Assembly (NCBI GenBank): GCA_030765065.1 | Contig: CM060989.1 | Span: 58,170,001-58,234,000 of the forward strand | DNA length: 64,000 nucleotides | Source: Deroplatys truncata | Taxonomy: Eukaryota; Arthropoda; Insecta; Mantodea; Mantidae | Direction: 5' to 3' | In this document: one piece after another, positions 1 to 64,000 of the stretch | Layout of the letters: each line of letters opens with the position of its first letter | Numbering within the stretch: position 1 is the first letter of the stretch | Program-made: the position numbers and the translations under genes | Notes under the pieces: model-generated | The model's database searches: none | The model's input: only the letters and a program-made list of their open reading frames with translations | Told to the model about the DNA's origin: nothing

Positions 1-265
1 CTATTATAAGGTAAGGATTTTAGTCCGCCTCTGCCGGCGTAATTTCCTCGGCGACTGCCGGCTGTCTCGCGCAATAGAGAGAGGCCACGAGTGGGTTCGA
101 ATATAATTTAACTACCACATATCGTTTTCAAGCATTGGTCTTTCATTTAGCGGTCTCCTCTCTGTCAGTATGGAGTCTCCTTTGCAGTTCTGCTTAGACA
201 AACCTTCTGGCATCCACGCTATCCGGTATAATCTAACATCAACTAAGGAGGCTTATGTGGGCCAC
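1..265. other. Unclassified sequence, possible tRNA-like fragment
   Basis: No coding region is recognised. A stretch near 91-101 reads GTGGGTTCGAAT, which resembles a tRNA-type B box, so an old SINE fragment is possible. No matching A box or second copy in the window was found. Confidence 0.25.
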
Positions 266-760
266 CTAGTACATATGTTTAAGGGATTTTCATAGCAAAC
301 GAAATGTACATCTTGAATTTTCTAGGAATGGCCTCTGAAGTCCTCTTCACTCTGAATGACTTTTGCATAACTGGTAAATCGTAAGAGATAAGACAAAATC
401 CTACCACACAAGAAATGTAGATCTCATTAAAGCATACAATTGATATCAAATAAATATATTTTTTGTGTGGAGTTAACCATTTTCGAGATATTCCTTGTTA
501 TTGGCTCGAATGTTCGAATATTTATACCTTTTTCAAGTGGTAAGTCGCTATTCGATTTTTTCATGGCCATGCAAATACATGGAATTTCAAAGTCATCACA
601 TAGGGACTCACTTTTTAAAAATCTGACTCATTTTAGCCTACTGTATTCTTCTTATAGCTAAAATGAAATGTGTAATGCAAGTTTATCTCGATAAAGGTGA
701 AGTATAGAGAAGAATAAGATTTTAAATGAAGAGTGAGTAGAGGGAGCCATATGAATGCAA
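266..760 (-). repeat. CTTTCTC-family repeat, subfamily B, partial
   Basis: The segment matches the half of the CTTTCTC repeat that starts around the motif ATATGTTTAAG. It runs to the terminal GAGTAGAGGGAGCCATATGAATG. It contains the family landmarks TTTTGCATAACTGGTAAA and AGTTAACCATTTTCGAGATA. The terminal sequence is the B type, and the CA-tract half of the element is missing. Confidence 0.75.
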
Positions 761-1815
761 AACAACAATATTTCACAGTGATTTTATAACTTGGTTTACA
801 GGCAGATGTTCAACTGTGAGCCAATTATGCCTCCTCTTCCAAGGAATAGCTGTTCTAGCAGAGATGGCCGCAGTTACTTAATGACTTAGGAATGATGGAC
901 TACAATTTTCGACCCCTGCTCGTAACCAGATCGGCAGCCCGAGTAACAAACCAGTAACCGGCTGTACCAGATCCAACAGCACTCGCCAGGTTGCGCTTAA
1001 GTAGTATCGACGTGATCGTCAGCTGTTCTTTGCGGTGCCCCTCGAGCGACGCTCCGACCAAGAAGAAAGGGTGCGACTTACTTAGTTCTCGGCGACAGGT
1101 GGAGAAAGAGTTCTTGAGCTTTGTGCCTGGGAGCGGCCGTCTCCACACTTTTCGGCCTTGTCTAAATTATTATATACATTCTTTCGGCGTAAGTAAACTT
1201 CAAAATTCTTATGTGTGGAGCGGCAGTTCAATTTTTCGAAGCGAGTTCATATTGAAATATAAGCACGTGCTAAATTGCATTAAAATGGTGAACATTGTGT
1301 GACAAGGACAAAGCGAAAATATTTAACGTATTTGAATTGTAATCTATTAACGTTTCTCAAATTTGAATGTGAATATATCCAGTGCTTTCTGGGCTGCAAG
1401 AATTACTAGTTTCATTTAGAGGTGTATTAAATCCTTACTTCATTTCCTTTTACTTTATTTGTAGTACAAAGAATTCATTATTCTGGGGGAATGCTTTGTT
1501 TCAATAATTCTAGAATGGGACCGGCATTTAACTTTTCTAGTAATTATCTGCTGTACTTTTGATTTGACTGTTGCTTATAATGATAGTTTTATTTCAAGGA
1601 ATTTTTTATAATGAATAATTTGTGGGATTCTACGCATTGACTGTACTTAAATAAATTAGTTTGATTGAAACGGCTTTGCTTGAATGTTACAACCGCTATA
1701 TGACCTCTTTAGAACGTCGTACAACTGTAAAAGCTACAAGGAACTAAAGCATAAGATTTGTGGTGTTTAAGAATACTAAATTCCATATTTATGAATTTTT
1801 GCAGCTTTTTGGGCC
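761..1815. other. Unclassified; GC-richer island about 895-1150
   Basis: This region has no recognised gene. The part from about 895 to 1150 is visibly richer in G and C than its surroundings and is open on both strands (82 codons minus, overlapping 103 codons plus). Neither translation resembles a family I know. It could be an old exon, a CpG-rich regulatory piece or part of an unrecognised transposon. The rest is AT-rich noncoding DNA. Confidence 0.4.
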
Positions 1816-4147
1816 TTTTTTTACTTTCTCTACTACGTATAGCAAGTAGGGGAAGTATTGTATTCCACCCAAAAATTCGATACCGAGATTAAACCGGAAA
1901 TACATGTTTTGAGGCCCCCTGAATAAAAAAAAACATTTTTGGAAACATGTCCGTGTGTGTGTGTCTGTGAACAGCATAACTCAGAAACGAACAGACGGAT
2001 AAACACCAAACATGGTATTTAAGATCAGTATCTTCCAGAGATGCGACACGAAGGTTTTCAAGAAAATCGCCCCACCCCAGACTACCCTTTACATGGAACA
2101 TATTTTGAAAATTTTAATTTTCTCAAAAATGGCTCTAACGATTTTGATTAAAATATCACATGTTTAAGATATTTTCATGACAAATGAAATGTATATCTCG
2201 AATTTTCTGGAAATGTCTCCAAAAGTGTTCTTCATTGTGAACGACTTTTGCATAAATGGTAAACCATAAGAGATAGACAAAATTTACCTACACAAAAATG
2301 TACATCGCGTTAAAATACACAATTTATGTCATATACATTTTTTTTGTTGAGTGAACCATTTTCGAGATATTGCTTGTTATTCCCTTAAATTTTTGCAGTA
2401 CTTATACTTTTTCTCAAATTCGTTATTCATTTTTACTTTCTCTACTACGTATAGTAAGTAGGGGAAGTATTGCATTCCACCCAAAAATTCGATACCCAGA
2501 TTTCACCGGAAATACATGTTTTGAGACCTCCTGAATCCAAAAAAAGCATTTTTGGAAACATGTCCGTGTGTGTGTCTGTGTGTCTGTGTGTGTGTGTGTG
2601 TCTGTGTGTGTGTCTGTGTGTGTGTCTGTGTGTGTGTGAACAGCATAACTCAAAAACGAACAGTCGGATAAACACCAAACTTGATATTTAGGTTCAGTGT
2701 CTTCCAGAGATGCGACACGAAGGTTTTCAAGAAAATCCCCCCACCCCAGACTACCCTTTACATGGAACATTTTTCGAAAATTTTAATTTTCTCAAAAATG
2801 GCTCTAACGATTTTGATTAAAATATCATATGTTTAAGATAATGTCATGAGAAATGAAATGTATATCTCGAATTTTCTGGGAATGTCTCCAAAAGTATTCT
2901 TCATTGTGAACGACTTTTGCATAACTGGTAAACCATAAGAGATAGACAAAATTTTACTACACAAAAAATGTAGATCGCCTTAAAATACACAACTTATGTC
3001 ATATACATTTCTTTTGTTGAGTGAACCGTTTTCGAGATATTGCTTGTTATTCCCTTAAATTTTCCAATACTTATACTTTTTCTCAAATTCGTTATTCATT
3101 TTTTTATGTCTTGGACTTGCAAAGAGAATGGAATGCGCCGCATAGCAACCAGCGTTAAAATATTTGACTATCGCTTAAAAGCTACCATATTCCCCTTTCA
3201 TCTACATGAAAATTACCAATAAGATTGACATCTCGATATCTCGATTAACATGAAGCATATGGAGAATAGGCGTTTGTAAAAATAGATTGTACAAGAGTAG
3301 AGAAAGTCATGTGAGTGTAACACATCAGATTTTTACTTTCTCTACTACGTATAGTAAGTAGGGGAAGTATTGTATTCCACCCAAAAATTCGATACCGAGA
3401 TTTCACCGGAAGTATATGTTTTAAGGCTCCCTGAATCCAAAGAAAAACATTTTTGAAAACATGTCCGTGTGTGTGTGTCTGTGAACAGCATAACTCAGAA
3501 ACGAACAGACGGATAAACACCAAACTTGGTATTTAGTATCAGTATCTTCCAGAGATGCGACACGAAGGTTTTCAAGAAAATCGCCCCACCCCCGACTACC
3601 CTTTACATGGAACATTTTTCGAAAATTTTAATTTTCCCAAAAATGGCTCTAACGATTTTAATTAAAATATCATACGTTTAAGATATTTTCATGACAAATG
3701 AAATGTATATCTCGAATTTTCTGGAAATGTCTCCAAAAGTGTTCTTCATTGTGAACGACTTTTGCATAAATGGTACACCATGAGATAGACAAAATTTAAC
3801 TACAAAAAAGTAGATCGCGTTAAAATACACAATTTATGTCATATACTTTGTTTGTTGAGTGAACCATTTTCGAGATCTTGCTTGTTATTCCCTTAAATTT
3901 TCGTTATTCATTTTTTTGTCCTGATAATGCAAAGAGAATGGAATACTCCACATAGCAACCAGCTCTTAAAATATTTGACTATCGCTTAAAGGCTACCAAT
4001 TCCCCTTGCATCTACAAGAAAATTAGCAATAAGATTAACATCTCGATATCTCGATTAACGTGAAGCATATGGAGAATAAGCGTTTGTAATAATGGTTTGT
4101 ACAAGAGTAGAGAAAGTCATGTGAGTGTAACACATCAGATTTTTTTA
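1816..4147 (-). repeat. Array of three CTTTCTC-A units with outer TTTTTTTA duplication
   Basis: Three subfamily A units lie head to tail: 1824-2429 (lacking about 230 bp of one end), 2436-3329 (complete) and 3336-4139 (complete). Units 1 and 2 meet at the oligo-T that is normally internal to the element. Units 2 and 3 are separated by a single TTTTTA. The whole array is bracketed by TTTTTTTA at 1816-1823 and 4140-4147. Unit 2 holds a long TG tract (about 2565-2638) at the usual internal position. Confidence 0.85.
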
Positions 4148-4916
4148 CACATGAGTAACATTAAACAAGTCTTAAAACTGAATGACATGACGTAAACATT
4201 TACATAGGCGACAATAAAGAAATAAACAAATAAACATGCTGAGGAATGGAAGAAAAGATAAGGTTTTTGTGTTTTTTGCGTTTCATCGCCATGCCCTCTT
4301 ACTCCAGTGCTGTCCAGAAAGGGAAGTCTGTACCGTATTTCACTCGCAGTCCTCTTGCCGTGATTTATGGGACGTTTCTTTTCAGTTAAATCTTCGCTTC
4401 TTACTTCAGTTAAAACTGTTCTCTCGAGGTCTCCCCAAAGGGAGGCACTTCCTGCTAGTTAATACATTCAGACTCAAGTGCACAATTGCAGCAACATATT
4501 TGCTGTTGTTGACACATTCTTTGTTTTAGGAAGACAATTCTTTTGCGTCTGCACGAAGGTTATTTTAAAATTTAAATTACCTATTTAAGTTATTTTATTT
4601 AAATCTTTGTACTATTTTATCAAATGGAATATATTTACTTTTCTAAATTTATTTTCAATAAACCATTAATGCAAATCAGCGTTCCAAGGACTGTATTCTG
4701 TGAAACGTCAATATTAATGTTTCGAACCTCACTAGATTTGTTATTAATTTTAGTTTGCCGTATTCTATCGCCCAAACAAGACTCGAGTGGTTTCCGAGAT
4801 TCCCGCTGATTCCTTATAAATATGTGATTAGCCTATGAGGGTATATATACATTCACATAACTTTCTTTATCTATCGTTTATTGGTAAGTATACAAACTAT
4901 TCTTACTAAACTTTAT
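4148..4916. other. Unclassified noncoding DNA
   Basis: The region holds a 97-codon plus-strand ORF at 4236-4529 whose translation is not similar to any family I recognise, plus AT-rich sequence. No repeat seen elsewhere in the window matches it. Intergenic or intronic DNA is the default reading. Confidence 0.4.
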
Positions 4917-5698
4917 TACTTTCTCTACTACGCACATATTTTAGAAAAAGGTCCGCGTGTCTGTAAACAGCATAACTCAAAAACGAAAAGTCGGATAATT
5001 ACTAAAATTGGTGTTTAAGTCCAGTACCCTCCAAGGATGCGACACGAAGATTTACAAGAAAATCCCCCCACCCTAAACCACCCTTTACATGGAACATTTT
5101 TCGAAAAGTTTGAGCTTCTAAAAAATGGCTATTATGATTCTGATTAAAACACATTATATTAAAGATATTTACATGACAAATAAAATGTATATCTTGAATT
5201 TTCTGGAAAGAGCCTTTGCAGTACACTTCATTCGGAAGGAATTTTGTATAATCTTGTATAACTGGTAAACCTTAAGCGATAGATGAAAACGTACCACACA
5301 AAAAATGTGGATATTTTTAAAACACACAATTTACTTCAAATAAGTTTTTTGTGGCATAAACCCTTTCTAAGATATCCGTTATTAAAGGCTCGAATTGTTC
5401 ATTTCTTGGTCATTCTTTAAAGTCCTTTCAACATTCAGTTGTTTCTCGCGATTGCATGGAAACAGTATGGAATTTTAAGGTTAGCGTATGACAGTTCTTA
5501 AACATTTGACTGTCGTTTTCCCTTTGAATCTGTAACAAAATGTGTAATATAACTATACCTGCAAAGGTTTATTTGTATTAAAATGTAGTAAACAGAAAAA
5601 TAAGCTTTAGTAAAATTAGTTTGTACACCCACTATAAACGACAGAGGGTAGAGAAATCCATTTGAATGCGTTCCCTTTGAAATCTCGACAGAGTACAC
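4917..5698 (-). repeat. CTTTCTC-family repeat, subfamily B
   Basis: It starts TACTTTCTCTACTACG and ends around GGTAGAGAAATCCATTTGAATG. It carries B-type landmarks such as GCGATAGATGAAAACGTACC and TTTCTCGCGATTGCATGGAA. The element is shorter than A copies around the CA tract. A second short CTTTCTCTACTTAG start follows at 5700. Confidence 0.75.
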
Positions 5699-6360
5699 TA
5701 CTTTCTCTACTTAGTGTAAGCACGTAGAAGAGAAGATAAAATGTAAGTTTTGACAATTTTACACTTCCTAGTTACCTTTATGAATAGATTTAAAAAAGAA
5801 CGAAATCAAAATGTTTGCCAGAAATAGGTTAACAGAGATGGGGCACAAGGTTTTCAGGTAGACGCAAATCTTTCTACAAACTTTTACAACGAATAAATCG
5901 CTTTATTTTTCCTCCTCGCATTTAAAATACGTAATGGCATTAAAATGGAAATTAAAACAGCGGTAGACTGTGAATTAAAACTTCGGTAAGCCTGTTAACA
6001 CACAATTCAATTCTAAGGAACAAATATTTAATTAAATGCGACACTCTGCTGAATTGTTGCATTTAGTGGTGAAGTTTGCCAGTCTGCCCCAAGCTTTCTC
6101 TTCCCAAAGAAAGCAGTTTAACACAATTTATGCAGCGCTCGCCGTAATCTTGCCCGGCTTATTGAAAAACTTTATTTATGGGCCACGGTACCATCGTGGA
6201 ATTAATTCCGGCAAACAAATGGAAGAGAAGAGAGCTGTTCATCTGCAATGTAGGTAAACACCGTTAAGGGGTGAGGGATATATCTTCCTTGCTACAAAAC
6301 TTTCTGGACATACGTAGTCAGACAGATTGGTCTGTCTGGTAGCTTGGAGAATAAGCGAAG
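5699..6360. other. Unclassified noncoding DNA
   Basis: Apart from a CTTTCTC-like start at 5700, nothing is recognised. A 73-codon plus ORF at 6036-6257 has no family resemblance that I can see. Confidence 0.35.
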
Positions 6361-6369
6361 AAAAAAAAT

Positions 6370-7109
6370 CGATGTGTTACATTCGCATGACTCTCTCTAC
6401 ACTCCATGGCTTATTAGTTGTTATGTAAATTATTTTTTACGAAAGTTTATTTTCCTATCTACTTAGTTTTAATCGATGAACCTTTCCGAAATAGCTGCAT
6501 TACACATTTCGTTCTAGATACAAAGGGAACAGCGATAATAATCAAATGTTTAAGGACTGGTCGCTATATATGACCTTAAAATTCCATACTCTTTCCATGC
6601 AATCACGGTAAACAACCGAAAATCGACAGGACTTCAAAAGAATAAAGTATTGAACAATTCGAATAAGGATATGCATATTTTAAAGAAATCTACATTTTTT
6701 ATTTAATAATCTTTCGTCTATCACTTAAGGTTTACCAGTTATACAAGATTATATAAATTCCTTTTGAATGAAGAGGACTTCACAGGCTATTCCCAGAAAA
6801 TTTAAGATATACATTTTATTTGTCATGTAAATTTCTTTAACATATGGTATTTATTCAAAATCGTTGGAGCCATTTTTTAGAAAATAAAAAGTTTCGAAAA
6901 AAGTTCCATGTAAAGGGTAGTTGGGATGAGGGAATTTTTAAGAAAATCTTCGTGTCGCATCTTTGGAAAATGCTGAACTTAAATACCAAGTTTGGTATTT
7001 ATCTGAACTTTCCTTTTTGTGTTATGCTGTTCAAACACACACACGCTTCCTTCTCTACTTACTACGTACCTGGTACAGAAAGTGTAAAAAAAAAAAAAAA
7101 AAAAAAAAA
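6370..7109 (+). repeat. CTTTCTC-family repeat, subfamily B, followed by oligo-A
   Basis: It begins GATGTGTTACATTCGCATGA, continues through the B-type midsection (ATCGACAGGACTTCAAAAGA), and ends near CTACTTACTACGTACCTGG. A run of about 24 A residues follows at 7086-7109 and separates it from the next copy in opposite orientation. Confidence 0.75.
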
Positions 7110-7112
7110 TAT

Positions 7113-7938
7113 TAGAAAGATATTCCTGTGTGTCTGTGAACAGCATAACTCAAAAACGGAAAGTGTTTAAACACCAAAAGATTTTCAAGAATATCCTTTC
7201 TACACAAACTGTCCTTCACATGGAAAATGTTTCGAAAATGTTGATTTTCTCTAATAGTGGCTCTTACGATTTTGATTACAATACAATATTTTAAAGATAT
7301 TTTCACAACAAATGAAATGTATATATTGAATTTCCTAAGAATAGCCTCTGAAGTTCTTTTTATTCTGAATGACTTTTGCGTAATTGGTAAACCGTAAGAT
7401 AGAGAGAAACAATCTTACTACACAAAAATGTAGATCTTGTTAAAGCACACAATTTATTTCAAATAACCTTTTTGTGGAGTTAACCAGAATTTTTTTTGTG
7501 AGTTGCTGGTTTGAATTTTCAAATATTTATACTTTCCTCAAATAGGAAGTCGATATTCGCTTTTTTCCAACTGATTATGCAAAGGAAACGTAATTTCAAA
7601 ACCATCACATAGCGAACAACTATTAAAGGATTTGCCTAGTGTACCTACAAGGAAGTATGAAACACGTTTCTGCAATGTTTATCGCAATTAACATGAAGCA
7701 GATAGAAGAGTAAGCTTTTATAAGAATAGTTTCCTGAAGAATGGGTAGAGAAAGAACATGAGAATGTAACACACATTTTTTTTCTCTACTGCTTACCTAT
7801 AGTAAGCAGAGGAGAATTACATTCCAACCATAAATTCGATACCGAGATTTCACTGAATATACGCTTTTTGAGACTCCCTGAATCTAGAAAAAGTATTTTT
7901 AGATAAAGCTCCGTGTGTGTCTTTGAACAGCACAACTA
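7113..7938 (-). repeat. CTTTCTC-family fragments, minus orientation
   Basis: A copy starting in the CA-tract region (TGTGTCTGTGAACAGCATAA) runs to AACATGAGAATGTAACACAC at about 7775. A second short fragment beginning TCTCTACTGCTTACC occupies about 7780-7938. Both are diverged. Confidence 0.7.
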
Positions 7939-7943
7939 AAATA

Positions 7944-8738
7944 TCTGATGTGTTACACTTATATGACTTTCTCTACTCTTGTACAAACTAATTTTACAAA
8001 CGCTTTTTCTCCATCTATTTCATGTTAATCGAGATAAACATTTGTAGAAACTATCTTATTGCCAATTTTCTTGTAGGTGCAAGGGGAATATGCTAGGCTT
8101 TAAGCGATAGTCAAATGTTTTAAGAGCTGGTTGCTATGTGGAGCATTCAATTCTCTTTGCATGTCCAGGACATGAAAAAAACGAATAACGAATTCCTATT
8201 TGAGAAAAAGTATAAGTATTGGAAACTTCAAACAAATAACAAGAACTATCTCAGAAATGGTTCACTCCACAAAAACAATGTATATGACATAAACTGTGTG
8301 TTTTAACGTGATCTATGTTTTTTTGTGTAGTAAAATCTTGACTACCTCTTACGGTTTACCAGTTATGCGAAAGTCGTTCAGAAAGAAGAGGACTTCTGGG
8401 GACATTCCCAGAAAATTCAAGATAACACATTTCATTTGCCATGAAAATATTTTAAGCATATGATATTTTAACCAAAATCGTTAGAGCCATTTTTCAGAAA
8501 ATCACAATTTTTAAAAAATGTTCCATGTCTGGTGTAGGTGGATTTTCTTGAAAATATTTGTGTCGAATCCTTGGGAGATACTAAACTCAGATACCACGTT
8601 TGGTATTTATCTGACTTTGATGTTTCCAAAAATGCTTTATTTGGATTCAGGGCACATGTATTTACGATCAAATCTCGGTATCGAATTCTTGGGTGGAATG
8701 CACTACTTACCCTATTTATTATACATAGTAGAGAAAGT
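7944..8738 (+). repeat. CTTTCTC-family repeat, subfamily A-like
   Basis: The copy opens TCTGATGTGTTACACTTATA and ends AGTAGAGAAAG, so both ends are present. The internal CA tract is lost and the copy is diverged. A minus-orientation fragment (ACGAAATGCTGGATAAATACC) is attached at 8744-8835. Confidence 0.75.
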
Positions 8739-8835
8739 AAAAACGAAATGCTGGATAAATACCAAACTTGGCATTAAATTTCAGAACCTTGAAGATTTAA
8801 ACCCGCAACCCAAACTACCCTTTACATAGAAACAA

Positions 8836-9399
8836 ATTTCGTTATTTTTGGTAACTTCTAACAGTAGTTACTTGCTCAGAATAAAAAATAAACAGTTTTA
8901 TTGGATTTAGATTTGCTTATGGTTGCTGTAACTCTTAACTCCTGTATTTCGTGCTTGTTCGAAAGTAATTCCGGAAAGTTATTGGCTTATTTCAAACAGA
9001 TGACCTTAAAGTTACCTTCTGTCTCATCTGTTGTCCTTTTTCTGCTATTAGTAATCAATTTTTAACAGTTTCCAATTGCACTGTTCACCTTCATTTTACT
9101 GCTTTTTTGTGAGACGTGGACTTTTGTGGCTTGCAGGAATTGTAAATGAGTAGAAATCCTAGTCGGGTTGATCGGTATAAGGATTTTATTTAACTTTAAT
9201 TGTTCCCTATTGCGCAACTTAAAATTATCAGACATCTCGCTTGATCCCTTTTATACTTGTCCCCAAATATTCCAATTAGTTTTTCAGCTCATATCATTTT
9301 AAAGCATATATATTAATATTTTATCAGTTGAATAAGGAGCTACGGGGAGGAACCCAAACCCCATGTCTCATTATTTCGTTATGGCTACTTTTACCAAAA
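8836..9399. other. Unclassified noncoding DNA
   Basis: AT-rich DNA without a recognised gene or repeat. Confidence 0.4.
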
Positions 9400-9690
9400 T
9401 AATAGTCGTGGTATTTGATCTACCATGGTAGCACTTGCACAATCGAGATGTTCCGGGTTCAAACTTCCGAGACCGACCAACCCGACAGAAGGTATTTTCG
9501 CCGTTTTCCTTGGTCGCCAGGCAAATGTGGGTTGGATAATTTGATCCGCGAATTTTGCTATCATCCCATCAGTATATTTCATTTGCTTCATCTTCACCGC
9601 CCTACGAGACATTGGATTGATCACCCATCCTGGATATGCTATGATCTACAATTTGCTTGCTCCTCGAATGGCTACTGAGCCAAGGCCATT
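9400..9690 (+). mobile_element. tRNA-derived SINE, family 1
   Basis: The head holds a B-box-like GGGTTCAAACTTCCGAGACC, followed by the family body GACCGACCAACCCGACAG and TTGGTCGCCAGGCAAATGTG. The tail runs through CTTCATCTTCACCGCCCTAC and ACCCATCCTGGATATGC. It is the intact paralogue of the SINE that mariner 11445-12698 has split, so it shows what that target looked like before insertion. Confidence 0.7.
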
Positions 9691-10041
9691 GGCTTGTAAG
9701 TCTTACAAAGAGGAGGATAATCCGTGGAAGAAGATCATAGCACATAAAAGCCTTTGTTATTATTAAAACATGAAGTATAAAATCCTTCATGCCAAAACCT
9801 ACGTTGAAATTTCAATGAGATAACTCTACGGCTTACCAGAGTCGTCTATTTCAGTTCCATAACGTTAAGTGTTGTTTACTTATAGTATAAATGCCTGATG
9901 TTTTGAGATATCAAAAGTTGGCAGCTTTAATTTTGCATGCAGGTTTTTTATGACAAATCGCTTCTGTCACCAAAATTTCAATGCAGGTTTCGGCATGAAG
10001 GGTTCGATACTTCCCTTCTCAGTACAAATGTGGGGGCTCAC
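9691..10041. other. Intronic DNA below a RASGEF1 exon
   Basis: No feature is recognised except the intron donor GTGAGC at 10041-10036 (minus strand) immediately after the exon. The next exon of the gene is not found downstream, between here and position 1. Confidence 0.5.
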
Positions 10042-10244
10042 CTATTAGAGCAGCCTTCATTGAGGAAGTACAAGTCCTTCACCAGCAACGAGAAGAACGG
10101 TATGACTATCCTCTGACGGTCATCAGTGGCCCCGGCAGAGCGCCACATAGCAGCTTTCAGGGTGGACCTGTAGCTACTGAAGTTAGAGGAAGGATCCATC
10201 TGGTGCTCCAGTATGGAAAATTTGGCCTGCTGCACCTTGCTCCA
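10042..10244 (-). CDS. RASGEF1: RASGEF1-family Ras guanine exchange factor, RasGEF-domain exon (third in window)
   Basis: This 203-bp exon encodes 67 residues plus two bases of a split Arg codon. It begins WSKVQQAKF and includes ILEHQMDPSSNF, RIVIPFFSLLVKDLYFLNEG and CSN. These are conserved blocks of the C-terminal half of the RasGEF (CDC25) domain, which promotes GDP-to-GTP exchange on small Ras/Rap GTPases in the cytoplasm. The acceptor is TTACAG just above 10244. The donor is AG|GTGAGC below 10042, giving a phase-2 intron. Its first codon, TGG, joins in frame to the exon ending RLKKT at 40413, rebuilding the family motif KKTWSKV. The domain's last part is not in the window. The assignment to the RASGEF1 group rests on remembered similarity to vertebrate RASGEF1A/B/C and their single fly relative. 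Confidence 0.92.
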
Positions 10245-10312
10245 CTGTAACACAAAAACACTGCATTAGAATCCATTTGGATTATCCCTGTTTAATTTCT
10301 GTACTGTAGTAA

Positions 10313-11134
10313 ATATTCTTGTACAAACTATTTTTACAAACGCTTATTCTCCATCTACTTCATGTTAATCGAGATAAACATTTACACAAACTTTCTTATT
10401 GCTAATTTTCTTGTAGGTGCAAGGGAAATATGGTAGGCTTTAAGCGATAGTCAAATCTTTTAAGAGCTGGTTGCTATGTGGAGCATTCCATTCTCTTTGC
10501 ATGTCCAGGAAATAAATAAATAAAAAAAAAAAGAATAACGAATTCCAATTTGAGAAAAAGTATACATATTGGAAAATTCAAACAAATAACAAGGAATATC
10601 ACGGGAATGGTTCACTGGGCAAAAGAAATGTATGATATAAACTGTGTGTTTTAACGAGATCCACATTTTTTGTGCTATAATATTTTGTCTATCTCTTACG
10701 GTTTACCAATTATGCGAGTCATTCAGAACGAAGAGGACTTTTGGGGACATGCCTGAAAATTCAGATGTGCATTTCATTTGCCATGAAAATTCTTACACAC
10801 ATGGTATTTTAATTAAAATCATTTGAGCCATTTTTGAGAAAATCAAAATTCTTTAAAAAATTTCCATGTAAAGGGTATTCTGGGCTGGGGGGATTTTCTT
10901 GAAAATCTTCTTGTCGCGTTCTTGAAAGATACTAAACGAAATACCAAGTTTGGTATTTATCCAAGTTTTCGTTTTTGAGTTATGCTGTTCACAGGCACAC
11001 ATACGGACATGTTTCCAAAAATGCTTTATTTGGATTCAGGCACTTGAAAACATGTATTTGCGGTGAAATCTCGGTATCGAATTTTTGGGTGGAATGCAAT
11101 ACTTCCCCTACTTGCTATAGGTAATAGAGAAAGT
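10313..11134 (+). repeat. CTTTCTC-family repeat, 5'-truncated
   Basis: The copy enters at TATTCTTGTACAAACTATTT and runs to GGTAATAGAGAAAGT at 11134. It retains the block GGGCTGGGGGGATTTTCTTG and the CAGGCACACATACGGACATG site where other copies carry CA tracts. A minus-orientation fragment follows at about 11140-11300. Confidence 0.8.
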
Positions 11135-11360
11135 AAAAACGAAATGCCCGGTAAATGCCAAACTGGTGTACCATAATATTGTATGTTTAAGATATTTGCA
11201 TGAGGAGTAAATGTATATCTTGAGATTTCAGAGACTAGGCTATGAAGAGCTCTTCATTCTGAATGACTTTTGTATAACGGCAAACCTTATCACGGTTTAC
11301 CACGGAATAAACGTATTGTAAGTGCGACAATTATAACAGTTAGCCGAAAATAACTGAATT

Positions 11361-11444
11361 TCACACCCCTAGTATTCTGTCGAGGAAAAAGCAAACTCTG
11401 AATTATAGCATATCCAGGATGGGTGATTAGCCCAATGCCTAGTA
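11361..11444 (-). mobile_element. SINE family 1, distal half (split by mariner)
   Basis: Read on the minus strand, it matches the 3' part of the SINE at 9600-9690, including ATCACCCATCCTGGATATGC. It is the downstream half of the SINE interrupted by the mariner element. The other half is at 12701-12890. Confidence 0.75.
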
Positions 11445-12698
11445 CGAGGGGCACTATTTATATTTTGAGCCTTGGCAACCCTGAATGTTGTAGGTGCCAT
11501 CTGACGTTTCCAATGGAAAGTTTGACATTTTTGACCATAATCTACTTCAAACATTTTACCAATAGAGCGTCATTTGTTTTGTATACACTAACTTGAAAAT
11601 TGTGTGTCAACAAAAACATGGAATTAACTCGTAAAAATGTTCGTGCGATGATTTATTACGACTTTCGACGTGGATTATCAAGACAAGAGTGCATTGATCA
11701 ACTAACATCCGAATCTCCATCCTTTGCCACTGTGAAACGCTGGTATAACGAATTTAATCTAGCCGCCGTTCGCTCAATGATGAAGTTCGTGAAGGTCGTC
11801 CAAAATCAGTTGTTGTGCCAGAAAACATTGATGCTGTGCAAAAACTAATAATGAAAGATCGTCATGCGACATATTGTGAGATTGAGGCAACTCTAGGCAT
11901 TAGTTCCACCAGCATATATAAAATATTACATGATTATTTAGCCGTGAAAAAGGTTTGCTCGTGTTGGATCCCACATAATTTGACGCAATCTCAAAAAGAT
12001 ACTCGTGTCGATTGGTGTACAAAAATGCTCAAGAAATACAATGGCGGTGCCTCAAAAGACGTATATAAGATTGTAACAGGTGACGAATCATGGATCTATG
12101 CGTATGAGCCGGAACGTAAACAGCAGTCGACTGTATGGGTGTTTCAAGATGAAGCAAATCCAACAAAAGTTGTTCACACTCGAAGCAAATGGTCGCCTGC
12201 TTTTTCAGTAAAACTGGCCATGTGGCAACAGTGCCTTTAGAGGAACGTAAAACGGTCAATGCCGAATGGTACACAACCATTTGTTTGCTGGAAGTCTTCG
12301 GTGAAGTAAGGAAAACCAACAAGAACCGTAGGATCGTTCTTCATCAAGACAATAAGAGCGCACACACATCTCGTCTAACAACATAGTATTTGAAGGCTCA
12401 AAAAATCGAATTGATGGGTAATCCGCAATACAGTCCTGATTTGACACCCAATGACTTCTTTTTGTTCCCGAACATCAAGAATAAATTGCGTGGACAACGA
12501 TTTTCGTTGGCAGAAGAAGCCGTTGATGCCTTCAAAAACCATATTTTGGAGGTGTTTCAAAAAGAATGGAATAAATGCTGTGACAAATGGTTCAAACGGA
12601 TGCAAAAGTGTATTGATCATAAAGGAGAATATTTTGAAAAACAATAGAGCAGTACTTTGTTTTAATTATTAGGCTCAAAATATAAATAATGCCCCTCC
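11445..12698 (+). mobile_element. Mariner element with complete ends, inserted in a SINE
   Basis: A 1254-bp element with near-identical inverted terminal repeats. The left end reads GAGGGGCACTATTTATATTT and continues with TGAGCCT. The right end is the complement with one change (GAGGGGCATTATTTATATTT). The element is flanked by TA at 11443-11444 and 12699-12700, the mariner target duplication. The SINE halves on each side join to a sequence matching the intact SINE at 9590-9630. The ends are better preserved than the coding region. Confidence 0.92.
11618..12645 (+). pseudogene. Mariner (DD34D) transposase, two frameshifts and one stop
   Basis: The reading frame starts MELTRKNVRAMIYYDFRRG, the N-terminal helix-turn-helix region of mariner transposases often seen in SETMAR-like annotations. 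It continues with the WIPHNLTQSQK linker. The catalytic motifs are VTGDESWIY (first Asp), LHQDNKSAHT (second Asp) and YSPDLTPNDFFLFP (third Asp), and it ends with GEYFEKQ. A frameshift near 11760, another near 12185-12195 and a TAG stop at 12384-12386 break the gene. Length and order are otherwise normal for a roughly 345-residue mariner transposase. It would have cut and pasted its own element in the nucleus; this copy cannot make the protein. Confidence 0.9.
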
Positions 12699-12700
12699 TA

Positions 12701-12890
12701 TGGCGGTGAAGAAGAAGGAAATGAAATGTAGTGATAGGAAAGTTTGCAGATCAAATTATCGAACCCAGCATTTGCCCAGCGACCGAGAACAACCGTGAAA
12801 AAACATTCAGTCGGGTTGGTCGGCCCCGGGGGTTTGAACCCGAGACGCACACGACCGCGCCGCCACCTTGCTCGGTAATGAAATAACAAA
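12701..12890 (-). mobile_element. SINE family 1, proximal half (split by mariner)
   Basis: On the minus strand it begins near ACCGAGCAAGGTGGCGGCGC and carries the B-box-like GGGTTCAAACCCCCGGGGCC. It continues into GACCAACCCGACTGAATG and ends CTTCTTCACCGCCA at the mariner boundary. The remainder of the SINE is beyond the mariner at 11442-11361. Confidence 0.8.
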
Positions 12891-13334
12891 AGTGAACATT
12901 TTAAATTCTGTTTCTTACGAATCGCTAGTAAACTGTTAAACAGAATTTTATTGACGAGTTTGCCATAAAGCTGACCTCGCCAAGCTCCAATATGCAACAT
13001 TTGTTAACGTCTGAAGGTGTCAAGTTGGCAACAATGGAAGCCATAGATCGAAGTTGTCCATGGAAGGCCGATCTGTCACTGCCAGATGTTCCAAATCCAC
13101 CCTCTCTCCGCCCTAGCCAGAGATTGATTCTTGCACTAAATTCATTCCAACACGGCACAAAACGCTATTCTCTATTCACTGCTCACTCAAATATTCATCA
13201 CCAGCTTCTCGCAAATGCATGGCTTTGTGACTGCAAGTCTTACGAAAGTAGCACAGTGACCCACATAAACCAGACCTGCTTAAAAAGTCTCTGCACATAC
13301 AGCATCCGATATTTAACATAGAATCTTATGAAAC
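12891..13334. other. Unclassified noncoding DNA
   Basis: Overlapping ORFs on both strands (109 codons plus at 12992-13321; 100 codons minus reaching up to 13000) have no family resemblance that I recognise. No repeat matched it elsewhere in the window. Confidence 0.35.

Positions 13335-13336
<2 letters not shown>

Positions 13337-13381
<45 letters not shown>
13337..13381. repeat. (ATT)n microsatellite
   Basis: About 15 uninterrupted ATT units directly abut the start of a CTTTCTC-family copy. Confidence 0.95.
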
Positions 13382-13383
<2 letters not shown>

Positions 13384-14542
13384 TCTCTCTACCACGTACT
13401 AGGTAAAGGAGGTATTGCATTCCACTAAAAAATTCGATACAGAGATTTTACCGGAAAGACACCTTTCGATGACTCCTGATTCCAAAAAGAGTATTTTTAG
13501 AAAAAAGACCTCCCTCTCTCTGCACGTGTGTGTGTGCGTGTGTGTATGTCTGTGAACTCAACTACCCAACTACCTTTTACATGAAACTGTTTTCGAAATT
13601 TATTAAAATGCCATACATTAAAGATATTTACAAGACAAATAGAATGTATAACTTGACTTTTTTTGGAAATAGCCTCCAGTCCTCTTTTTTCACAAGGAAT
13701 TTTGTATAATCTTGCATAACTGGTAAACGTTAATCGATAAACGAAAACGCACTATACAGATATTGAATTTTTATTTATGGACGCTCATTAACTGCTGTGG
13801 TCCTTAGCGTTCCATTCTATATTGGGCGTGAAAGACCGGTAATTTTGCTCAGAGACCTCTTTATCAGGCTTTACTTCCCTTGCGAAGGAAGCCATGCTAA
13901 GGATTTTTACGCCTGAAAAAATCCATCGCCCTCTACTGGGTTTGAACCCGCGACCTTGGGAATTAGAGGCTAGCATGGTAACCACTACACCACGGAGGAC
14001 CACACTATATAGATATTTAGATCGCTTTAAAACATACAATTTATCACAAATAATATTATTTGTGGCATCAGCGATTTCCGAGATGTGGTTATCATTGGTT
14101 TGAATTGTTGAATTCTTTGTCATTCTTTTGAAGTCCCTCGATTTTCAGCTGTTTCTCAGGATGCCATAGAAAGATTAGTGAATTTTAAGACCAGCGTATG
14201 TTCCATGTAATGTGTAATCTGGGGTGGGGGGATTTTCTTGAAAACCTCCGTGTCGCATCTCTGGAAGATACTGAACCTAAATACCAAGTTTAGTGTTTAT
14301 CCGACTGTACGTTTCTGAAATATGCTGTTCACAGACACACACACGGACATGTTTCCAAAAATGCTTTTTTTGGATTCAGAGGGTCTCAAAACATGTATTT
14401 CCGGTGAAATCTCGGTATCGAATTTTTGGGTGGAACACAATACTTCCCCTACCTACTATACGTAGTAGAGAAAGTAATAAGCTTTCGTACGAGTAGTAAA
14501 CGAAAGTGGGAAGAGAAAGCCATGTGAATGTAACACATTAGA
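13382..14542 (-). repeat. CTTTCTC subfamily B copy carrying two insertions
   Basis: The B copy starts CTCTCTCTACCACGTACTAG at 13382 and ends AGAGAAAGCCATGTGAATG near 14532. It is interrupted by SINE family 2 at 13765-14003. A piece of a plus-orientation subfamily A copy (about 14191-14475) also interrupts it, including the CACACACACGGACATG site and the terminal AGTAGAGAAAG. Confidence 0.75.
13765..14003 (-). mobile_element. tRNA-derived SINE, family 2, with target duplication
   Basis: On the minus strand the head reads CCTCCGTGGTGTAGTGGTTA (A-box-like), followed by GCGGGTTCAAACCC (B-box-like). The body then includes AAAATCCTTAGCATGGCTTC and TGGACGCTCATTAA in the tail. It is flanked by ACTATACAGATATT at 13751-13764 and ACTATATAGATATT at 14004-14017, a 14-bp target duplication with one mismatch. 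The host sequence is a CTTTCTC-B copy. Confidence 0.85.
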
Positions 14543-14661
14543 TTATTATTATTATTGTAGGGACCCTGCCCTCTGCCTGTCATGCCTCCTTGTTCGGCCG
14601 CTCTCTCTCCTCTCACCTCATTGCTCCCTCCCGGGGCTTAGGCACAAAAGGTCTGCTTAGA

Positions 14662-14706
<45 letters not shown>
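14543..14706. repeat. ATT microsatellites flanking a GC-rich stretch
   Basis: Two ATT tracts (about 14543-14558 and 14663-14706) bracket about 100 bp of pyrimidine-rich, GC-rich DNA including CGGCCGCTCTCTCTCCTCTC. The stretch may be an old SINE between its A-rich tails; this is not certain. Confidence 0.6.
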
Positions 14707-14707
<1 letters not shown>

Positions 14708-15186
14708 GGCGTTTTTAGAAAATGAATTCCAAATAACCTGTGACATCACCAGAGAGGCTCCAGGGTTGCTCGCCCAAGTACGACAGAACTTCCTCCGACG
14801 TTGTCATGCCTTCATCGGAGCTGAAGGACGCCATTTTGAATACCTGTTGTAGTATTACGGCTTGTGTAAGAAGTACAGCGAAGTAAAACACAGATTCGCA
14901 TAACTTCGCGTTCATAGCTATCCCAAAACAACCTATGCCTATAACTTGCGACGCAATTGTTTCCCGACCGGGGTTCATTATATCAAATTCATGCATTTGT
15001 CCTTCTTAATCTTTCCTGAAGGTTTGTATCATCACGGAAGCACCCTGTATATGACAGTAAAAATTTCAATGAGCAGCCACAAGTTAGCAGGAAAACCTGT
15101 AACTCAATATGTGACGTCACAAGACTACTTTATGGAGTAGTATTAGTGATCAAGAAATAATTGGTAGTTTCAACTCCAAAAGTTGA
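14707..15186. other. Unclassified, possibly transposon-derived
   Basis: A 93-codon minus ORF (14715-14996) is not recognised. The phrase CACCCTGTATATGACAG near 15041 resembles the ends of Tc1/mariner-like elements, but no partner end was found. Confidence 0.3.
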
Positions 15187-15195
15187 TTGTGCACG

Positions 15196-15220
15196 CACAC
15201 ACACACACACACACACACAC
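15196..15220. repeat. (CA)n microsatellite at the Tc1 left end
   Basis: The CA tract runs directly into the Tc1 terminal repeat (CACTATGTGATC), so the target TA expected on this side reads CA. Confidence 0.9.
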
Positions 15221-16459
15221 TATGTGATCAAAAGCATCCGGACACCCCCACAAACATACGTTTTTATCTTAAGTGCAATGTGCTGCCACCTATTGCCTGG
15301 TGCTCATTATCCGCGACCTTAGTAGTCATTAGACATCGTGAAACAGCAGAATGGGACACTCCGTGGAACTCACGGACTTCGAACGTGGTCAGGTGATTGG
15401 GTGCCACTTGTGTCAGAAGTCTGTACGCGAGATTTCCACACACCTAAACATCCCTAGGCCCACTGTTTCTGATGTGATAGTGAAGTGGAAACGTGAAGGG
15501 ACATGTACAGCACAAAAGTGTACAGGCCGACCTCGTCTGTTGACTGACAGAGATCGCCGACATTTGAAGAGGTTTGTAAAGAGTAATAGACAGATATCTA
15601 TCCAGACCAGCACACAGGAATTCCAAACTGCATCAGGATCCACTCCAAGTACTATGAAAGTTAGGCATGAGGTGAGAAACCTTGGATTCCATGGTCGAGC
15701 GGCTGCTCATAAGCCACACATCACGCAGGAAAATGCCAAACGACGCCTCGCTTGGTGTAAGGAGTGTGAACATTACACGATTGAACAGTGGCAAAACGTG
15801 TGGAGTGACGAATCACGGTACACAATGTGGCGATCCGATGGCAGGGTGTGGGTATGGCGAATGCACGGTGAACGTCATCTGCCAGCGTGTGCAGTGTCAA
15901 CAGTGAAATTCGGAGGTGGTGGTGTTATGGTGTGGTCGTGTTTTCCCTGGAGGGGGCTTGAACCCCTTGTTGTTTTGCGTGGCACGATCACAGCGCAGAC
16001 ATACATTGATATTTTAAGCACCTTCTTGCTTCCCACTGTTGAAGAGCAATTCGGGGATGGCGATTGCATCTTTCAACACGATCGAGCACCTGTTCATACT
16101 GCACGGGCTGTAGCGGAGTGGTTACACGACAATAACATCCCTGTAATGGACGGGCCTGCACAGAGTTCTGACTTGAATCCTATAGAACACCTTTGGGATG
16201 TTTTGGAACGCCCACTACGTGCCAGGCCTCACCGACCTATATCGATACCTCTCCTCAGTTCCGCACTCCGTGAAGAATGGGCTGCCATTCCCCAAAAAAC
16301 CTTCCAGCACCTGATTGAAAGTATGCCTGCGAGAGTGAACGCTGTCATCAAGGCTAAGGGTGGGCCAACACCATATTGACTTCCAGCATTACTGATGGAC
16401 GGCGCCACGAACTTGTACGTATTTCTGCCAGGTGTCCGGATAATTTTGATCACGTAGTA
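15218..16459 (+). mobile_element. Tc1 element with both inverted ends
   Basis: A 1242-bp element. The left end reads TATGTGATCAAAAGCATCCG and the right end, on the minus strand, reads TACGTGATCAAAATTATCCG. Both continue into GACACC. A TA follows the right end at 16460-16461. The left flank has been replaced by the CA microsatellite. It belongs to the same family as the copy at 27343-28512. Confidence 0.92.
15351..16379 (+). CDS. Tc1 transposase, uninterrupted ORF
   Basis: The 342-codon frame starts MGHSVELTDFERGQVIG and has normal Tc1 length. The N-terminal paired-type helix-turn-helix region spans about residues 5-110 and includes PRPTVSDVIVKWKREG. A GRPR AT-hook-like motif lies near residues 59-62. 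The catalytic DD34E residues are all present: Asp153 in WSDESRY, Asp244 in FQHDRAPVH, and Glu279 in NPIEHLW, with 34 residues between the last two. The glycine block [10 protein letters not shown] is intact. Oddities are loss of one Val before WSDES relative to the sister copy, Gly where that copy has Trp (MDGPA versus MDWPA), and Ser for Pro in QSSDLNP. The protein would excise and reinsert the element in the nucleus; whether these changes leave it active is unknown. Confidence 0.9.
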   Translation: MGHSVELTDFERGQVIGCHLCQKSVREISTHLNIPRPTVSDVIVKWKREGTCTAQKCTGRPRLLTDRDRRHLKRFVKSNRQISIQTSTQEFQTASGSTPSTMKVRHEVRNLGFHGRAAAHKPHITQENAKRRLAWCKECEHYTIEQWQNVWSDESRYTMWRSDGRVWVWRMHGERHLPACAVSTVKFGGGGVMVWSCFPWRGLEPLVVLRGTITAQTYIDILSTFLLPTVEEQFGDGDCIFQHDRAPVHTARAVAEWLHDNNIPVMDGPAQSSDLNPIEHLWDVLERPLRARPHRPISIPLLSSALREEWAAIPQKTFQHLIESMPARVNAVIKAKGGPTPY

Positions 16460-16477
16460 TATATATACAGAGCTTAA

Positions 16478-16729
16478 AACGACACGAGAAAGGGAAAATT
16501 ATGTTATGTTTGTAACAAATCAGCAAGCGAGTGTTTTGCACGGGCAAGGACAAGGGTGGTGAGGTTAAAAGGCTTCTGGGAAGGAGAAAATCAACGAAAA
16601 TGCCCATTGTGTAATAGGAATTTTAACAACTATTGGCATATAATCCTAGAATGTAACGGAGCAATGAGCATGGCAGAAAAATTACGAAAAATCAAGGTTG
16701 AATGTGTGTTGTGGAGGGCTAACCCTTGA
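16478..16729 (+). pseudogene. Non-LTR retrotransposon (LINE) ORF2 C-terminal fragment
   Basis: An 84-codon frame without an N-terminal start reads through CYVC, then RARTRVVRLKGFWEG, then CPLCNRNFNNYWHIILEC, and stops at 16727. The C-x2-C followed by H-x4-C is the zinc-knuckle-like motif found downstream of reverse transcriptase in many insect LINEs. No reverse transcriptase sequence remains; its upstream side is replaced by the Tc1 element. This is a 5'-truncated relic. Confidence 0.6.
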
Positions 16730-17320
16730 GTGATTTTCCCATCCGCTTTCTTTTTTGTATCACAATAACCAGTCAGCAGCTGGAGGTTGCTAGAGGAGGG
16801 TCAAAATGACTGCAGGTAGCAATCGTGTCACAGGGGTGACCAACACAATACTCAAGAAATACTCCTGCAGCGGAATTTATATTTTATGTTTAATTACTTC
16901 TATTTCATATTGTTATTGCTGTTACGTTTTGCAGTCAAGAACTTATAAGTACGTTGGATCATATGGTCCAGTTTACCAAATGAAATTATAGGTATAAGGA
17001 TGTTAAGAGTTTAACTTCCTTATACCTAGGATAATATACGATAGGAAAATATTTAGGTGCAGTGAGAAATAGATGGTTGAAGAAAATTAGAAATAAGGAG
17101 TAGAGCAGAATGCAGATTGACAAAGGAAAGAAGTAAATAGGACCCAATAGCTCGGTAACCACAGTGTTGGATGCCATGGGTCCTTAGAAATGCAGGAACT
17201 TAATGCAGTGATGAAAATGATATGTAAAGGGTAGCATGTAGGGATAGAATTTAAGTGTTGTTGCAATTATATTTGTGAATGCAATTATCGAAGTGAAATA
17301 AAATATCTATTTATCTACTA
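16730..17320 (+). other. Possible LINE 3' untranslated tail
   Basis: No coding is recognised. A polyadenylation-like AATAAAATATCT near 17300 and the location directly after the LINE stop codon suggest the element's 3' end, but no target duplication was identified. Confidence 0.35.
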
Positions 17321-18074
17321 ATCTAATGCAAGAAATAAACCTGGGCACAAAAATCCAACCGGAAATAATAGTGCTTTGACCAGCTTTAGAATACATTGCT
17401 AAAATATCGCACAATTATATTTTTATTTCCATTAAACATTAATTATAATGCTCAAAGAAGTTGGCAAACTGGTTGTTTACATTCTAAAATAGCTTTTCAA
17501 ATATTTTCCGTCTTCTCCGTGTTTTAATGATATTTTGGACTTGAGCAAACTTTATGTTTGAAACATGGACTCGTTTATTTCTTTCGCCAACGTATACGCC
17601 TGAGGCTGGCAGTTCCGCGGAGAACCTCTTATTGCCTTTCGAGTCTGAACGATCAAGTCCCTAACACGATCCTCAGTTGTTTGCGTTTCTGAAAAATTAC
17701 ACGTCCTTGCTACTCGCAAGGGGGGTCTAAGTTTTTGTTCGCCTCTCAAGTAATTACGTATTTACAACAGAAATTCCAAGAATAGCGAGGGCTTTTCTTT
17801 CTTACAGTAAGCAGAAAAGAAGGATGGAAGGGGGGGGGCAAACATATTACATAAAGTTAATTTAAAGCAGCACAAATGGTTTCCGTTTAACAGAACAGGT
17901 CACCAGAGGCAGTTACAGATAAGAAATACAGTGGGGCCATTGTTAATTTCCTGTGCAGTGAAATCGATACTTCACTGTTGCAACTGTTATCTTCGAGATA
18001 TTCTCGACCGCGTTCTCAGAAGAAGTTCTCCACTATTTTCCAATGTGACAATAATGGAAAACAATAATGTTACA
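17321..18074. other. Unclassified noncoding DNA
   Basis: A 65-codon minus ORF (17552-17749) is not recognised. A short poly-G tract lies near 17830. No repeat matches were seen. Confidence 0.35.
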
Positions 18075-19197
18075 GTCACATGACTTTCTCTACTCTTGTA
18101 CATACTATTTTTACAAACGCTTATTCTCCATATGCTTCATGTTAATCGAGATGTTAATCGAGATGTTAATCTTATTGCTAATTTTCTTGTAGATGCAAGG
18201 GGAATTGCTAGGCTTTAAGCTATAGCAAAATATTTTAAGAGGTGCTTGCTATGTGGAGTACTCCATTCTCTTTGCATTACCAGGAAAAAAAATCTGATAT
18301 GTTACACTCACATGACTTTCTCTACTCTTCTACAAACTATTTTTACAAACTCTTATTCTCCATCTATTTCATATTAATCGAGATAAACATTTGCAAAAAC
18401 GATCTTTTGACATGCAAAGAGAATTACATTTTACACATAGCGACCAGTTCTAAAAATGTTTGACTATCGCTTAAGGCCTACTATGTTCCCCTTGTTTTGT
18501 ATTTGCAACGGCAATTAAAAATAAATGTAGCCTTTAAGCATAGACATATCTCTTAACAGCTGGTTGCTAGGTGCAGCACCATTCTCTTTGCCACAGATTA
18601 ATACTCTTTGCATAACCAAGACAAAAAAAATGAATAACAAATTCCCATTTGAGAAAATAAGTACTGAAAAATTTAAGGGAATAACAAGCAATATCTCGAA
18701 AATGGTTCACTCAACAAAAAAAATGTATATGACATAAATTGTGATCTCTTATGGCTTACGAATTATGCAAAAGTCGTTCACAATGAAGAATACTTTTGGA
18801 GACATTCCCAGAAAATTCAAGATATACATTTTATTTGTCATGAAATTATCTTAACTATACGAGATTTTAATCAAAATCGTTAGAGCCATTTTTGAGAAAA
18901 TTAAAATTTTCGAAGAATTATCCATGTAAAGGGTAATCTGGGGTGGGGGGAGTTTCTTGAAAACCTTCGTGTCACATCTCTGGAAGATACTGAAACTAAA
19001 TACCAAGTTTGGTGTTTATACGACTGTTCGTTTCTGAGTTATGTTGTTCACAGATACACACACGGACATGTTTCCAAAAATGCTTTTTTTGGATTCAGGG
19101 GGTCTCAAAACATGTATTTCCGGTGAAATCTCGGTATCGAATTTTTGGGTGGAATACAATACTTCCCCTACTTACTATACGTAGTAGAGAAAGTAAA
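18075..19197 (+). repeat. CTTTCTC-A copies, self-nested
   Basis: A first copy (18081-18285) runs from GACTTTCTCTACTCTTGTAC to CATTACCAGG, where an oligo-A normally internal to the element is followed by a new start, TCTGATATGTTACACTC at 18294. Diverged pieces follow. A long A-type segment at about 18600-19193 then ends ACTATACGTAGTAGAGAAAG. The arrangement fits one copy inserted into the internal A-run of another. Confidence 0.8.
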
Positions 19198-19590
19198 AAT
19201 CTGATGTGCTACATTACACATTTCGTTATAGATACAAAGGGAATAGCGATAGTCAAATGTTTAAGAGTTGGATGCTATACGCTGATCTTAAAATTCCATA
19301 CTCTTTCCATGACATCGCGAGAAACAAGTGAAAATTGACAGAACCTTAAAAGAATGACTTAAGTATTGGACAATTCGGAATATCTCTGAAATGGTTGATG
19401 CCCCCCCAAAATTATTATAAATGAATTGTGTGTTTTAAAGAGACCTTTATGTTTTGTGTAGTACGTTTTCGTCTATCGCTTAACGTTTACCAGCTATGCA
19501 AAATTGTATAAATTTCCTTTTTGAATGAAGAGGACTTCAGAGGCTATTCCTAGTAAATTCAAGATATACACTTTATTCGTCATGTAAATG
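19198..19590 (+). repeat. CTTTCTC subfamily B, left part (split by mariner)
   Basis: The B-type sequence from GATGTGCTACATTACAC to TTTATTCGTCATGTAAATG is interrupted at a TA (now TG) by the mariner. It continues at 20821 with TATCTTTAATAAATGG. Confidence 0.8.
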
Positions 19591-20820
19591 CGAGGCGTAT
19601 TCCAAAACTAAGGTCTGATGAACAATATTTAACGGCCTGAATGACGTTTCACGCCTGCAGCGCTGTTTACCGACTCCTGAGGAACCTACCGCAGTATGCG
19701 TTTGCCAGTCGGTGAGAACAGATCGCAATGGCCACGACAATTGTAGATCCCGCCAGTTGTGAAATGCGCGGTGTGATCAGATTTTTACTGGCAAACGGAT
19801 CGTCAGCTGTGGACATCCATCGTGAGTTATGCCGCGTGTATGGGCCGGACATAATGAGTGACAAACAGGCTCGACACTGGTGTCGACAAAACGAAATGGC
19901 CGCACAAATGTGCACGATGAACAGAGGAGTGCTAGGCCAGTATTCGGACCGACGTACATAGTTGAGCAAGTGAACCAAAAACTTGGAAGTGATCGGCGTT
20001 TGCCGATTAGTGGTCTGGCTGATGAATTCGCAAATGTTACTCGAACCTCACTTTAAGGATTTTCTCTGAACAGCTTGGATATCGGAAACTTTGTGCGAGG
20101 TGGGTGCCAAAACTGCTCACTGATCAGCACAAAGAGCAATTAATGCGTAGTGCACGACAGTTTTTGGAGCGCTATAGACAAGATGGAGATGATTTGTTTT
20201 CCCTCATTGTTACGGGCGACGAGACATGGATAGCGTTCACCAATGCAGAATCGAAACAACAGTCAATGCAGTGGCGCCGTTCCGGTTCACCCAAACCAAA
20301 AAGAATGTAAGCAACCGCCGTACACGAATCGCAAAATGATGGCTACCGTGTTTTGGGACGAAAAGGACGTCCTTTTGATGGACCGTGGGTCAACAATTAC
20401 AGCTGACGTGTACTGTGCAACGCTTACCAAACTGAGACTGGGATCCAAAATGGTCTGGTATTATCCTCCTGCACGACAACGATCGCCCGCGCACCGCTGC
20501 CAAAACCAAAGAGAAGATTCAAGTTTCGTTGGGAAATCTTTGACCACCATCCGTATGGTCCCGACCTGACATCAAGCGACTATTCCTTCTTGCATTTGAA
20601 ACGGTGGCTGTGCGGACAACGTTTTCAAACCGACGATGAAGTCCCAGGCGGCAGAGGTTAAAGAAGCTGGTGCAACGTTACAGCAAGTGTGTAGATGTGA
20701 ACAGCGATTATGTGGAAAGGTAAAGTATATATGTAGGCACATATTACTCAATAAAAACTTTGTCTCATGAGCGATGTTGTTATTATGACCAAACGGATCT
20801 TAGTTTTGGAATACGTCTCG
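19591..20820 (+). mobile_element. Mariner element inserted in a CTTTCTC-B copy
   Basis: A 1230-bp element with inverted ends: left CGAGGCGTATTCCAAAACTA and right, on the minus strand, CGAGACGTATTCCAAAACTA. The right flank is TA at 20821-20822. The left flank reads TG at 19589-19590, one change from the expected TA. Flanks belong to a single split CTTTCTC-B copy, so the mariner is the younger insertion. Confidence 0.9.
19728..20722 (+). pseudogene. Mariner transposase, heavily frameshifted
   Basis: The frame opens MATTIVDPASCEMRGVIRFL with a mariner N terminus (DIHRELCRVYG, IMSDKQARHW). It includes PKLLTDQHKEQLM, the first catalytic site VTGDETWIAF, KQQSMQWRRSGSPKPK and MATVFWDEKDVLLMD. The LLHDN-type second site survives only as a distorted LHDND in another frame, and SGQRF-type sequence follows. 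Several indels and missing segments put the parts in different frames. The N terminus differs from mariner 11445-12698, so they are separate mariner lineages. Confidence 0.85.
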
Positions 20821-21085
20821 TATCTTTAATAAATGGTATTTTAATGAAAACGGTTACAACCAATTTTTAGAAAATAAGAAATATCGAAAAATGTTCAATG
20901 CAAAGGGCGGTTTGGAGTGGGGAGATTTTCTTTAAAAGGTTTGTCTCGCAGTTTTAGAAGGTACTGAATTTAAATATAAGTATAGTATTTACCCGAATTT
21001 TTGTTTTTGAGTTATGCTGTTCACAGACACACACGGAACTTTTTCTAGTTTTCTTTCTATTCAAAGAGCCCCAAAATATTGTGGC
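20821..21085 (+). repeat. CTTTCTC subfamily B, right part (split by mariner)
   Basis: It continues the B copy interrupted at 19590, through GGTTTGGAGTGGGGAGATTT and TGCTGTTCACAGACACACAC. It becomes unrecognisable near 21085, so its far end is missing. About 190 bp of unclassified DNA follows. Confidence 0.75.
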
Positions 21086-21280
21086 GTATTAATAATTTGG
21101 AGGGCTATATTATTGTTCTACATTGACATTACCAGACACATTGTTGTTTACATCACTGTTGGCTGGTAGCTTTGCTAGCCACGAGTAGTGGGGGACGGCG
21201 TCACTCTCAGTTAGGATTCTATGAGGAGCGGACCGCGTGTGTAAGCCGGGCTTTAGATCGGTGGACTTCTCCCATCTTTA

Positions 21281-22109
21281 CTTTCTCTACTACGTATAGT
21301 AAGTAGGGGAGTATTGTATTCCATCCAAAAATTCAATACCGAGATTTCACCGGAAATATATGTTTTGAGACCCCTGAATAATAAAAAAAAACATTTTTGG
21401 AAACATTCCGTGTGTGTGTCTGTGAACAGCATAACTCAGAAACGAACAGTCGGATAAACACCAAACTTGGTATTTAGGTTCAGTATCTTCCAGAGATGAG
21501 ATACGAAGGTTTTCAAGAAAATCCCCCACCCCAGATTACCCTTTACATCGAATATTTTTAGAAAATTTTAATTTTCTAAAAAACGATTCTAACGATTTTG
21601 ATTAAAATATCATATGTTTAAGATATTTTCATGACAAATGAAATGTATACCTCGAATTTTCTGGGAATGTCTCCAAAAGTATTCTTCACTGTGAACGACT
21701 TTTGCAAGACTGGCAAACCATAAGAGATAGACAAAATTTTACTACACAAAAAATGTAGATCGCGTTAAAATACACAATTTATGTCATATACATTTTTCTG
21801 TTGAGTGAACCATTTTCGAGATATTGCTTGTTATTCCCTTAAATTTTTCAATACTTATACTTTTTCTCAAATGGGAATTCGTTATTAATTTTTTTGTCCT
21901 GGTAAAGCAAAGAGAATGGAATACTGCACATAGCAACCGGCTCTTAAAATATTTGACTATCGTTTAAAGCCTACCAATTTCCCTTCCATCTACAAGAAAA
22001 TTAGCAATAAGATTAACATCTCGATTAACATGAAGCATATGGAGAATAAGCATTTGTAAAAATAGTATGTACAAGGGTAGAGAAAGTCATGTGAGTGTAA
22101 CACATCAGA
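21281..22109 (-). repeat. Complete CTTTCTC-A copy (829 bp)
   Basis: Both ends are present: CTTTCTCTACTACGTATAGT at 21281 and GTGTAACACATCAGA ending at 22109. Flanks are TCTTTA (21275-21280) and TTTTTA (22110-22115), a candidate 6-bp target duplication with one mismatch. The internal TG tract is short. Confidence 0.88.
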
Positions 22110-22339
22110 TTTTTAATAATGTAGGAACCCCAAACGTTTGGGAAATACATCTAGGAATGTGTGAATAGATTTGTGTTATGGATTTTGTGTAGTAAAACCC
22201 ACGCCTTCCTCTAACCTCCACGCCACGTTTCGGTCCTCTGCAGCCAAATAAGAATACGCCCCTCATTGTGCGTGCTGGGTTTTAGAAATTAATTTAATTT
22301 TCATGTGAACTTTTAGGTCATCTACCCAGCATGTAACAA

Positions 22340-22740
22340 TATATATTTCTATAGAAATCTCGTATAGAATTTTGGGTGGAATGCAATACCTTCTCTACCT
22401 ACTATGAAATTTGTTCTCACGAACTTTTATATGCATACGCGCCGCATTTGCGGAAAAGCCTATCTGGGTTAAACTGAAGTAGACAGGAAAATAAACTGTT
22501 GTAAGAATAATTTGCATACCCACTAATAAGCGATAGAGGGTAGAAAAGTCATGTGAATATAACACATCAGATTTTTAAAAATCTGCGTGCATTCTTCTTA
22601 TATCTACATCGAAATGTATAAATGTGCAATGCCACTTTATCTCAATTAACAAGAAATAGATAGAAGAATAGGGTTTTGTAAGAATAGTCTGTAGAAATTA
22701 ATAAAGAAAGTCAGGTGAATACAACACATCAGATATTTCA
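22340..22740. repeat. CTTTCTC-family fragments
   Basis: A plus-orientation tail (AAATCTCGTATAGAATTTTG to CTCTACCTACTATG, about 22345-22410) is followed by two minus-orientation B-type tails that each end in a GTGAATATAACACATCAGA- or ACAACACATCAGA-type terminus (about 22440-22570 and 22600-22735). Confidence 0.65.
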
Positions 22741-22751
22741 TTATAGAATAT

Positions 22752-23695
22752 AAGGGGACAAGGTAGTCTGAACATACGGAAATTACACCTTATAAATTAC
22801 CACTGCTCTTAAAGTTTTCAATCGTTTATCCCGAAAGTTTTAAGACTTATGCTATAAACTATGACAATTATTTCAAGTGATTGTTTGCATTGATAGCTTA
22901 TGTAGTCGAGTCAGTAAAGTTTGTTTCATTCAGCAGAAAAATAATAAAATGTACATTTAAAACATGTGAATGCATGTACTTTTTTCTCTGATACTACTTG
23001 CAATACAGAATCACACTTTGCATGCTTGTTCTTAGTATAATCAGCTATCTTCTAAACCTCAATTATTTAGTTATGTATATAAGTTCACTAGAAATTGAAA
23101 AAAAATATTTGCAAAGTCAAAAAAGTAAAAAATGTGAAAAATTTGCAATGTTGTTGCTTTCTTAGTATCACTAATATACATTCTAAAATTATGATGGTAG
23201 TTCAGAAAGTTTAACTATGTGTTCTATATATGTATTGAAAATTTCAGCTCTCTACCTCTAATAATTTCTGAGAAAAAGGTACATAAGTATCCAAAAACGT
23301 TGTTTTGAGAAAACTGAATTTAAAGTTTGAACATTAAAATTCTGATGCACTTCAGTACATTCCAGGATCATAATCATCTGCACCTTCATTCCTGGATTGC
23401 TTCAGATTTTCTGATTGCCTTCTCTTGGTCCTGGCCTGTTTTGTTAATTGCTGAACTGCTCACTGGGCATGATATAGTCGTCCGTTGTTGAAGGATACAC
23501 AACTGTTCTAAAAAGGGGCGTTGCATGACAGCTTTAAAGGAATGCAGACTAGCATTTAAATGATATTTAAATCACTTAACAACCTCTTAACTCCCAAAAA
23601 GTATATATTTTCATAAACTGGAAATAATAACATTTTACTAGTGCCTAAAACAAAAAAATGTGAGTTTTGACCATTTCAGAGTATCTTGTCTCCTT
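22752..23695. mobile_element. Candidate TIR element, possibly Mutator-like derivative
   Basis: The ends are imperfect inverted repeats: AAGGGGACAAGGTAGTCTGA on the left and AAGGAGACAAGATACTCTGA on the right (minus strand). The interior is AT-rich. Its minus strand at about 23340-23520 can be read as a short lysine/arginine-rich tail ending DDYDPGMY, which recalls the C terminus of some insect Mutator-like transposases. That resemblance is weak. No target duplication was found. Confidence 0.4.
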
Positions 23696-24521
23696 AAGAA
23701 AATTGCTTTTATATAACGATTCTTAGTGGATCGCAATACTATAAAACGTAAAAGAAGAATGCGAGTAATAATTCTTGAAGAAACTTTTTAACTCGTAATG
23801 TTAGCAACACGCTGCTTCCAATATGACGATTGGGTTACTTTCGATAGTTGAGTTGAAAGTCGACTTGTGAGGCTGAGAGAATTTCTCTTACGTTTTCACT
23901 ATAAAAAGAAACGAACGGTGGAATCTCTAGGAAACGAGGGCCGCGAAAGTTATACCTGTTCATGGAAATGGAGAGAAGGAATTACTTGCATACTGCGGTT
24001 TTACTTACAGCCACCACTGATGTTACACACAAGCCATTATCCTGATGAAATGACTCGTATGTTTGGAATCAGGCTAATCTGTGGAGTGCATCCGTCAGTG
24101 GTTAAAGTTGCAATACCTACCGCAATGTGAAGAACCGGCTAGGAATGGATTTTGAATAGGGATTTCATAATTACAAGAGGAAGCAAAACTCTGAAATATG
24201 GCCCAAGTTGAGAGCACGGAAAGGTGCCGATGCTTTTGGATTCCTATAGTGTTTTTCTTTATTTAATGTAGACAGAGTCTTCTTATCATCTGTATTCCAC
24301 ACCAGTCTCTTATAGGTTTGAATTCAAGTCGACATACACGCACTGGGCTATGAACAAAGGTGAGTGCTAGGTGAGCGTCAAATGGGGAGGAGTGCGGAAA
24401 GATTTCACCTAAGTTGCTAGAAGGCATGTTTCGCAACGACTGTGCACACCATCACCTGGATGATAAGAGGTCTGCACGGGCTAAGGCTTGAAAATAAAGA
24501 CGACGAAAAAAACAATTATGA
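23696..24521. other. Unclassified noncoding DNA
   Basis: An 87-codon plus ORF (23867-24130) has no family resemblance that I recognise. Nothing else is supported. Confidence 0.35.
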
Positions 24522-24615
24522 TGCAACATATGCATTTTATTTGTCATGTAAATATCTTAAACATATGATATTCAATCAAGATCATTACTGTCATTTTTAT
24601 ACAATAAAAATAACG
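24522..24615 (+). repeat. CTTTCTC-family fragment
   Basis: It matches CATTTTATTTGTCATG through ATATGATATTCAATCAAGAT, an internal block of the repeat. Confidence 0.6.
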
Positions 24616-24860
24616 AAACGTTTGTCCTTGTACTCGGAAAATAAGACCAAAAATATTAATGTACAATAATTTTTTTGGCCTGCGATGTTTAGATGCCCAG
24701 AATTATCACAGAATGCACACATCCATAACAGAGTAATATTAGTAATAATGTTACAACAGCACGGTAGCTGCAAACCCAAACTTACTCCGTCCACCCACAC
24801 CCAGGACACACTGAGCAGACTGCAATAATATGGGCGGCATGTGGTCAATAAGGCCGCTTA

Positions 24861-25090
24861 CTACATGGGGGTTGCAGGTCCTCGACCGCTACTATTTCTG
24901 TACAAATGCCCTTCAATTAGTCCCAACGATCTAAGTGCATACCTTACCGCGCCTCCCAGCAGTGGAAGGAATCCTATATAGGTACCAGAAATCGAACTCG
25001 AGTTTCTTTGCATCGACGGCAGAAGCGTTTCGTGGAATGATGATAATAATAATAATAATAACTGTAAAATAATTTTATTTAAAACAAAAT
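24861..25090 (-). mobile_element. tRNA-like SINE, family 4
   Basis: On the minus strand it reads TCTAATTTTGTTTTAAATAA, an ATT microsatellite, CGAGTTCGATTTCTGG (B-box-like) and TTGGGACTAATTGAAGG. The same order occurs on the plus strand at 43741-43965. A 174-codon minus frame across this area (25385-24861) is most likely fortuitous read-through of repeats. Confidence 0.5.
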
Positions 25091-25357
25091 TAGACAATCG
25101 GACCCAGGCCGAGCCTAAGAATTTCGGCCCGTGTAGCCCTCTGTCCGCCTCTTGTTGGATTGATGTCAGGCCTTCAAGCATTAACCTACGAACAAAGGTT
25201 GATTTCACGATCAGGAGTGGAGACTGGCAGAGGCGGTTTAATATTTCCTTACCAACATAAACACTGCGCATTATATCGACACATTCCATGCACTCGACTG
25301 TACAATGTTTGTAGGAAGTACTGCTAACCCTAGCGACAAGTCTGGGGTCATTATGCT
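25091..25357. other. Unclassified, shares a motif with 43450
   Basis: CCGAAATTCTTAGG and nearby bases recur near 43453, suggesting another old dispersed repeat. No gene is recognised. Confidence 0.35.
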
Positions 25358-25951
25358 GGGCTTTAAAATTCCATACTGTTTCCATGCAATCACGAGAAAC
25401 AAATAAAAATCAATGAGACTTTAAAAGAATGACAATTATTGAACAATTCCAACCTTATTGGAAACGGCTTATACCAGAAAAATTTATATTAAGTGAATTG
25501 TGCGCTTTAAAGAGATCTACGTTTTTTGTGTAGTGCGTTTTCGTCTACAGCTTAACGTTTACAAGTTATACAAGATTATACAAAATTTCTTCTGAATGAA
25601 GACTTCCTAGGCTATTTTCAGAGAATTCAGGATATACATTTTATTTGTCATGTAAATATCTTTCATATACGATATATTAATAAAAATAGTTAGAGCCATT
25701 TTTTAGAAAATCAAGAATTTCGAAAAAGGTTCCATGTAAAGGGTAGTTGAGCTGGGATGTTCTTGAAAATCTTCGTGTTGCATCCTTGGAAGATTGTTAA
25801 CTCAAACACCAAGTATTTGAGACTTTTCGTTTCTGAGTTATGCTGTTCAAACAGAAACACACACGAACATGTTTTCAAAAATGTTTTATTTGGATTCAGG
25901 GCGCCTCAAAACATATATTTCCGGTGAAATCTCAGTATCTAATTTTTCGGA
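25358..25951 (+). repeat. CTTTCTC subfamily B copy, truncated at both ends
   Basis: It runs from AAATTCCATACTGTTTCCATG to CGGTGAAATCTCAGTATC, where it meets a minus-orientation copy. Confidence 0.75.
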
Positions 25952-26780
25952 TAAATAGCAAACTTGGTATTTGAGTTTAGTATCTCCCAAGGATGCGACA
26001 CGAAGATTTTCAAGGAAATCCCCCGCACCAGACTACCCTTTACATGGAACAATCTTAGAAATATTTGATTTTCTCAAAAATGGGTCTTACGATTTTGATT
26101 AAAATATCATATGTTTAAAATATATCTATGGCAAATGAAATGTATATCATGAATTTTCTGGGAATGTGCCCAAAGATCCTCTTACTTCTGAAGACTTTTG
26201 CATAACTGGTAAACCGTAAGAGATAGACAAAATTTAAGTCACAATTTTTTTTTCGTCGAGTGAACCACTTCCGAGATATTCGTTGTTACTTGTTTGAATT
26301 TTCCAATACCTATGCTTTTCTCAAATGGGAATTCGTTATTCGCCTTTTTATGTCCTGGTAATGCAAAGAGAATGGAATACTCCACATAGCAACCAGCTGT
26401 TAAAATATTTGACTATCGCTTAAAGCCTACCGATTCCCCTTGCACCTACAAGAAAATTAGCAATAAGATAGTTTCAGCAAATGTTTATCTCGATTAACAT
26501 GACGTAGATGAAGAATAACCGGTTATAAAAATAGTTTGTACAAGAGTAAAGGAAGTCATGTGAGTGTAACACGTCATGTAGAAAGCATGGAGTTTTAAAG
26601 CCATCACGCTTTTTAAAAATCTGACTTTAGCTTTAGCCCTGTTGTATCCTACAACCAAATGTGTGAATGTGAATTGAAAATTTATCTGGATTAACAAGAA
26701 GTATTTAGAATAATAAGCTTTTGTATGAGTAGCTCGTAGAAGAGTGAGTATAGAAAGTCATCTGAATGTAATACATAAAA
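25952..26780 (-). repeat. CTTTCTC copies in minus orientation
   Basis: An A-like copy enters at GGATAAATAGCAAACTTGG and reaches GTGAGTGTAACACGTCATG near 26579. A B-type tail (AAGCATGGAGTTTTAAAGCC to TCATCTGAATGTAATACAT) follows to about 26778. Confidence 0.75.
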
Positions 26781-27340
26781 TTTTTATTGGTAAGAAATGG
26801 GCAACATAAATCGATACGTGGCTTTAAAATGTCAATAGCAGTAGGCGTAACAAATACGATGCGTCTAAAATCGATATGAGTACCAGCATTTATTTGCTTT
26901 TAAGGACCTTCTGGAGCTCTTACAAATGGGGTGAATGAGCGCGGCATTACATTCATATGATACTTTAAGCCCTTAGAATTTCCCAAACACAACCCAATAA
27001 CATATTTCAAAAGGGGTTTGCAGAGAGGGATTTTAAGGAATAAAATCTCGTTGGGATTAACTAGGTGCAGTCTTATTTTAGCCAGCATGTAATGGTTTTT
27101 TATGACGGCGGCAGGAGATAGAAAAAAGAAATATGTGCAAGCGGTGGTAGCAGAGATCCTTAAAATTGCGCTCGAAATGAAGAAGGGGAAAATAAAGTAA
27201 TAACAGTTTATATTGCTGTAAAACATGCTACGAGGTTTTTAAAGCATTCATAATTCGCTTAAAGTTCAGTAATGAATTACAGCAAGAGAGCATAAATCTT
27301 AAACACAGAGTTTTACAACTGGATTTATTTTGGGGTAACA
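26781..27340. other. Unclassified noncoding DNA
   Basis: A 108-codon minus ORF (26900-27226) is not recognised. No repeat match was seen. Confidence 0.35.
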
Positions 27341-27342
27341 TA

Positions 27343-28512
27343 CACTGTGTGATCAAAAGTATCCAGACACCCCACAAACACAAGTTTTTCATTTTAGGTG
27401 CATTGTGCTGCCACCTACTGCCTGGTACTCATTATCCGCGACCTCAGTAGTCATTAGACATCGTGAAACAGCAGAATGGGACGCTCCGTGGAACTCACGG
27501 ACTTCGAACGTGGTCAGGTGATTGGGTGTCACTTGTGTCAGAATTCTGTACGTGAAGGGACATGTACAGCACAAAAGCGTACAGGCCGACCTTGTCTGTT
27601 GCTGACAGAGACCACCGACATTTGAAGAGGGTCGTAAAGAGTAATAGACTCTATCCAGAACATCACACAGTAGTTCCAAACTGCATCAGGATCCACTCCA
27701 AGTACTATGACAGGCGTGAGGTGAGAAACCTTGGATTCCATGGTCGAGCGGCTACTCATAAGCCACACATCACTCAGGAAAATGCCAAACGACGCCTCGC
27801 TTGGTGTAAGGAGCGTCAACATTACACGATTGAACAGTGGCAAAACGTTGTGTGGAGTGACGAATCACGTTACACAATGTGGCGATCCGATGGCAGGGTG
27901 TGGGTATGGCGAATGCCCGGTGAACGTCATCTGCCAGCGTGTGTAGTGCCAACAGTGAAATTCGGAGGTGGTGGTGTTATGGTGTGGTCGTGTTTTTTCT
28001 GGAGGGGTCTTTCGCTCCTTGTTATTTGCGTGGCACGATCGCAGCGCAGACCTACATTGATATTTTAAGCACCTTTTTGCTTCCCACTGTTGAAGAGCAA
28101 TTCGGGAATGGCAATTGCATCTTTCAACACGATCGAGCACCTGTTCATACTGCAAGGGCTGTGGCGGAGTGGTTACACCACAATAACATTCCTGCAATGG
28201 ACTGGCCTGCACAGAGTCCTGACTTGAATCCTATAGAACACCTTTGGCATGTTTTGGAACGTCGACTTCGTGCCAGGCCTCACCGACCTACATCGATACC
28301 TCTCCTTAGTTCCGCACTCCGTGAAGAATGGGCTGCCATTCCCCAAGAAACCTTCCAGCACCTGATTGAAAGTATGCCTGCGAGAGTGAACGCTGCCATC
28401 AAGGTTAAGGGTGGGCTAACACCATATTAACTTCCAGCATTACCGATGGAGGGCGCCGCGAACTTGTACGTCATTTTCAGCCAGGTGTCCGGATACTTTT
28501 GATCACGTAGTG
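27343..28512 (+). mobile_element. Tc1 element, same family as 15218-16459
   Basis: The 1170-bp element has matching ends (left TGTGATCAAAAGTATCCAGA; right, minus strand, TACGTGATCAAAAGTATCCG) and TA on both sides (27341-27342 and 28513-28514). Relative to the other copy it lacks about 70 bp of the N-terminal coding region between short direct repeats around GTACG. Confidence 0.92.
27475..28430 (+). pseudogene. Tc1 transposase, deleted and frameshifted
   Basis: Frames at 27562-28068 and 27939-28430 contain [30 protein letters not shown] (first Asp), FQHDRAPVHTARAVAEW (second Asp) and QSPDLNPIEHLWHVLE (catalytic Glu), so all three catalytic residues remain. The N-terminal DNA-binding part is damaged by the 70-bp deletion, and a frameshift lies near 27990-28020. 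It keeps the consensus MDWPAQSPDL that the intact ORF at 15351 has lost. Confidence 0.9.
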
Positions 28513-28552
28513 TATATAGTTACTCAAGAAGGCCTTGTCTGTACTTTAAAAC

Positions 28553-29037
28553 ACTCTAGCAGCAATTTAATGGATGGAAAAATCTAATTTTTTTTTACAT
28601 AAAGATAAAATGGTAATACAGTTAACGTGTTTTGGCGGGTTTTCAGATCGTTCATTTTAGCAGTTATATAACCTTTTTGAAAAGTATGCCAAAGTTGCAA
28701 TTTTTTGGACGTGATGTTTTCAAGATTATCCTTCAAGCATTGGGTAGAGCATTTTTTGGGCATATATCCACACACCTTCATCGAACATGTGATTTAAACT
28801 GGTGGAGAAATAAATTCGCGAAGTTATAAAACGTGAGTCGTAAGCGAGGAATTAAGACAAAAACGTTGAAAATTCTCAAATTTGACATTTTATTGCTTCG
28901 TCAAATAAAATCCTATTTTCACCGCAAAATCAAGTAATATACAAGAAAATTGTCTACTTAATGCATGTAAGATAATTTTGAAAACACCAGTATACAAAAT
29001 AATTATATTTTTTCCACCATTAATTTGACTGCTAGAA
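28553..29037. mobile_element. Foldback element with long imperfect inverted arms
   Basis: The left arm has CTAGCAGCAATTTAATGG near 28555 and GATGTTTTCAAGATTATCCT near 28711. The right arm, read on the minus strand, has CTAGCAGTCAAATTAATGG near 29035 and GGTGTTTTCAAAATTATCTT near 28990. Spacing is similar but the arms are diverged. No transposase is present. A CTTTCTC copy starts directly after the right end. Confidence 0.6.
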
Positions 29038-29042
29038 TTTTT

Positions 29043-29342
29043 ACTTTCTCTACTAAGTATAGTAAGTACGGAAAGTATAGCATTCCACTGATAAACTCGA
29101 CACCTAGATTTCATCGGAAGTACACGTTTTGAGGTACCTGTCTGTCTGTGAACAGCATAACTCAAAAACGAAAAGTCAGATAAATATCAAAGTTGTTATT
29201 GGAGTTTAGTATCTTCTAAGGATGTGGCACAAGATTTTCAAGGAAATCCCCCCACACCAGACTACCCTTTACAGGTATATTTTTCGAATATTTTGATTTT
29301 CTAAAAAATGGCTCTAGCGATAATGATTAAAATATCACATGT
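29043..29342 (-). repeat. CTTTCTC-family copy, split by an LTR element
   Basis: It starts CTTTCTCTACTAAGTATAGT and continues to AATATCACATGT, then resumes at 30281 with ATGTTTAAGGTATTTTTATG after the inserted LTR remnant. The CA tract is reduced to a CTGTCTGTC motif. Confidence 0.8.
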
Positions 29343-30280
29343 TGTGGCAGTAATTTGTATCACAATAATGTAAATGCCAGAGTAATTGTAGTGTAAATAA
29401 GCATTATTGTATGACATTGATTTGAGATGTTTGTTAATTATAAGCATTGTTAGGAAATAAGTTTACACGGCCTCACTGAAACTGACAATAATAGCGGGTA
29501 ACAATGAGCGAGGGGGTGAGTTGTTTATCAATTATTAGATACAAGCAAATGACGTCAGATTGGCGCGCTTTTCTTAGAAATGGCGGGAATTTCTTCCCTA
29601 GAGCATATGTTTTCGTAATTTTTGATTAGATATAAGAAATAGACGCTAATGTTGGCGCGTTTTATTAACCAATAGCAGCTCTGTTATAATGTTCAGGCAT
29701 ATTAGGGTGTGGGAGTATAAAAAGCTAAAGCCAGAGGCAAGTATTGCCCAGTCCAACAGAAGCATTCGCGTGTAATACGTTGATCAGTTCAACATAAGTA
29801 TTCGTGAGTTGCACGTCGCGTAGTTCAACGGAAGCATACATAAAGTACACGTTACGCAATTCTACATAATCTCTCGCGTCGTAAAGCTAGTTATAAATGT
29901 GAAATACGCGAATTAATAATGTGCAGTAAATAAGTGATTATAGTGATATTAGAAAACATAACAGTTTCAGCCTGGCGTGAGTCAAAAGTCAATTGAATAA
30001 TGTGTGACGACAATAAAAGTGTAAAAACAAATTCTTTTATCAGTGCTATCTTTGAGTAACAAATCCTTTCCGTTTACACACCCTGTCCAAGAGATGTGCT
30101 CGACCGAGAAATAATAGCTAGCCGGAGGACAATGAACCCAACATTCAAAGTAGTAAAAGAATAACAGGCGCTCAGAAATAAGATAACACGAAGTGACCGC
30201 GACAAATTGGCTCCCATACGTGGTGCAGATAAACATGAAGCATCTTCCAACTACCTACTACTAACATATATTCCACTTCA
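29343..30280 (+). mobile_element. LTR-retrotransposon remnant (LTR plus primer-binding-like site)
   Basis: The insert begins TGTGGCAG and ends CACTTCA, with the 4-bp duplication ATGT at 29339-29342 and 30281-30284. It contains a TATA box (GAGTATAAAAAGC near 29722), a polyadenylation-like AATAAAAGTG near 30013, and, near 30213, TGGCTCCCATACGTGGTGC, which resembles a tRNA primer-binding site. Four imperfect repeats of roughly 35-40 bp (core GTTCAACAGAAGCATTCG) lie at about 29750-29880. No gag or pol remains. Gypsy-type affinity is suggested only by the 4-bp duplication and the site. Confidence 0.6.
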
Positions 30281-31065
30281 ATGTTTAAGGTATTTTTATG
30301 GCTAATGATATGTATATCTTGAATTTTCGGGAATGTCCCCAAAAGTCCTCTTCATTCTGAATGACTTTCGGCATAACTAGTAAACAGTAAGAGATAGACA
30401 AAATGTAACTACACAAAAGTGTAGATCTCGTTAAGACATACAATTTAGGTCATATACATTTTTTTGTCGAGTGAACCATTTCCAAGATAAACCGTAAATT
30501 CAAAAATTGGATAATTACCACCTTCCAAAGCTGCGACACGAAGATTTTTAAGAAAATCTCCCCACCCCAACTACCCTTTACATGAAACATTTCTCTAATT
30601 TTTTTATTTTTCTAAAAAATGGCTCTAACGGTTTTGATTAAAATACCAGATATTAAAGATATTTACATGAAAATAAAATGTACATCTTGAAATTTCTGGG
30701 AATAGCCTTTGAAGCCATCTTCATTCAGAAGAAATTTTATGTAATCTTGTACAACTGGTAAAATATAAGCGATAGACGAAAACGTACTACAAAAAAATTG
30801 AAGATCTCTTTAAAACACAATTCATTTCAAATAACCTTATTTTTTGTGGCATCAGCCAATTCCGAGATATCCGTTATTAATGGTTTGAATTGTTCAATAT
30901 TTAGCCATTCTTTTCAAGTCCTGTCGATTTTCAGTTGTTTCTCGCGATGTATAGAAAGAGTATGGCATTTTAAAATGAAGTAGATAGGAAATTAAATTTG
31001 TATACTCACTAATAAGCGAAGGAGCGTGGAGAAAGGCATATGAATGTAACACATCAGATGTTTGT
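30281..31065 (-). repeat. CTTTCTC-family continuation and a B copy
   Basis: The part up to about 30487 completes the copy interrupted by the LTR remnant. From about 30488 a B-type copy follows (AATTCAAAAATTGGATAATT to GAATGTAACACATCAGA near 31059). Confidence 0.75.
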
Positions 31066-31852
31066 TGTTGTTGTAAGTAGGGCATTACTTTAAGAAAATG
31101 CATGATATTACGAAATTCTTAATGCTTTTCTCATGGTTTTATTAGGTTACTCTCTAACTTACTAAATAATGCTTTCTATGATCATCCTCGCAGCAAATGT
31201 CACTGCGGGCAAGTGTTACAAACTCAGCTTACATGCACTAGTACTACATCTGGTGTATTGTAAAGGTATGGAAAACAACTATAGGTACCTGTGACATGTG
31301 TTTAGTGTTTCTCCACCCCTCGCGACGCATTGCTTTGCCCCGGGACAGATTTGAGAACCCCTGTAGGAATCATTACATAACTTTTCAATTCAGAACAATA
31401 TCTTTCGACTTCACGGGCTATGTATGTCATACTGCATAATTCGTCGTCTCATAAAATTGTTTCATTTTGCTGTAACGTAACGGAATACATCAAGAGAATG
31501 TATTAAAAATTCGGATCTCCCTTCCCTTCCCCCCAAAAGGAGAGAAAGACAGCGACAGAAAGAGTGGAGAAAAACGCAGATGAAACTCTGCCCTGCCAAC
31601 CAGCTCTGTTATAAAGAGATACACATAAAAATTCGTGTAATGTTTTTCTTGTTTTAAGCGTTTGCTTCGTAACAGGCGTAACCAGGGCAAGCAAAAGAGA
31701 ATCCCGTGCCAGAGTCATAAAATACTCCCCCCCCCCCCGACAAGAGAGCTGTACTAATTCTCTTGCAGGCTCTTTGCTGTGGTCTGTTAAAACAAGAATA
31801 TTATGTAAACTATACTGCCGCAAAATGGAGGGAAATTTCATGCCTTGTAGAA
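31066..31852. other. Unclassified; short hAT-like end near 31350
   Basis: GATTTGAGAACCCCTGTAGG near 31350 resembles the complement of hAT-type ends (CAGGGGTTCTCAAA). A poly-C tract lies near 31728-31738. A 112-codon minus ORF (31503-31841) is unrecognised. Confidence 0.35.
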
Positions 31853-32282
31853 AAAATCTGATGTGTTACATTCTCTACTCCCTATCCTTTAATAGCAGGT
31901 ATACAATACTATTCTTACGAAAGCTTGTTTTTCTATCTACTGCAGTTTAATTGGGATAAACCTTTGCAGAAATACCCTCATTACACATTTCGTTATACAT
32001 AAAAATATGATGTGTTACACTCACATGACTTTCCCTACTCTTGTACAAACTATTTTTACAAACGCTTATTCTCCATCTACTTCAGGTTAATCGAGATAAA
32101 CATTTGCAGACTCTATCTTATTGCTAATTTTCTTGTAGATGTAAAGGGAATATATATTTACAAGGGCATTATAGAAATACAGTAGCCTTTAAGCACATAC
32201 ATATCTCTTAATAGCTGGTTGCTATGTGCAGCACTATTCCCTTTGCTACAGATTAATAGTCTGCATATCCAAGACAAAAAAA
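31853..32282 (+). repeat. CTTTCTC-family 5' fragments
   Basis: Two starts, one B-type (TCTGATGTGTTACATTCTCTAC, 31857) and one A-type (GATGTGTTACACTCACATGA, 32010), are followed by an A-type fragment ending in the internal oligo-A (ATCCAAGACAAAAAAA). Another element begins there at 32283. Confidence 0.75.
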
Positions 32283-32960
32283 TCTGATGTGTTACACTCA
32301 CATGACTTTCTCTACTCTTGTACAATCTATTTTTACAAACGCCTATTCTCCATATGCTTCATGTTAATCGAGATATCGAGATGTCAATCTCATTGGTAAT
32401 TTTCTTGTAGATGCAAGGGGAATTGGTAGCTTTTAAGCGATAGTCAAATATTTTAACGCTGGTTGCTATGGTGTGCATTCCATTCTCTTTGCATGTCCAG
32501 GAAAAAAAATGAATAACGAATTTGAGAAAAAGAATAAGTATTGGAAAATTTAAGGAAATAACAAGCAATATCTCGAAAACGGTTCACTCAACAAAAGAAA
32601 TGTATATGACATAAATTGTGTATTTTAACGCGATCTACATTTTTTGTGTAGTAAAATTTTGTCTATCTCTTATGGTTTACCAGTTATGCAAAAGTCGTTC
32701 ACAATGAAGAATACTTTTGGAGACATTCCCAGAAAATTCGAGATATACATTTCATTTCTCATGACATTATCTTAAACATATGATATTTTAATCAAAATCG
32801 TTAGAGCCATTTTTGAGAAAATTAAAAGTTTCGAAAAATGTTCCATGTAAAGAGTAGTCTGGGGTGGGGGGATTTTCTTGAAAACCTTCGTGTCGCATCT
32901 CTGGAAGATACTGAACCTAAATGCTAAGTTTGGTGTTTATCCGACTGTTCGTTTCTGAGT
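32283..32960 (+). repeat. CTTTCTC-A copy, 3'-truncated
   Basis: It starts TCTGATGTGTTACACTCACA directly after the oligo-A inside another copy and stops at CGTTTCTGAGTTATGCT, just before the CA-tract position. The adjoining sequence is the end of a decayed DDE transposon. Confidence 0.85.
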
Positions 32961-32965
32961 TATGC

Positions 32966-33565
32966 TCTCCCTGTAATAAGCATATATCTTATTATATGAA
33001 ATATTGAAAATATTGTCCTCCTCTACTCTCAGGAAATTTGCATTCACACTCGAGAGTTCAATATCCTAAATTGAATGAATTTCTCGCCTGTTTTCTTTTA
33101 GTTCTTCCAATGTATGGGAATTTGTAGCATACACTTTTATTTTCAAGTTCTCCCATAAATAAAAATAGCATACAGTTAAATCAGGGGATGGTGAAGGCAA
33201 TAATCCTTTACTAATTACCCTAACTTCAAACATTTCCTGAATTAAATTTAAGGACTCATCAGCGCTGGGATTCAACGTCAGTCAGCTGTTCAAAAAATGG
33301 TGCGTGACATTCCATATCTGCATTTATTGTTTGTTCACATAATATAGGTTCTATTAATCTGTATGTATTCGCTGTACACCGATTTTCGCGTCATGCAAGG
33401 GAATCTCGTGTGCAAAATCGGGTTTCACTGTACTCCAATATCGGTTATTTTGCGACGAAACATAACCATACAAATGGAACCATGCTTCGCCAGAGAAGAA
33501 TATTAAGCTTGGGTCAATTTTTCGCAAAATCCAATTACAGATATTTACCCGACTCTGATTATCAC
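32966..33565 (-). pseudogene. Decayed Tc1/mariner-superfamily transposase, C-terminal part
   Basis: On the minus strand, pieces encode ECHAPFFEQLTD, ESLNLIQEMFEVRVISKG and SPDLTVCYFYLWENLK, followed by KVYATNSHTLEELKENRRE. The SPDLT...YFYLW block is the third catalytic region; its Asp in the expected DFYLW is Tyr here. The second catalytic region is damaged. The same product is seen at 46440-47060. The precise superfamily branch is not assigned. Confidence 0.7.
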
Positions 33566-33575
33566 ATGAAAAAAA

Positions 33576-34272
33576 TCTGATGTGTTACACTCACTTGACT
33601 TTCTCTACTCTTGTACAAATTATTTTTACAAACGCTTATTCTCCATATGCTTCATGTTAACCGAGATATCGAGATGTCAATCTTATTGCTAATTTTCTTG
33701 TAGGTGCAAGGGGAATATGGTAGGTTATAAGCGATAGTTAAATCTTTTAAGCGCTGGTTGCTATGTGGCGCATTCCATTCTCTTTGCATGTCCAGGACAT
33801 TAAAAAATGAATAACGAATTTGAAAAAAGTACAAGAATTGAAAATTTAAGGGAATAACAAGCAATATCTCGAAAACGGTTCACTCAACAAAAAAATGTAT
33901 ATGACATAAATTGTGTATTTTAACGCGATCTACATTTTTTGTGCAGTAGAATTTTGTCTATCTCTTATGGTTTACCAGTTTACCAAAAGTCGTTCACATG
34001 AACAATACTTTTGGAGACATCCCCAGAAAATTCGAGATATACATTTCAGTTGTCATGAAAATATCTTAAACATATGATATTTTAATCAAAATCGTTACAG
34101 CCATTTTTGAGAGAATTATAGTTTTCGAAAAATCTTCCATGTAAAGGGTAGTCTGGGGTGGGGGGATTTTCTTGAAAACCTTCGTGTCGCATCTCTGGAA
34201 GATACTGAACCTAAATACCAAGTTTGGTGTTTATCCGACTGTTCGTTTCTGAGTTATACTGTTCACAGACAG

Positions 34273-34317
<45 letters not shown>

Positions 34318-34442
34318 CATGTTTCCAAAAATGATTTTTTGGATTCAGGGGTCTCAAAACATATATTTCCGGTGAAATCTCGGTATCGAATTTTTGGGTG
34401 GAATACAATACTTCCCCTACTTACTATACGTAGTAGAGAAAG
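33576..34442 (+). repeat. Complete CTTTCTC-A copy (867 bp)
   Basis: It runs from TCTGATGTGTTACACTCACT to ACGTAGTAGAGAAAG and contains a long CA tract. It sits in the A-rich junction between the two inverted transposase fragments 32966-33565 and 34443-34860. The same junction without the insertion is seen at about 46385-46395. Confidence 0.88.
34272..34316. repeat. (CA)n tract inside a CTTTCTC copy
   Basis: About 21 CA units occupy the fixed position between GTTCACAGACAG and GGACATGTTT. Other copies hold 3 to about 40 units, partly interrupted as CTGTGTGTG, at the same place. Confidence 0.95.
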
Positions 34443-34860
34443 TAATAAAGTGTATGCAACAAACACCATGTATAGGTAGAACTGAAAGAAAACACCAGGT
34501 GAGAAATTAATTCAATTTCGGATATTGAACTCTCGAGTATGAACGAAAATTTCCTCAGAAGATGCCAGAAATGTGTGGATAGAGAAGGATAAATGCAGCA
34601 TCCAACATGTCTTATGATAAGGCATGTGCTTACTATCATTGTAATTGTAAATATGAGAAGGCGAAGCGGTTGCGGGGAGACTATATATGTTTCGGCGGGA
34701 GTTTGAACTGCGGTGGCCGGTGCGTTTGTAGCCGTATGGTGGCCAAGTGTGAATGATTAGCACCGTAGATCTGTAAATTGCAGGTGGAAATCTCCCGAGC
34801 ATATAAAAAGTTCCAAATTGAATAAAATACCCCATATCACATACAATATGAAAATTCATC
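34443..34860 (+). mobile_element. 3' end of the decayed DDE transposon, inverted arm
   Basis: The sequence AAAGTGTATGCAACAAAC, then TCGAGTATGAACGAAAATTTCC, and TTTCGGCGGGAG near 34692 match the 3' region of the element at 46800-47060 and the complement of 46120-46390. It faces away from the copy at 32966-33565, so the locus has two copies with 3' ends outward. Confidence 0.65.
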
Positions 34861-35026
34861 CAGTCTTTATGAATAAATAGGATATAAAAAGTGTTAAACT
34901 AAGCAAACGATAGTGCAGCGTCTGGCGTCAGCATTTAAAATGGCGTGACATGACCCAATGGAAGAGCACCATGGGTAATAGTGATTTTGAAATAAAGACA
35001 CCTATTTCCCTTTACCGCTATAATTA
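34861..35026. other. Short unclassified spacer
   Basis: AT-rich spacer between the transposon arm and a CTTTCTC array. Nothing is recognised. Confidence 0.4.
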
Positions 35027-36816
35027 CTTTCTCTACTACGTATAGTAAGTAGGGGAAGTATTGCATTCCACCCAAAAATTCGATACCGAGATTTCACCGG
35101 AAATACACGTTTTGAGACCTCCTGAATCCAAAAAAAGCATTTTTAGAAACATGTCCGTGTGTGTGTCTGTGTGTGTGTGTGTGTGTGTGTCTGTGTGTCT
35201 GTGAACAGCATAACTCAAAAACGAACAATCGGATAAGCACCAAACTTGGTATTTAGGTTCAGTATCTTCCAGAGATGCGACACGAAGGTTTTCGAGAAAA
35301 TCCCCCCACCCCAGACTACCCTTTAATGGAACATTTTTCGAAAATTTTAATTTTCTCAAAAACGGCTCTAACGATTTTGATTAAAATATCATATGTTTAA
35401 GATATTGTCATGACAAATAAAATGTATATCTCGAATTTTCTGGGAATGTCTCCAAAAGTATTCTTCATTATGAACGACTTTTTCATAACTGGTAAACCAT
35501 AAGAGATAGACAAAATTTTACTACACGAAAAATGTAGATCGCGTTAAACTACACAACTTATGTCATATACATTTCTTTTGTTGAGTGAACCGTTTGCGAG
35601 ATATTGCTTGTTATTCCCTTAAATTTTCCAATACTTATACTTTTTCTCAAATTCGTTATTCATTTTTACTTTCTCTACTACGTATAGTAAGTAGGGGAAG
35701 TATTGCATTCCACCCAAAAATTCGATACCGAGATTTCACCGGAAATACATGTTTTGAGACCTCCTGAATCCAAAAAAAGCATTTTTGGAAACATGTCCGT
35801 GTGTGTGTCTGTGTGTGTGTGTGTCTGTGTGTGTGTGTGTCTGTGTGTGTGTGTGTGTCTGTGTGTGTCTGTGTGTGTGTCTGTGAACAGCATAACTCAA
35901 AAACTAACAGTCGGATAAACACCAAACTTAGTATTTGCGTTCAGTATCTTCCAGAGATGCGACACGAAGATTTTCAAGAAAATCCCCCCACCCCAGACTA
36001 CCCTTTACATGGAACATTTTTCGAAAATTTTAATTTTCTCAAAAATGGCTCTAACGATTTTGATGAAAATATCATATGTTTAAGATAATGTCATGAGAAA
36101 TGAAATGTATATCTCGAAATTTCTGGGAATGTCTCCAAAAGTATTCTTCATTATGAACGACTTTTGCATAACTGGTAAACCATAAGAGATAGACAAAATT
36201 TTACTAAACAAAAAATGTAGATCGCGTTAAAATACACAACTTATATCATATACATTTTTTTTCTTGAGTGAACCGTTTTCGAGATATTGCTTGTTATTTC
36301 CTTAAATTTTCCAATACTTATACTTTTTCTCAAATTCGTTATTCATTTTTTTATGTCCTGGACATGCAAAGAGAATGGAATGCGCCACATAGCAACCAGC
36401 GATAAAATATTTGACTATCGCTTAAAAGCTACCATATTCCCCTTGCATCTACAAGAAAATTACAAATAAGATTGACATCTCGATATTTCGATTAATATGA
36501 AGCATATGGAGAATAGGCGTTTGTAAAAATAGATTGTACAAGAGTAGAGAAAGTCATGTGAGTGTAACACATCAGATTTTTTTATGTTCTGGACATGCAA
36601 AGAGAATGGAATGCCCCACATAGCAACCAGCGTTAAAATATTTGACTATCGCTTAAAAGCTACCATATTCCCCTTGCATCTACAAGAAAATTATCAATAA
36701 GATTGACATCTCGATATCTCGATTAACATGAAGCATATGGAGAATAGGCGTTTGTAAAATTAGGTTGTACAAGAGTAGAGAAAGTTATGTGAGTGTAACA
36801 CATCAGATTTTTTTTA
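35027..36816 (-). repeat. CTTTCTC-A copy with a second complete copy inserted in it
   Basis: The outer copy is 35027-35662 plus 36585-36807. The inner copy is 35669-36576 and is complete (CTTTCTCTACTACG to ACACATCAGA). The insertion point is the oligo-T that precedes TATGTCCTGGACATGC inside the outer copy. It is now TTTTTA on the left (35663-35668) and TTTTTTTA on the right (36577-36584). Both copies contain long interrupted TG tracts (about 35155-35205 and 35798-35882). Confidence 0.9.
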
Positions 36817-37400
36817 TTTATTTTCCGGAGTCCAGCGAAACCAAATATTAAATTACGCTACGCCAAGCCATTACTGCGTTACCCGAATAAACTTGCTTTC
36901 AAGTAATTAATATCGTTCACTACATGACCGAAAAACTCTTACATTGATCTACATCGCCGCGACTGAACCGAGTTGAATATGTGAGAGGCGCTGATTGAGT
37001 TGAAAATGCTGAATCCTAACTGCTCTAACAATGCCGATTCCAGGAATGAGGCGCGTCGATACGCGCTTTTTTATTTCGTTACGCTCCGCCTCGCGGTTTA
37101 GGACTTTCTCTCTTAATAATATGTAAGACATGTCTGGGAAACAACATGAGTCAATTGGGGAATTCAATGTTCCACCGGCATGTTGTCTCAGTAGCTCAAT
37201 GGTTAGAGCAACCGCACGAAGAGCGGGAGAACCGTGTTCAAATCCAATGTATTATTTCTCGCTAGCTACATGTTGCCAAATTTACCTTCACTGCTGGCTA
37301 ATTCTGAGAAATCCTAATTTATCTAAGGGTTCTATCCAGGAATTCCTATTCAGGAATTTAGAACTCTTACTTTAGATTTCACTAACAGCTGAACCTGGCA
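36817..37400 (+). repeat. Dispersed repeat H, copy 1 (with SINE insertion)
   Basis: The segment CCGGAGTCCAGCGAAACC through GCGCGTCGATACGCGC, CGCTCCGCCTCGCGGTTTAG and CGCTAGCTACATG is matched in reverse order on the opposite strand at 39861-39629 and 38772-38540. It contains a SINE-3 head (37180-37245) absent from copy 2. Its coding potential is not recognised. Confidence 0.7.
37130..37245 (+). mobile_element. tRNA-derived SINE, family 3, fragment
   Basis: GGCATGTTGTCTCAGTAGCT, AATGGTTAGAGCAACCG (A box) and GTGTTCAAATCCAATG (B box) match the tRNA-like head of SINE family 3. Confidence 0.65.
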
Positions 37401-37532
37401 TGAGCCACTAATTACTTCCCGTCTACCAAAATGTAAATCTTTCCCTCTTTTGCAATTCCAATTCACACACAAAAAATTAAATGAAGCTTCAAATATGAAT
37501 CAGTATTTAAATATTTAAATTGCAGCATGAGT

Positions 37533-37800
37533 GTCACTCTCCGTGATCTAGGGGTACCATGCTAGCCTCTAGTTCCCGAGGTCGTGGGTTCAAATCAGGC
37601 GTTGGATTTTTTTCAGGCGTTAAAATCCTTAGCATGGCTTCCTTCGGAAGGAAAGTAAAGCCAGTAGTCCCGTGTAGTAGATTTACGGCACGTAAAAGAA
37701 CCTCAAGCTTGATACAGAGGTCTCTGAGCTTTTTCACGCCCAATATAGAATGTGAACGCTAAGAACCACGGTAGTTAAGGAGCGTCCAGAAATAAAAGCT
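37533..37800 (+). mobile_element. tRNA-derived SINE, family 2
   Basis: It holds CTCCGTGATCTAGGGGTACC (A box region), GGTCGTGGGTTCAAATC (B box), CTTAGCATGGCTTCCTTCGG, TTTACGGCACGTAAAAGAAC and CGCCCAATATAGAATG. It is the same family as 13765-14003 and 44777-45058. Confidence 0.85.
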
Positions 37801-38539
37801 CAATTTGATTTTTTTGCAGCATGAGCCATACCTAAATGGCAGTAGATGGCGTAAAATCCAGCATCGCGTTCGTTTACTGTTTAAAAGCTGGTAAGCATCG
37901 AAAGAAATACAGAATTCTTCTTCTATGCACAAGGTTTATGCTGCATCTACGATTAGTTTTCATTGTGAATGGGGCTTTACTTTTAGCCAAACCGTGGCCC
38001 TTCTATATGCCGTCATTTGAGTTTCGTGTTTACCTTTCCGCTCGGGTAGTTGAAAATGGAGCTATTCACAGACATACATGGGATTTCGGGACATGAACCG
38101 AGTTTTGTACATAGGTGTTTGGTGGAATCATTGCCTCCTCAGACTGTGTTCCACACTGATGAGGTCGGTTTTACATGACGGCTAAGCCATGTATGGGATT
38201 ACGTAAACCTCCATGCTGCTCATCAACGGAGGTTTTCTGTTAACATGTGGGCTGGCTTAATTCGCAGTGCCACAACCTCTAACGGGTTGTGTGCAAAAAC
38301 GATTTTTGCTGCAGGTATTGTCTGAATGTTTGGTGGAGGTTCCACTTGCTTTACACGAATAGACATAGTTGTAACATGCTAGCAATTAATATTCAGTAAT
38401 AAACAAAGTAAAATGTATACAAGTAATTAACAAGAAATACCAACGCAGAATAATGATAGTAATAACAGAAAAGAGAATATTTAATATTAATAACGATACA
38501 TGATATGACTGCAGAAATTTAAATATTTATATAATAATT
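37801..38539. other. Unclassified noncoding DNA
   Basis: An 86-codon plus ORF (37836-38096) is unrecognised. CCACACTGATGAGGTCGG and following bases near 38150 vaguely recall transposase-coding sequence (HTDE-type), but no continuous frame supports a call. Confidence 0.35.
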
Positions 38540-38772
38540 CTTATTTAAAACCTTATTTAATATTTTGTGTAAAAAATGGAACTGGAAATGAGGGAAAGAT
38601 TAAAAAGATTAAATTCCTAGTAGAAGTAGATAAATGAGGAATTCTCAGAATTAGCCAGCAATTGTAGCTAGCGGGAAAGAATAATTTAGGGAGGGATATA
38701 TGTAAATAGTAAACCAATAATGTGTTACTATTAAAACGGAAAGCCCTAAACCCGAGGCGGAGCGTAATGAAA
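38540..38772 (-). repeat. Repeat H, copy 2, distal part
   Basis: The complement matches repeat H copy 1 from CGCTCCGCCTCG toward CGCTAGCTAC and TGCTGGCTAATTCTGAGAA, without the SINE-3 insertion. It is separated from 39629-39861 by the CTTTCTC element. Confidence 0.7.
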
Positions 38773-38779
38773 TAAAAAA

Positions 38780-39621
38780 TCTGATGTGTTACACTCACAT
38801 GACTCTCTCTACTCTTGTACAAACTATTTTTACAAACGCTTATTCTCCATATGCTTCATGTTAATCGAGATATCGAAATGTCAATCTAATTGATAATTTT
38901 CTTGTAGATGCAAGGGAAATATGGTAGTTTTAAGCGATAGTCAAATATTTTAACGCTGGTTGCTATGTGGCGCATTCCATTCTCTTTGCATGTCCAGGAC
39001 ATAAAAAAAATGAATAACGAATTTGAGAAAAAGTATAAGTATTGGAAAATTTAAGGAAATAACAAGCAATATCTCGAAAACGGTTCACTCAACAAAAGAA
39101 ATGTATATGACATAAATTGTGTATTTTAACGCGATCTAATTTTTTGTGTGGTAAACTTTTGTCTATCTCTTATGGTTTACCAGTTATGAAAAGTCGTTCA
39201 CAATGAAGAATACTTTTGGAGACATTCCCAGAAAATTCGAGATATACATTTTATTTGTCATAAAAATATCTTAAACATATGATATTTTAATCAAAATCGT
39301 TAGAGCCATTTTTGAGAAAATTAAACTTTTCGAAAAATCTTCCATGTAAAGGGTAATCTGGGGTGGGGGGATTTCCTTGAAAACCTTCGTGTCGCATCTC
39401 TGGAAGATACTGAACCTAAATACCAAGTTTGGTGTTTATCCGACTGTTCGTTTCTGAGTTATGTTGTTCACAGACACACAGTCACACACACGGACATGTT
39501 TCCAAAAAGGCTTTTTTTGGATTCAGGGGATCTCAAAACACGTATTTCCAGTGAAATCTCGGTATCGAATTTTTGGGCGGAATACAATACTTCCCCTACT
39601 TACTGTACGTAGTAGAGAAAG
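38780..39621 (+). repeat. Complete CTTTCTC-A copy with a dated target site (842 bp)
   Basis: It runs from TCTGATGTGTTACACTCACA to GTACGTAGTAGAGAAAG, flanked by TAAAAAA on both sides (38773-38779 and 39622-39628). The empty site in repeat H copy 1 (complement of about 37066-37080) has a single TAAAAAA, so this is a 7-bp target duplication and fixes the element's ends. Confidence 0.92.
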
Positions 39622-39628
39622 TAAAAAA

Positions 39629-39861
39629 GCGTGTGTCGACGCGCCTCATTCAGGATTCAGCATTCGGAACTCAATCCATGCCTCTCATGTATAACTTATT
39701 TGACTCGCGGCGATGTAAGTCAATGTAAGTGTTATTGGATCAACTAGTTAACGATATTAATTACCTGAAAGTAATAATTATTCGGGAAACGGTTTAATAG
39801 ATTGACTTGGCGTAACGTAATTTAATACTTCGTTTTACTGGACTGAGGAAAATAAATAAAA
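39629..39861 (-). repeat. Repeat H, copy 2, proximal part
   Basis: Its complement corresponds to copy 1 from CCAGCGAAACC-like sequence through the CGCGGCGATGTA region to GTCGACGCGCCTC. The two copies of repeat H are in inverted orientation, about 2 kb apart. Confidence 0.7.
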
Positions 39862-40060
39862 ATGTGATGTGCTACATTCACATGACTTTCCCTACCCTGT
39901 ATCGCTTATTAGTGGGCACACAAGTTATTCTTACGAAAGTTTATTTTCCTATCTACTTCATTTTAATCGAGATAAATCTTTCGGGAAATAGAACTGGACG
40001 CTATACGCTGGCCTTAAAATTACACAGTCTTTCCATGACATCGCGAGAAACAACTGAAAC
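39862..40060 (+). repeat. CTTTCTC subfamily B 5' fragment
   Basis: It starts GTGATGTGCTACATTCACATG and continues through TATCGCTTATTAGTGGGC to GACATCGCGAGAAACAACTG. Confidence 0.75.
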
Positions 40061-40412
40061 TCGACAGGAATCCGCTCCAGTCACATCCTTCATTGACTGG
40101 AGCAGAGTTCGCTGCTACCCCGACTCCATCCAGTAGGAATACATTCATATCTAATTTTAGTCAATCAAAGTCATCAGAATATCTTCCCATGTGGAGTAAA
40201 TCACGTGCTAGGGGTTGGTTCCACTTTCTGCTTTAAACATCTTAGTTGCAGTCTAATTGACTATACTTTGCTAGCTCCCATCTCCAATCCATTAATAACA
40301 GATTTCTGCCAGTGGCTAATCAAGAAATGTATGCAGTATAAAATAACAGTTTAGACATACAGTAAGAACATATTACATTGAACTACAGACATTAATAAAG
40401 AAAACCACTTAC
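40061..40412. other. Intronic DNA below the second RASGEF1 exon
   Basis: No feature beyond the donor GTAAGT at 40412-40407 (minus strand) is recognised. Confidence 0.5.
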
Positions 40413-40556
40413 CGTTTTCTTCAACCTAGACACAGGCGACATGTTGAGGCCAGCAATTATAGCCATTAAGGAATTGAAATTACCGATGTTGAAACATTCT
40501 CTGGCTGTTTCTATCCAATATTCCATCACCTTCACTCTCTGCTTTTTCTTCACATG
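40413..40556 (-). CDS. RASGEF1: RASGEF1-family Ras guanine exchange factor, RasGEF-domain exon (second in window)
   Basis: This 144-bp exon encodes exactly 48 codons, beginning HVKKKQRVKVMEYWIETARE and ending MSPVSRLKKT. The block CFNIGNFNSLMAIIAGLNMS is the conserved core of the RasGEF domain that forms part of the Ras-binding and catalytic surface. The acceptor is TATTTGCAG before 40556 and the donor is ACG|GTAAGT after 40413. Both introns are phase 0. It joins upstream to VATEVCK (45772) and downstream to WSKV (10244). No stop or frameshift is present, so the exon is under coding constraint although surrounded by mobile DNA. Confidence 0.93.
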
Positions 40557-40754
40557 CTGCAAATAAAATGCATTCATTAGTAATTAAAGTCTCATCTGTT
40601 TCTTATTGCAGAACATTAAGTACGTATTATACAAGTGATTAATATTATATTTAATCCACGAGTAGAAGTGTCTAGTTTACGAGACACAGCCGAGTACAAA
40701 ACATTCTATATAACACTTGTTAATTAACTAATATATCAAATATATATTTTTGTT

Positions 40755-40950
40755 TGTTCCAACGCTCCCCCTATGGTCTCTTACGACCTTCGGGTGAACC
40801 TCATTCCACCAAGTGATGGCGGGACCCATTTAATAGCTGAAGGTACCTTGCGGACGGTGTCAATTACCTGTGATGGGTGATGACCTGGATAGAGGGCTCT
40901 AGCACGGGAGTTGTGAACGAAATCACTGAGCTACCCCGACGTCCTTATTA
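40755..40950 (-). mobile_element. SINE-like element with tRNA-type head
   Basis: On the minus strand it reads CGGGGTAGCTCAGTGATTTC (A-box-like) followed by a 180-bp body ending CGTAAGAGACCATAGGGGGA. No B box is clear. It may be a degraded SINE or another repeat. Confidence 0.35.
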
Positions 40951-40984
40951 AATACATATCATAGTTATTTAAAATTAGATACTG

Positions 40985-41700
40985 TATTACATGGAATTAA
41001 GTGTTCTTTCACACAAACCGTGTGAAAGGTAGGGTTGGAAAGGTAGAATCAGATGACTGAAAAATTCAATGCCATAGCCGGGATTTGAACCACGGATCTC
41101 CCGGTCTCCGTCCGGTTGCTCTAACCACTGAGCTACCGGCATGCCATTAAATTCTCCAGCTGATCCGCATTTGTCCCGGTAAACCACAAGGAGATCTCAA
41201 ATTGTATTGAGATGCCATACCCCAATGGCGACTTACATTCTTTGTAAGTACTTAAGTCCCGGGCATTTAGTTTCGGCACGTTGCCATGGTAGCTCAGTGG
41301 TTAGAGCAACCGGACGGAGACGGTTCAAATCCCGGCTATGGCATTGAATTTTTCAGTCATCTGATTCTACCTTTCCAACCTTGTCCAACACACGGCTTGT
41401 GTGAAAGAACAATTAATCCCATTAATTGACCTAATAGTGGTTGAAACTAAAAGCCCGGGACTTAAGTACTTACAAAGAATGTAAGTCGCCATTGGGGTAT
41501 GACATCTCAATACAATTTGAGATCTCCTTGTGGTTTACCGGGACAAATGCGGATCAGCTGGAGAATTTAATGTCGTGCCGGCATGTTGCCAAGGTAGCTC
41601 AGTGGTTAGAGCAACCGGACGGAGACCGGGAGATCCGTGGTTCAAATCCCGGCTATGGCATTGAATTTGTCAGTCATCTGATTCTACCTTTCCAACTGTA
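40985..41700. mobile_element. Three copies of SINE family 3, forming a near-perfect inverted repeat
   Basis: A minus copy (about 41270-40985), a short plus copy (about 41275-41420) and a long plus copy (about 41440-41696) share the tRNA-like head GTAGCTCAGTGGTTAGAGCA, the B box GTGGTTCAAATCCCGGC and the body CATTGAATTTTTCAGTCATC. The long minus and plus copies match nearly base for base over about 240 bp. The short plus copy lacks about 13 bp before the B box. Confidence 0.85.
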
Positions 41701-42595
41701 TTACATAGTAATCCTATGAGCGGTTACAGTAGGCCCATAGTGTATTGATGACTGGTCTGTTGCTGTTGTTGTGTTAGGAGATAGCTAATGTAGCGGGAAC
41801 AATGACACCGCAATATAAATATTAATATTAATGGAAATAATATTATTAAAGTAAATACATGTATGTTAAATGCTAATGGGGACTAGCTAGCCGTGCTGGG
41901 GGAGAGTCAGGTACAGGATGCCAAGCGGTACCATCCAGAGATCTCTCCGGGGGCAGAGCACACAGGAGGTAGGTTAAACTTGATTGGCAGAGACGCTAGA
42001 ATGAAACAGCTACACGTTAGAAAGAGAAAGCGAGAGGCTTGGACAGTAGTGCGAATTCCAGATGTGTCAAAATAGAGATGTGAGGGCAAATGTTCTTATG
42101 CATAGCCAAGAGGAGAAGCAATAAAATTAACGCTTTAAAACAGCTAAGGCAAAAGTAGCGTCACCTGCAAGGTGTATAAAAGACAGTGCCCAGAGGTTCT
42201 CTCTTACTTGCGTCAAGAAGTGAAATTCACGACACATTCATGGCGGAGCGTGTGCAGAAGCTGATGGAATGTAAGAAGATAAAGAGCTAGGTTGGGAGGT
42301 ATAGTTCTGCAGATAGGTCCAATGATTCCGTAATATTTGAGAGATAGAAATCAAAGCTAGCAGCAAACCAGTTTTTAATAAACCAAAGTTGAAGTGAACT
42401 TGAATTTTATTTCGTCTCGTGGTTCCACGCCTTAGAGAAAATTAAAGTTATAGACCAAACAAAAGTGTTGTAGGGACAATTTCAGCTCATCAACGCTCAA
42501 ACTAGGAAGGAAGGAAGGAAGTCGACAAGTAGCCGAGAGGTCCATTGCACTAACTGTAATATAGTTTCAGAAGAGAATATACATATTCCTGACAA
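41701..42595. other. Unclassified; LTR-like promoter and poly(A) signals
   Basis: A TATA box in GTGTATAAAAGACAGTGCC near 42170 and AATAAACCAAAG near 42378 are spaced as in an LTR. TGT and ACA-type borders were not established. A 60-codon ORF (41893-42075) is unrecognised. Confidence 0.3.
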
Positions 42596-42599
42596 TAAT

Positions 42600-42975
42600 T
42601 AATCCTTCTTTCACACACACGTGTGTAGGCTAAAGTTGGAAAGGTAGATTTATACTGAAAAGTTAAATGCTATAACTTGGATTTGGAGCACGGATCTTCG
42701 GCTTACCGTGCCGCAGCTCTAACGAACTGAGCTACTATGCCGGTAGTGAGAAAATGTGTGTCAAATTGGGAGAAAAATTGTTGTCGATTGACCTAATAAT
42801 GATTAACCGTGAAACCCGTGACTTTGGTACTTACGAGACTATGTCATGTCAGCTGGAGAAATGAATGGCATACCGGCATGTTGCCATGGTTGGTTAGAAC
42901 AGCCGAAAAGCCGGAGATCCCTCGCTCAAATCCCGGCTATTGTTTTCTTCATTCTGATTCTATCTTTCCATACAC
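42600..42975. mobile_element. SINE family 3, head-to-head pair, diverged
   Basis: A minus head (complement of TCTAACGAACTGAGCTACTA near 42720) is followed by a plus copy with GACCTAATAATGATTAACCG, CGGCATGTTGCCATGG and CTCGCTCAAATCCCGGC. The order matches 40985-41700 but the copies are older. Confidence 0.7.
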
Positions 42976-43740
42976 ATTCTTGATGTAATGTTGGAAGAAG
43001 GTAAAGCGGATACTAGTACTCTATAACCTATAAAGACAAACATATTTATAAGAGGGAATAACGACTTTTATTAATGTAGATGAAGATATTTTACAGACGT
43101 ACTTCAAAAGTGTGACAAAGACCGCGAAGGCGTCTTTGTTATGGAGTAAATACTTGATGTTAACGTCAACTATAAAAGCACATGAAAACTTATATCAAGG
43201 CGAGTTTGTCCTAATATAAATGCTAGTCATATCACTTTTGTAACGTTCAGGTTTACAACCCATTGGGTACCGAAGCGCCTAGTGGGTTTTGGGAATTTTA
43301 CCCACTCGCTGCTCCTAACAACCATGAAAGCACTATAAAAGACAACTTCATATGTCTGATAACAGTGTACTATTGGTATATTTTAATACGTACCTTTGGA
43401 TAAAAGGGACCCAAAGCCAACTATGGCAAAGCGTTCATTGAAGTCTGCACGGGCCGAAATTCTTAGGTTCGGCCCCGTCTGAACCAAAGTTCGAGTCCGA
43501 AAATAGGTTACTGTCTGTTCAGCGACAGTTCAAGGAGTCTTTCTAAACAAGCAAGGGTTTAACTACTGGAAGGAAGTAGTGTTTACTTAGTACGAAGCAA
43601 GGGAGGGACCAAGACGCGCGATGAAAGACTATTTACTGTTTTCCACTGTACGCGTCACGCGCGGCAAGAAATCAGCTTAATGTGTACCCCTCCCACCAGC
43701 TAAAGCTTTAGCTGGGAGAGAAGCCACCCCACCACTGACC
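42976..43740. other. Unclassified noncoding DNA
   Basis: No gene is recognised. The motif CGGGCCGAAATTCTTAGG near 43449 recurs near 25118. Confidence 0.35.
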
Positions 43741-43965
43741 CGGTTGTTTAATTTTGTTTTAAATACAATTATTTTGCAGTCATTAACATTATTACTCCAC
43801 GAAGTGCTGCTTCCTGAGGTGCGAAGGGACTCTGGTTCGATTTCCAGTACCAGATTGCGGATTCTATCCCATTCGATGCTCTCAGGTCTTTGGGACCAAC
43901 TGAGGAGCCACTATGTTGAAATTGTGGTGACTGAGGTGCTGGAATCCTCATGTAGAAGCGTTATG
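43741..43965 (+). mobile_element. tRNA-like SINE, family 4
   Basis: TTTAATTTTGTTTTAAATAC, ACTCTGGTTCGATTTCCAGT (B-box-like) and TTTGGGACCAACTGAGGAGC match the complement of 24861-25090. Confidence 0.5.
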
Positions 43966-44209
43966 TTGACGGTATACTGATTTATTCACTACATGACGCC
44001 CCTATTACTGCATCTGCCCAGTGTGTCCTGGGTGTGAACGAATGGAGGGAGGCGGAGTTTTAGCTGCCGTGCTGTTGTAATTTGATCCGTATTTGGATGA
44101 AAAGGGTATTTATTTATTATTACTGCCATTATACCACGATGGATGAGGGCATGCTGCGATAATTGTGTTATTCCGGGCATCTCAACATCGCGGACCAAAA
44201 AGTGATAAA

Positions 44210-44505
44210 TTAATCAGACATATGGCCCCGAAGAGACCTCCACAAGCGCACATCCAGCGCCCAGCCGCAACACGTCCAACACTGTCGCCTGGTGCTACAG
44301 CCTTGGAACAACGAAGACAATGAAGGGTACAGGAAATTCGTAGACAGGAGAGTCGTGGTAGAAGAGGAACCACTCCAGTATTCACCTGCCGGCCCGGGGA
44401 AACCACGAAAAACCCATGAGTCAGAGTGCGCGGTCACCGGAAATCGAACCCGGGACCTCTTGAATGCGAGCCTCATACGCTACCGCGGAGCCATCTCGCT
44501 CAGTA
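44210..44505 (-). mobile_element. tRNA-derived SINE, family 1
   Basis: On the minus strand it begins CTGAGCGAGATGGCTCCGCG (A-box region), has the B box GGGTTCGATTTCCGG and the body TGGGTTTTTCGTGGTTTCCC. The tail continues to about 44210 and matches the long copy at 62731-63222. Confidence 0.8.
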
Positions 44506-44524
44506 AAAGATGTATGTACTTATA

Positions 44525-44770
44525 TGAGCCGTGGCGCTGTGGCCAAGTGAAGAGCTACGCTTTCCAGCCATGGAATGCACCCCGGTTCGATCTCACACAT
44601 GTTAGTGGTATTTTTAAGTCCTGGATATAGGACCGGTGCCCATTCAGCATCATGAGGAAAGTGAGGAGCTTCGATAGGCAGCGATCCCGGCCGCGGAAGC
44701 CAACATTCTGGCTAGGGGATGTTAGATGCTGGCCACATCTCCCCGTATCCGTTGGATGATCGCCCATCTT
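44525..44770 (+). mobile_element. tRNA-derived SINE, family 5
   Basis: GCGCTGTGGCCAAGTGAAGA (A-box-like) and CACCCCGGTTCGATCTCAC (B-box-like) head a roughly 245-bp unit ending near CGCCCATCTTTGCCGTGTCG. Only this copy was noticed in the window. Confidence 0.55.
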
Positions 44771-44776
44771 TGCCGT

Positions 44777-45058
44777 GTCGTCCTCCGTGGACTAGTGGTA
44801 TCGTGCTAGCTTCTAGTTCTCAAGGTCGCGGGTTCAAACCCGGCGGAGAGCGATGGATTTTTTCGGGTGTAAAGATCTTTAGCATGGCTTCCTTCGTTAG
44901 GGAAGTAAAGTCGGTGATCTCGCGTCATAGATTTACGGCACGTAAAAGAACCTCAATCCTGATAAAGAGGCCTCTGAGCAAAATTCCCGGTCTTCCCACG
45001 CCCAATATGGAATGGGACGCTAAGAAACATAGTAGTTAAAGAGTGTCCATATATAAAA
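44777..45058 (+). mobile_element. tRNA-derived SINE, family 2, best-preserved copy
   Basis: TCCTCCGTGGACTAGTGGTA (A box), GGTCGCGGGTTCAAACCC (B box), TTTAGCATGGCTTCCTTCG, TTTACGGCACGTAAAAGAAC and CGCCCAATATGGAATGGGAC follow in order. It abuts SINE family 5. Confidence 0.85.
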
Positions 45059-45159
45059 CTCAATTTAATTTAATTTACCTCTGCCGTGCGTACGTGGACG
45101 TGAGGCCGGCAGTTGGGTTGACAGGTCAAAGACTTCATGGGCTGTAGCACCACGGGATT

Positions 45160-45184
45160 ATTATTATTATTATTATTATTATTG
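45160..45184. repeat. (ATT)n microsatellite
   Basis: About eight ATT units in unclassified DNA between the SINE cluster and the MITE. Confidence 0.9.
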
Positions 45185-45291
45185 TGCTAATAATAGGAGT
45201 TGAAGCAGTAGCAGAATGGCAACAGTACATTTTGCAAACACTTTATTGAGTACTATGCGTTCCTGCATTGCAGATAATTAATGGTGTACAT

Positions 45292-45447
45292 CAAGGGTGG
45301 CGAAAACGATTTCCTTCCGCGAGTCACCAAATATGCAACACGCACTGCATCACTCAGCAGCATGTGAAAATCAAACGGACTGTTGCAGAGAGGAAACGTG
45401 AGCCTGCGAGTCAAAATGACTCGCGAGTCACGTTTTCGCCACTTCTG
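45292..45447. mobile_element. 156-bp hAT-type MITE with 8-bp target duplication
   Basis: The left end is CAAGGGTGGCGAAAACG and the right end, on the minus strand, is CAGAAGTGGCGAAAACG. Internal GCGAGTC and GACTCGCGAGTC add a subterminal palindrome. Flanks GTGTACAT (45284-45291) and GTGTAGAT (45448-45455) match at 7 of 8 positions, the length expected for hAT insertion. No coding sequence fits inside. Confidence 0.85.
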
Positions 45448-45771
45448 GTGTAGATTATAAAATATATTAATCATAAGCTGGAACCTATAATTATAATTAA
45501 TGATGCTTCATAATATTCATAAAGTTGTATAATAGTAAAATAGATACCTAATATAATAATAAAAGACAACTTCTGAACCCTCTCAGAGACTAATGTATTT
45601 TGAGACTCATAATGACAGCGCAGACATCGATTCATTTTGCAAGTGCTTTTAAAAAGTTTGAAGTTTACTGTTTTACATTGTAATATCATTCTATCGGCGA
45701 CAATAATTTTGCTTCTTTTTACATCACTAGCCACAAAGTGTTCTAAAAAGCTGGTATGCTTGATTGCTTAC
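45448..45771. other. Intronic DNA below the first RASGEF1 exon
   Basis: AT-rich intron sequence starting with donor GTAAGC at 45771-45766 (minus strand). Nothing else is recognised. Confidence 0.5.
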
Positions 45772-46002
45772 CTTGCAGACCTCCGTGGCCACGAAATAAC
45801 TAAGTCTGTTGAACCAGGACACGTAGGACTCCAGGTTCCGTGTTTTCTTCATGTCCTTGAAGGAGGTTTCTATGTTGGGGTTCTCCTTGGCGAAGGCCTG
45901 GACGAACTCTTCCGGTCCGATGTACGAGAGCCGCTCTAACTCCACATGCGTTAGCTGTTGTGCCAGTAAAGCCGGACTGGGACAGAGCTCCGTTACGTCT
46001 AT
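45772..46002 (-). CDS. RASGEF1: RASGEF1-family Ras guanine exchange factor, RasGEF-domain exon (first in window)
   Basis: This 231-bp exon encodes exactly 77 codons, from IDVTELCPSPALLAQQLTHV through ELERLSYIGPEEFVQAF to RNLESYVSWFNRLSYFVATE and VCK. It covers the start of the catalytic RasGEF domain (LAQQLTHVELE is the family's opening motif). The acceptor is AATGTTACAG above 46002 and the donor is AAG|GTAAGC below 45772; both introns are phase 0. The REM-like N-terminal region expected upstream was not found between 46003 and the window end, so those exons lie beyond it or were missed. Product: a cytosolic nucleotide-exchange factor; vertebrate RASGEF1 proteins act mainly on Rap2/Ras-type GTPases. 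Confidence 0.93.
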
Positions 46003-46119
46003 CTGTAACATTAGACAGACATTCACACTTTAGCGATATTTCATTGGCACAAGCCTAATAGTACTGCTGTTATGGTTGTTTTACATTTATAGACCATCAG
46101 CTGTCTTACACAATTGTAC

Positions 46120-47060
46120 TGGTACATTCTACAGTGCTTTTCCTTCACACTGTGTCCGCAGCACAGCTGCTTGCGCGCCGGTCGTTGTAGCTTTGACTCC
46201 CGCCGAAACAATAATAATATCCCCGCAACTGCTCTCGCAGTTGCAATTATAATTACAATGATAATAAGCACATATGTTATCGTAGAAGAAGTTAGAAATG
46301 CTGTCCTCTATCCAAACATTTCTAGCATCTTCTCAGGAAATTTTCATCTAGTTCTTACAATGTATGGGGTTTGTTGCATATAATTTATTTTTCGAGTAAT
46401 CATCAGAGTTCAGGTAAATTTCTGTAATTGCATTTTGCGAAATGATGAATAACTGACCCACGCTTAATATTCTTCTCTGACGATGCATGGTTCCATTTAC
46501 AAGGTTATGTTTCGTCGCAAAATAACAGTTATTGGAGCACAGAGAACCCGATTTTACACACGGGATTCACTTGCATGACGCGCAATGCATACCGAATAAT
46601 AGGACCTATAGTTTTGAACAAACAATAAATATAGATACGGAATGTCCTACACCACTTTTTGAACAGCTGACTGACGAATATCACTCTGGATTTTTCCAAC
46701 AAGACTCTATACCGCGCATACCGCTGATGAGTGGTTAAATTTAATTCAGGAAATGTTTGAATATAGGGTAATTAGTAAAAGATTATTGCTCTCACGATCC
46801 CCTGACTTAACTGTATGCAACAAATCCTAATAGACTGGAAGAAGTAAAATAAAACATTAGACGAGAAATGCACTCAATTTAGGATATGTAAATCTTGAAT
46901 GCAAATTTCCTGAGAATATACCAGAAATGTGTGGACAGATGAGGACATTTCCAACATCACTTATGATAAGACATGTGCCTATTATCACTGTACTTGTAAC
47001 TATAACCATAACAACGTGAAGTGATTGCGGGAATAATAAACCTTTTTCGGCGATAGACCG
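46120..47060. mobile_element. Foldback composite: two decayed DDE transposons, 3' ends outward
   Basis: The minus-strand copy (about 46390-46120) carries GCAACAAACCCCATACATTG, TTTCCTGAGAAGATGC and TTTCGGCGGGAG. The plus-strand copy begins at about 46391 (TCGAGTAATCATCAGAGTTC) and ends with related TTTCCTGAGAATATACC and CGGGAATAATAAACC. The junction between them is the same one seen at 33565/34443. Confidence 0.65.
46440..47000 (+). pseudogene. Decayed Tc1/mariner-superfamily transposase
   Basis: Translation fragments include EQTINIDTECPTPLFEQLTD and SGFFQQDS (second catalytic region), then NLIQEMFEYRVISKRLL, SPDLTVC and ATNPNRLEEVK. The SPDLT region lacks its FYLW continuation because of a deletion. 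Frames change several times. It is the same transposase as at 32966-33565. Confidence 0.65.
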
Positions 47061-47430
47061 AGCCGAGGGGTGATTTTTGAAAGTCACAAGTAGTCTGTAA
47101 TAATTTCTACCTGTACCTAAGACATAAGTGTCTAAAATGTTGTCCAAATTGGCCAAATAATGACAATTCGACACATAAGGGTTTGAAAAATATGAGTATG
47201 GGTAGCTTTATGAAGTTAGATGGTATTCTATAATTTTTGCTATGTTCTATAGTCCAAGTACATACATTTGTGTCCTGGTTGACCAAGCAGTATTAATTTA
47301 ATATATAAGAGGTTGAAAATAAAGTAAGGATAACTTCTAAAAATTTCGAGTACTATCCTAATTAATAGGGTAACCTGAAACGTTGAAAGTCTACGATAAT
47401 AGGAACAAAAAATTCCAGTAAACATGGGTC
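47061..47430. other. Unclassified noncoding DNA
   Basis: AT-rich DNA with overlapping short minus ORFs; no family recognised. Confidence 0.4.
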
Positions 47431-47671
47431 CTCAAACAACAGATGTGTGAGATTTATTATTGCGAATGTGTGGTTATGAGCCGCCACTGACATGAATTGT
47501 TTGTGGATGTTCTCCTTGAGCAACATCGGAGTATGTGGTACATACATAATGGAGCACCGGCACATTTTGCTACTGTAAGAAGAATCTAACTTGGAGATAT
47601 GGTCCAAGATGGATAGGTCGAGGAGGGCCTATACCTTAGCCTCCACGATCACCTGATCTCAATCCTTTGGA
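47431..47671 (+). pseudogene. DDE transposase fragment, left part (split by CTTTCTC copy)
   Basis: Pieces read WYIHNGAPAHFAT (second catalytic block, with Asn where Asp is expected), ARWIGRGGP-like sequence, and SPDLNPLDF broken by frameshifts just before the insertion. The continuation is at 48536. Confidence 0.65.
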
Positions 47672-47677
47672 TTTTTA

Positions 47678-48529
47678 CTTTTTCTACTACGTATAGTAAG
47701 TAGGGGAAATATTGCATTCCACTCAAAAATTCGATACTGAGATTTCACCGGAAATACATGCTTTGAGGCCTCCTGAATCCAAAAAAAGCATTTTTGGAAA
47801 CATGCCCGTGTGTGTGTCTGTGTGTCTGTGAACAGCATAACTCAGAAACGAACAGTCGGATAAACATCAAACTTGGTATTTAGGTTCAGTATCTTTCAGA
47901 GATGCGGCACGAAGGTTTTCAAGAAAATCCCTCCACCCCAGATTACCCTTTACATGGAACATTTTTCGAAAATGTTAATTTTCTCAAAAATGGCTCTAAC
48001 GATTTTGATTAAAATATCATATATTTAAGATACTTTCCTGACAAATAAAATGTATATCTTGAAGTTTCTGGGAATGTCTCCAAAAGTATTCTTCATCGTG
48101 AACGACTTTTGCATAACTGGTAAAGCATAAGAGATAGACAAAATTTTACTACACAAAAAACGTAGATCGCGTTAAAATACACAATTTATGTCATATACAT
48201 ATTTTTTTTGTTGAGTGAACCATTTTCGAGATATTGCTTGTTATTCCCTTAAATTTTCCAATACTTATACTTTTTGTCAAATGGGAATTCGTTATTCATT
48301 TTTTTTTGTCCTGGTAATGCAAAGAGAATGGAATACTTCACATAGCAACCAGCTCTTAAAATATTTGACTATCGCTTAAAGCCTAGCAATTCCCCTTGCA
48401 TCTACAAGAAAATTAGCAATAAGATTAACATCTCGATATCTCGATTAACAAGAAGCATATGGAGAATAAGCGTTTGTAAAAATAGTTTGTACAAGAGTAG
48501 AGAAAGTCATTTGAGTGTAACGCATCAGA
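47678..48529 (-). repeat. Complete CTTTCTC-A copy (852 bp) inside a transposase
   Basis: It starts CTTTTTCTACTACGTATAGT and ends AACGCATCAGA. TTTTTA stands at both flanks (47672-47677, 48530-48535). Removing the element and one TTTTTA restores the coding context LDFYVWGHLK, the usual form of this transposase block. Confidence 0.92.
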
Positions 48530-48535
48530 TTTTTA

Positions 48536-49034
48536 TGTATGGGGTCACCTCAAAAGTATAGCGTACAGCATTCCCGTTGATACCGTTGAAGTACTGGAAG
48601 CTAGAATTGTACGTCCTTGTCAAGAATTCCGAGATGATCTGGTGTTATTTGAGAGAATTCGAAATTCACTGCAGAGACGAGTGTAGTATTGTAGATGCAA
48701 GGACGACACTTTGAACACCTCCTTTAATAGGGAAGAGTATATACATACTATTAATAAGATGTAACATAATAAAGTAGAATTATTTTCCTTGTTAAGCTAT
48801 GAGTGAATTTTGAGGCAAATTAGAATGGCAATTATTAAACGAAAAGTCTACTTTTAAAATTCATTTGCACTAATTAGGACGATGTTGCCTAATGAAGTCA
48901 GTGGCTGTTTGTAATCACACATTCGCAATTGTCTCGCACATGGCTTGTTTGCGGACCCATGTTTATGGAATGTTTTTGCTTCTACTATCGTATACTTTCA
49001 ACAATTTCTGTTTGCGCTATTATGATACACCCTG
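48536..49034 (+). pseudogene. DDE transposase fragment, right part, and transposon 3' end
   Basis: TGTATGGGGTCACCTCAAAA reads VWGHLK in the frame broken at 47671. Later GRHFEHLL and a TAA stop near 48727 end the coding part. The sequence continues to GATACACCCTG, followed by TA at 49035-49036, which resembles the terminal sequence of Tc1/mariner-like elements. Confidence 0.65.
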
Positions 49035-50758
49035 TATAATTCCAAAGAAGGATTAGATGATTTTTGGAAGTTGTAACGTAACCATTTGCCAACTTCTATT
49101 GTACAACAGTGCAACATTTTGACCATATGGTTGCAAATGTACTTGGTTTTGTCAAAATTATGCCAAAATATTACTTGATAAAACCAGTGAAATATGACAG
49201 AAATATGGTGATATGAAATGTTATATACCGGGGTGAGGCCAAAAGGTTTGCAGCTAAAATATTAAACTTAGTTACCCCGGCATAAACACTGGGGGACGTA
49301 GCATCAGTAGCAACTAAGAGATACCAAGAACTTGCTGCACAAAGCTAAAGCGGGCGTGGGGTATTATAAATAATACACAAGAATTCACATTTAACTCTGG
49401 TTTATTATAAAGTTACCTTGGTGCTACTAAATGCTTCCCAAAAGGTTACAGACAAACACTGGGGGAGATGCCCCACGCACACACAGACCACGCACGCTAC
49501 ATACAACCCACATACTGTGAGGATACACACTCGACTGACTCTATTGGTAACGCCACGCTCTCAGACAAAGAGGCTCTTCCCTCAACTTGTCCTCAACCCC
49601 CTTGACTAGGAATTGGACAATATGCCGCGCCGGACAAGAATTCAAAGTTACAAACTAAATAATTAGTTCACACACATACGTTACAGAACTATATACAACT
49701 CCTACCTAAAATAACTGTTTTTTAAAATATTTAAGCCTCCTCAATTACCCCTTTGGGCTCGAAGTCATTGCATATCTGTCATATTTGTAACTAAGTGCCA
49801 AAAGTAGTCTCTAATAACCATACTCAACAAAACTGAATTGAAGGTGACACGAATATGAAAAAGAACACCCCTACAGTTTTCATATTTTTGGAAACATTGT
49901 ATAGCCTGTGGCCATCTGGAAGAATAAGACTTTTCAATGGGAAAGAATTATCAAAATTGGTACAGTGATTTTTGGGAATAATGTACACACATTTTTTCTC
50001 TTTATAACATTAATGAGGATTTGTTTATACGAAAAAAATTAAACAGACGTTTGAATGTTAGCAATATATTAGTTGACAACTATTTATACCACCAAAAACA
50101 TTACATTGTCCACTATTTAACTAATATTAGTATTATGATCTGAAGAAGATTAAAGAAAAAGCCTGGTAGTAGAGAAGAACGTTTTTCTTTTCGCATTTAA
50201 TATTAACTTTCCGTTTGGCAAGGACTCATATATCACTCGGCTTTTAAGACCGGAAAGCACCGTTCATGGGAATCGACCTCGGATCCACCAATGGGAGATG
50301 CCATCTAATTTCAGGCTTTTTAATGCTCCTTTTAGAACGTGTTGACCTCAAAGGAGTAATTGCACGCGCCCCTGAAGTGAGCTCTGCTTAGTGATGCGAT
50401 AAACCTACCGCAAACCCCCCTTCAAATGTTCCTTCCTTGCTCTTTAAATTCGAGCCCTCTTGACTAAAAGAAATAGCGTTCCCTAAGGATTTAAAGATTA
50501 CGTAATTTCGAAGTGTCAGATTGAGTAAAATGTGGAGCTAGATATTCCGGATGCTACATTATGCATGAGTAATGGTCTGGGCTATTTTTCAAACTCAATG
50601 CTCCCAGGGTTAACCGTGTTATTACAATCACATGGAAACTTCTGTGTTTAATGGGTATTCTTTATATGGAACTATATGTAAGGTGGAACGAAATTCGTTC
50701 CTCTGACTGCTAAAAGTAAACGAATGGGCATATATATTTATTTATTGAATAAACGACA
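49035..50758. other. Unclassified noncoding DNA
   Basis: About 1.7 kb without a recognised gene or repeat. A CA-rich, GC-richer stretch lies at about 49460-49640 (63-codon ORF 49418-49609, unrecognised). Nothing else is supported. Confidence 0.4.
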
Positions 50759-50759
50759 A

Positions 50760-51501
50760 ATAGATATCGAGATGTTAATCTTATTGCTAAGTTTCTTGTA
50801 GATGCAAGGGAAATTGCTAGGCTTTAAGCGATAGTCAAATGTTTTAAGAGCTGGTTGCTATGTGGAGTATTCCATTCTCTTTGCATTACCAGGACATAAA
50901 AAAATAAATTACAAATTTCCATTTGAGAAAAAGTATAAGTATTGGAAAATTTAAGGGAATAACAAGCAATATCTTGAAAATGGTTCACTCAACAAAAAAT
51001 ATATATATGACATAGATTGTGTATTTTAACGCGATCTACATTTTTTGTGTAGTAAAATTTTGTCTATCTCTTATGGTTTACCAGTTATGCAAAAGTCGTT
51101 CACAATGAACACTTTTGGAGACATTCCCAGAAAATTCAAGATATACATTTTATTTGTCATGAAAGTATCTTAAATATATGATATTTTAATCAAAATCATT
51201 AGAGCCATTTTTGAGAAAATTAAAATTTTCGAAAAATGTTCCATGTAAAGGGTATTCTGAGGTGGGGGGATTTTCTTGAAAACCTTCGTGTCGCATCTCT
51301 GGAAGATACTGATCTCAAATACCAAGTTTGGTGTTTATCCGACTGTTCGTTTCTGAGTTATGCTGTTCACAGGATGTCAGACACACACGGACGTTTCCAA
51401 AAATACTTTTTTTTTATTCAGGGGGTCTCAAAACATGTGTTTCCGGTGAAATCTCGGTATCGAATTTTTGGATGGAATGCAATACTTCTCCTACTTACTA
51501 T
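50760..51501 (+). repeat. CTTTCTC-A copy, truncated at both ends
   Basis: It enters at GATATCGAGATGTTAATC and stops at CTCCTACTTACTATA, just before the terminal CGTAGTAGAGAAAG. The family frame that opens MFHVKG is open for 117 codons here (51236-51589). Confidence 0.85.
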
Positions 51502-51654
51502 AAAAATATTTTTACATTCACAACACTCTCGACCCACTAAACATTTATTTTTGCAAGCTTCTTATTCTCGATTAACATGGAGTGGATGAAAAAGAAGTTC
51601 CGTTTTGTTAAATTCACATGACGATCTCTAATCACTTCTACAAACTATTTTTAT

Positions 51655-52090
51655 AAAAGGTAGAATCAGACGACAGAAAAATTCAATGCCATAGCCGGGA
51701 TTTGAACCACCGATCTCTCGCTCTCCGTCCGGTTGCTCTAACCACTGAGCTACCATGGCAACATGCCGTTAGCACATTAAATTCCACAACTGTTTCGCAT
51801 TCTTTCCGGTAAATCACAAAGAGATCTCAAATTGTGTTGAGATGACACGCCCCAATGGCGACTTACAATGCTGCAAGTACTTTAAGTCCCGAGCTTCATA
51901 GTTTCGACCACTATTAGTTCAATGGAGTTAATTGTTCTTCCACACAAGCCGTGTGTTGGACAAGGTTGGAAAGGTAGAATCAGAAGACTGAAAAATTCAA
52001 TACCATAGCCGGGATGTTGCCCTGTTGCCGTGGTAGCTCAGTGGTTAAAGCAACCGGACGGAGAGCGCGTGATCAAATGCCGGCTATTGC
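51655..52090. mobile_element. SINE family 3, head-to-head pair
   Basis: A minus copy (head complement GCTCTAACCACTGAGCTACC near 51734, body to about 51905) is followed by more minus body (TAGAATCAGAAGACTGAAAA) and a plus head (GGTAGCTCAGTGGTTAAAGC near 52031). The heads face each other as at 40985-41700. Confidence 0.75.
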
Positions 52091-52094
52091 TTTG

Positions 52095-52560
52095 AAATTC
52101 CATGCTGTTTGCATGATCATAGGGAGAAAAAAACCGAATGGTTTCCCATTTGGGAAAGGTTTACGTATTTGAAAATCCAAACCAATAAAAAGTATCTCGG
52201 AAATGCTTACCCATTAGAAACAATTACAAACATTGTGGTTTGTCTATGTCTTAGAGTTTACCAATTATGAAAAAGTCATTCAGAATGAAGAGGACTTCAG
52301 AGGCTATTTACAGAAAATTCAAGATATACTCGTACATTTTATTTTCATTAAAAATATGGTATTTTAATCAAAAACCTTAGAGCCACTTCTGAAAAAACGT
52401 TTCCATATAAAGAGTAGCTTGGAGTGGGGGAATTTTCTTGAATATATTTGTGTCACATCATTGGAAGATGCTGAAATTATATACCAAGTTTGGTATTTAC
52501 CGACTTTTCACACACATACACACAGACCATTTTCTAAAAAAGCTTTTTTACATTCTCTAC
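52095..52560 (+). repeat. CTTTCTC subfamily B fragment
   Basis: It reads AAATTCCATGCTGTTTGCATG to ACACACATACACACAGACC, diverged, missing both ends. Confidence 0.65.
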
Positions 52561-53540
52561 TACGTACCAGTAGTAAGTAGAAGAAGTTTTGCACTCCACC
52601 CAAAAATTCAATACCGAGATTTCACCGAAAATACATGTTTTGAGGCGCCCTAAATCCAAATAAAAACAATTTTGGAAACATGTCCATGTGTGTGTGTCTG
52701 CGAACATCATAACTCAAAAACGAAAAGTTGGATAAATACCAAACTTGGTATTTAGGTTCCATATCTTCCAATGATGCGACACAAAGATTTTCATTAAAAT
52801 CCTCCCATTCCAAACTACCCTTTTCATAGAACATTTTTCGAAATTTTTGATTTTCTAAAATATGTCTATAACAATTTTGATTAAAGTACTATATATTAAT
52901 GATATTTACATGACAGATAAAATTTATACCTTGAACTTTCTGGGAATAGCCTTTGAAGTCTTCTTTATTCGGAAGGAATTTTATATAATTTTGTATAACT
53001 AGTAAAGGTTAAGCGATAGACGAAAACGTACTTCACCAGAAATGTAGATCTCTTTAGAATACACAATTTATTCCAAATAACTTTTTGTGTGGCATCAGGC
53101 ATTTCCGAGATATTTGTTATTAATGGTCCGAATTGTTAGTTACTTGGTCATTCTTTAGTCCTTTCAGCATTGAGTTGTTTCTCGCGATTGCATGGAAACA
53201 GTATAGTTCTTAAACATTTGACTGTCGCTGTTCCCTTTGTATCTATAACGAAATGTGCTTTAGTAAGAAGAGCTTGTACACCCACTAATAAGCGATAGAG
53301 TTAGAGAAAGTCATATGAATGTATCACATTAGAGTTTTTGGACTCAGAGTGTCTCAAAACGTGTATTTGCGTGAATCTCGGTATCGAATTTATGGGTGGA
53401 ATACAGTACTTTCTCTGCTTTAGGTAAGTAGTAGGGTAAATAATAAGCTTTTATAAGAATTGCTTGTAGAAGAGGAACAAAAATAAACTAGAGTGGGTGG
53501 AGAAAGTCATATGAGTGTAATTTAATTGTTTCTGTAAGCA
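52551..53540 (-). repeat. CTTTCTC subfamily B copy and tail fragments
   Basis: A nearly whole B copy runs from TTCTCTACTACGTACCAGTA to GTCATATGAATGTATCACAT near 53330. Short plus and minus tails of other copies follow to about 53525. Confidence 0.75.
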
Positions 53541-54780
53541 TATTTGGTGTGAAAGTATCACGTGCAACTGTTTCTAGAAGACGACATGCACGAACGAAAA
53601 ATTACAGTAAAATATGTATATATCTCCATTTCTTTCTCTCTTTGCTTTAGTGAACTTTCCCCTCCTTTCTTACGTCAAGATATCGACATACCATACGCCA
53701 AAATATGATTAAAGAAACCGCCGCGCCGTACCTCTACTTTTGGAAGTTGGTAGAACCGAGATTACAGTCAGAAAACAACTGAAACACGAGAATTTCCGGA
53801 TGACGAAGCACTTCTTAGAAAACTTGTTTACAGCGAGTCTCCAGATTTTCCAAAGAGAGGAAAAAGCCTTCGCTTAAGGCTCCATCCTCGATTTGGAAAG
53901 AGAAAAATCATAATCGAATTAAGAAGAGTGCTTTTCTTCGTCCGGGATCGGAGATTCATTAGTGTGCCCGGGTTTTAAACCCCCCACTCTTTTCCTTAAT
54001 TCCATCTGACAAACAAGAAGCGAGGGCGATCTTTCGAACAGCACGGTCACATAAAAACAGCGGAAGAACGAAAACAGCATGGACAAATAAACCATCAGCA
54101 TTCGCTGTAGTTACTCTCAAGCGGTGGTTGTTTTTCATCAGTTTTCTTGTTGCTTGCCTTGGATGGCTCAAGGCATAAACACAAGGAAAAAGTACACACA
54201 CGCACGTGCACAGAGAGAATGTTCGGAAATTCGCATTACAAACCCTTAGAACGTGCAGCGGATCTACAATACGTTTCAAGTGGGAAGAGTTTTGCTCTCC
54301 AGCGTATCAGACGCTATTATTAACTATACGTTGCACTTCGTTACACTCTCACACTGTCTAGCGCAAGGAAATTACTGATAATTTCTTATTTCTCTTCTTC
54401 GTTGAAGCCATTACAAAATTCACACCTACTCTATTGCTACTCAATAATCAGTTGTTACTGGTTAGCAGGCAGAGGGGTTTGAGTAAGTAAACAGAGCGAT
54501 CCTGTTACCTCACGTACTATAGGTGGCATCTGGTACTACGGACATGCTTTTTCCCTCCCCAAAAAAAACCGTTTCATTGCGACTGTTCCATTTATTCGCT
54601 CCATAATATGCATCAATGGAGAATTGTGGCAATATGCCTAAAGCATTGAAGAGTTTATACATCAAAATCAGCATCGTTTGTGGTGGAATGTGCAGGGAAC
54701 ACTTCAGCACAAATGGCGAAACCACCAGATTAGCATGCAGCTCAAAAGACATTTAAATACCATGTTAAACAGCACTGTAA
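53541..54780. other. Unclassified noncoding DNA
   Basis: No family is recognised in the overlapping minus ORFs at 53919-54101 and 53959-54279. The minus ORF 54510-54752 (80 codons) is likewise unrecognised. Confidence 0.35.
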
Positions 54781-55080
54781 TTCAATGAAACACAAGAAAC
54801 ATGTAACATTATCAGAAAAAAAAACAACGAGAAAAGTAGACCTCCAACCTCCTCAGTCCCAAACTGCAGATCAGAATTTTTCAAGGATCTCTGTCAGACT
54901 AATAAGAGCGGATATTACATTAAACAATGCACATCTTTTGAAATGCTTGTTCCGTAGCTTTCACAAACTAATTCCACACTAACAAAAGCTAAAACATACA
55001 TTGCTTTATTTCTTCTAGTACTCCTTAATCCTGATATACCTGCTTTCGAAGAGGGTGTAGTGCCTTCAACTGATCATGAT
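54781..55080 (+). other. Possible remnant of an hAT-related (CGGBP1-like) sequence
   Basis: A 65-codon frame (54785-54982) reads MKHKKHVTLSEKKTTRKVD and then FSRISVRLIRADITLNNAHL. It loosely recalls the layout of CGGBP1-like hAT-derived proteins (a KH-type zinc-finger end followed by an ADIPL motif). The resemblance is weak and unverified. Confidence 0.2.
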
Positions 55081-55087
55081 ATACATA

Positions 55088-56416
55088 CGAGATGTGATCA
55101 AAATGTTTCCGGAATGGCTTCACAACAATGCTGACGCTGAGATTTCTTTAATTCTTACCCAGACTGTACATGCAGCGTTCCTTACCGATAAAAATGAGAG
55201 GTCATGTGACTTCCTGTGACCATGCAGTGACAAGGTAGAAGCTCTGAAGTGAACACGTGTTTTGCCTGTGCTGCGATTTTTCCGCGTAGCAAAAATGTCA
55301 GATTACGAAGAACAAAGAAGGAACATCAAATTTTGCTTTAAACTCGGCAAAACTGCAACAGAAGCCTATGCAATGTCAAGAACAGCTTATGGGGAGGTAG
55401 TTATGGGCAAAACTCAAGTATTTGAGTGATTTTCGAAATTTAAAAGTGGTGTGACATCAGTTAAAGATGAAGATCGTTCGGGGCGACCCTGTGCCAGTAA
55501 AACTGATGAAAATATCAATCAGGTGAGGGAAATGGTCTTAAATGATAGGCGCATCACAACAAGAAACCTTTCTGACTCATTAGGACTCTCCTTTGGAAGT
55601 GTTCAAAGCATTTTGAAAGACAATTTGGAGATGAGAAGAATTGCCGCCAAGTTCTGCCCCGCCTGTTTTCAAATGACCAAAAGGAAAGCGTGTGATTGCC
55701 TCCACCGATCTTAAAGAACAGTTAAAAATGACCCAAAGTTTATGGAGAAAATTATTACTGGTGATGAAACATGGATTTATGGGTACGATCCAGAAACGAA
55801 GCAACGATCTTCACAATGGAAGAGTCCTTCATTTCCACGCCCGATAAAGGCCAGACAAGTTCGATCCAAAGTGAAGTCAATGATGATTGTGTTTCTTGAC
55901 ATTAAAGGCATTGTACATAAGGAATTTGTGCCACAGGGTCAAACAGTGAATCAAGTGTTCTACAAACAAGTGCTGCAAAGATTAAGGGAGAATGTGCGAC
56001 GCAAACGGCCGGAGAAATGGAGGAGTGGTGACTGGTTCCTGCATCATGACAATGCGGCCGCGCACAAAGCCCTTTCTGTTTGCCAATTTTTGGATACAAA
56101 TAGGATGAATACTGTTCCCCGTCTCGCCTATTCTCCAGATCTGGCACCAGCGGACTTTCTTCTTTTCCCGCGATTTAAAATGCGGCTCCGAGGACACCGT
56201 TTTGAGGACATTGATGTCATCCATCGCGAATTGCAGAAGGCTCTGAACATGTTGAAAGAAGAGAACTTCCAGAGGTTCTTCCAGCAGTGGCAGAAGCGCT
56301 GGGACAAGTGAATCAACTCCCAAGGAGACTACTTCGAGGGTGACAGTGCAGATTAGACAAAACAAACTGTTGTGTAGTATTTATGACGTCATTCCGGAAA
56401 CGTTTCGATCACACCT
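55088..56416 (+). mobile_element. Mariner element, third lineage, with both ends
   Basis: Inverted ends are AGATGTGATCAAAATGTTTC on the left and AGGTGTGATCGAAACGTTTC on the minus strand at the right; both continue CGGAATG. TA stands at 55086-55087 and 56417-56418. The element is 1329 bp, with two extra bases at the left tip. Confidence 0.9.
55295..56354 (+). pseudogene. Mariner transposase, near full length, two stops and one frameshift
   Basis: It starts MSDYEEQRRNIKFCFKLGKT with the N-terminal helix-turn-helix. Catalytic regions are ITGDETWIYGYDPETKQRSS, LHHDNAAAHKA and YSPDLAPADFLLFPRFK (DD34D). Trp of FEWFSKF is TGA near 55427, a frameshift lies near 55665-55680, and a TGA at about 56309 replaces Cys before INSQGDYFEG. 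Apart from these the gene is continuous, so it is the youngest-looking mariner coding region here. Confidence 0.9.
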
Positions 56417-56418
56417 TA

Positions 56419-57103
56419 TGTTTACAGAGAGCACTGCAAGGTCGCAGTCGCTTCCACCTTACCTCGCCACCAAACCTCGGTGTGTTCCTAACTAGATGGT
56501 TTACTTACCAAAACGCCTCTGCCTGCTAATTAGTGATATGAAGTATTTTAAATCTAAAGCGTAAACATAAGGCCTGCGTACGCGTCATAAACATGTCAGG
56601 GCTGATATTCTCCAGATGCAGCATTCTGTCTATTAGCCTAAGTGATGAACAACAAAGAAAAGAAAAAAATTCTTGATGCTTGTTGAATGTAATTCCATTA
56701 GCACCATACTGACAATACTTTTAATTATGGTAATATATAATTACAAATAAATAAATATAGATACATATGCACATACAAATGACGAACACTTCATGCTTAT
56801 GTGGCTGTGATCGAATATATGGGTGTGTTTATTAATTTGTATTATAAAAATATTTGAGCTAAAGGCATTGGTTTTCACGGTTGTGTTACAAATACTACCC
56901 TCTACCCTAGCTTCCTCCTGGATTAATTCTTGCGAAATTAGAATATTTGGACCTAGCATAAATGATATTTATTAGTAGAAGTGGTTCATGAGTATAATTT
57001 TGGGTGTTCAGCAACTTTAAGTCAGACAACCCTGAAACTAAAAACAGCATCTGTTACATAATAGTTATGATTGTGAACAAATTGATAAAACTACAGCCGT
57101 TCC

Positions 57104-57144
<41 letters not shown>

Positions 57145-57628
57145 CACAACTAGTCTGACAAAAGAAAGGGTTGTTTTTGTGGATGTTTGTTGTGTACATA
57201 ATTAAGTATGCCGTGTTAGGGCAAGAACGAAGTAATTTGTAAATTAAATTGTAGTTGAGATTATGGATGACACGTAGAAACCGGGAGAAGTTTCCGCGCT
57301 TGTGCACTTTACTTACTTCTGCTACAATGACTCAACTTCTGCTGTAGTGTGCTACAATCTAGTGGCATTGACGTAAACGTGTAGTGATAGTGGAAACAGA
57401 GTGTGGCAAGAACTTTGTGCTAGTGAAATTCTTGGCCCCATAAGGTAATTACGTCATACTAGTTATGCATGCACAGAAGCTTCTTAAACCGTGCACAAGT
57501 CAAGATTTGCTAGGGACCTGTTGCCATATGTTTAATCGAGTTTAGAGGCGTGGCCCGATAGATTTAAACGTCGTGGATTTTAAATTACCGCATATACATT
57601 ACGTTTAATAACATTCAAAGAAAAAAAA
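56419..57628. other. Unclassified noncoding DNA with an AAT microsatellite
   Basis: Nothing recognisable apart from about 13 AAT units at 57104-57143. Confidence 0.4.
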
Positions 57629-58234
57629 TCTGATGTGTTACACTCACATGACTTTCTCTACTCTTGTACAAACTATTTTTACAAAAGGATATTCTCCACA
57701 TGCTTCATGTTAATCGAGATGTTAATCTTATTGCTAATTTTCTTGTAGATGCCCCCTGCATCTGGTAGGTTTTAAGCGATAGTCAAATATTTTAAGAGCT
57801 GGTTGCTATGTGGAGTATTCCATTCTCTTTGCATTACTAGAACAAAAAAATGAATAACTAATTTGAGAAAAAGTATAAATATTGAAAATTTAAGGGAATA
57901 ACAAGCAATATCTCGAAAATGGTTCACTCAACAACCAAAAATGTATGTGACAAATTGTGTATTTCATCGCGATCTACATTTTTTGTGTAGTAAAATTTTG
58001 TCTATCTTTTATGGTTTACCAGTTATGCAAAAGTCATTCACAATGAACAATACTTTTGGAGACATTCCCAGAAAATTCGATATATACATTTCATTTGTCA
58101 TGAAAATATCTTAAACATATGATATTTTCATCAAAATCGTTAGAGCCATTTTTGAGAAAATTAAAATTTTCGAAAAATGTTCCATGTAAAGGGTAATCTG
58201 GGGTGAGGGGAATGTCTTGAAAACCTTCGTGTCG
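57629..58234 (+). repeat. CTTTCTC-A copy, 3'-truncated
   Basis: It starts TCTGATGTGTTACACTCACA after an oligo-A and breaks at CTTCGTGTCGCAT, where decayed transposase sequence begins. Confidence 0.85.
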
Positions 58235-58985
58235 CATTTCGTTCATTTCGCTATGGGCCAGCGAAAATCCACATGTTATTCATGAAGCACCCGGTTAAAA
58301 TCGGAGTTTGGTGCGCAATAATACGCACAGAGTTATAGTGTGACCAATTTATTTTAAAGCAATGTGAACACTGCAGAGTACCGACGGATTTTCATGGAGT
58401 TTGCTGAGCAACTAGACGATGTAGAGCTTAGTCAAGGATATTTTCAGCAGGACGGCGCTACATGCCATACATCAAATAAATCCATGGCACTAACTGCAAG
58501 TTTCTTTGACGACCGGATAATTTCCAAGAACCTGTGGCCACCGAGATCTCCGGTTTTGACATCGCCGGACTTCTTTCTATGGGGTTACTTAAAAGACAGG
58601 GTTTATGCCACACGCCCCAGACATTGGACGATCTGAAGCGCAACATTACACAGGAGATTCAAGCTATTGACAACAGAGTCCTGCAACGAGTGGCCAGTAA
58701 CATGGAAGGACGTGTTGAGTTGTGCCTTATGCAGGATGGAGGACATTTTGAGCATTTTCTATAGAGGTAAATAATCTCCCAAAATTCCTCTGCATTTCAG
58801 GTATAATAAGTTGTCACTAGCATAACTGTTTTGAAACAATTAAAGAAATAAATGTGTCAGTTCTTCATAAGTTAGCCTGTATTTACTTATACCACGGAAA
58901 TGACACATTTCAGGTCAGAGCTTCATTCAAAGCTCTACTCTACAAATCTTGAATTTGAAACGAACGAGAGTTTTCGAACATCCTG
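58235..58985 (+). pseudogene. Decayed Tc1/mariner-superfamily transposase, C-terminal part
   Basis: Frames encode RRIFMEFAEQLDDVELSQGY, FQQDGATCHTSNKSM (second catalytic Asp), NLWPPRSPVLTSPDFFLWGY (third catalytic region; its first Asp is Val) and LKDRVYATRPR, then TLDDLKRNITQEIQAIDNRV and GGHFEHFL. About 38 residues separate FQQD and SPDFF Asp residues, longer than mariner's 34. One frameshift lies near 58625. The 3' end reads CGAACATCCTG followed by TA. The 5' half is missing. Confidence 0.75.
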
Positions 58986-59149
58986 TACATTGCGCTACAT
59001 AGAAATTTTAACCTCAACTTCACTACATTGGAAAATTACTTTACGGTAAACGCTACTGGATCTATAAATTCCGGGCTCCTCTGCGAATATTTACAAACTG
59101 CGTTATCATCACGCATTTTTAGGAAAAGGCTGGAACGCGCGCTTGCCTC

Positions 59150-59265
59150 TCAGTCTGTGAACATCATAATTCGAAAACGGAAATTCATATAAATATCAAA
59201 CTTCTTGAAGGGTACAAGTGTTCGATCAAATTCCTCTCTCCCCAAATCCCCTTTAATAGGAGTAA
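59150..59265 (-). repeat. CTTTCTC-family fragment
   Basis: GTCTGTGAACATCATAATTC through CCCCAAATCCCCTTTAATAG matches the region next to the CA tract, strongly diverged. Confidence 0.5.
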
Positions 59266-59360
59266 TAGCATTTAGGTGGCGCAAAACTCCTAGGGTCATT
59301 AGCGACATACCCTGGCAATATATATATTTACATTCTGGTACAAAAACCAATACATTAATA

Positions 59361-59500
59361 CCGAGCGGGATGGCTTTGCTGTAACGTCTGTGACCTGCAT
59401 TTGGGAGGTTCCGGGTTCAAATCTCGTGGGCCGACCAATCTGACTCTGTTTTTTTTTCGTGGTTCCCCTCAGTCGCCAAGATAAATACCGAAATCGATAT
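59361..59500 (+). mobile_element. tRNA-derived SINE, family 1
   Basis: ACCGAGCGGGATGGCTTTGC (A-box region), GTTCCGGGTTCAAATCTCGT (B box), GGCCGACCAATCTGACT and TCGTGGTTCCCCTCAGTCGC are in family order. The tail is cut. Confidence 0.75.
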
Positions 59501-59504
59501 TTAT

Positions 59505-59760
59505 ACCACGACCAGGTTCTCCCACTCTCCGTGAGGTTGCTCTAACCATTGAGCTACTGTGACAACATGCCGGTGGGACATTGAATTCGCAATTGACTCC
59601 AGTTGTTTCCAATGCATAATAATAAATATAATAAAAAAAACGTGAAACCTTAAGAAACCCATAAACATCCAGCACTGAAGTACTTGCGATTGTAGGTCGC
59701 CATTGAGATTATCATCTCAATGAGATGCCTTGATGGTCTATCTGGGTAACAACTTAATTT
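59505..59760 (-). mobile_element. tRNA-derived SINE, family 3, diverged
   Basis: The complement carries GTAGCTCAATGGTTAGAGCA and body sequence including CATTGAGATTATCATCTCAA. It abuts SINE family 1. Confidence 0.65.
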
Positions 59761-60343
59761 TTCAGTTGACTCTATGTTAAAAACTTCCCAAGACCAGGCT
59801 AAGGTTTAGAAAAAGTATAATTAATTATACATAATGCTATTAAAAAGTGAAACCTTATCCATTATGTTTCAATGTACGAATTTCCTTATTCGCTCAGCTG
59901 AATGATTTATCTTACTTCATCTTTAAGGGAAGATGGTGGCAGAAATCATGGAAAAAAACCACTAAATATTTTTATTAGCTTATTAGAAAATACATATAAT
60001 TCCGATTATTATTCCAAATTTTTACTTTAAGGTTCGAACTAAAAGTGGTATAACAAAATTAAAACCTTAAACAGTGTAATGAGCTACGCCCACTTTTTTA
60101 AAGGCTTGCAGTGGAGGAACAATTTTCTTGCTTAGTGTTGCCTGTGAACCTTGAAATTACATCTTTAGAAGCCTTCAATTTTTTTGTGTAATTGCACAAG
60201 CCGTTTTGTGGTCAGAGCATTGTTGTATAGAAGGCTGTGGAGCTTCACAAACACGTTTTATGTTGTTTAGTGGAATTATAGTAAAATTGTTTGAGTTATT
60301 GTGTCATTCTTTGTCCAAGGTGAATGTATAAATCCTTTCTTAC
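59761..60343. other. Probable 5' flank of the Mutator-like element
   Basis: AT-rich. TAAGGGAAGATGGTGGCAGA near 59926 resembles the terminal repeats of the candidate element at 22752-23695 and may be this element's left end. Confidence 0.3.
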
Positions 60344-61229
60344 AATGCCAAGGCCTGGTAGAGTACTTTAAAAATATGATAAGTCCCATATTAACAATAT
60401 GAAGAGGCAAATGGTGTTGAGGTTAGGGTTAGGCTTGCAGATGCAAGCATTGTCTCCAAGTGCTTCTTAAGTAAAACTTGGCCAAGTATTGTGCCAGGAG
60501 AAGAAAGACATGAAATAAATTCACGTTTCAGAATTGTGGATCTGGAATTGCTAGCAGAAGCATTTAGGAAACCCTGCAAGTGCTCTGTTTGTGGAAAAAT
60601 GAGAATTTGGTAGATGATGGAAAGAGGGAGGGTTTGGTTTGTGCATTACACATTTTATGTGAAAACTGTGATGACACATCATTCAAAGTCATCAAAGGCC
60701 AGCAATAGAATATGTGAAGCCAATATGAGGTTTCCTAATATGTATAGGACTTGGAAGAGAAGATGGAAACGTTTTATGTGGTATGATGAACATGCTTGGT
60801 CCTGCACTAATATATACTCAATGAACACTACTCTCTTCAATGCAGTTGTAGATATAAGTAAAGAGAACATGAAAATGGCAGTTCAGGGGGCTATTGTGAT
60901 GCAACTAATAGCATAGATTATCAGTTTTCTGTGACAGTTCCTGGATGAAGAGGAGGCATACCTCACTGCATGGAGTTTCAACAGTCACTATTGGATTTAC
61001 AGGTAATGTCTAAATGTTTTTCTGCATGTTCTTTGCACAAGAAATATAATGATGCAAGTAAAGAAACAGAATGGCAAGAAGCATACAAAGCTGTTTGAGC
61101 AGGGATTATATAGTCTCCAGTGGTGGGATGGAATCTGCAGATATGAAACTGATTTTTCATAGGTATTTATAAAAGTATAGATTAAGATAAATAAAGTACT
61201 TAGGAGATGGAGACACTAGTGCTTTCAAC
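60344..61229 (+). pseudogene. Mutator-like transposase, decayed and 3'-truncated
   Basis: Fragments in shifting frames follow the order of insect proteins with a mutator-like transposase domain. They are MPRPGRV and KYDKSHINNMKRQ at the start, RFRIVDLELLAEAFRKPCKC with SVCGK (zinc-binding cysteines), FNAVVDISKENMKMAVQ, WMKRRHTSLHGVSTVTIGFT, SSGGMESA and YLGDGDTSAF at 61197-61226. Several in-frame stops and indels are present. The right side is cut by a truncated Tc1 at about 61228. The reading order is more convincing than any single fragment; there was no database search. Confidence 0.6.
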
Positions 61230-61839
61230 GGAAGCTGACGTAATGGCATGCATGCAACCAGTCCAACCTGCAGCAGACGGCGACGAACCGTTGATGCAGA
61301 CAAGTTCGCACCTGTTGCAATGCTCCAGCCAACACTGTGGATGAAGCTGTATGGTCCGTTATGGCCATGCGGACAAGATGACGGTCATCTCGTGCTGTGG
61401 TCATGTTCCGTGGTCCAGTGCCCGCTCTACGCTGCGTACGACCTTCGCCTATCCACTGCTTCCACACATGCATCACTGTCGTAGCAGCATGCCCTGTACG
61501 AGCCAAAATGCCACGGTATGATTAACCCCCTCCCCGGAGGCCGATCATTCTGCCCCGTTCGAACTCACTCACATGCCGATATGGCTCCCTTTGACGTCGA
61601 CGAGGCATACTGACACTCATTTTATTGTTTCCACCTTGTTTCACAGGTCTGACCTGACTACACTGGGCGTAACACTGACCTTGTCGGACCGACACGAGAG
61701 GGCTCTGCTCGGCCTACGTGTACCCCAACCCTCTGCAAACTTAATCACTTATCGCTTTCACACTCTTCTACACTTCTACCAAGTTTGGAGTTATACGGGA
61801 AATTATTTCTTGGTGTTGCAATTTTCACAAACAGCAGTG
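61228..61839 (-). mobile_element. 5' part of a Tc1 element, second family
   Basis: The minus strand starts with CACTGCTGTTTGTGAAAATT at 61839, after TA at 61841-61840, the inverted terminal repeat. It encodes a Tc1 N terminus: FERGRMIGLRG, ILARTGHAATTVMHVWKQWI, AGTGPRNMTTARDDRHLVRM and LVACMPLRQLPL. The catalytic half is missing and frameshifts are present. It ends abruptly at the Mutator-like pseudogene. Confidence 0.8.
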
Positions 61840-61841
61840 TA

Positions 61842-62730
61842 CATTGGTTGCTAACTGGTCCCGGATCCTTAGCCTGGTCATAGTCATTCTGTTTTTCCCC
61901 ACAAAATGCAACAAGGAGCTAGCAACCAAACTAATTGAAAGGCAGTTGCTGATAACACAATAATGTAGGAATTTAATCAATAAGGTAAGCTACGCTATCA
62001 CCTTTCTTTAAGGTAAATATTATGGTGCTTAATATATTAATCAATACCGGTATCTAAAACCACGTAATACATTTACATAAGGGATATACATAACTACAGA
62101 AAGGTTTTGTACACTTGGGATTTAGCTGTGCCTCCGGCGTTACCTACCTTCAACATGATTAATGACAGCGAGAGAAAAGAAATTCCTCTATGCAGAATCC
62201 AATTCCCTTTTGCAAAGCAGAACCTTGTAAGTTTGTTACCGAATGGTTTCAAAGCCACAAAATTTGCAGGCAGGTTGTTAGAAGGAAGGTGTGGGCGGAG
62301 GTAATTAAACAAGTGAAAAATTACGCGCGCATGCATGACGTGCAGGTCTTGTCAGTTGTGAAATACGGCAGTACTACTCCCTGCTACAGTGGCGGATCTC
62401 AAAACAAGAAATATACGAGACTATTCAACCAACAGGTGTGTCTCTGATTTCAGATGCTCCTCAGAATTTGTAATAACTAGCCAATATATCGATATCATTA
62501 ATATGATATTTTAACCAAATAGCGATGACCTTAAACAGAAAATATTTTACCAAGAGAATCTCATTTAATGTTTTTCTTTTAGAACTAACATTAGCAAAGT
62601 TTGGCAGAGAGTAAATCCTGCTAAAGTCAATCAGGTATAACGCCCCTTAAAAACAGTAAAAGGGTAAGGGTAAGGAGGAAGAGGGGCCCGGAAACTAGGG
62701 CAGGGCACCACACGCAGGCCAACCTGCCCC
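61842..62730. other. Unclassified noncoding DNA
   Basis: Overlapping short ORFs on both strands (62094-62447) are not recognised. Confidence 0.35.
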
Positions 62731-63222
62731 TTATGCTTCTACCGTGACCCCGGGGAGTGAGGATGAGGGTAGGGATCCGAAGGGCGATCAGATCCGGATG
62801 TCGCAAGCACAGGCGGGGTCTCTCATTTTTACCAGATTGAACGCCTCCAACGCCGCCCGAGACTCCGCGGATCCCCCAATGGGGCTCTCGCCCGAAAGCA
62901 CCCAGAGGCGGGTTCCAGCAGAGCAGTCTCTGGGCGACGTCAGGATTAAACCTCCACAGAGCACACAGCCACCGTCCAACCTCAACTCGCCAAACATCGT
63001 CGCTTGGTCCTATTACCCTGAAATACATGACAAGGAAGATGATGGTCACAAGGAATGGGGGCCAGGAGAGTCATGGTAGAGGATGAAATACTCCCACATT
63101 CGCCTGTCAATGCGAGGAAACCACGAAAAACCCATTGGTCAAAGTGGGCGGTCGCCGGATATCGAACCCGCGACCTCCCGAATTGAGTCGCACACGTTAG
63201 GCTCCACCTTGCTCGGTTTCAA
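62731..63222 (-). mobile_element. SINE family 1, long copy with extended GC-rich tail
   Basis: On the minus strand it starts ACCGAGCAAGGTGGAGCCTA, has GCGGGTTCGATATCCGG (B box) and TGGGTTTTTCGTGGTTTCCT, then a GC-rich tail of about 350 bp (to ACCCCGGGGTCACGG). The first part of that tail is shared with 44210-44340. Long ORFs on both strands (111 and 140 codons) follow from the base composition and are not recognised. Confidence 0.65.
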
Positions 63223-64000
63223 AGTAGTAAAGCGCCTAAGCTCCATGAATAAATCACAAAGGTGGAAAGAATCTCTGAGTAATGGTAATGAAAGACAGTG
63301 TATGCAAAATTCCATTCTGCGTACGATGACAGGCGTTGGTACTGTGTTTGACTCAGGAGTTTAGCTATGACCTTGTGGTTGACGTAAGTGAAACTGAGCC
63401 AGCGCTGTATTGTTCTTCAAGCTCGCTCTGCTGATTTACAGACTATTCCAAACGTACTTGCCTTTTCTTTTCCGGAACATTAAATATTACGCATAGTAGC
63501 ATCAATAATGCAGTATATTATCGAATCAAACAAAACAATTATGATCATATTTTCAACAAATAAATCTGTAAACAATATCATTATGACCATAGGCATGAGA
63601 AACTGCACTGGTTGACAATATTTTTGAACTGCTGGTGTAACACTATTTGCATCGAAGCCAAGAAGCTCCCTAGATCACTGCAGGCTTGCAGTTCAAGGAC
63701 AAAGCCATTCTCCTGAGTCAACTACAGTAACGCTGTAGAAGATGTAAACAGAGACGTATCGTGGGCAAAGTCTAACGCACACAGATCTCGCCTAACTTTG
63801 AGATGTTGCCTGGAGAACGTGTAATGTAAACGTGTTTAACCTTGTGTCCGATTGGGCGTGTTGCAATGCAACTTTGTAATAACTTAGGATTTAAAGTCCA
63901 CAAGATTAACACATAAACGACTTAGCAAGATGTGTTAATTTCGCAATAGTAAATAAAAGTGTTAAATTCACGGAGTACCAGGATTCTTGAGATTCACTGA
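63223..64000. other. Unclassified noncoding DNA
   Basis: A continuation of a 93-codon ORF to 63364 is unrecognised. No gene or repeat is supported to the window end. Confidence 0.4.

Follow-up and report, generated by a model that had tools for sequence, protein, structure and literature searches.

The 64,000-nt stretch of Deroplatys truncata DNA analysed here (the window) carries at 38773-39628 a non-coding repeat copy whose ends are fixed; it lies within one of two copies of a sequence termed repeat H. The longest ATG/GTG/TTG frames that overlap it comprise 89 aa, mainly in the flank, and 77 aa. On the minus strand, the element begins with ACTTTCTCTACT and finishes with AGTAGAGAAAGTCATGTGAGTGTAACACATCAGA. 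The initial annotation had described a non-autonomous transposon of about 850 bp whose ends are fixed by empty sites, and this is well supported, both by the family consensus, which was built from 41 full copies and has a core of 850 nt, and by the second, uninterrupted copy of repeat H (Table 1), in which the empty site contains one T6 run, whereas the filled site has T6 on either side. The copies diverge from the consensus by a median of 3.3% (range 1.7-8.6), in a set that is biased because 20 of the fetched loci were chosen as the best matches to the window copy, and conservation is 97.9% and 98.5% at the termini versus 96.0% in the middle of the element.

Table 1. Features of the element copy in repeat H, and further copies and sites of the family in the window.
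Feature	Position	Strand	Basis or remark
Element copy core	38780..39622	-	5' A at 39622 to CAGA 3' end at 38780; blastn copies
5' asymmetric terminal inverted repeat ACTTTCTCTACT (AGTAGAGAAAGT on +), element nt 1	39611..39622	-	inverted-repeat analysis
5' hairpin, one arm being the 5' inverted repeat	39589..39622	-	folding energy
GT-rich microsatellite-like tract near the element 5' side	39468..39497	-	sequence, consensus
3' subterminal inverted repeat (ACTCTCTCTACT on +), differing from the consensus arm by one change	38802..38813	-	22 nt from 3' end
Small 3' palindrome ATGTG-N7-CACAT, adjoining the 3' inverted repeat	38784..38800	-	sequence and folding
A6 (element strand T6) past the element 3' end	38774..38779	.	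empty-site comparison
A6 (element strand T6) past the element 5' end	39623..39628	.	T at 39622 complements the first A of the element
Empty target site TTTTTTA (its complement is the uninterrupted site), other repeat-H copy	37067..37073	+	alignment across junction
Full copy that interrupts a host copy (35024-35667 and 36577-36813) at the self site CA-T7/8-ATG	35663..36582	+	blastn
Full copy inside decayed, presumed mariner/Tc1-like transposase sequence	47672..48534	+	blastn, split-piece translation
Tandem full copies 2430-3334 and 3330-4145 with adjoining partial copy 1817-2434	1817..4145	+	blastn
Full copy with just two T at left; paralogous empty site 46341-46494	33570..34449	-	blastn, empty-site search
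Full copy flanked by ...CATCTTT at left and T5 at right	21277..22114	+	blastn, junction reading

The two ends are linked by an asymmetric inverted repeat, which in the consensus is a perfect 12-mer with ACTTTCTCTACT at nt 1 and the complementary arm 22 nt short of the 3' end, and none of 2,000 Markov controls of the same composition reached an inverted repeat of 12 bp. The inverted repeat noted earlier at the ends is thereby confirmed, and the earlier positions of the ends were also right, but their orientation was reversed with respect to published Helitron2 elements, i.e. CTTTCTC marks the 5' end. The 5' arm would sit a few nucleotides inside the terminus if some bases of the T run were counted as element. 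This first arm pairs with the bases adjacent to it downstream, and the hairpin so formed has, in its consensus form, an energy of -5.7 kcal/mol (z -3.9) that was equalled by none of 200 shuffles. The 3' arm is directly followed by ATGTG-N7-CACAT before the CAGA end, a palindrome that is energetically weak, with z values of -1.1 and -0.7 for two stretch lengths.

Within the window, blastn gave 64 matches to the element, 26 of them at least 290 nt long and 9 spanning 800 nt or more of the query. The family or older relatives match 18,658 of the 64,000 window bases, and since the identical search covered 787 of 69,411 bases in loci fetched for their Rep matches, the window looks unusually rich in this family. 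The element's own T run (CA-T7/8-ATG) has been hit repeatedly, which gave nested trains at 35024-36813 and 1817-4145 in the window and at the loci L010, L011 and L013. The copy at 47672 splits a sequence that we take to be mariner/Tc1-like between SPDLNPLD and FYVWGHLKS, and the separately translated pieces join at this motif; the claim of the initial annotation that removal of the copy restores a transposase frame does not hold, as the left host piece is rich in stops. Elsewhere in the window, a 345-aa open frame at 15342-16376 corresponds to a Tc1/mariner transposase (HTH_Tnp_Tc3_2 and DDE_3), and a 198-aa frame at 55715-56308 contains a partial mariner transposase domain (Transposase_1).

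At its junctions, the element meets T runs on both sides, from which a TAAAAAA/TTTTTA duplication had originally been deduced as the rule. The junction counts cover 77 5' and 60 3' ends, namely those with A or GA at the junction and a flank of 60 nt; the table of intact copies retained 43 of 82 5' ends, since 36 lacked a 3' end within 700-1,000 nt and another 3 ended in something other than GA. Of 90 5' ends, 86 have the left A, but beyond the right T run the 60 3' ends show A 37 times, G 16 times and C 7 times. As the left A is nearly constant and the base beyond the right run is variable, the A belongs to the element as its first base, and a role of the A of TTTTTA as duplicated target base was rejected. 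The left run has five or more T in 56 of the 77 5' ends and fewer in 21.

Could the element nevertheless represent a new kind of DNA transposon, with near-terminal inverted repeats and a fixed target duplication of 6-7 bp of the TTTTTA type? The three examples with equal T(n)A on each side in the initial annotation would agree with this, as would the 32 of 43 copies that have TTTTT as the five bases on each side. However, the flank tabulation revealed an exact T(n)A duplication in just 6 of the 43 intact two-ended copies and equal run lengths in 7, which disposes of the duplication as a rule, and the right run continues with G or C in 23 of 60 cases. In addition, the left 5-mer was repeated exactly at the right in none of the 7 copies in which it differs from TTTTT, and the 3' inverted repeat is subterminal and not terminal. 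A fixed 5-bp duplication was rejected on the same 7 informative copies, although in one of them, the copy at locus L014, TGTTT is found on both sides with an offset of one extra T. The duplication of fixed length that characterizes transposons with terminal inverted repeats is thus not observed, and we regard such a new transposon kind as very improbable.

What happens at the target can be read most directly where empty sites are available. Of the 50 copies that could be used, 22 have local candidates for the empty site, among them several tandem artefacts or poor alignments; for the loci L011 and L027, a search for empty sites gave none. At clean self sites of the type CA-T7/8-ATG, three copies have T5 and T7 on the two sides, one has T6 and T7, and another T5 and T9, and an ACA-T6-GTG site became T5 and T6. 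At 34449 in the window, the empty site TTTATTTTTC became TTTATT on one side and TTTTTTTC on the other. The self-site pattern occurs genome-wide at 14,638 left and 8,489 right junctions. A count by eye gave, for the first 100 left junctions, T5 in 75, T6 in 12, T7 in 4, T8 in 1, T4 in 1 and T2 in 3 cases, with 4 interrupted runs, and, for the 76 readable ones among the first 100 right junctions, T7 in 45, T8 in 12, T6 in 6, T9 in 6 and T10 in 1 case, with 6 interrupted runs. Local empty self sites, of which there are at least 34, mainly have T7 (18) or T8 (10). These counts together indicate that about five T are found at the left and approximately the run of the empty site at the right, with a net gain of about five. 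A T4 site gave just 7 right junctions, with T7 in 2, T4 in 2 and other forms in 3, which counts against this reading. In a typical insertion, the element thus enters a T run, has about five T at its left and about the whole target run at its right, and 4-7 T are usually gained.

The gained T residues may stem from the target or from the element. A true short target duplication could arise from two nicks that are set by the edge of the T run, the one at the first T and the other usually five T further on, an explanation that we hold to be quite possible, at somewhat under even odds. It would account for the sharp five-T left edge, for a right run that resembles the empty site, and for the TGTTT repeat of L014. 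When filled, the site of L014 reads TATGTTT ... TTGTTTTAATTATA. Each of the six paralogous empty sites (L049-L054, 74-84% alike) has just one stretch rich in T, followed by AATTATA or a sequence close to it, and the G of TATG occurs in only three of them (L049, L053 and L054). The L014 junctions and empty sites favour a duplication in this copy, with the three empty sites that lack the G as evidence to the contrary. If the two-nick duplication were true, integration of Helitron2/Helentron elements would include a staggered cut, perhaps made by the LINE-like endonuclease of Helentrons, and such a cut would contradict the published statement that HINEs do not modify the target site.

On the other hand, the right run falls short of the left one in 7 of the 43 copies, with an interrupted right run in 5 of these 7, and this counts against the duplication of a partial run, because duplication does not predict such runs. 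Furthermore, the right side at 34449 has T alone where a copy of TTATT would include an A, and at L012 the A of the left ATATT is missing at the right. A tail of 4-6 T that belongs to the element explains most of these counter-cases, to which the missing 5-mer repeats also belong. An element-owned 5' TTTTTA was rejected: the left flanks of L014, window copy 34449 and L012 follow the empty or related host sequence to the last bases and do not read TTTTT.

Which kind of element has such ends? According to passages of Bao and Jurka (2013; PMC3627910), elements of the Helitron2 group have one terminal and one subterminal inverted repeat, 5' and 3' hairpins, and a T-rich target. Helitron2 repeats are 8-15 bp long and start 0-2 bp from the 5' end, and here a perfect 12-bp arm starts at nt 1. 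The second arm of Helitron2 elements lies about 20-30 bp from the 3' end and directly upstream of a hairpin, an arrangement that is also found here, with a weak hairpin (z -1.1), and the 5' hairpin involves the 5' arm (z -3.9) as it does in Helitron2. Insertion into T runs agrees as well, since passages of a Fusarium study (PMC5148889) place Helitron2 insertions between TTTT and T or C, with the reservation that 21 of the 77 5' ends have fewer than five T at the left. Compared with PMC3627910, there are two differences, namely that A is here the first base after the T run, and that CRe-1/2/3 Helitron2 elements are reported with duplications of about 7-19 bp in place of a T-run junction with T gain.

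The HINE or DINE-1 elements (INE-1) of the Helentrons are similar in many respects. The passages concerned in Thomas et al. (2014; PMC4067079) describe subTIRs, an inverted repeat nested in the 5' subTIR, a 3' stem-loop, microsatellites, and T-rich targets with a variable number of T and no target-site change. Our non-coding element shares the subTIRs, the inverted repeat with its 5' arm in the subTIR, the stem-loop, the microsatellite and the T-rich targets with a variable T number, and specifically has identical subTIRs of at least 11 bp and a 3' stem-loop, short and weak, within the last 60 bp. It differs from the mite HINEs in that source by its subTIR distances, which are 2-4 and 38-60 nt in the mite, and from the HINEs reported there in general by the usual net gain of 4-7 T, as opposed to an unmodified target site. 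The insect Helitrons Hel-2 and OnHel-2 likewise have 5' and subterminal inverted repeats and a microsatellite downstream of the 5' repeat, but they are reported in PMC4344730 with 5'-TC and 3'-CTRR termini and flanking AT, which were not found here.

Because the inverted repeats, the 5' and 3' hairpins and the GT tract are published features of non-autonomous Helitron2/Helentron elements, we assign the family to that kind. Most likely, with a probability of about 0.85, the copy is a non-autonomous rolling-circle transposon of the Helitron2/Helentron (HINE/DINE-1-like) type that is highly abundant and here lies on the minus strand. Points against this assignment are the weak 3' hairpin, the net gain of T and the subTIR distances in comparison with HINEs, and the Rep motifs and scarce OTU proteases described below. 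The kind as such is already known, and the family is a real and very large example of it. The statement of the initial annotation that no named family has this combination therefore fails at the level of the kind, as the descriptions of Helitron2 (PMC3627910) and HINE/DINE-1 (PMC4067079) fit the element; a literature search for the end letters CTTTCTCTACT gave nothing on transposons among the matches listed.

Mechanistically, an element of this type would carry the terminal signals alone, that is the 5' repeat with its hairpin, the partner repeat just internal to the 3' hairpin, and a 3' terminus that abuts a T run. By analogy with its family, it would be mobilised in trans by a Rep/helicase that is encoded elsewhere in the genome, and would be copied as single-stranded DNA by a rolling circle. 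Its 5' end usually joins the run five T after the first, about the whole run stays at the 3' side, and there is usually a gain of 4-7 T. The roughly 100,000 exact 3' ends and the 14,638 left self-site junctions represent a natural data set on how T residues are shared between element and target at the two ends, an issue left unsettled by Thomas et al. (PMC4067079).

A retroposon, SINE-like or derived from a LINE, that integrates by target-primed reverse transcription at an A/T run would also have T-run (A-run) targets, a T run at one end and a net gain of T, and could produce the TGTTT on both sides of L014 with its offset of one T. Against this, fixed 5' and 3' ends are balanced, with 90 versus 82 in the fetched set, whose loci are mostly best matches to the window copy and thus favour complete copies, and with 18 versus 22 within the window, so that there is no excess of one end of the kind expected from 5' truncation. 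An Rfam search of 38600-39800 gave no match above chance (best E 0.6, under the gathering score), for which reason a SINE or Pol III RNA was rejected. Paired 12-bp inverted repeats with a 5' hairpin are not known as features of retroposons. A retroposon origin is therefore very improbable.

A genome search with the Helitron_like_N profile (PF14214) gave 152 matches (291 candidates, 150 scored). Among the matches listed, 30, counted by eye, are in open frames of more than 1,000 aa, and 18 are in Rep-domain frames of 2,108-2,543 aa (e.g. C9:66068003, C5:94826907 and C1:248257786). These 18 long frames, which have nearly all near-equal scores, apparently represent a recently active autonomous Helitron/Helentron family, and judged by their length they are the likelier, putative partners. 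The Rep motif is visible in 12 of the 20 fetched Rep loci, all of which have L before P (11 RGLPH and 1 RGLPQ), while a Helentron partner of the DINE-1 group would have RGSPH, i.e. S at this position, and a C-terminal AP endonuclease. L before P is the canonical Helitron form according to the relevant passage of Thomas et al. (PMC4067079), and these 12 loci are therefore probably not the partner. One might instead conclude from the 12 motifs that the partner is a canonical Helitron (Helitron1) and not a Helitron2/Helentron, but the 5'-TC and CTRR-3' ends and the A|T insertion of Helitron1 are absent from the family, its ends fit Helitron2, and the 18 listed long frames are better candidates by length, which makes a Helitron1 partner highly unlikely.

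Two further approaches to the partner were abandoned. A search for OTU proteases, which some Helentrons have and which were considered as a Helentron marker, gave just 4 matches, none of them near the Rep matches listed, and was rejected as uninformative. A link between ends and Rep from coordinates was also rejected: a 5' end at C1:33200524 lies 5.5 kb upstream of the Rep match C1:33206011 (2,343-aa frame), but a single 5' end near a Rep frame is unsurprising where the genome has some 100,000 ends. At L038:1148-2418, the first 334 nt of the element adjoin and face a Helitron Rep frame (PF14214) on the opposite strand, which is either a chance insertion or a rearranged partner.

As to the abundance of the family, the genome searched comprises 4.29 Gb in 818 contigs and contains the exact 38-nt 3' end 99,739 times, divided between the two strands as 49,754 and 49,985, and the reversed control does not occur; a 20-nt 3' motif had no match in viral contigs. 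For grasshopper repeatomes, PMC7486953 gives Helitron proportions of 7-20%. Among the matches listed, exact 3' ends are far denser at C1:14.0-16.2 Mb than at 0.2-14 Mb. At C1:20511-119398, near the contig start, the 3'-end motif recurs every ~3,409 bp with some units absent, which represents a tandem array, perhaps a subtelomeric satellite, of a ~3.4-kb unit that bears the 3' end of the element.
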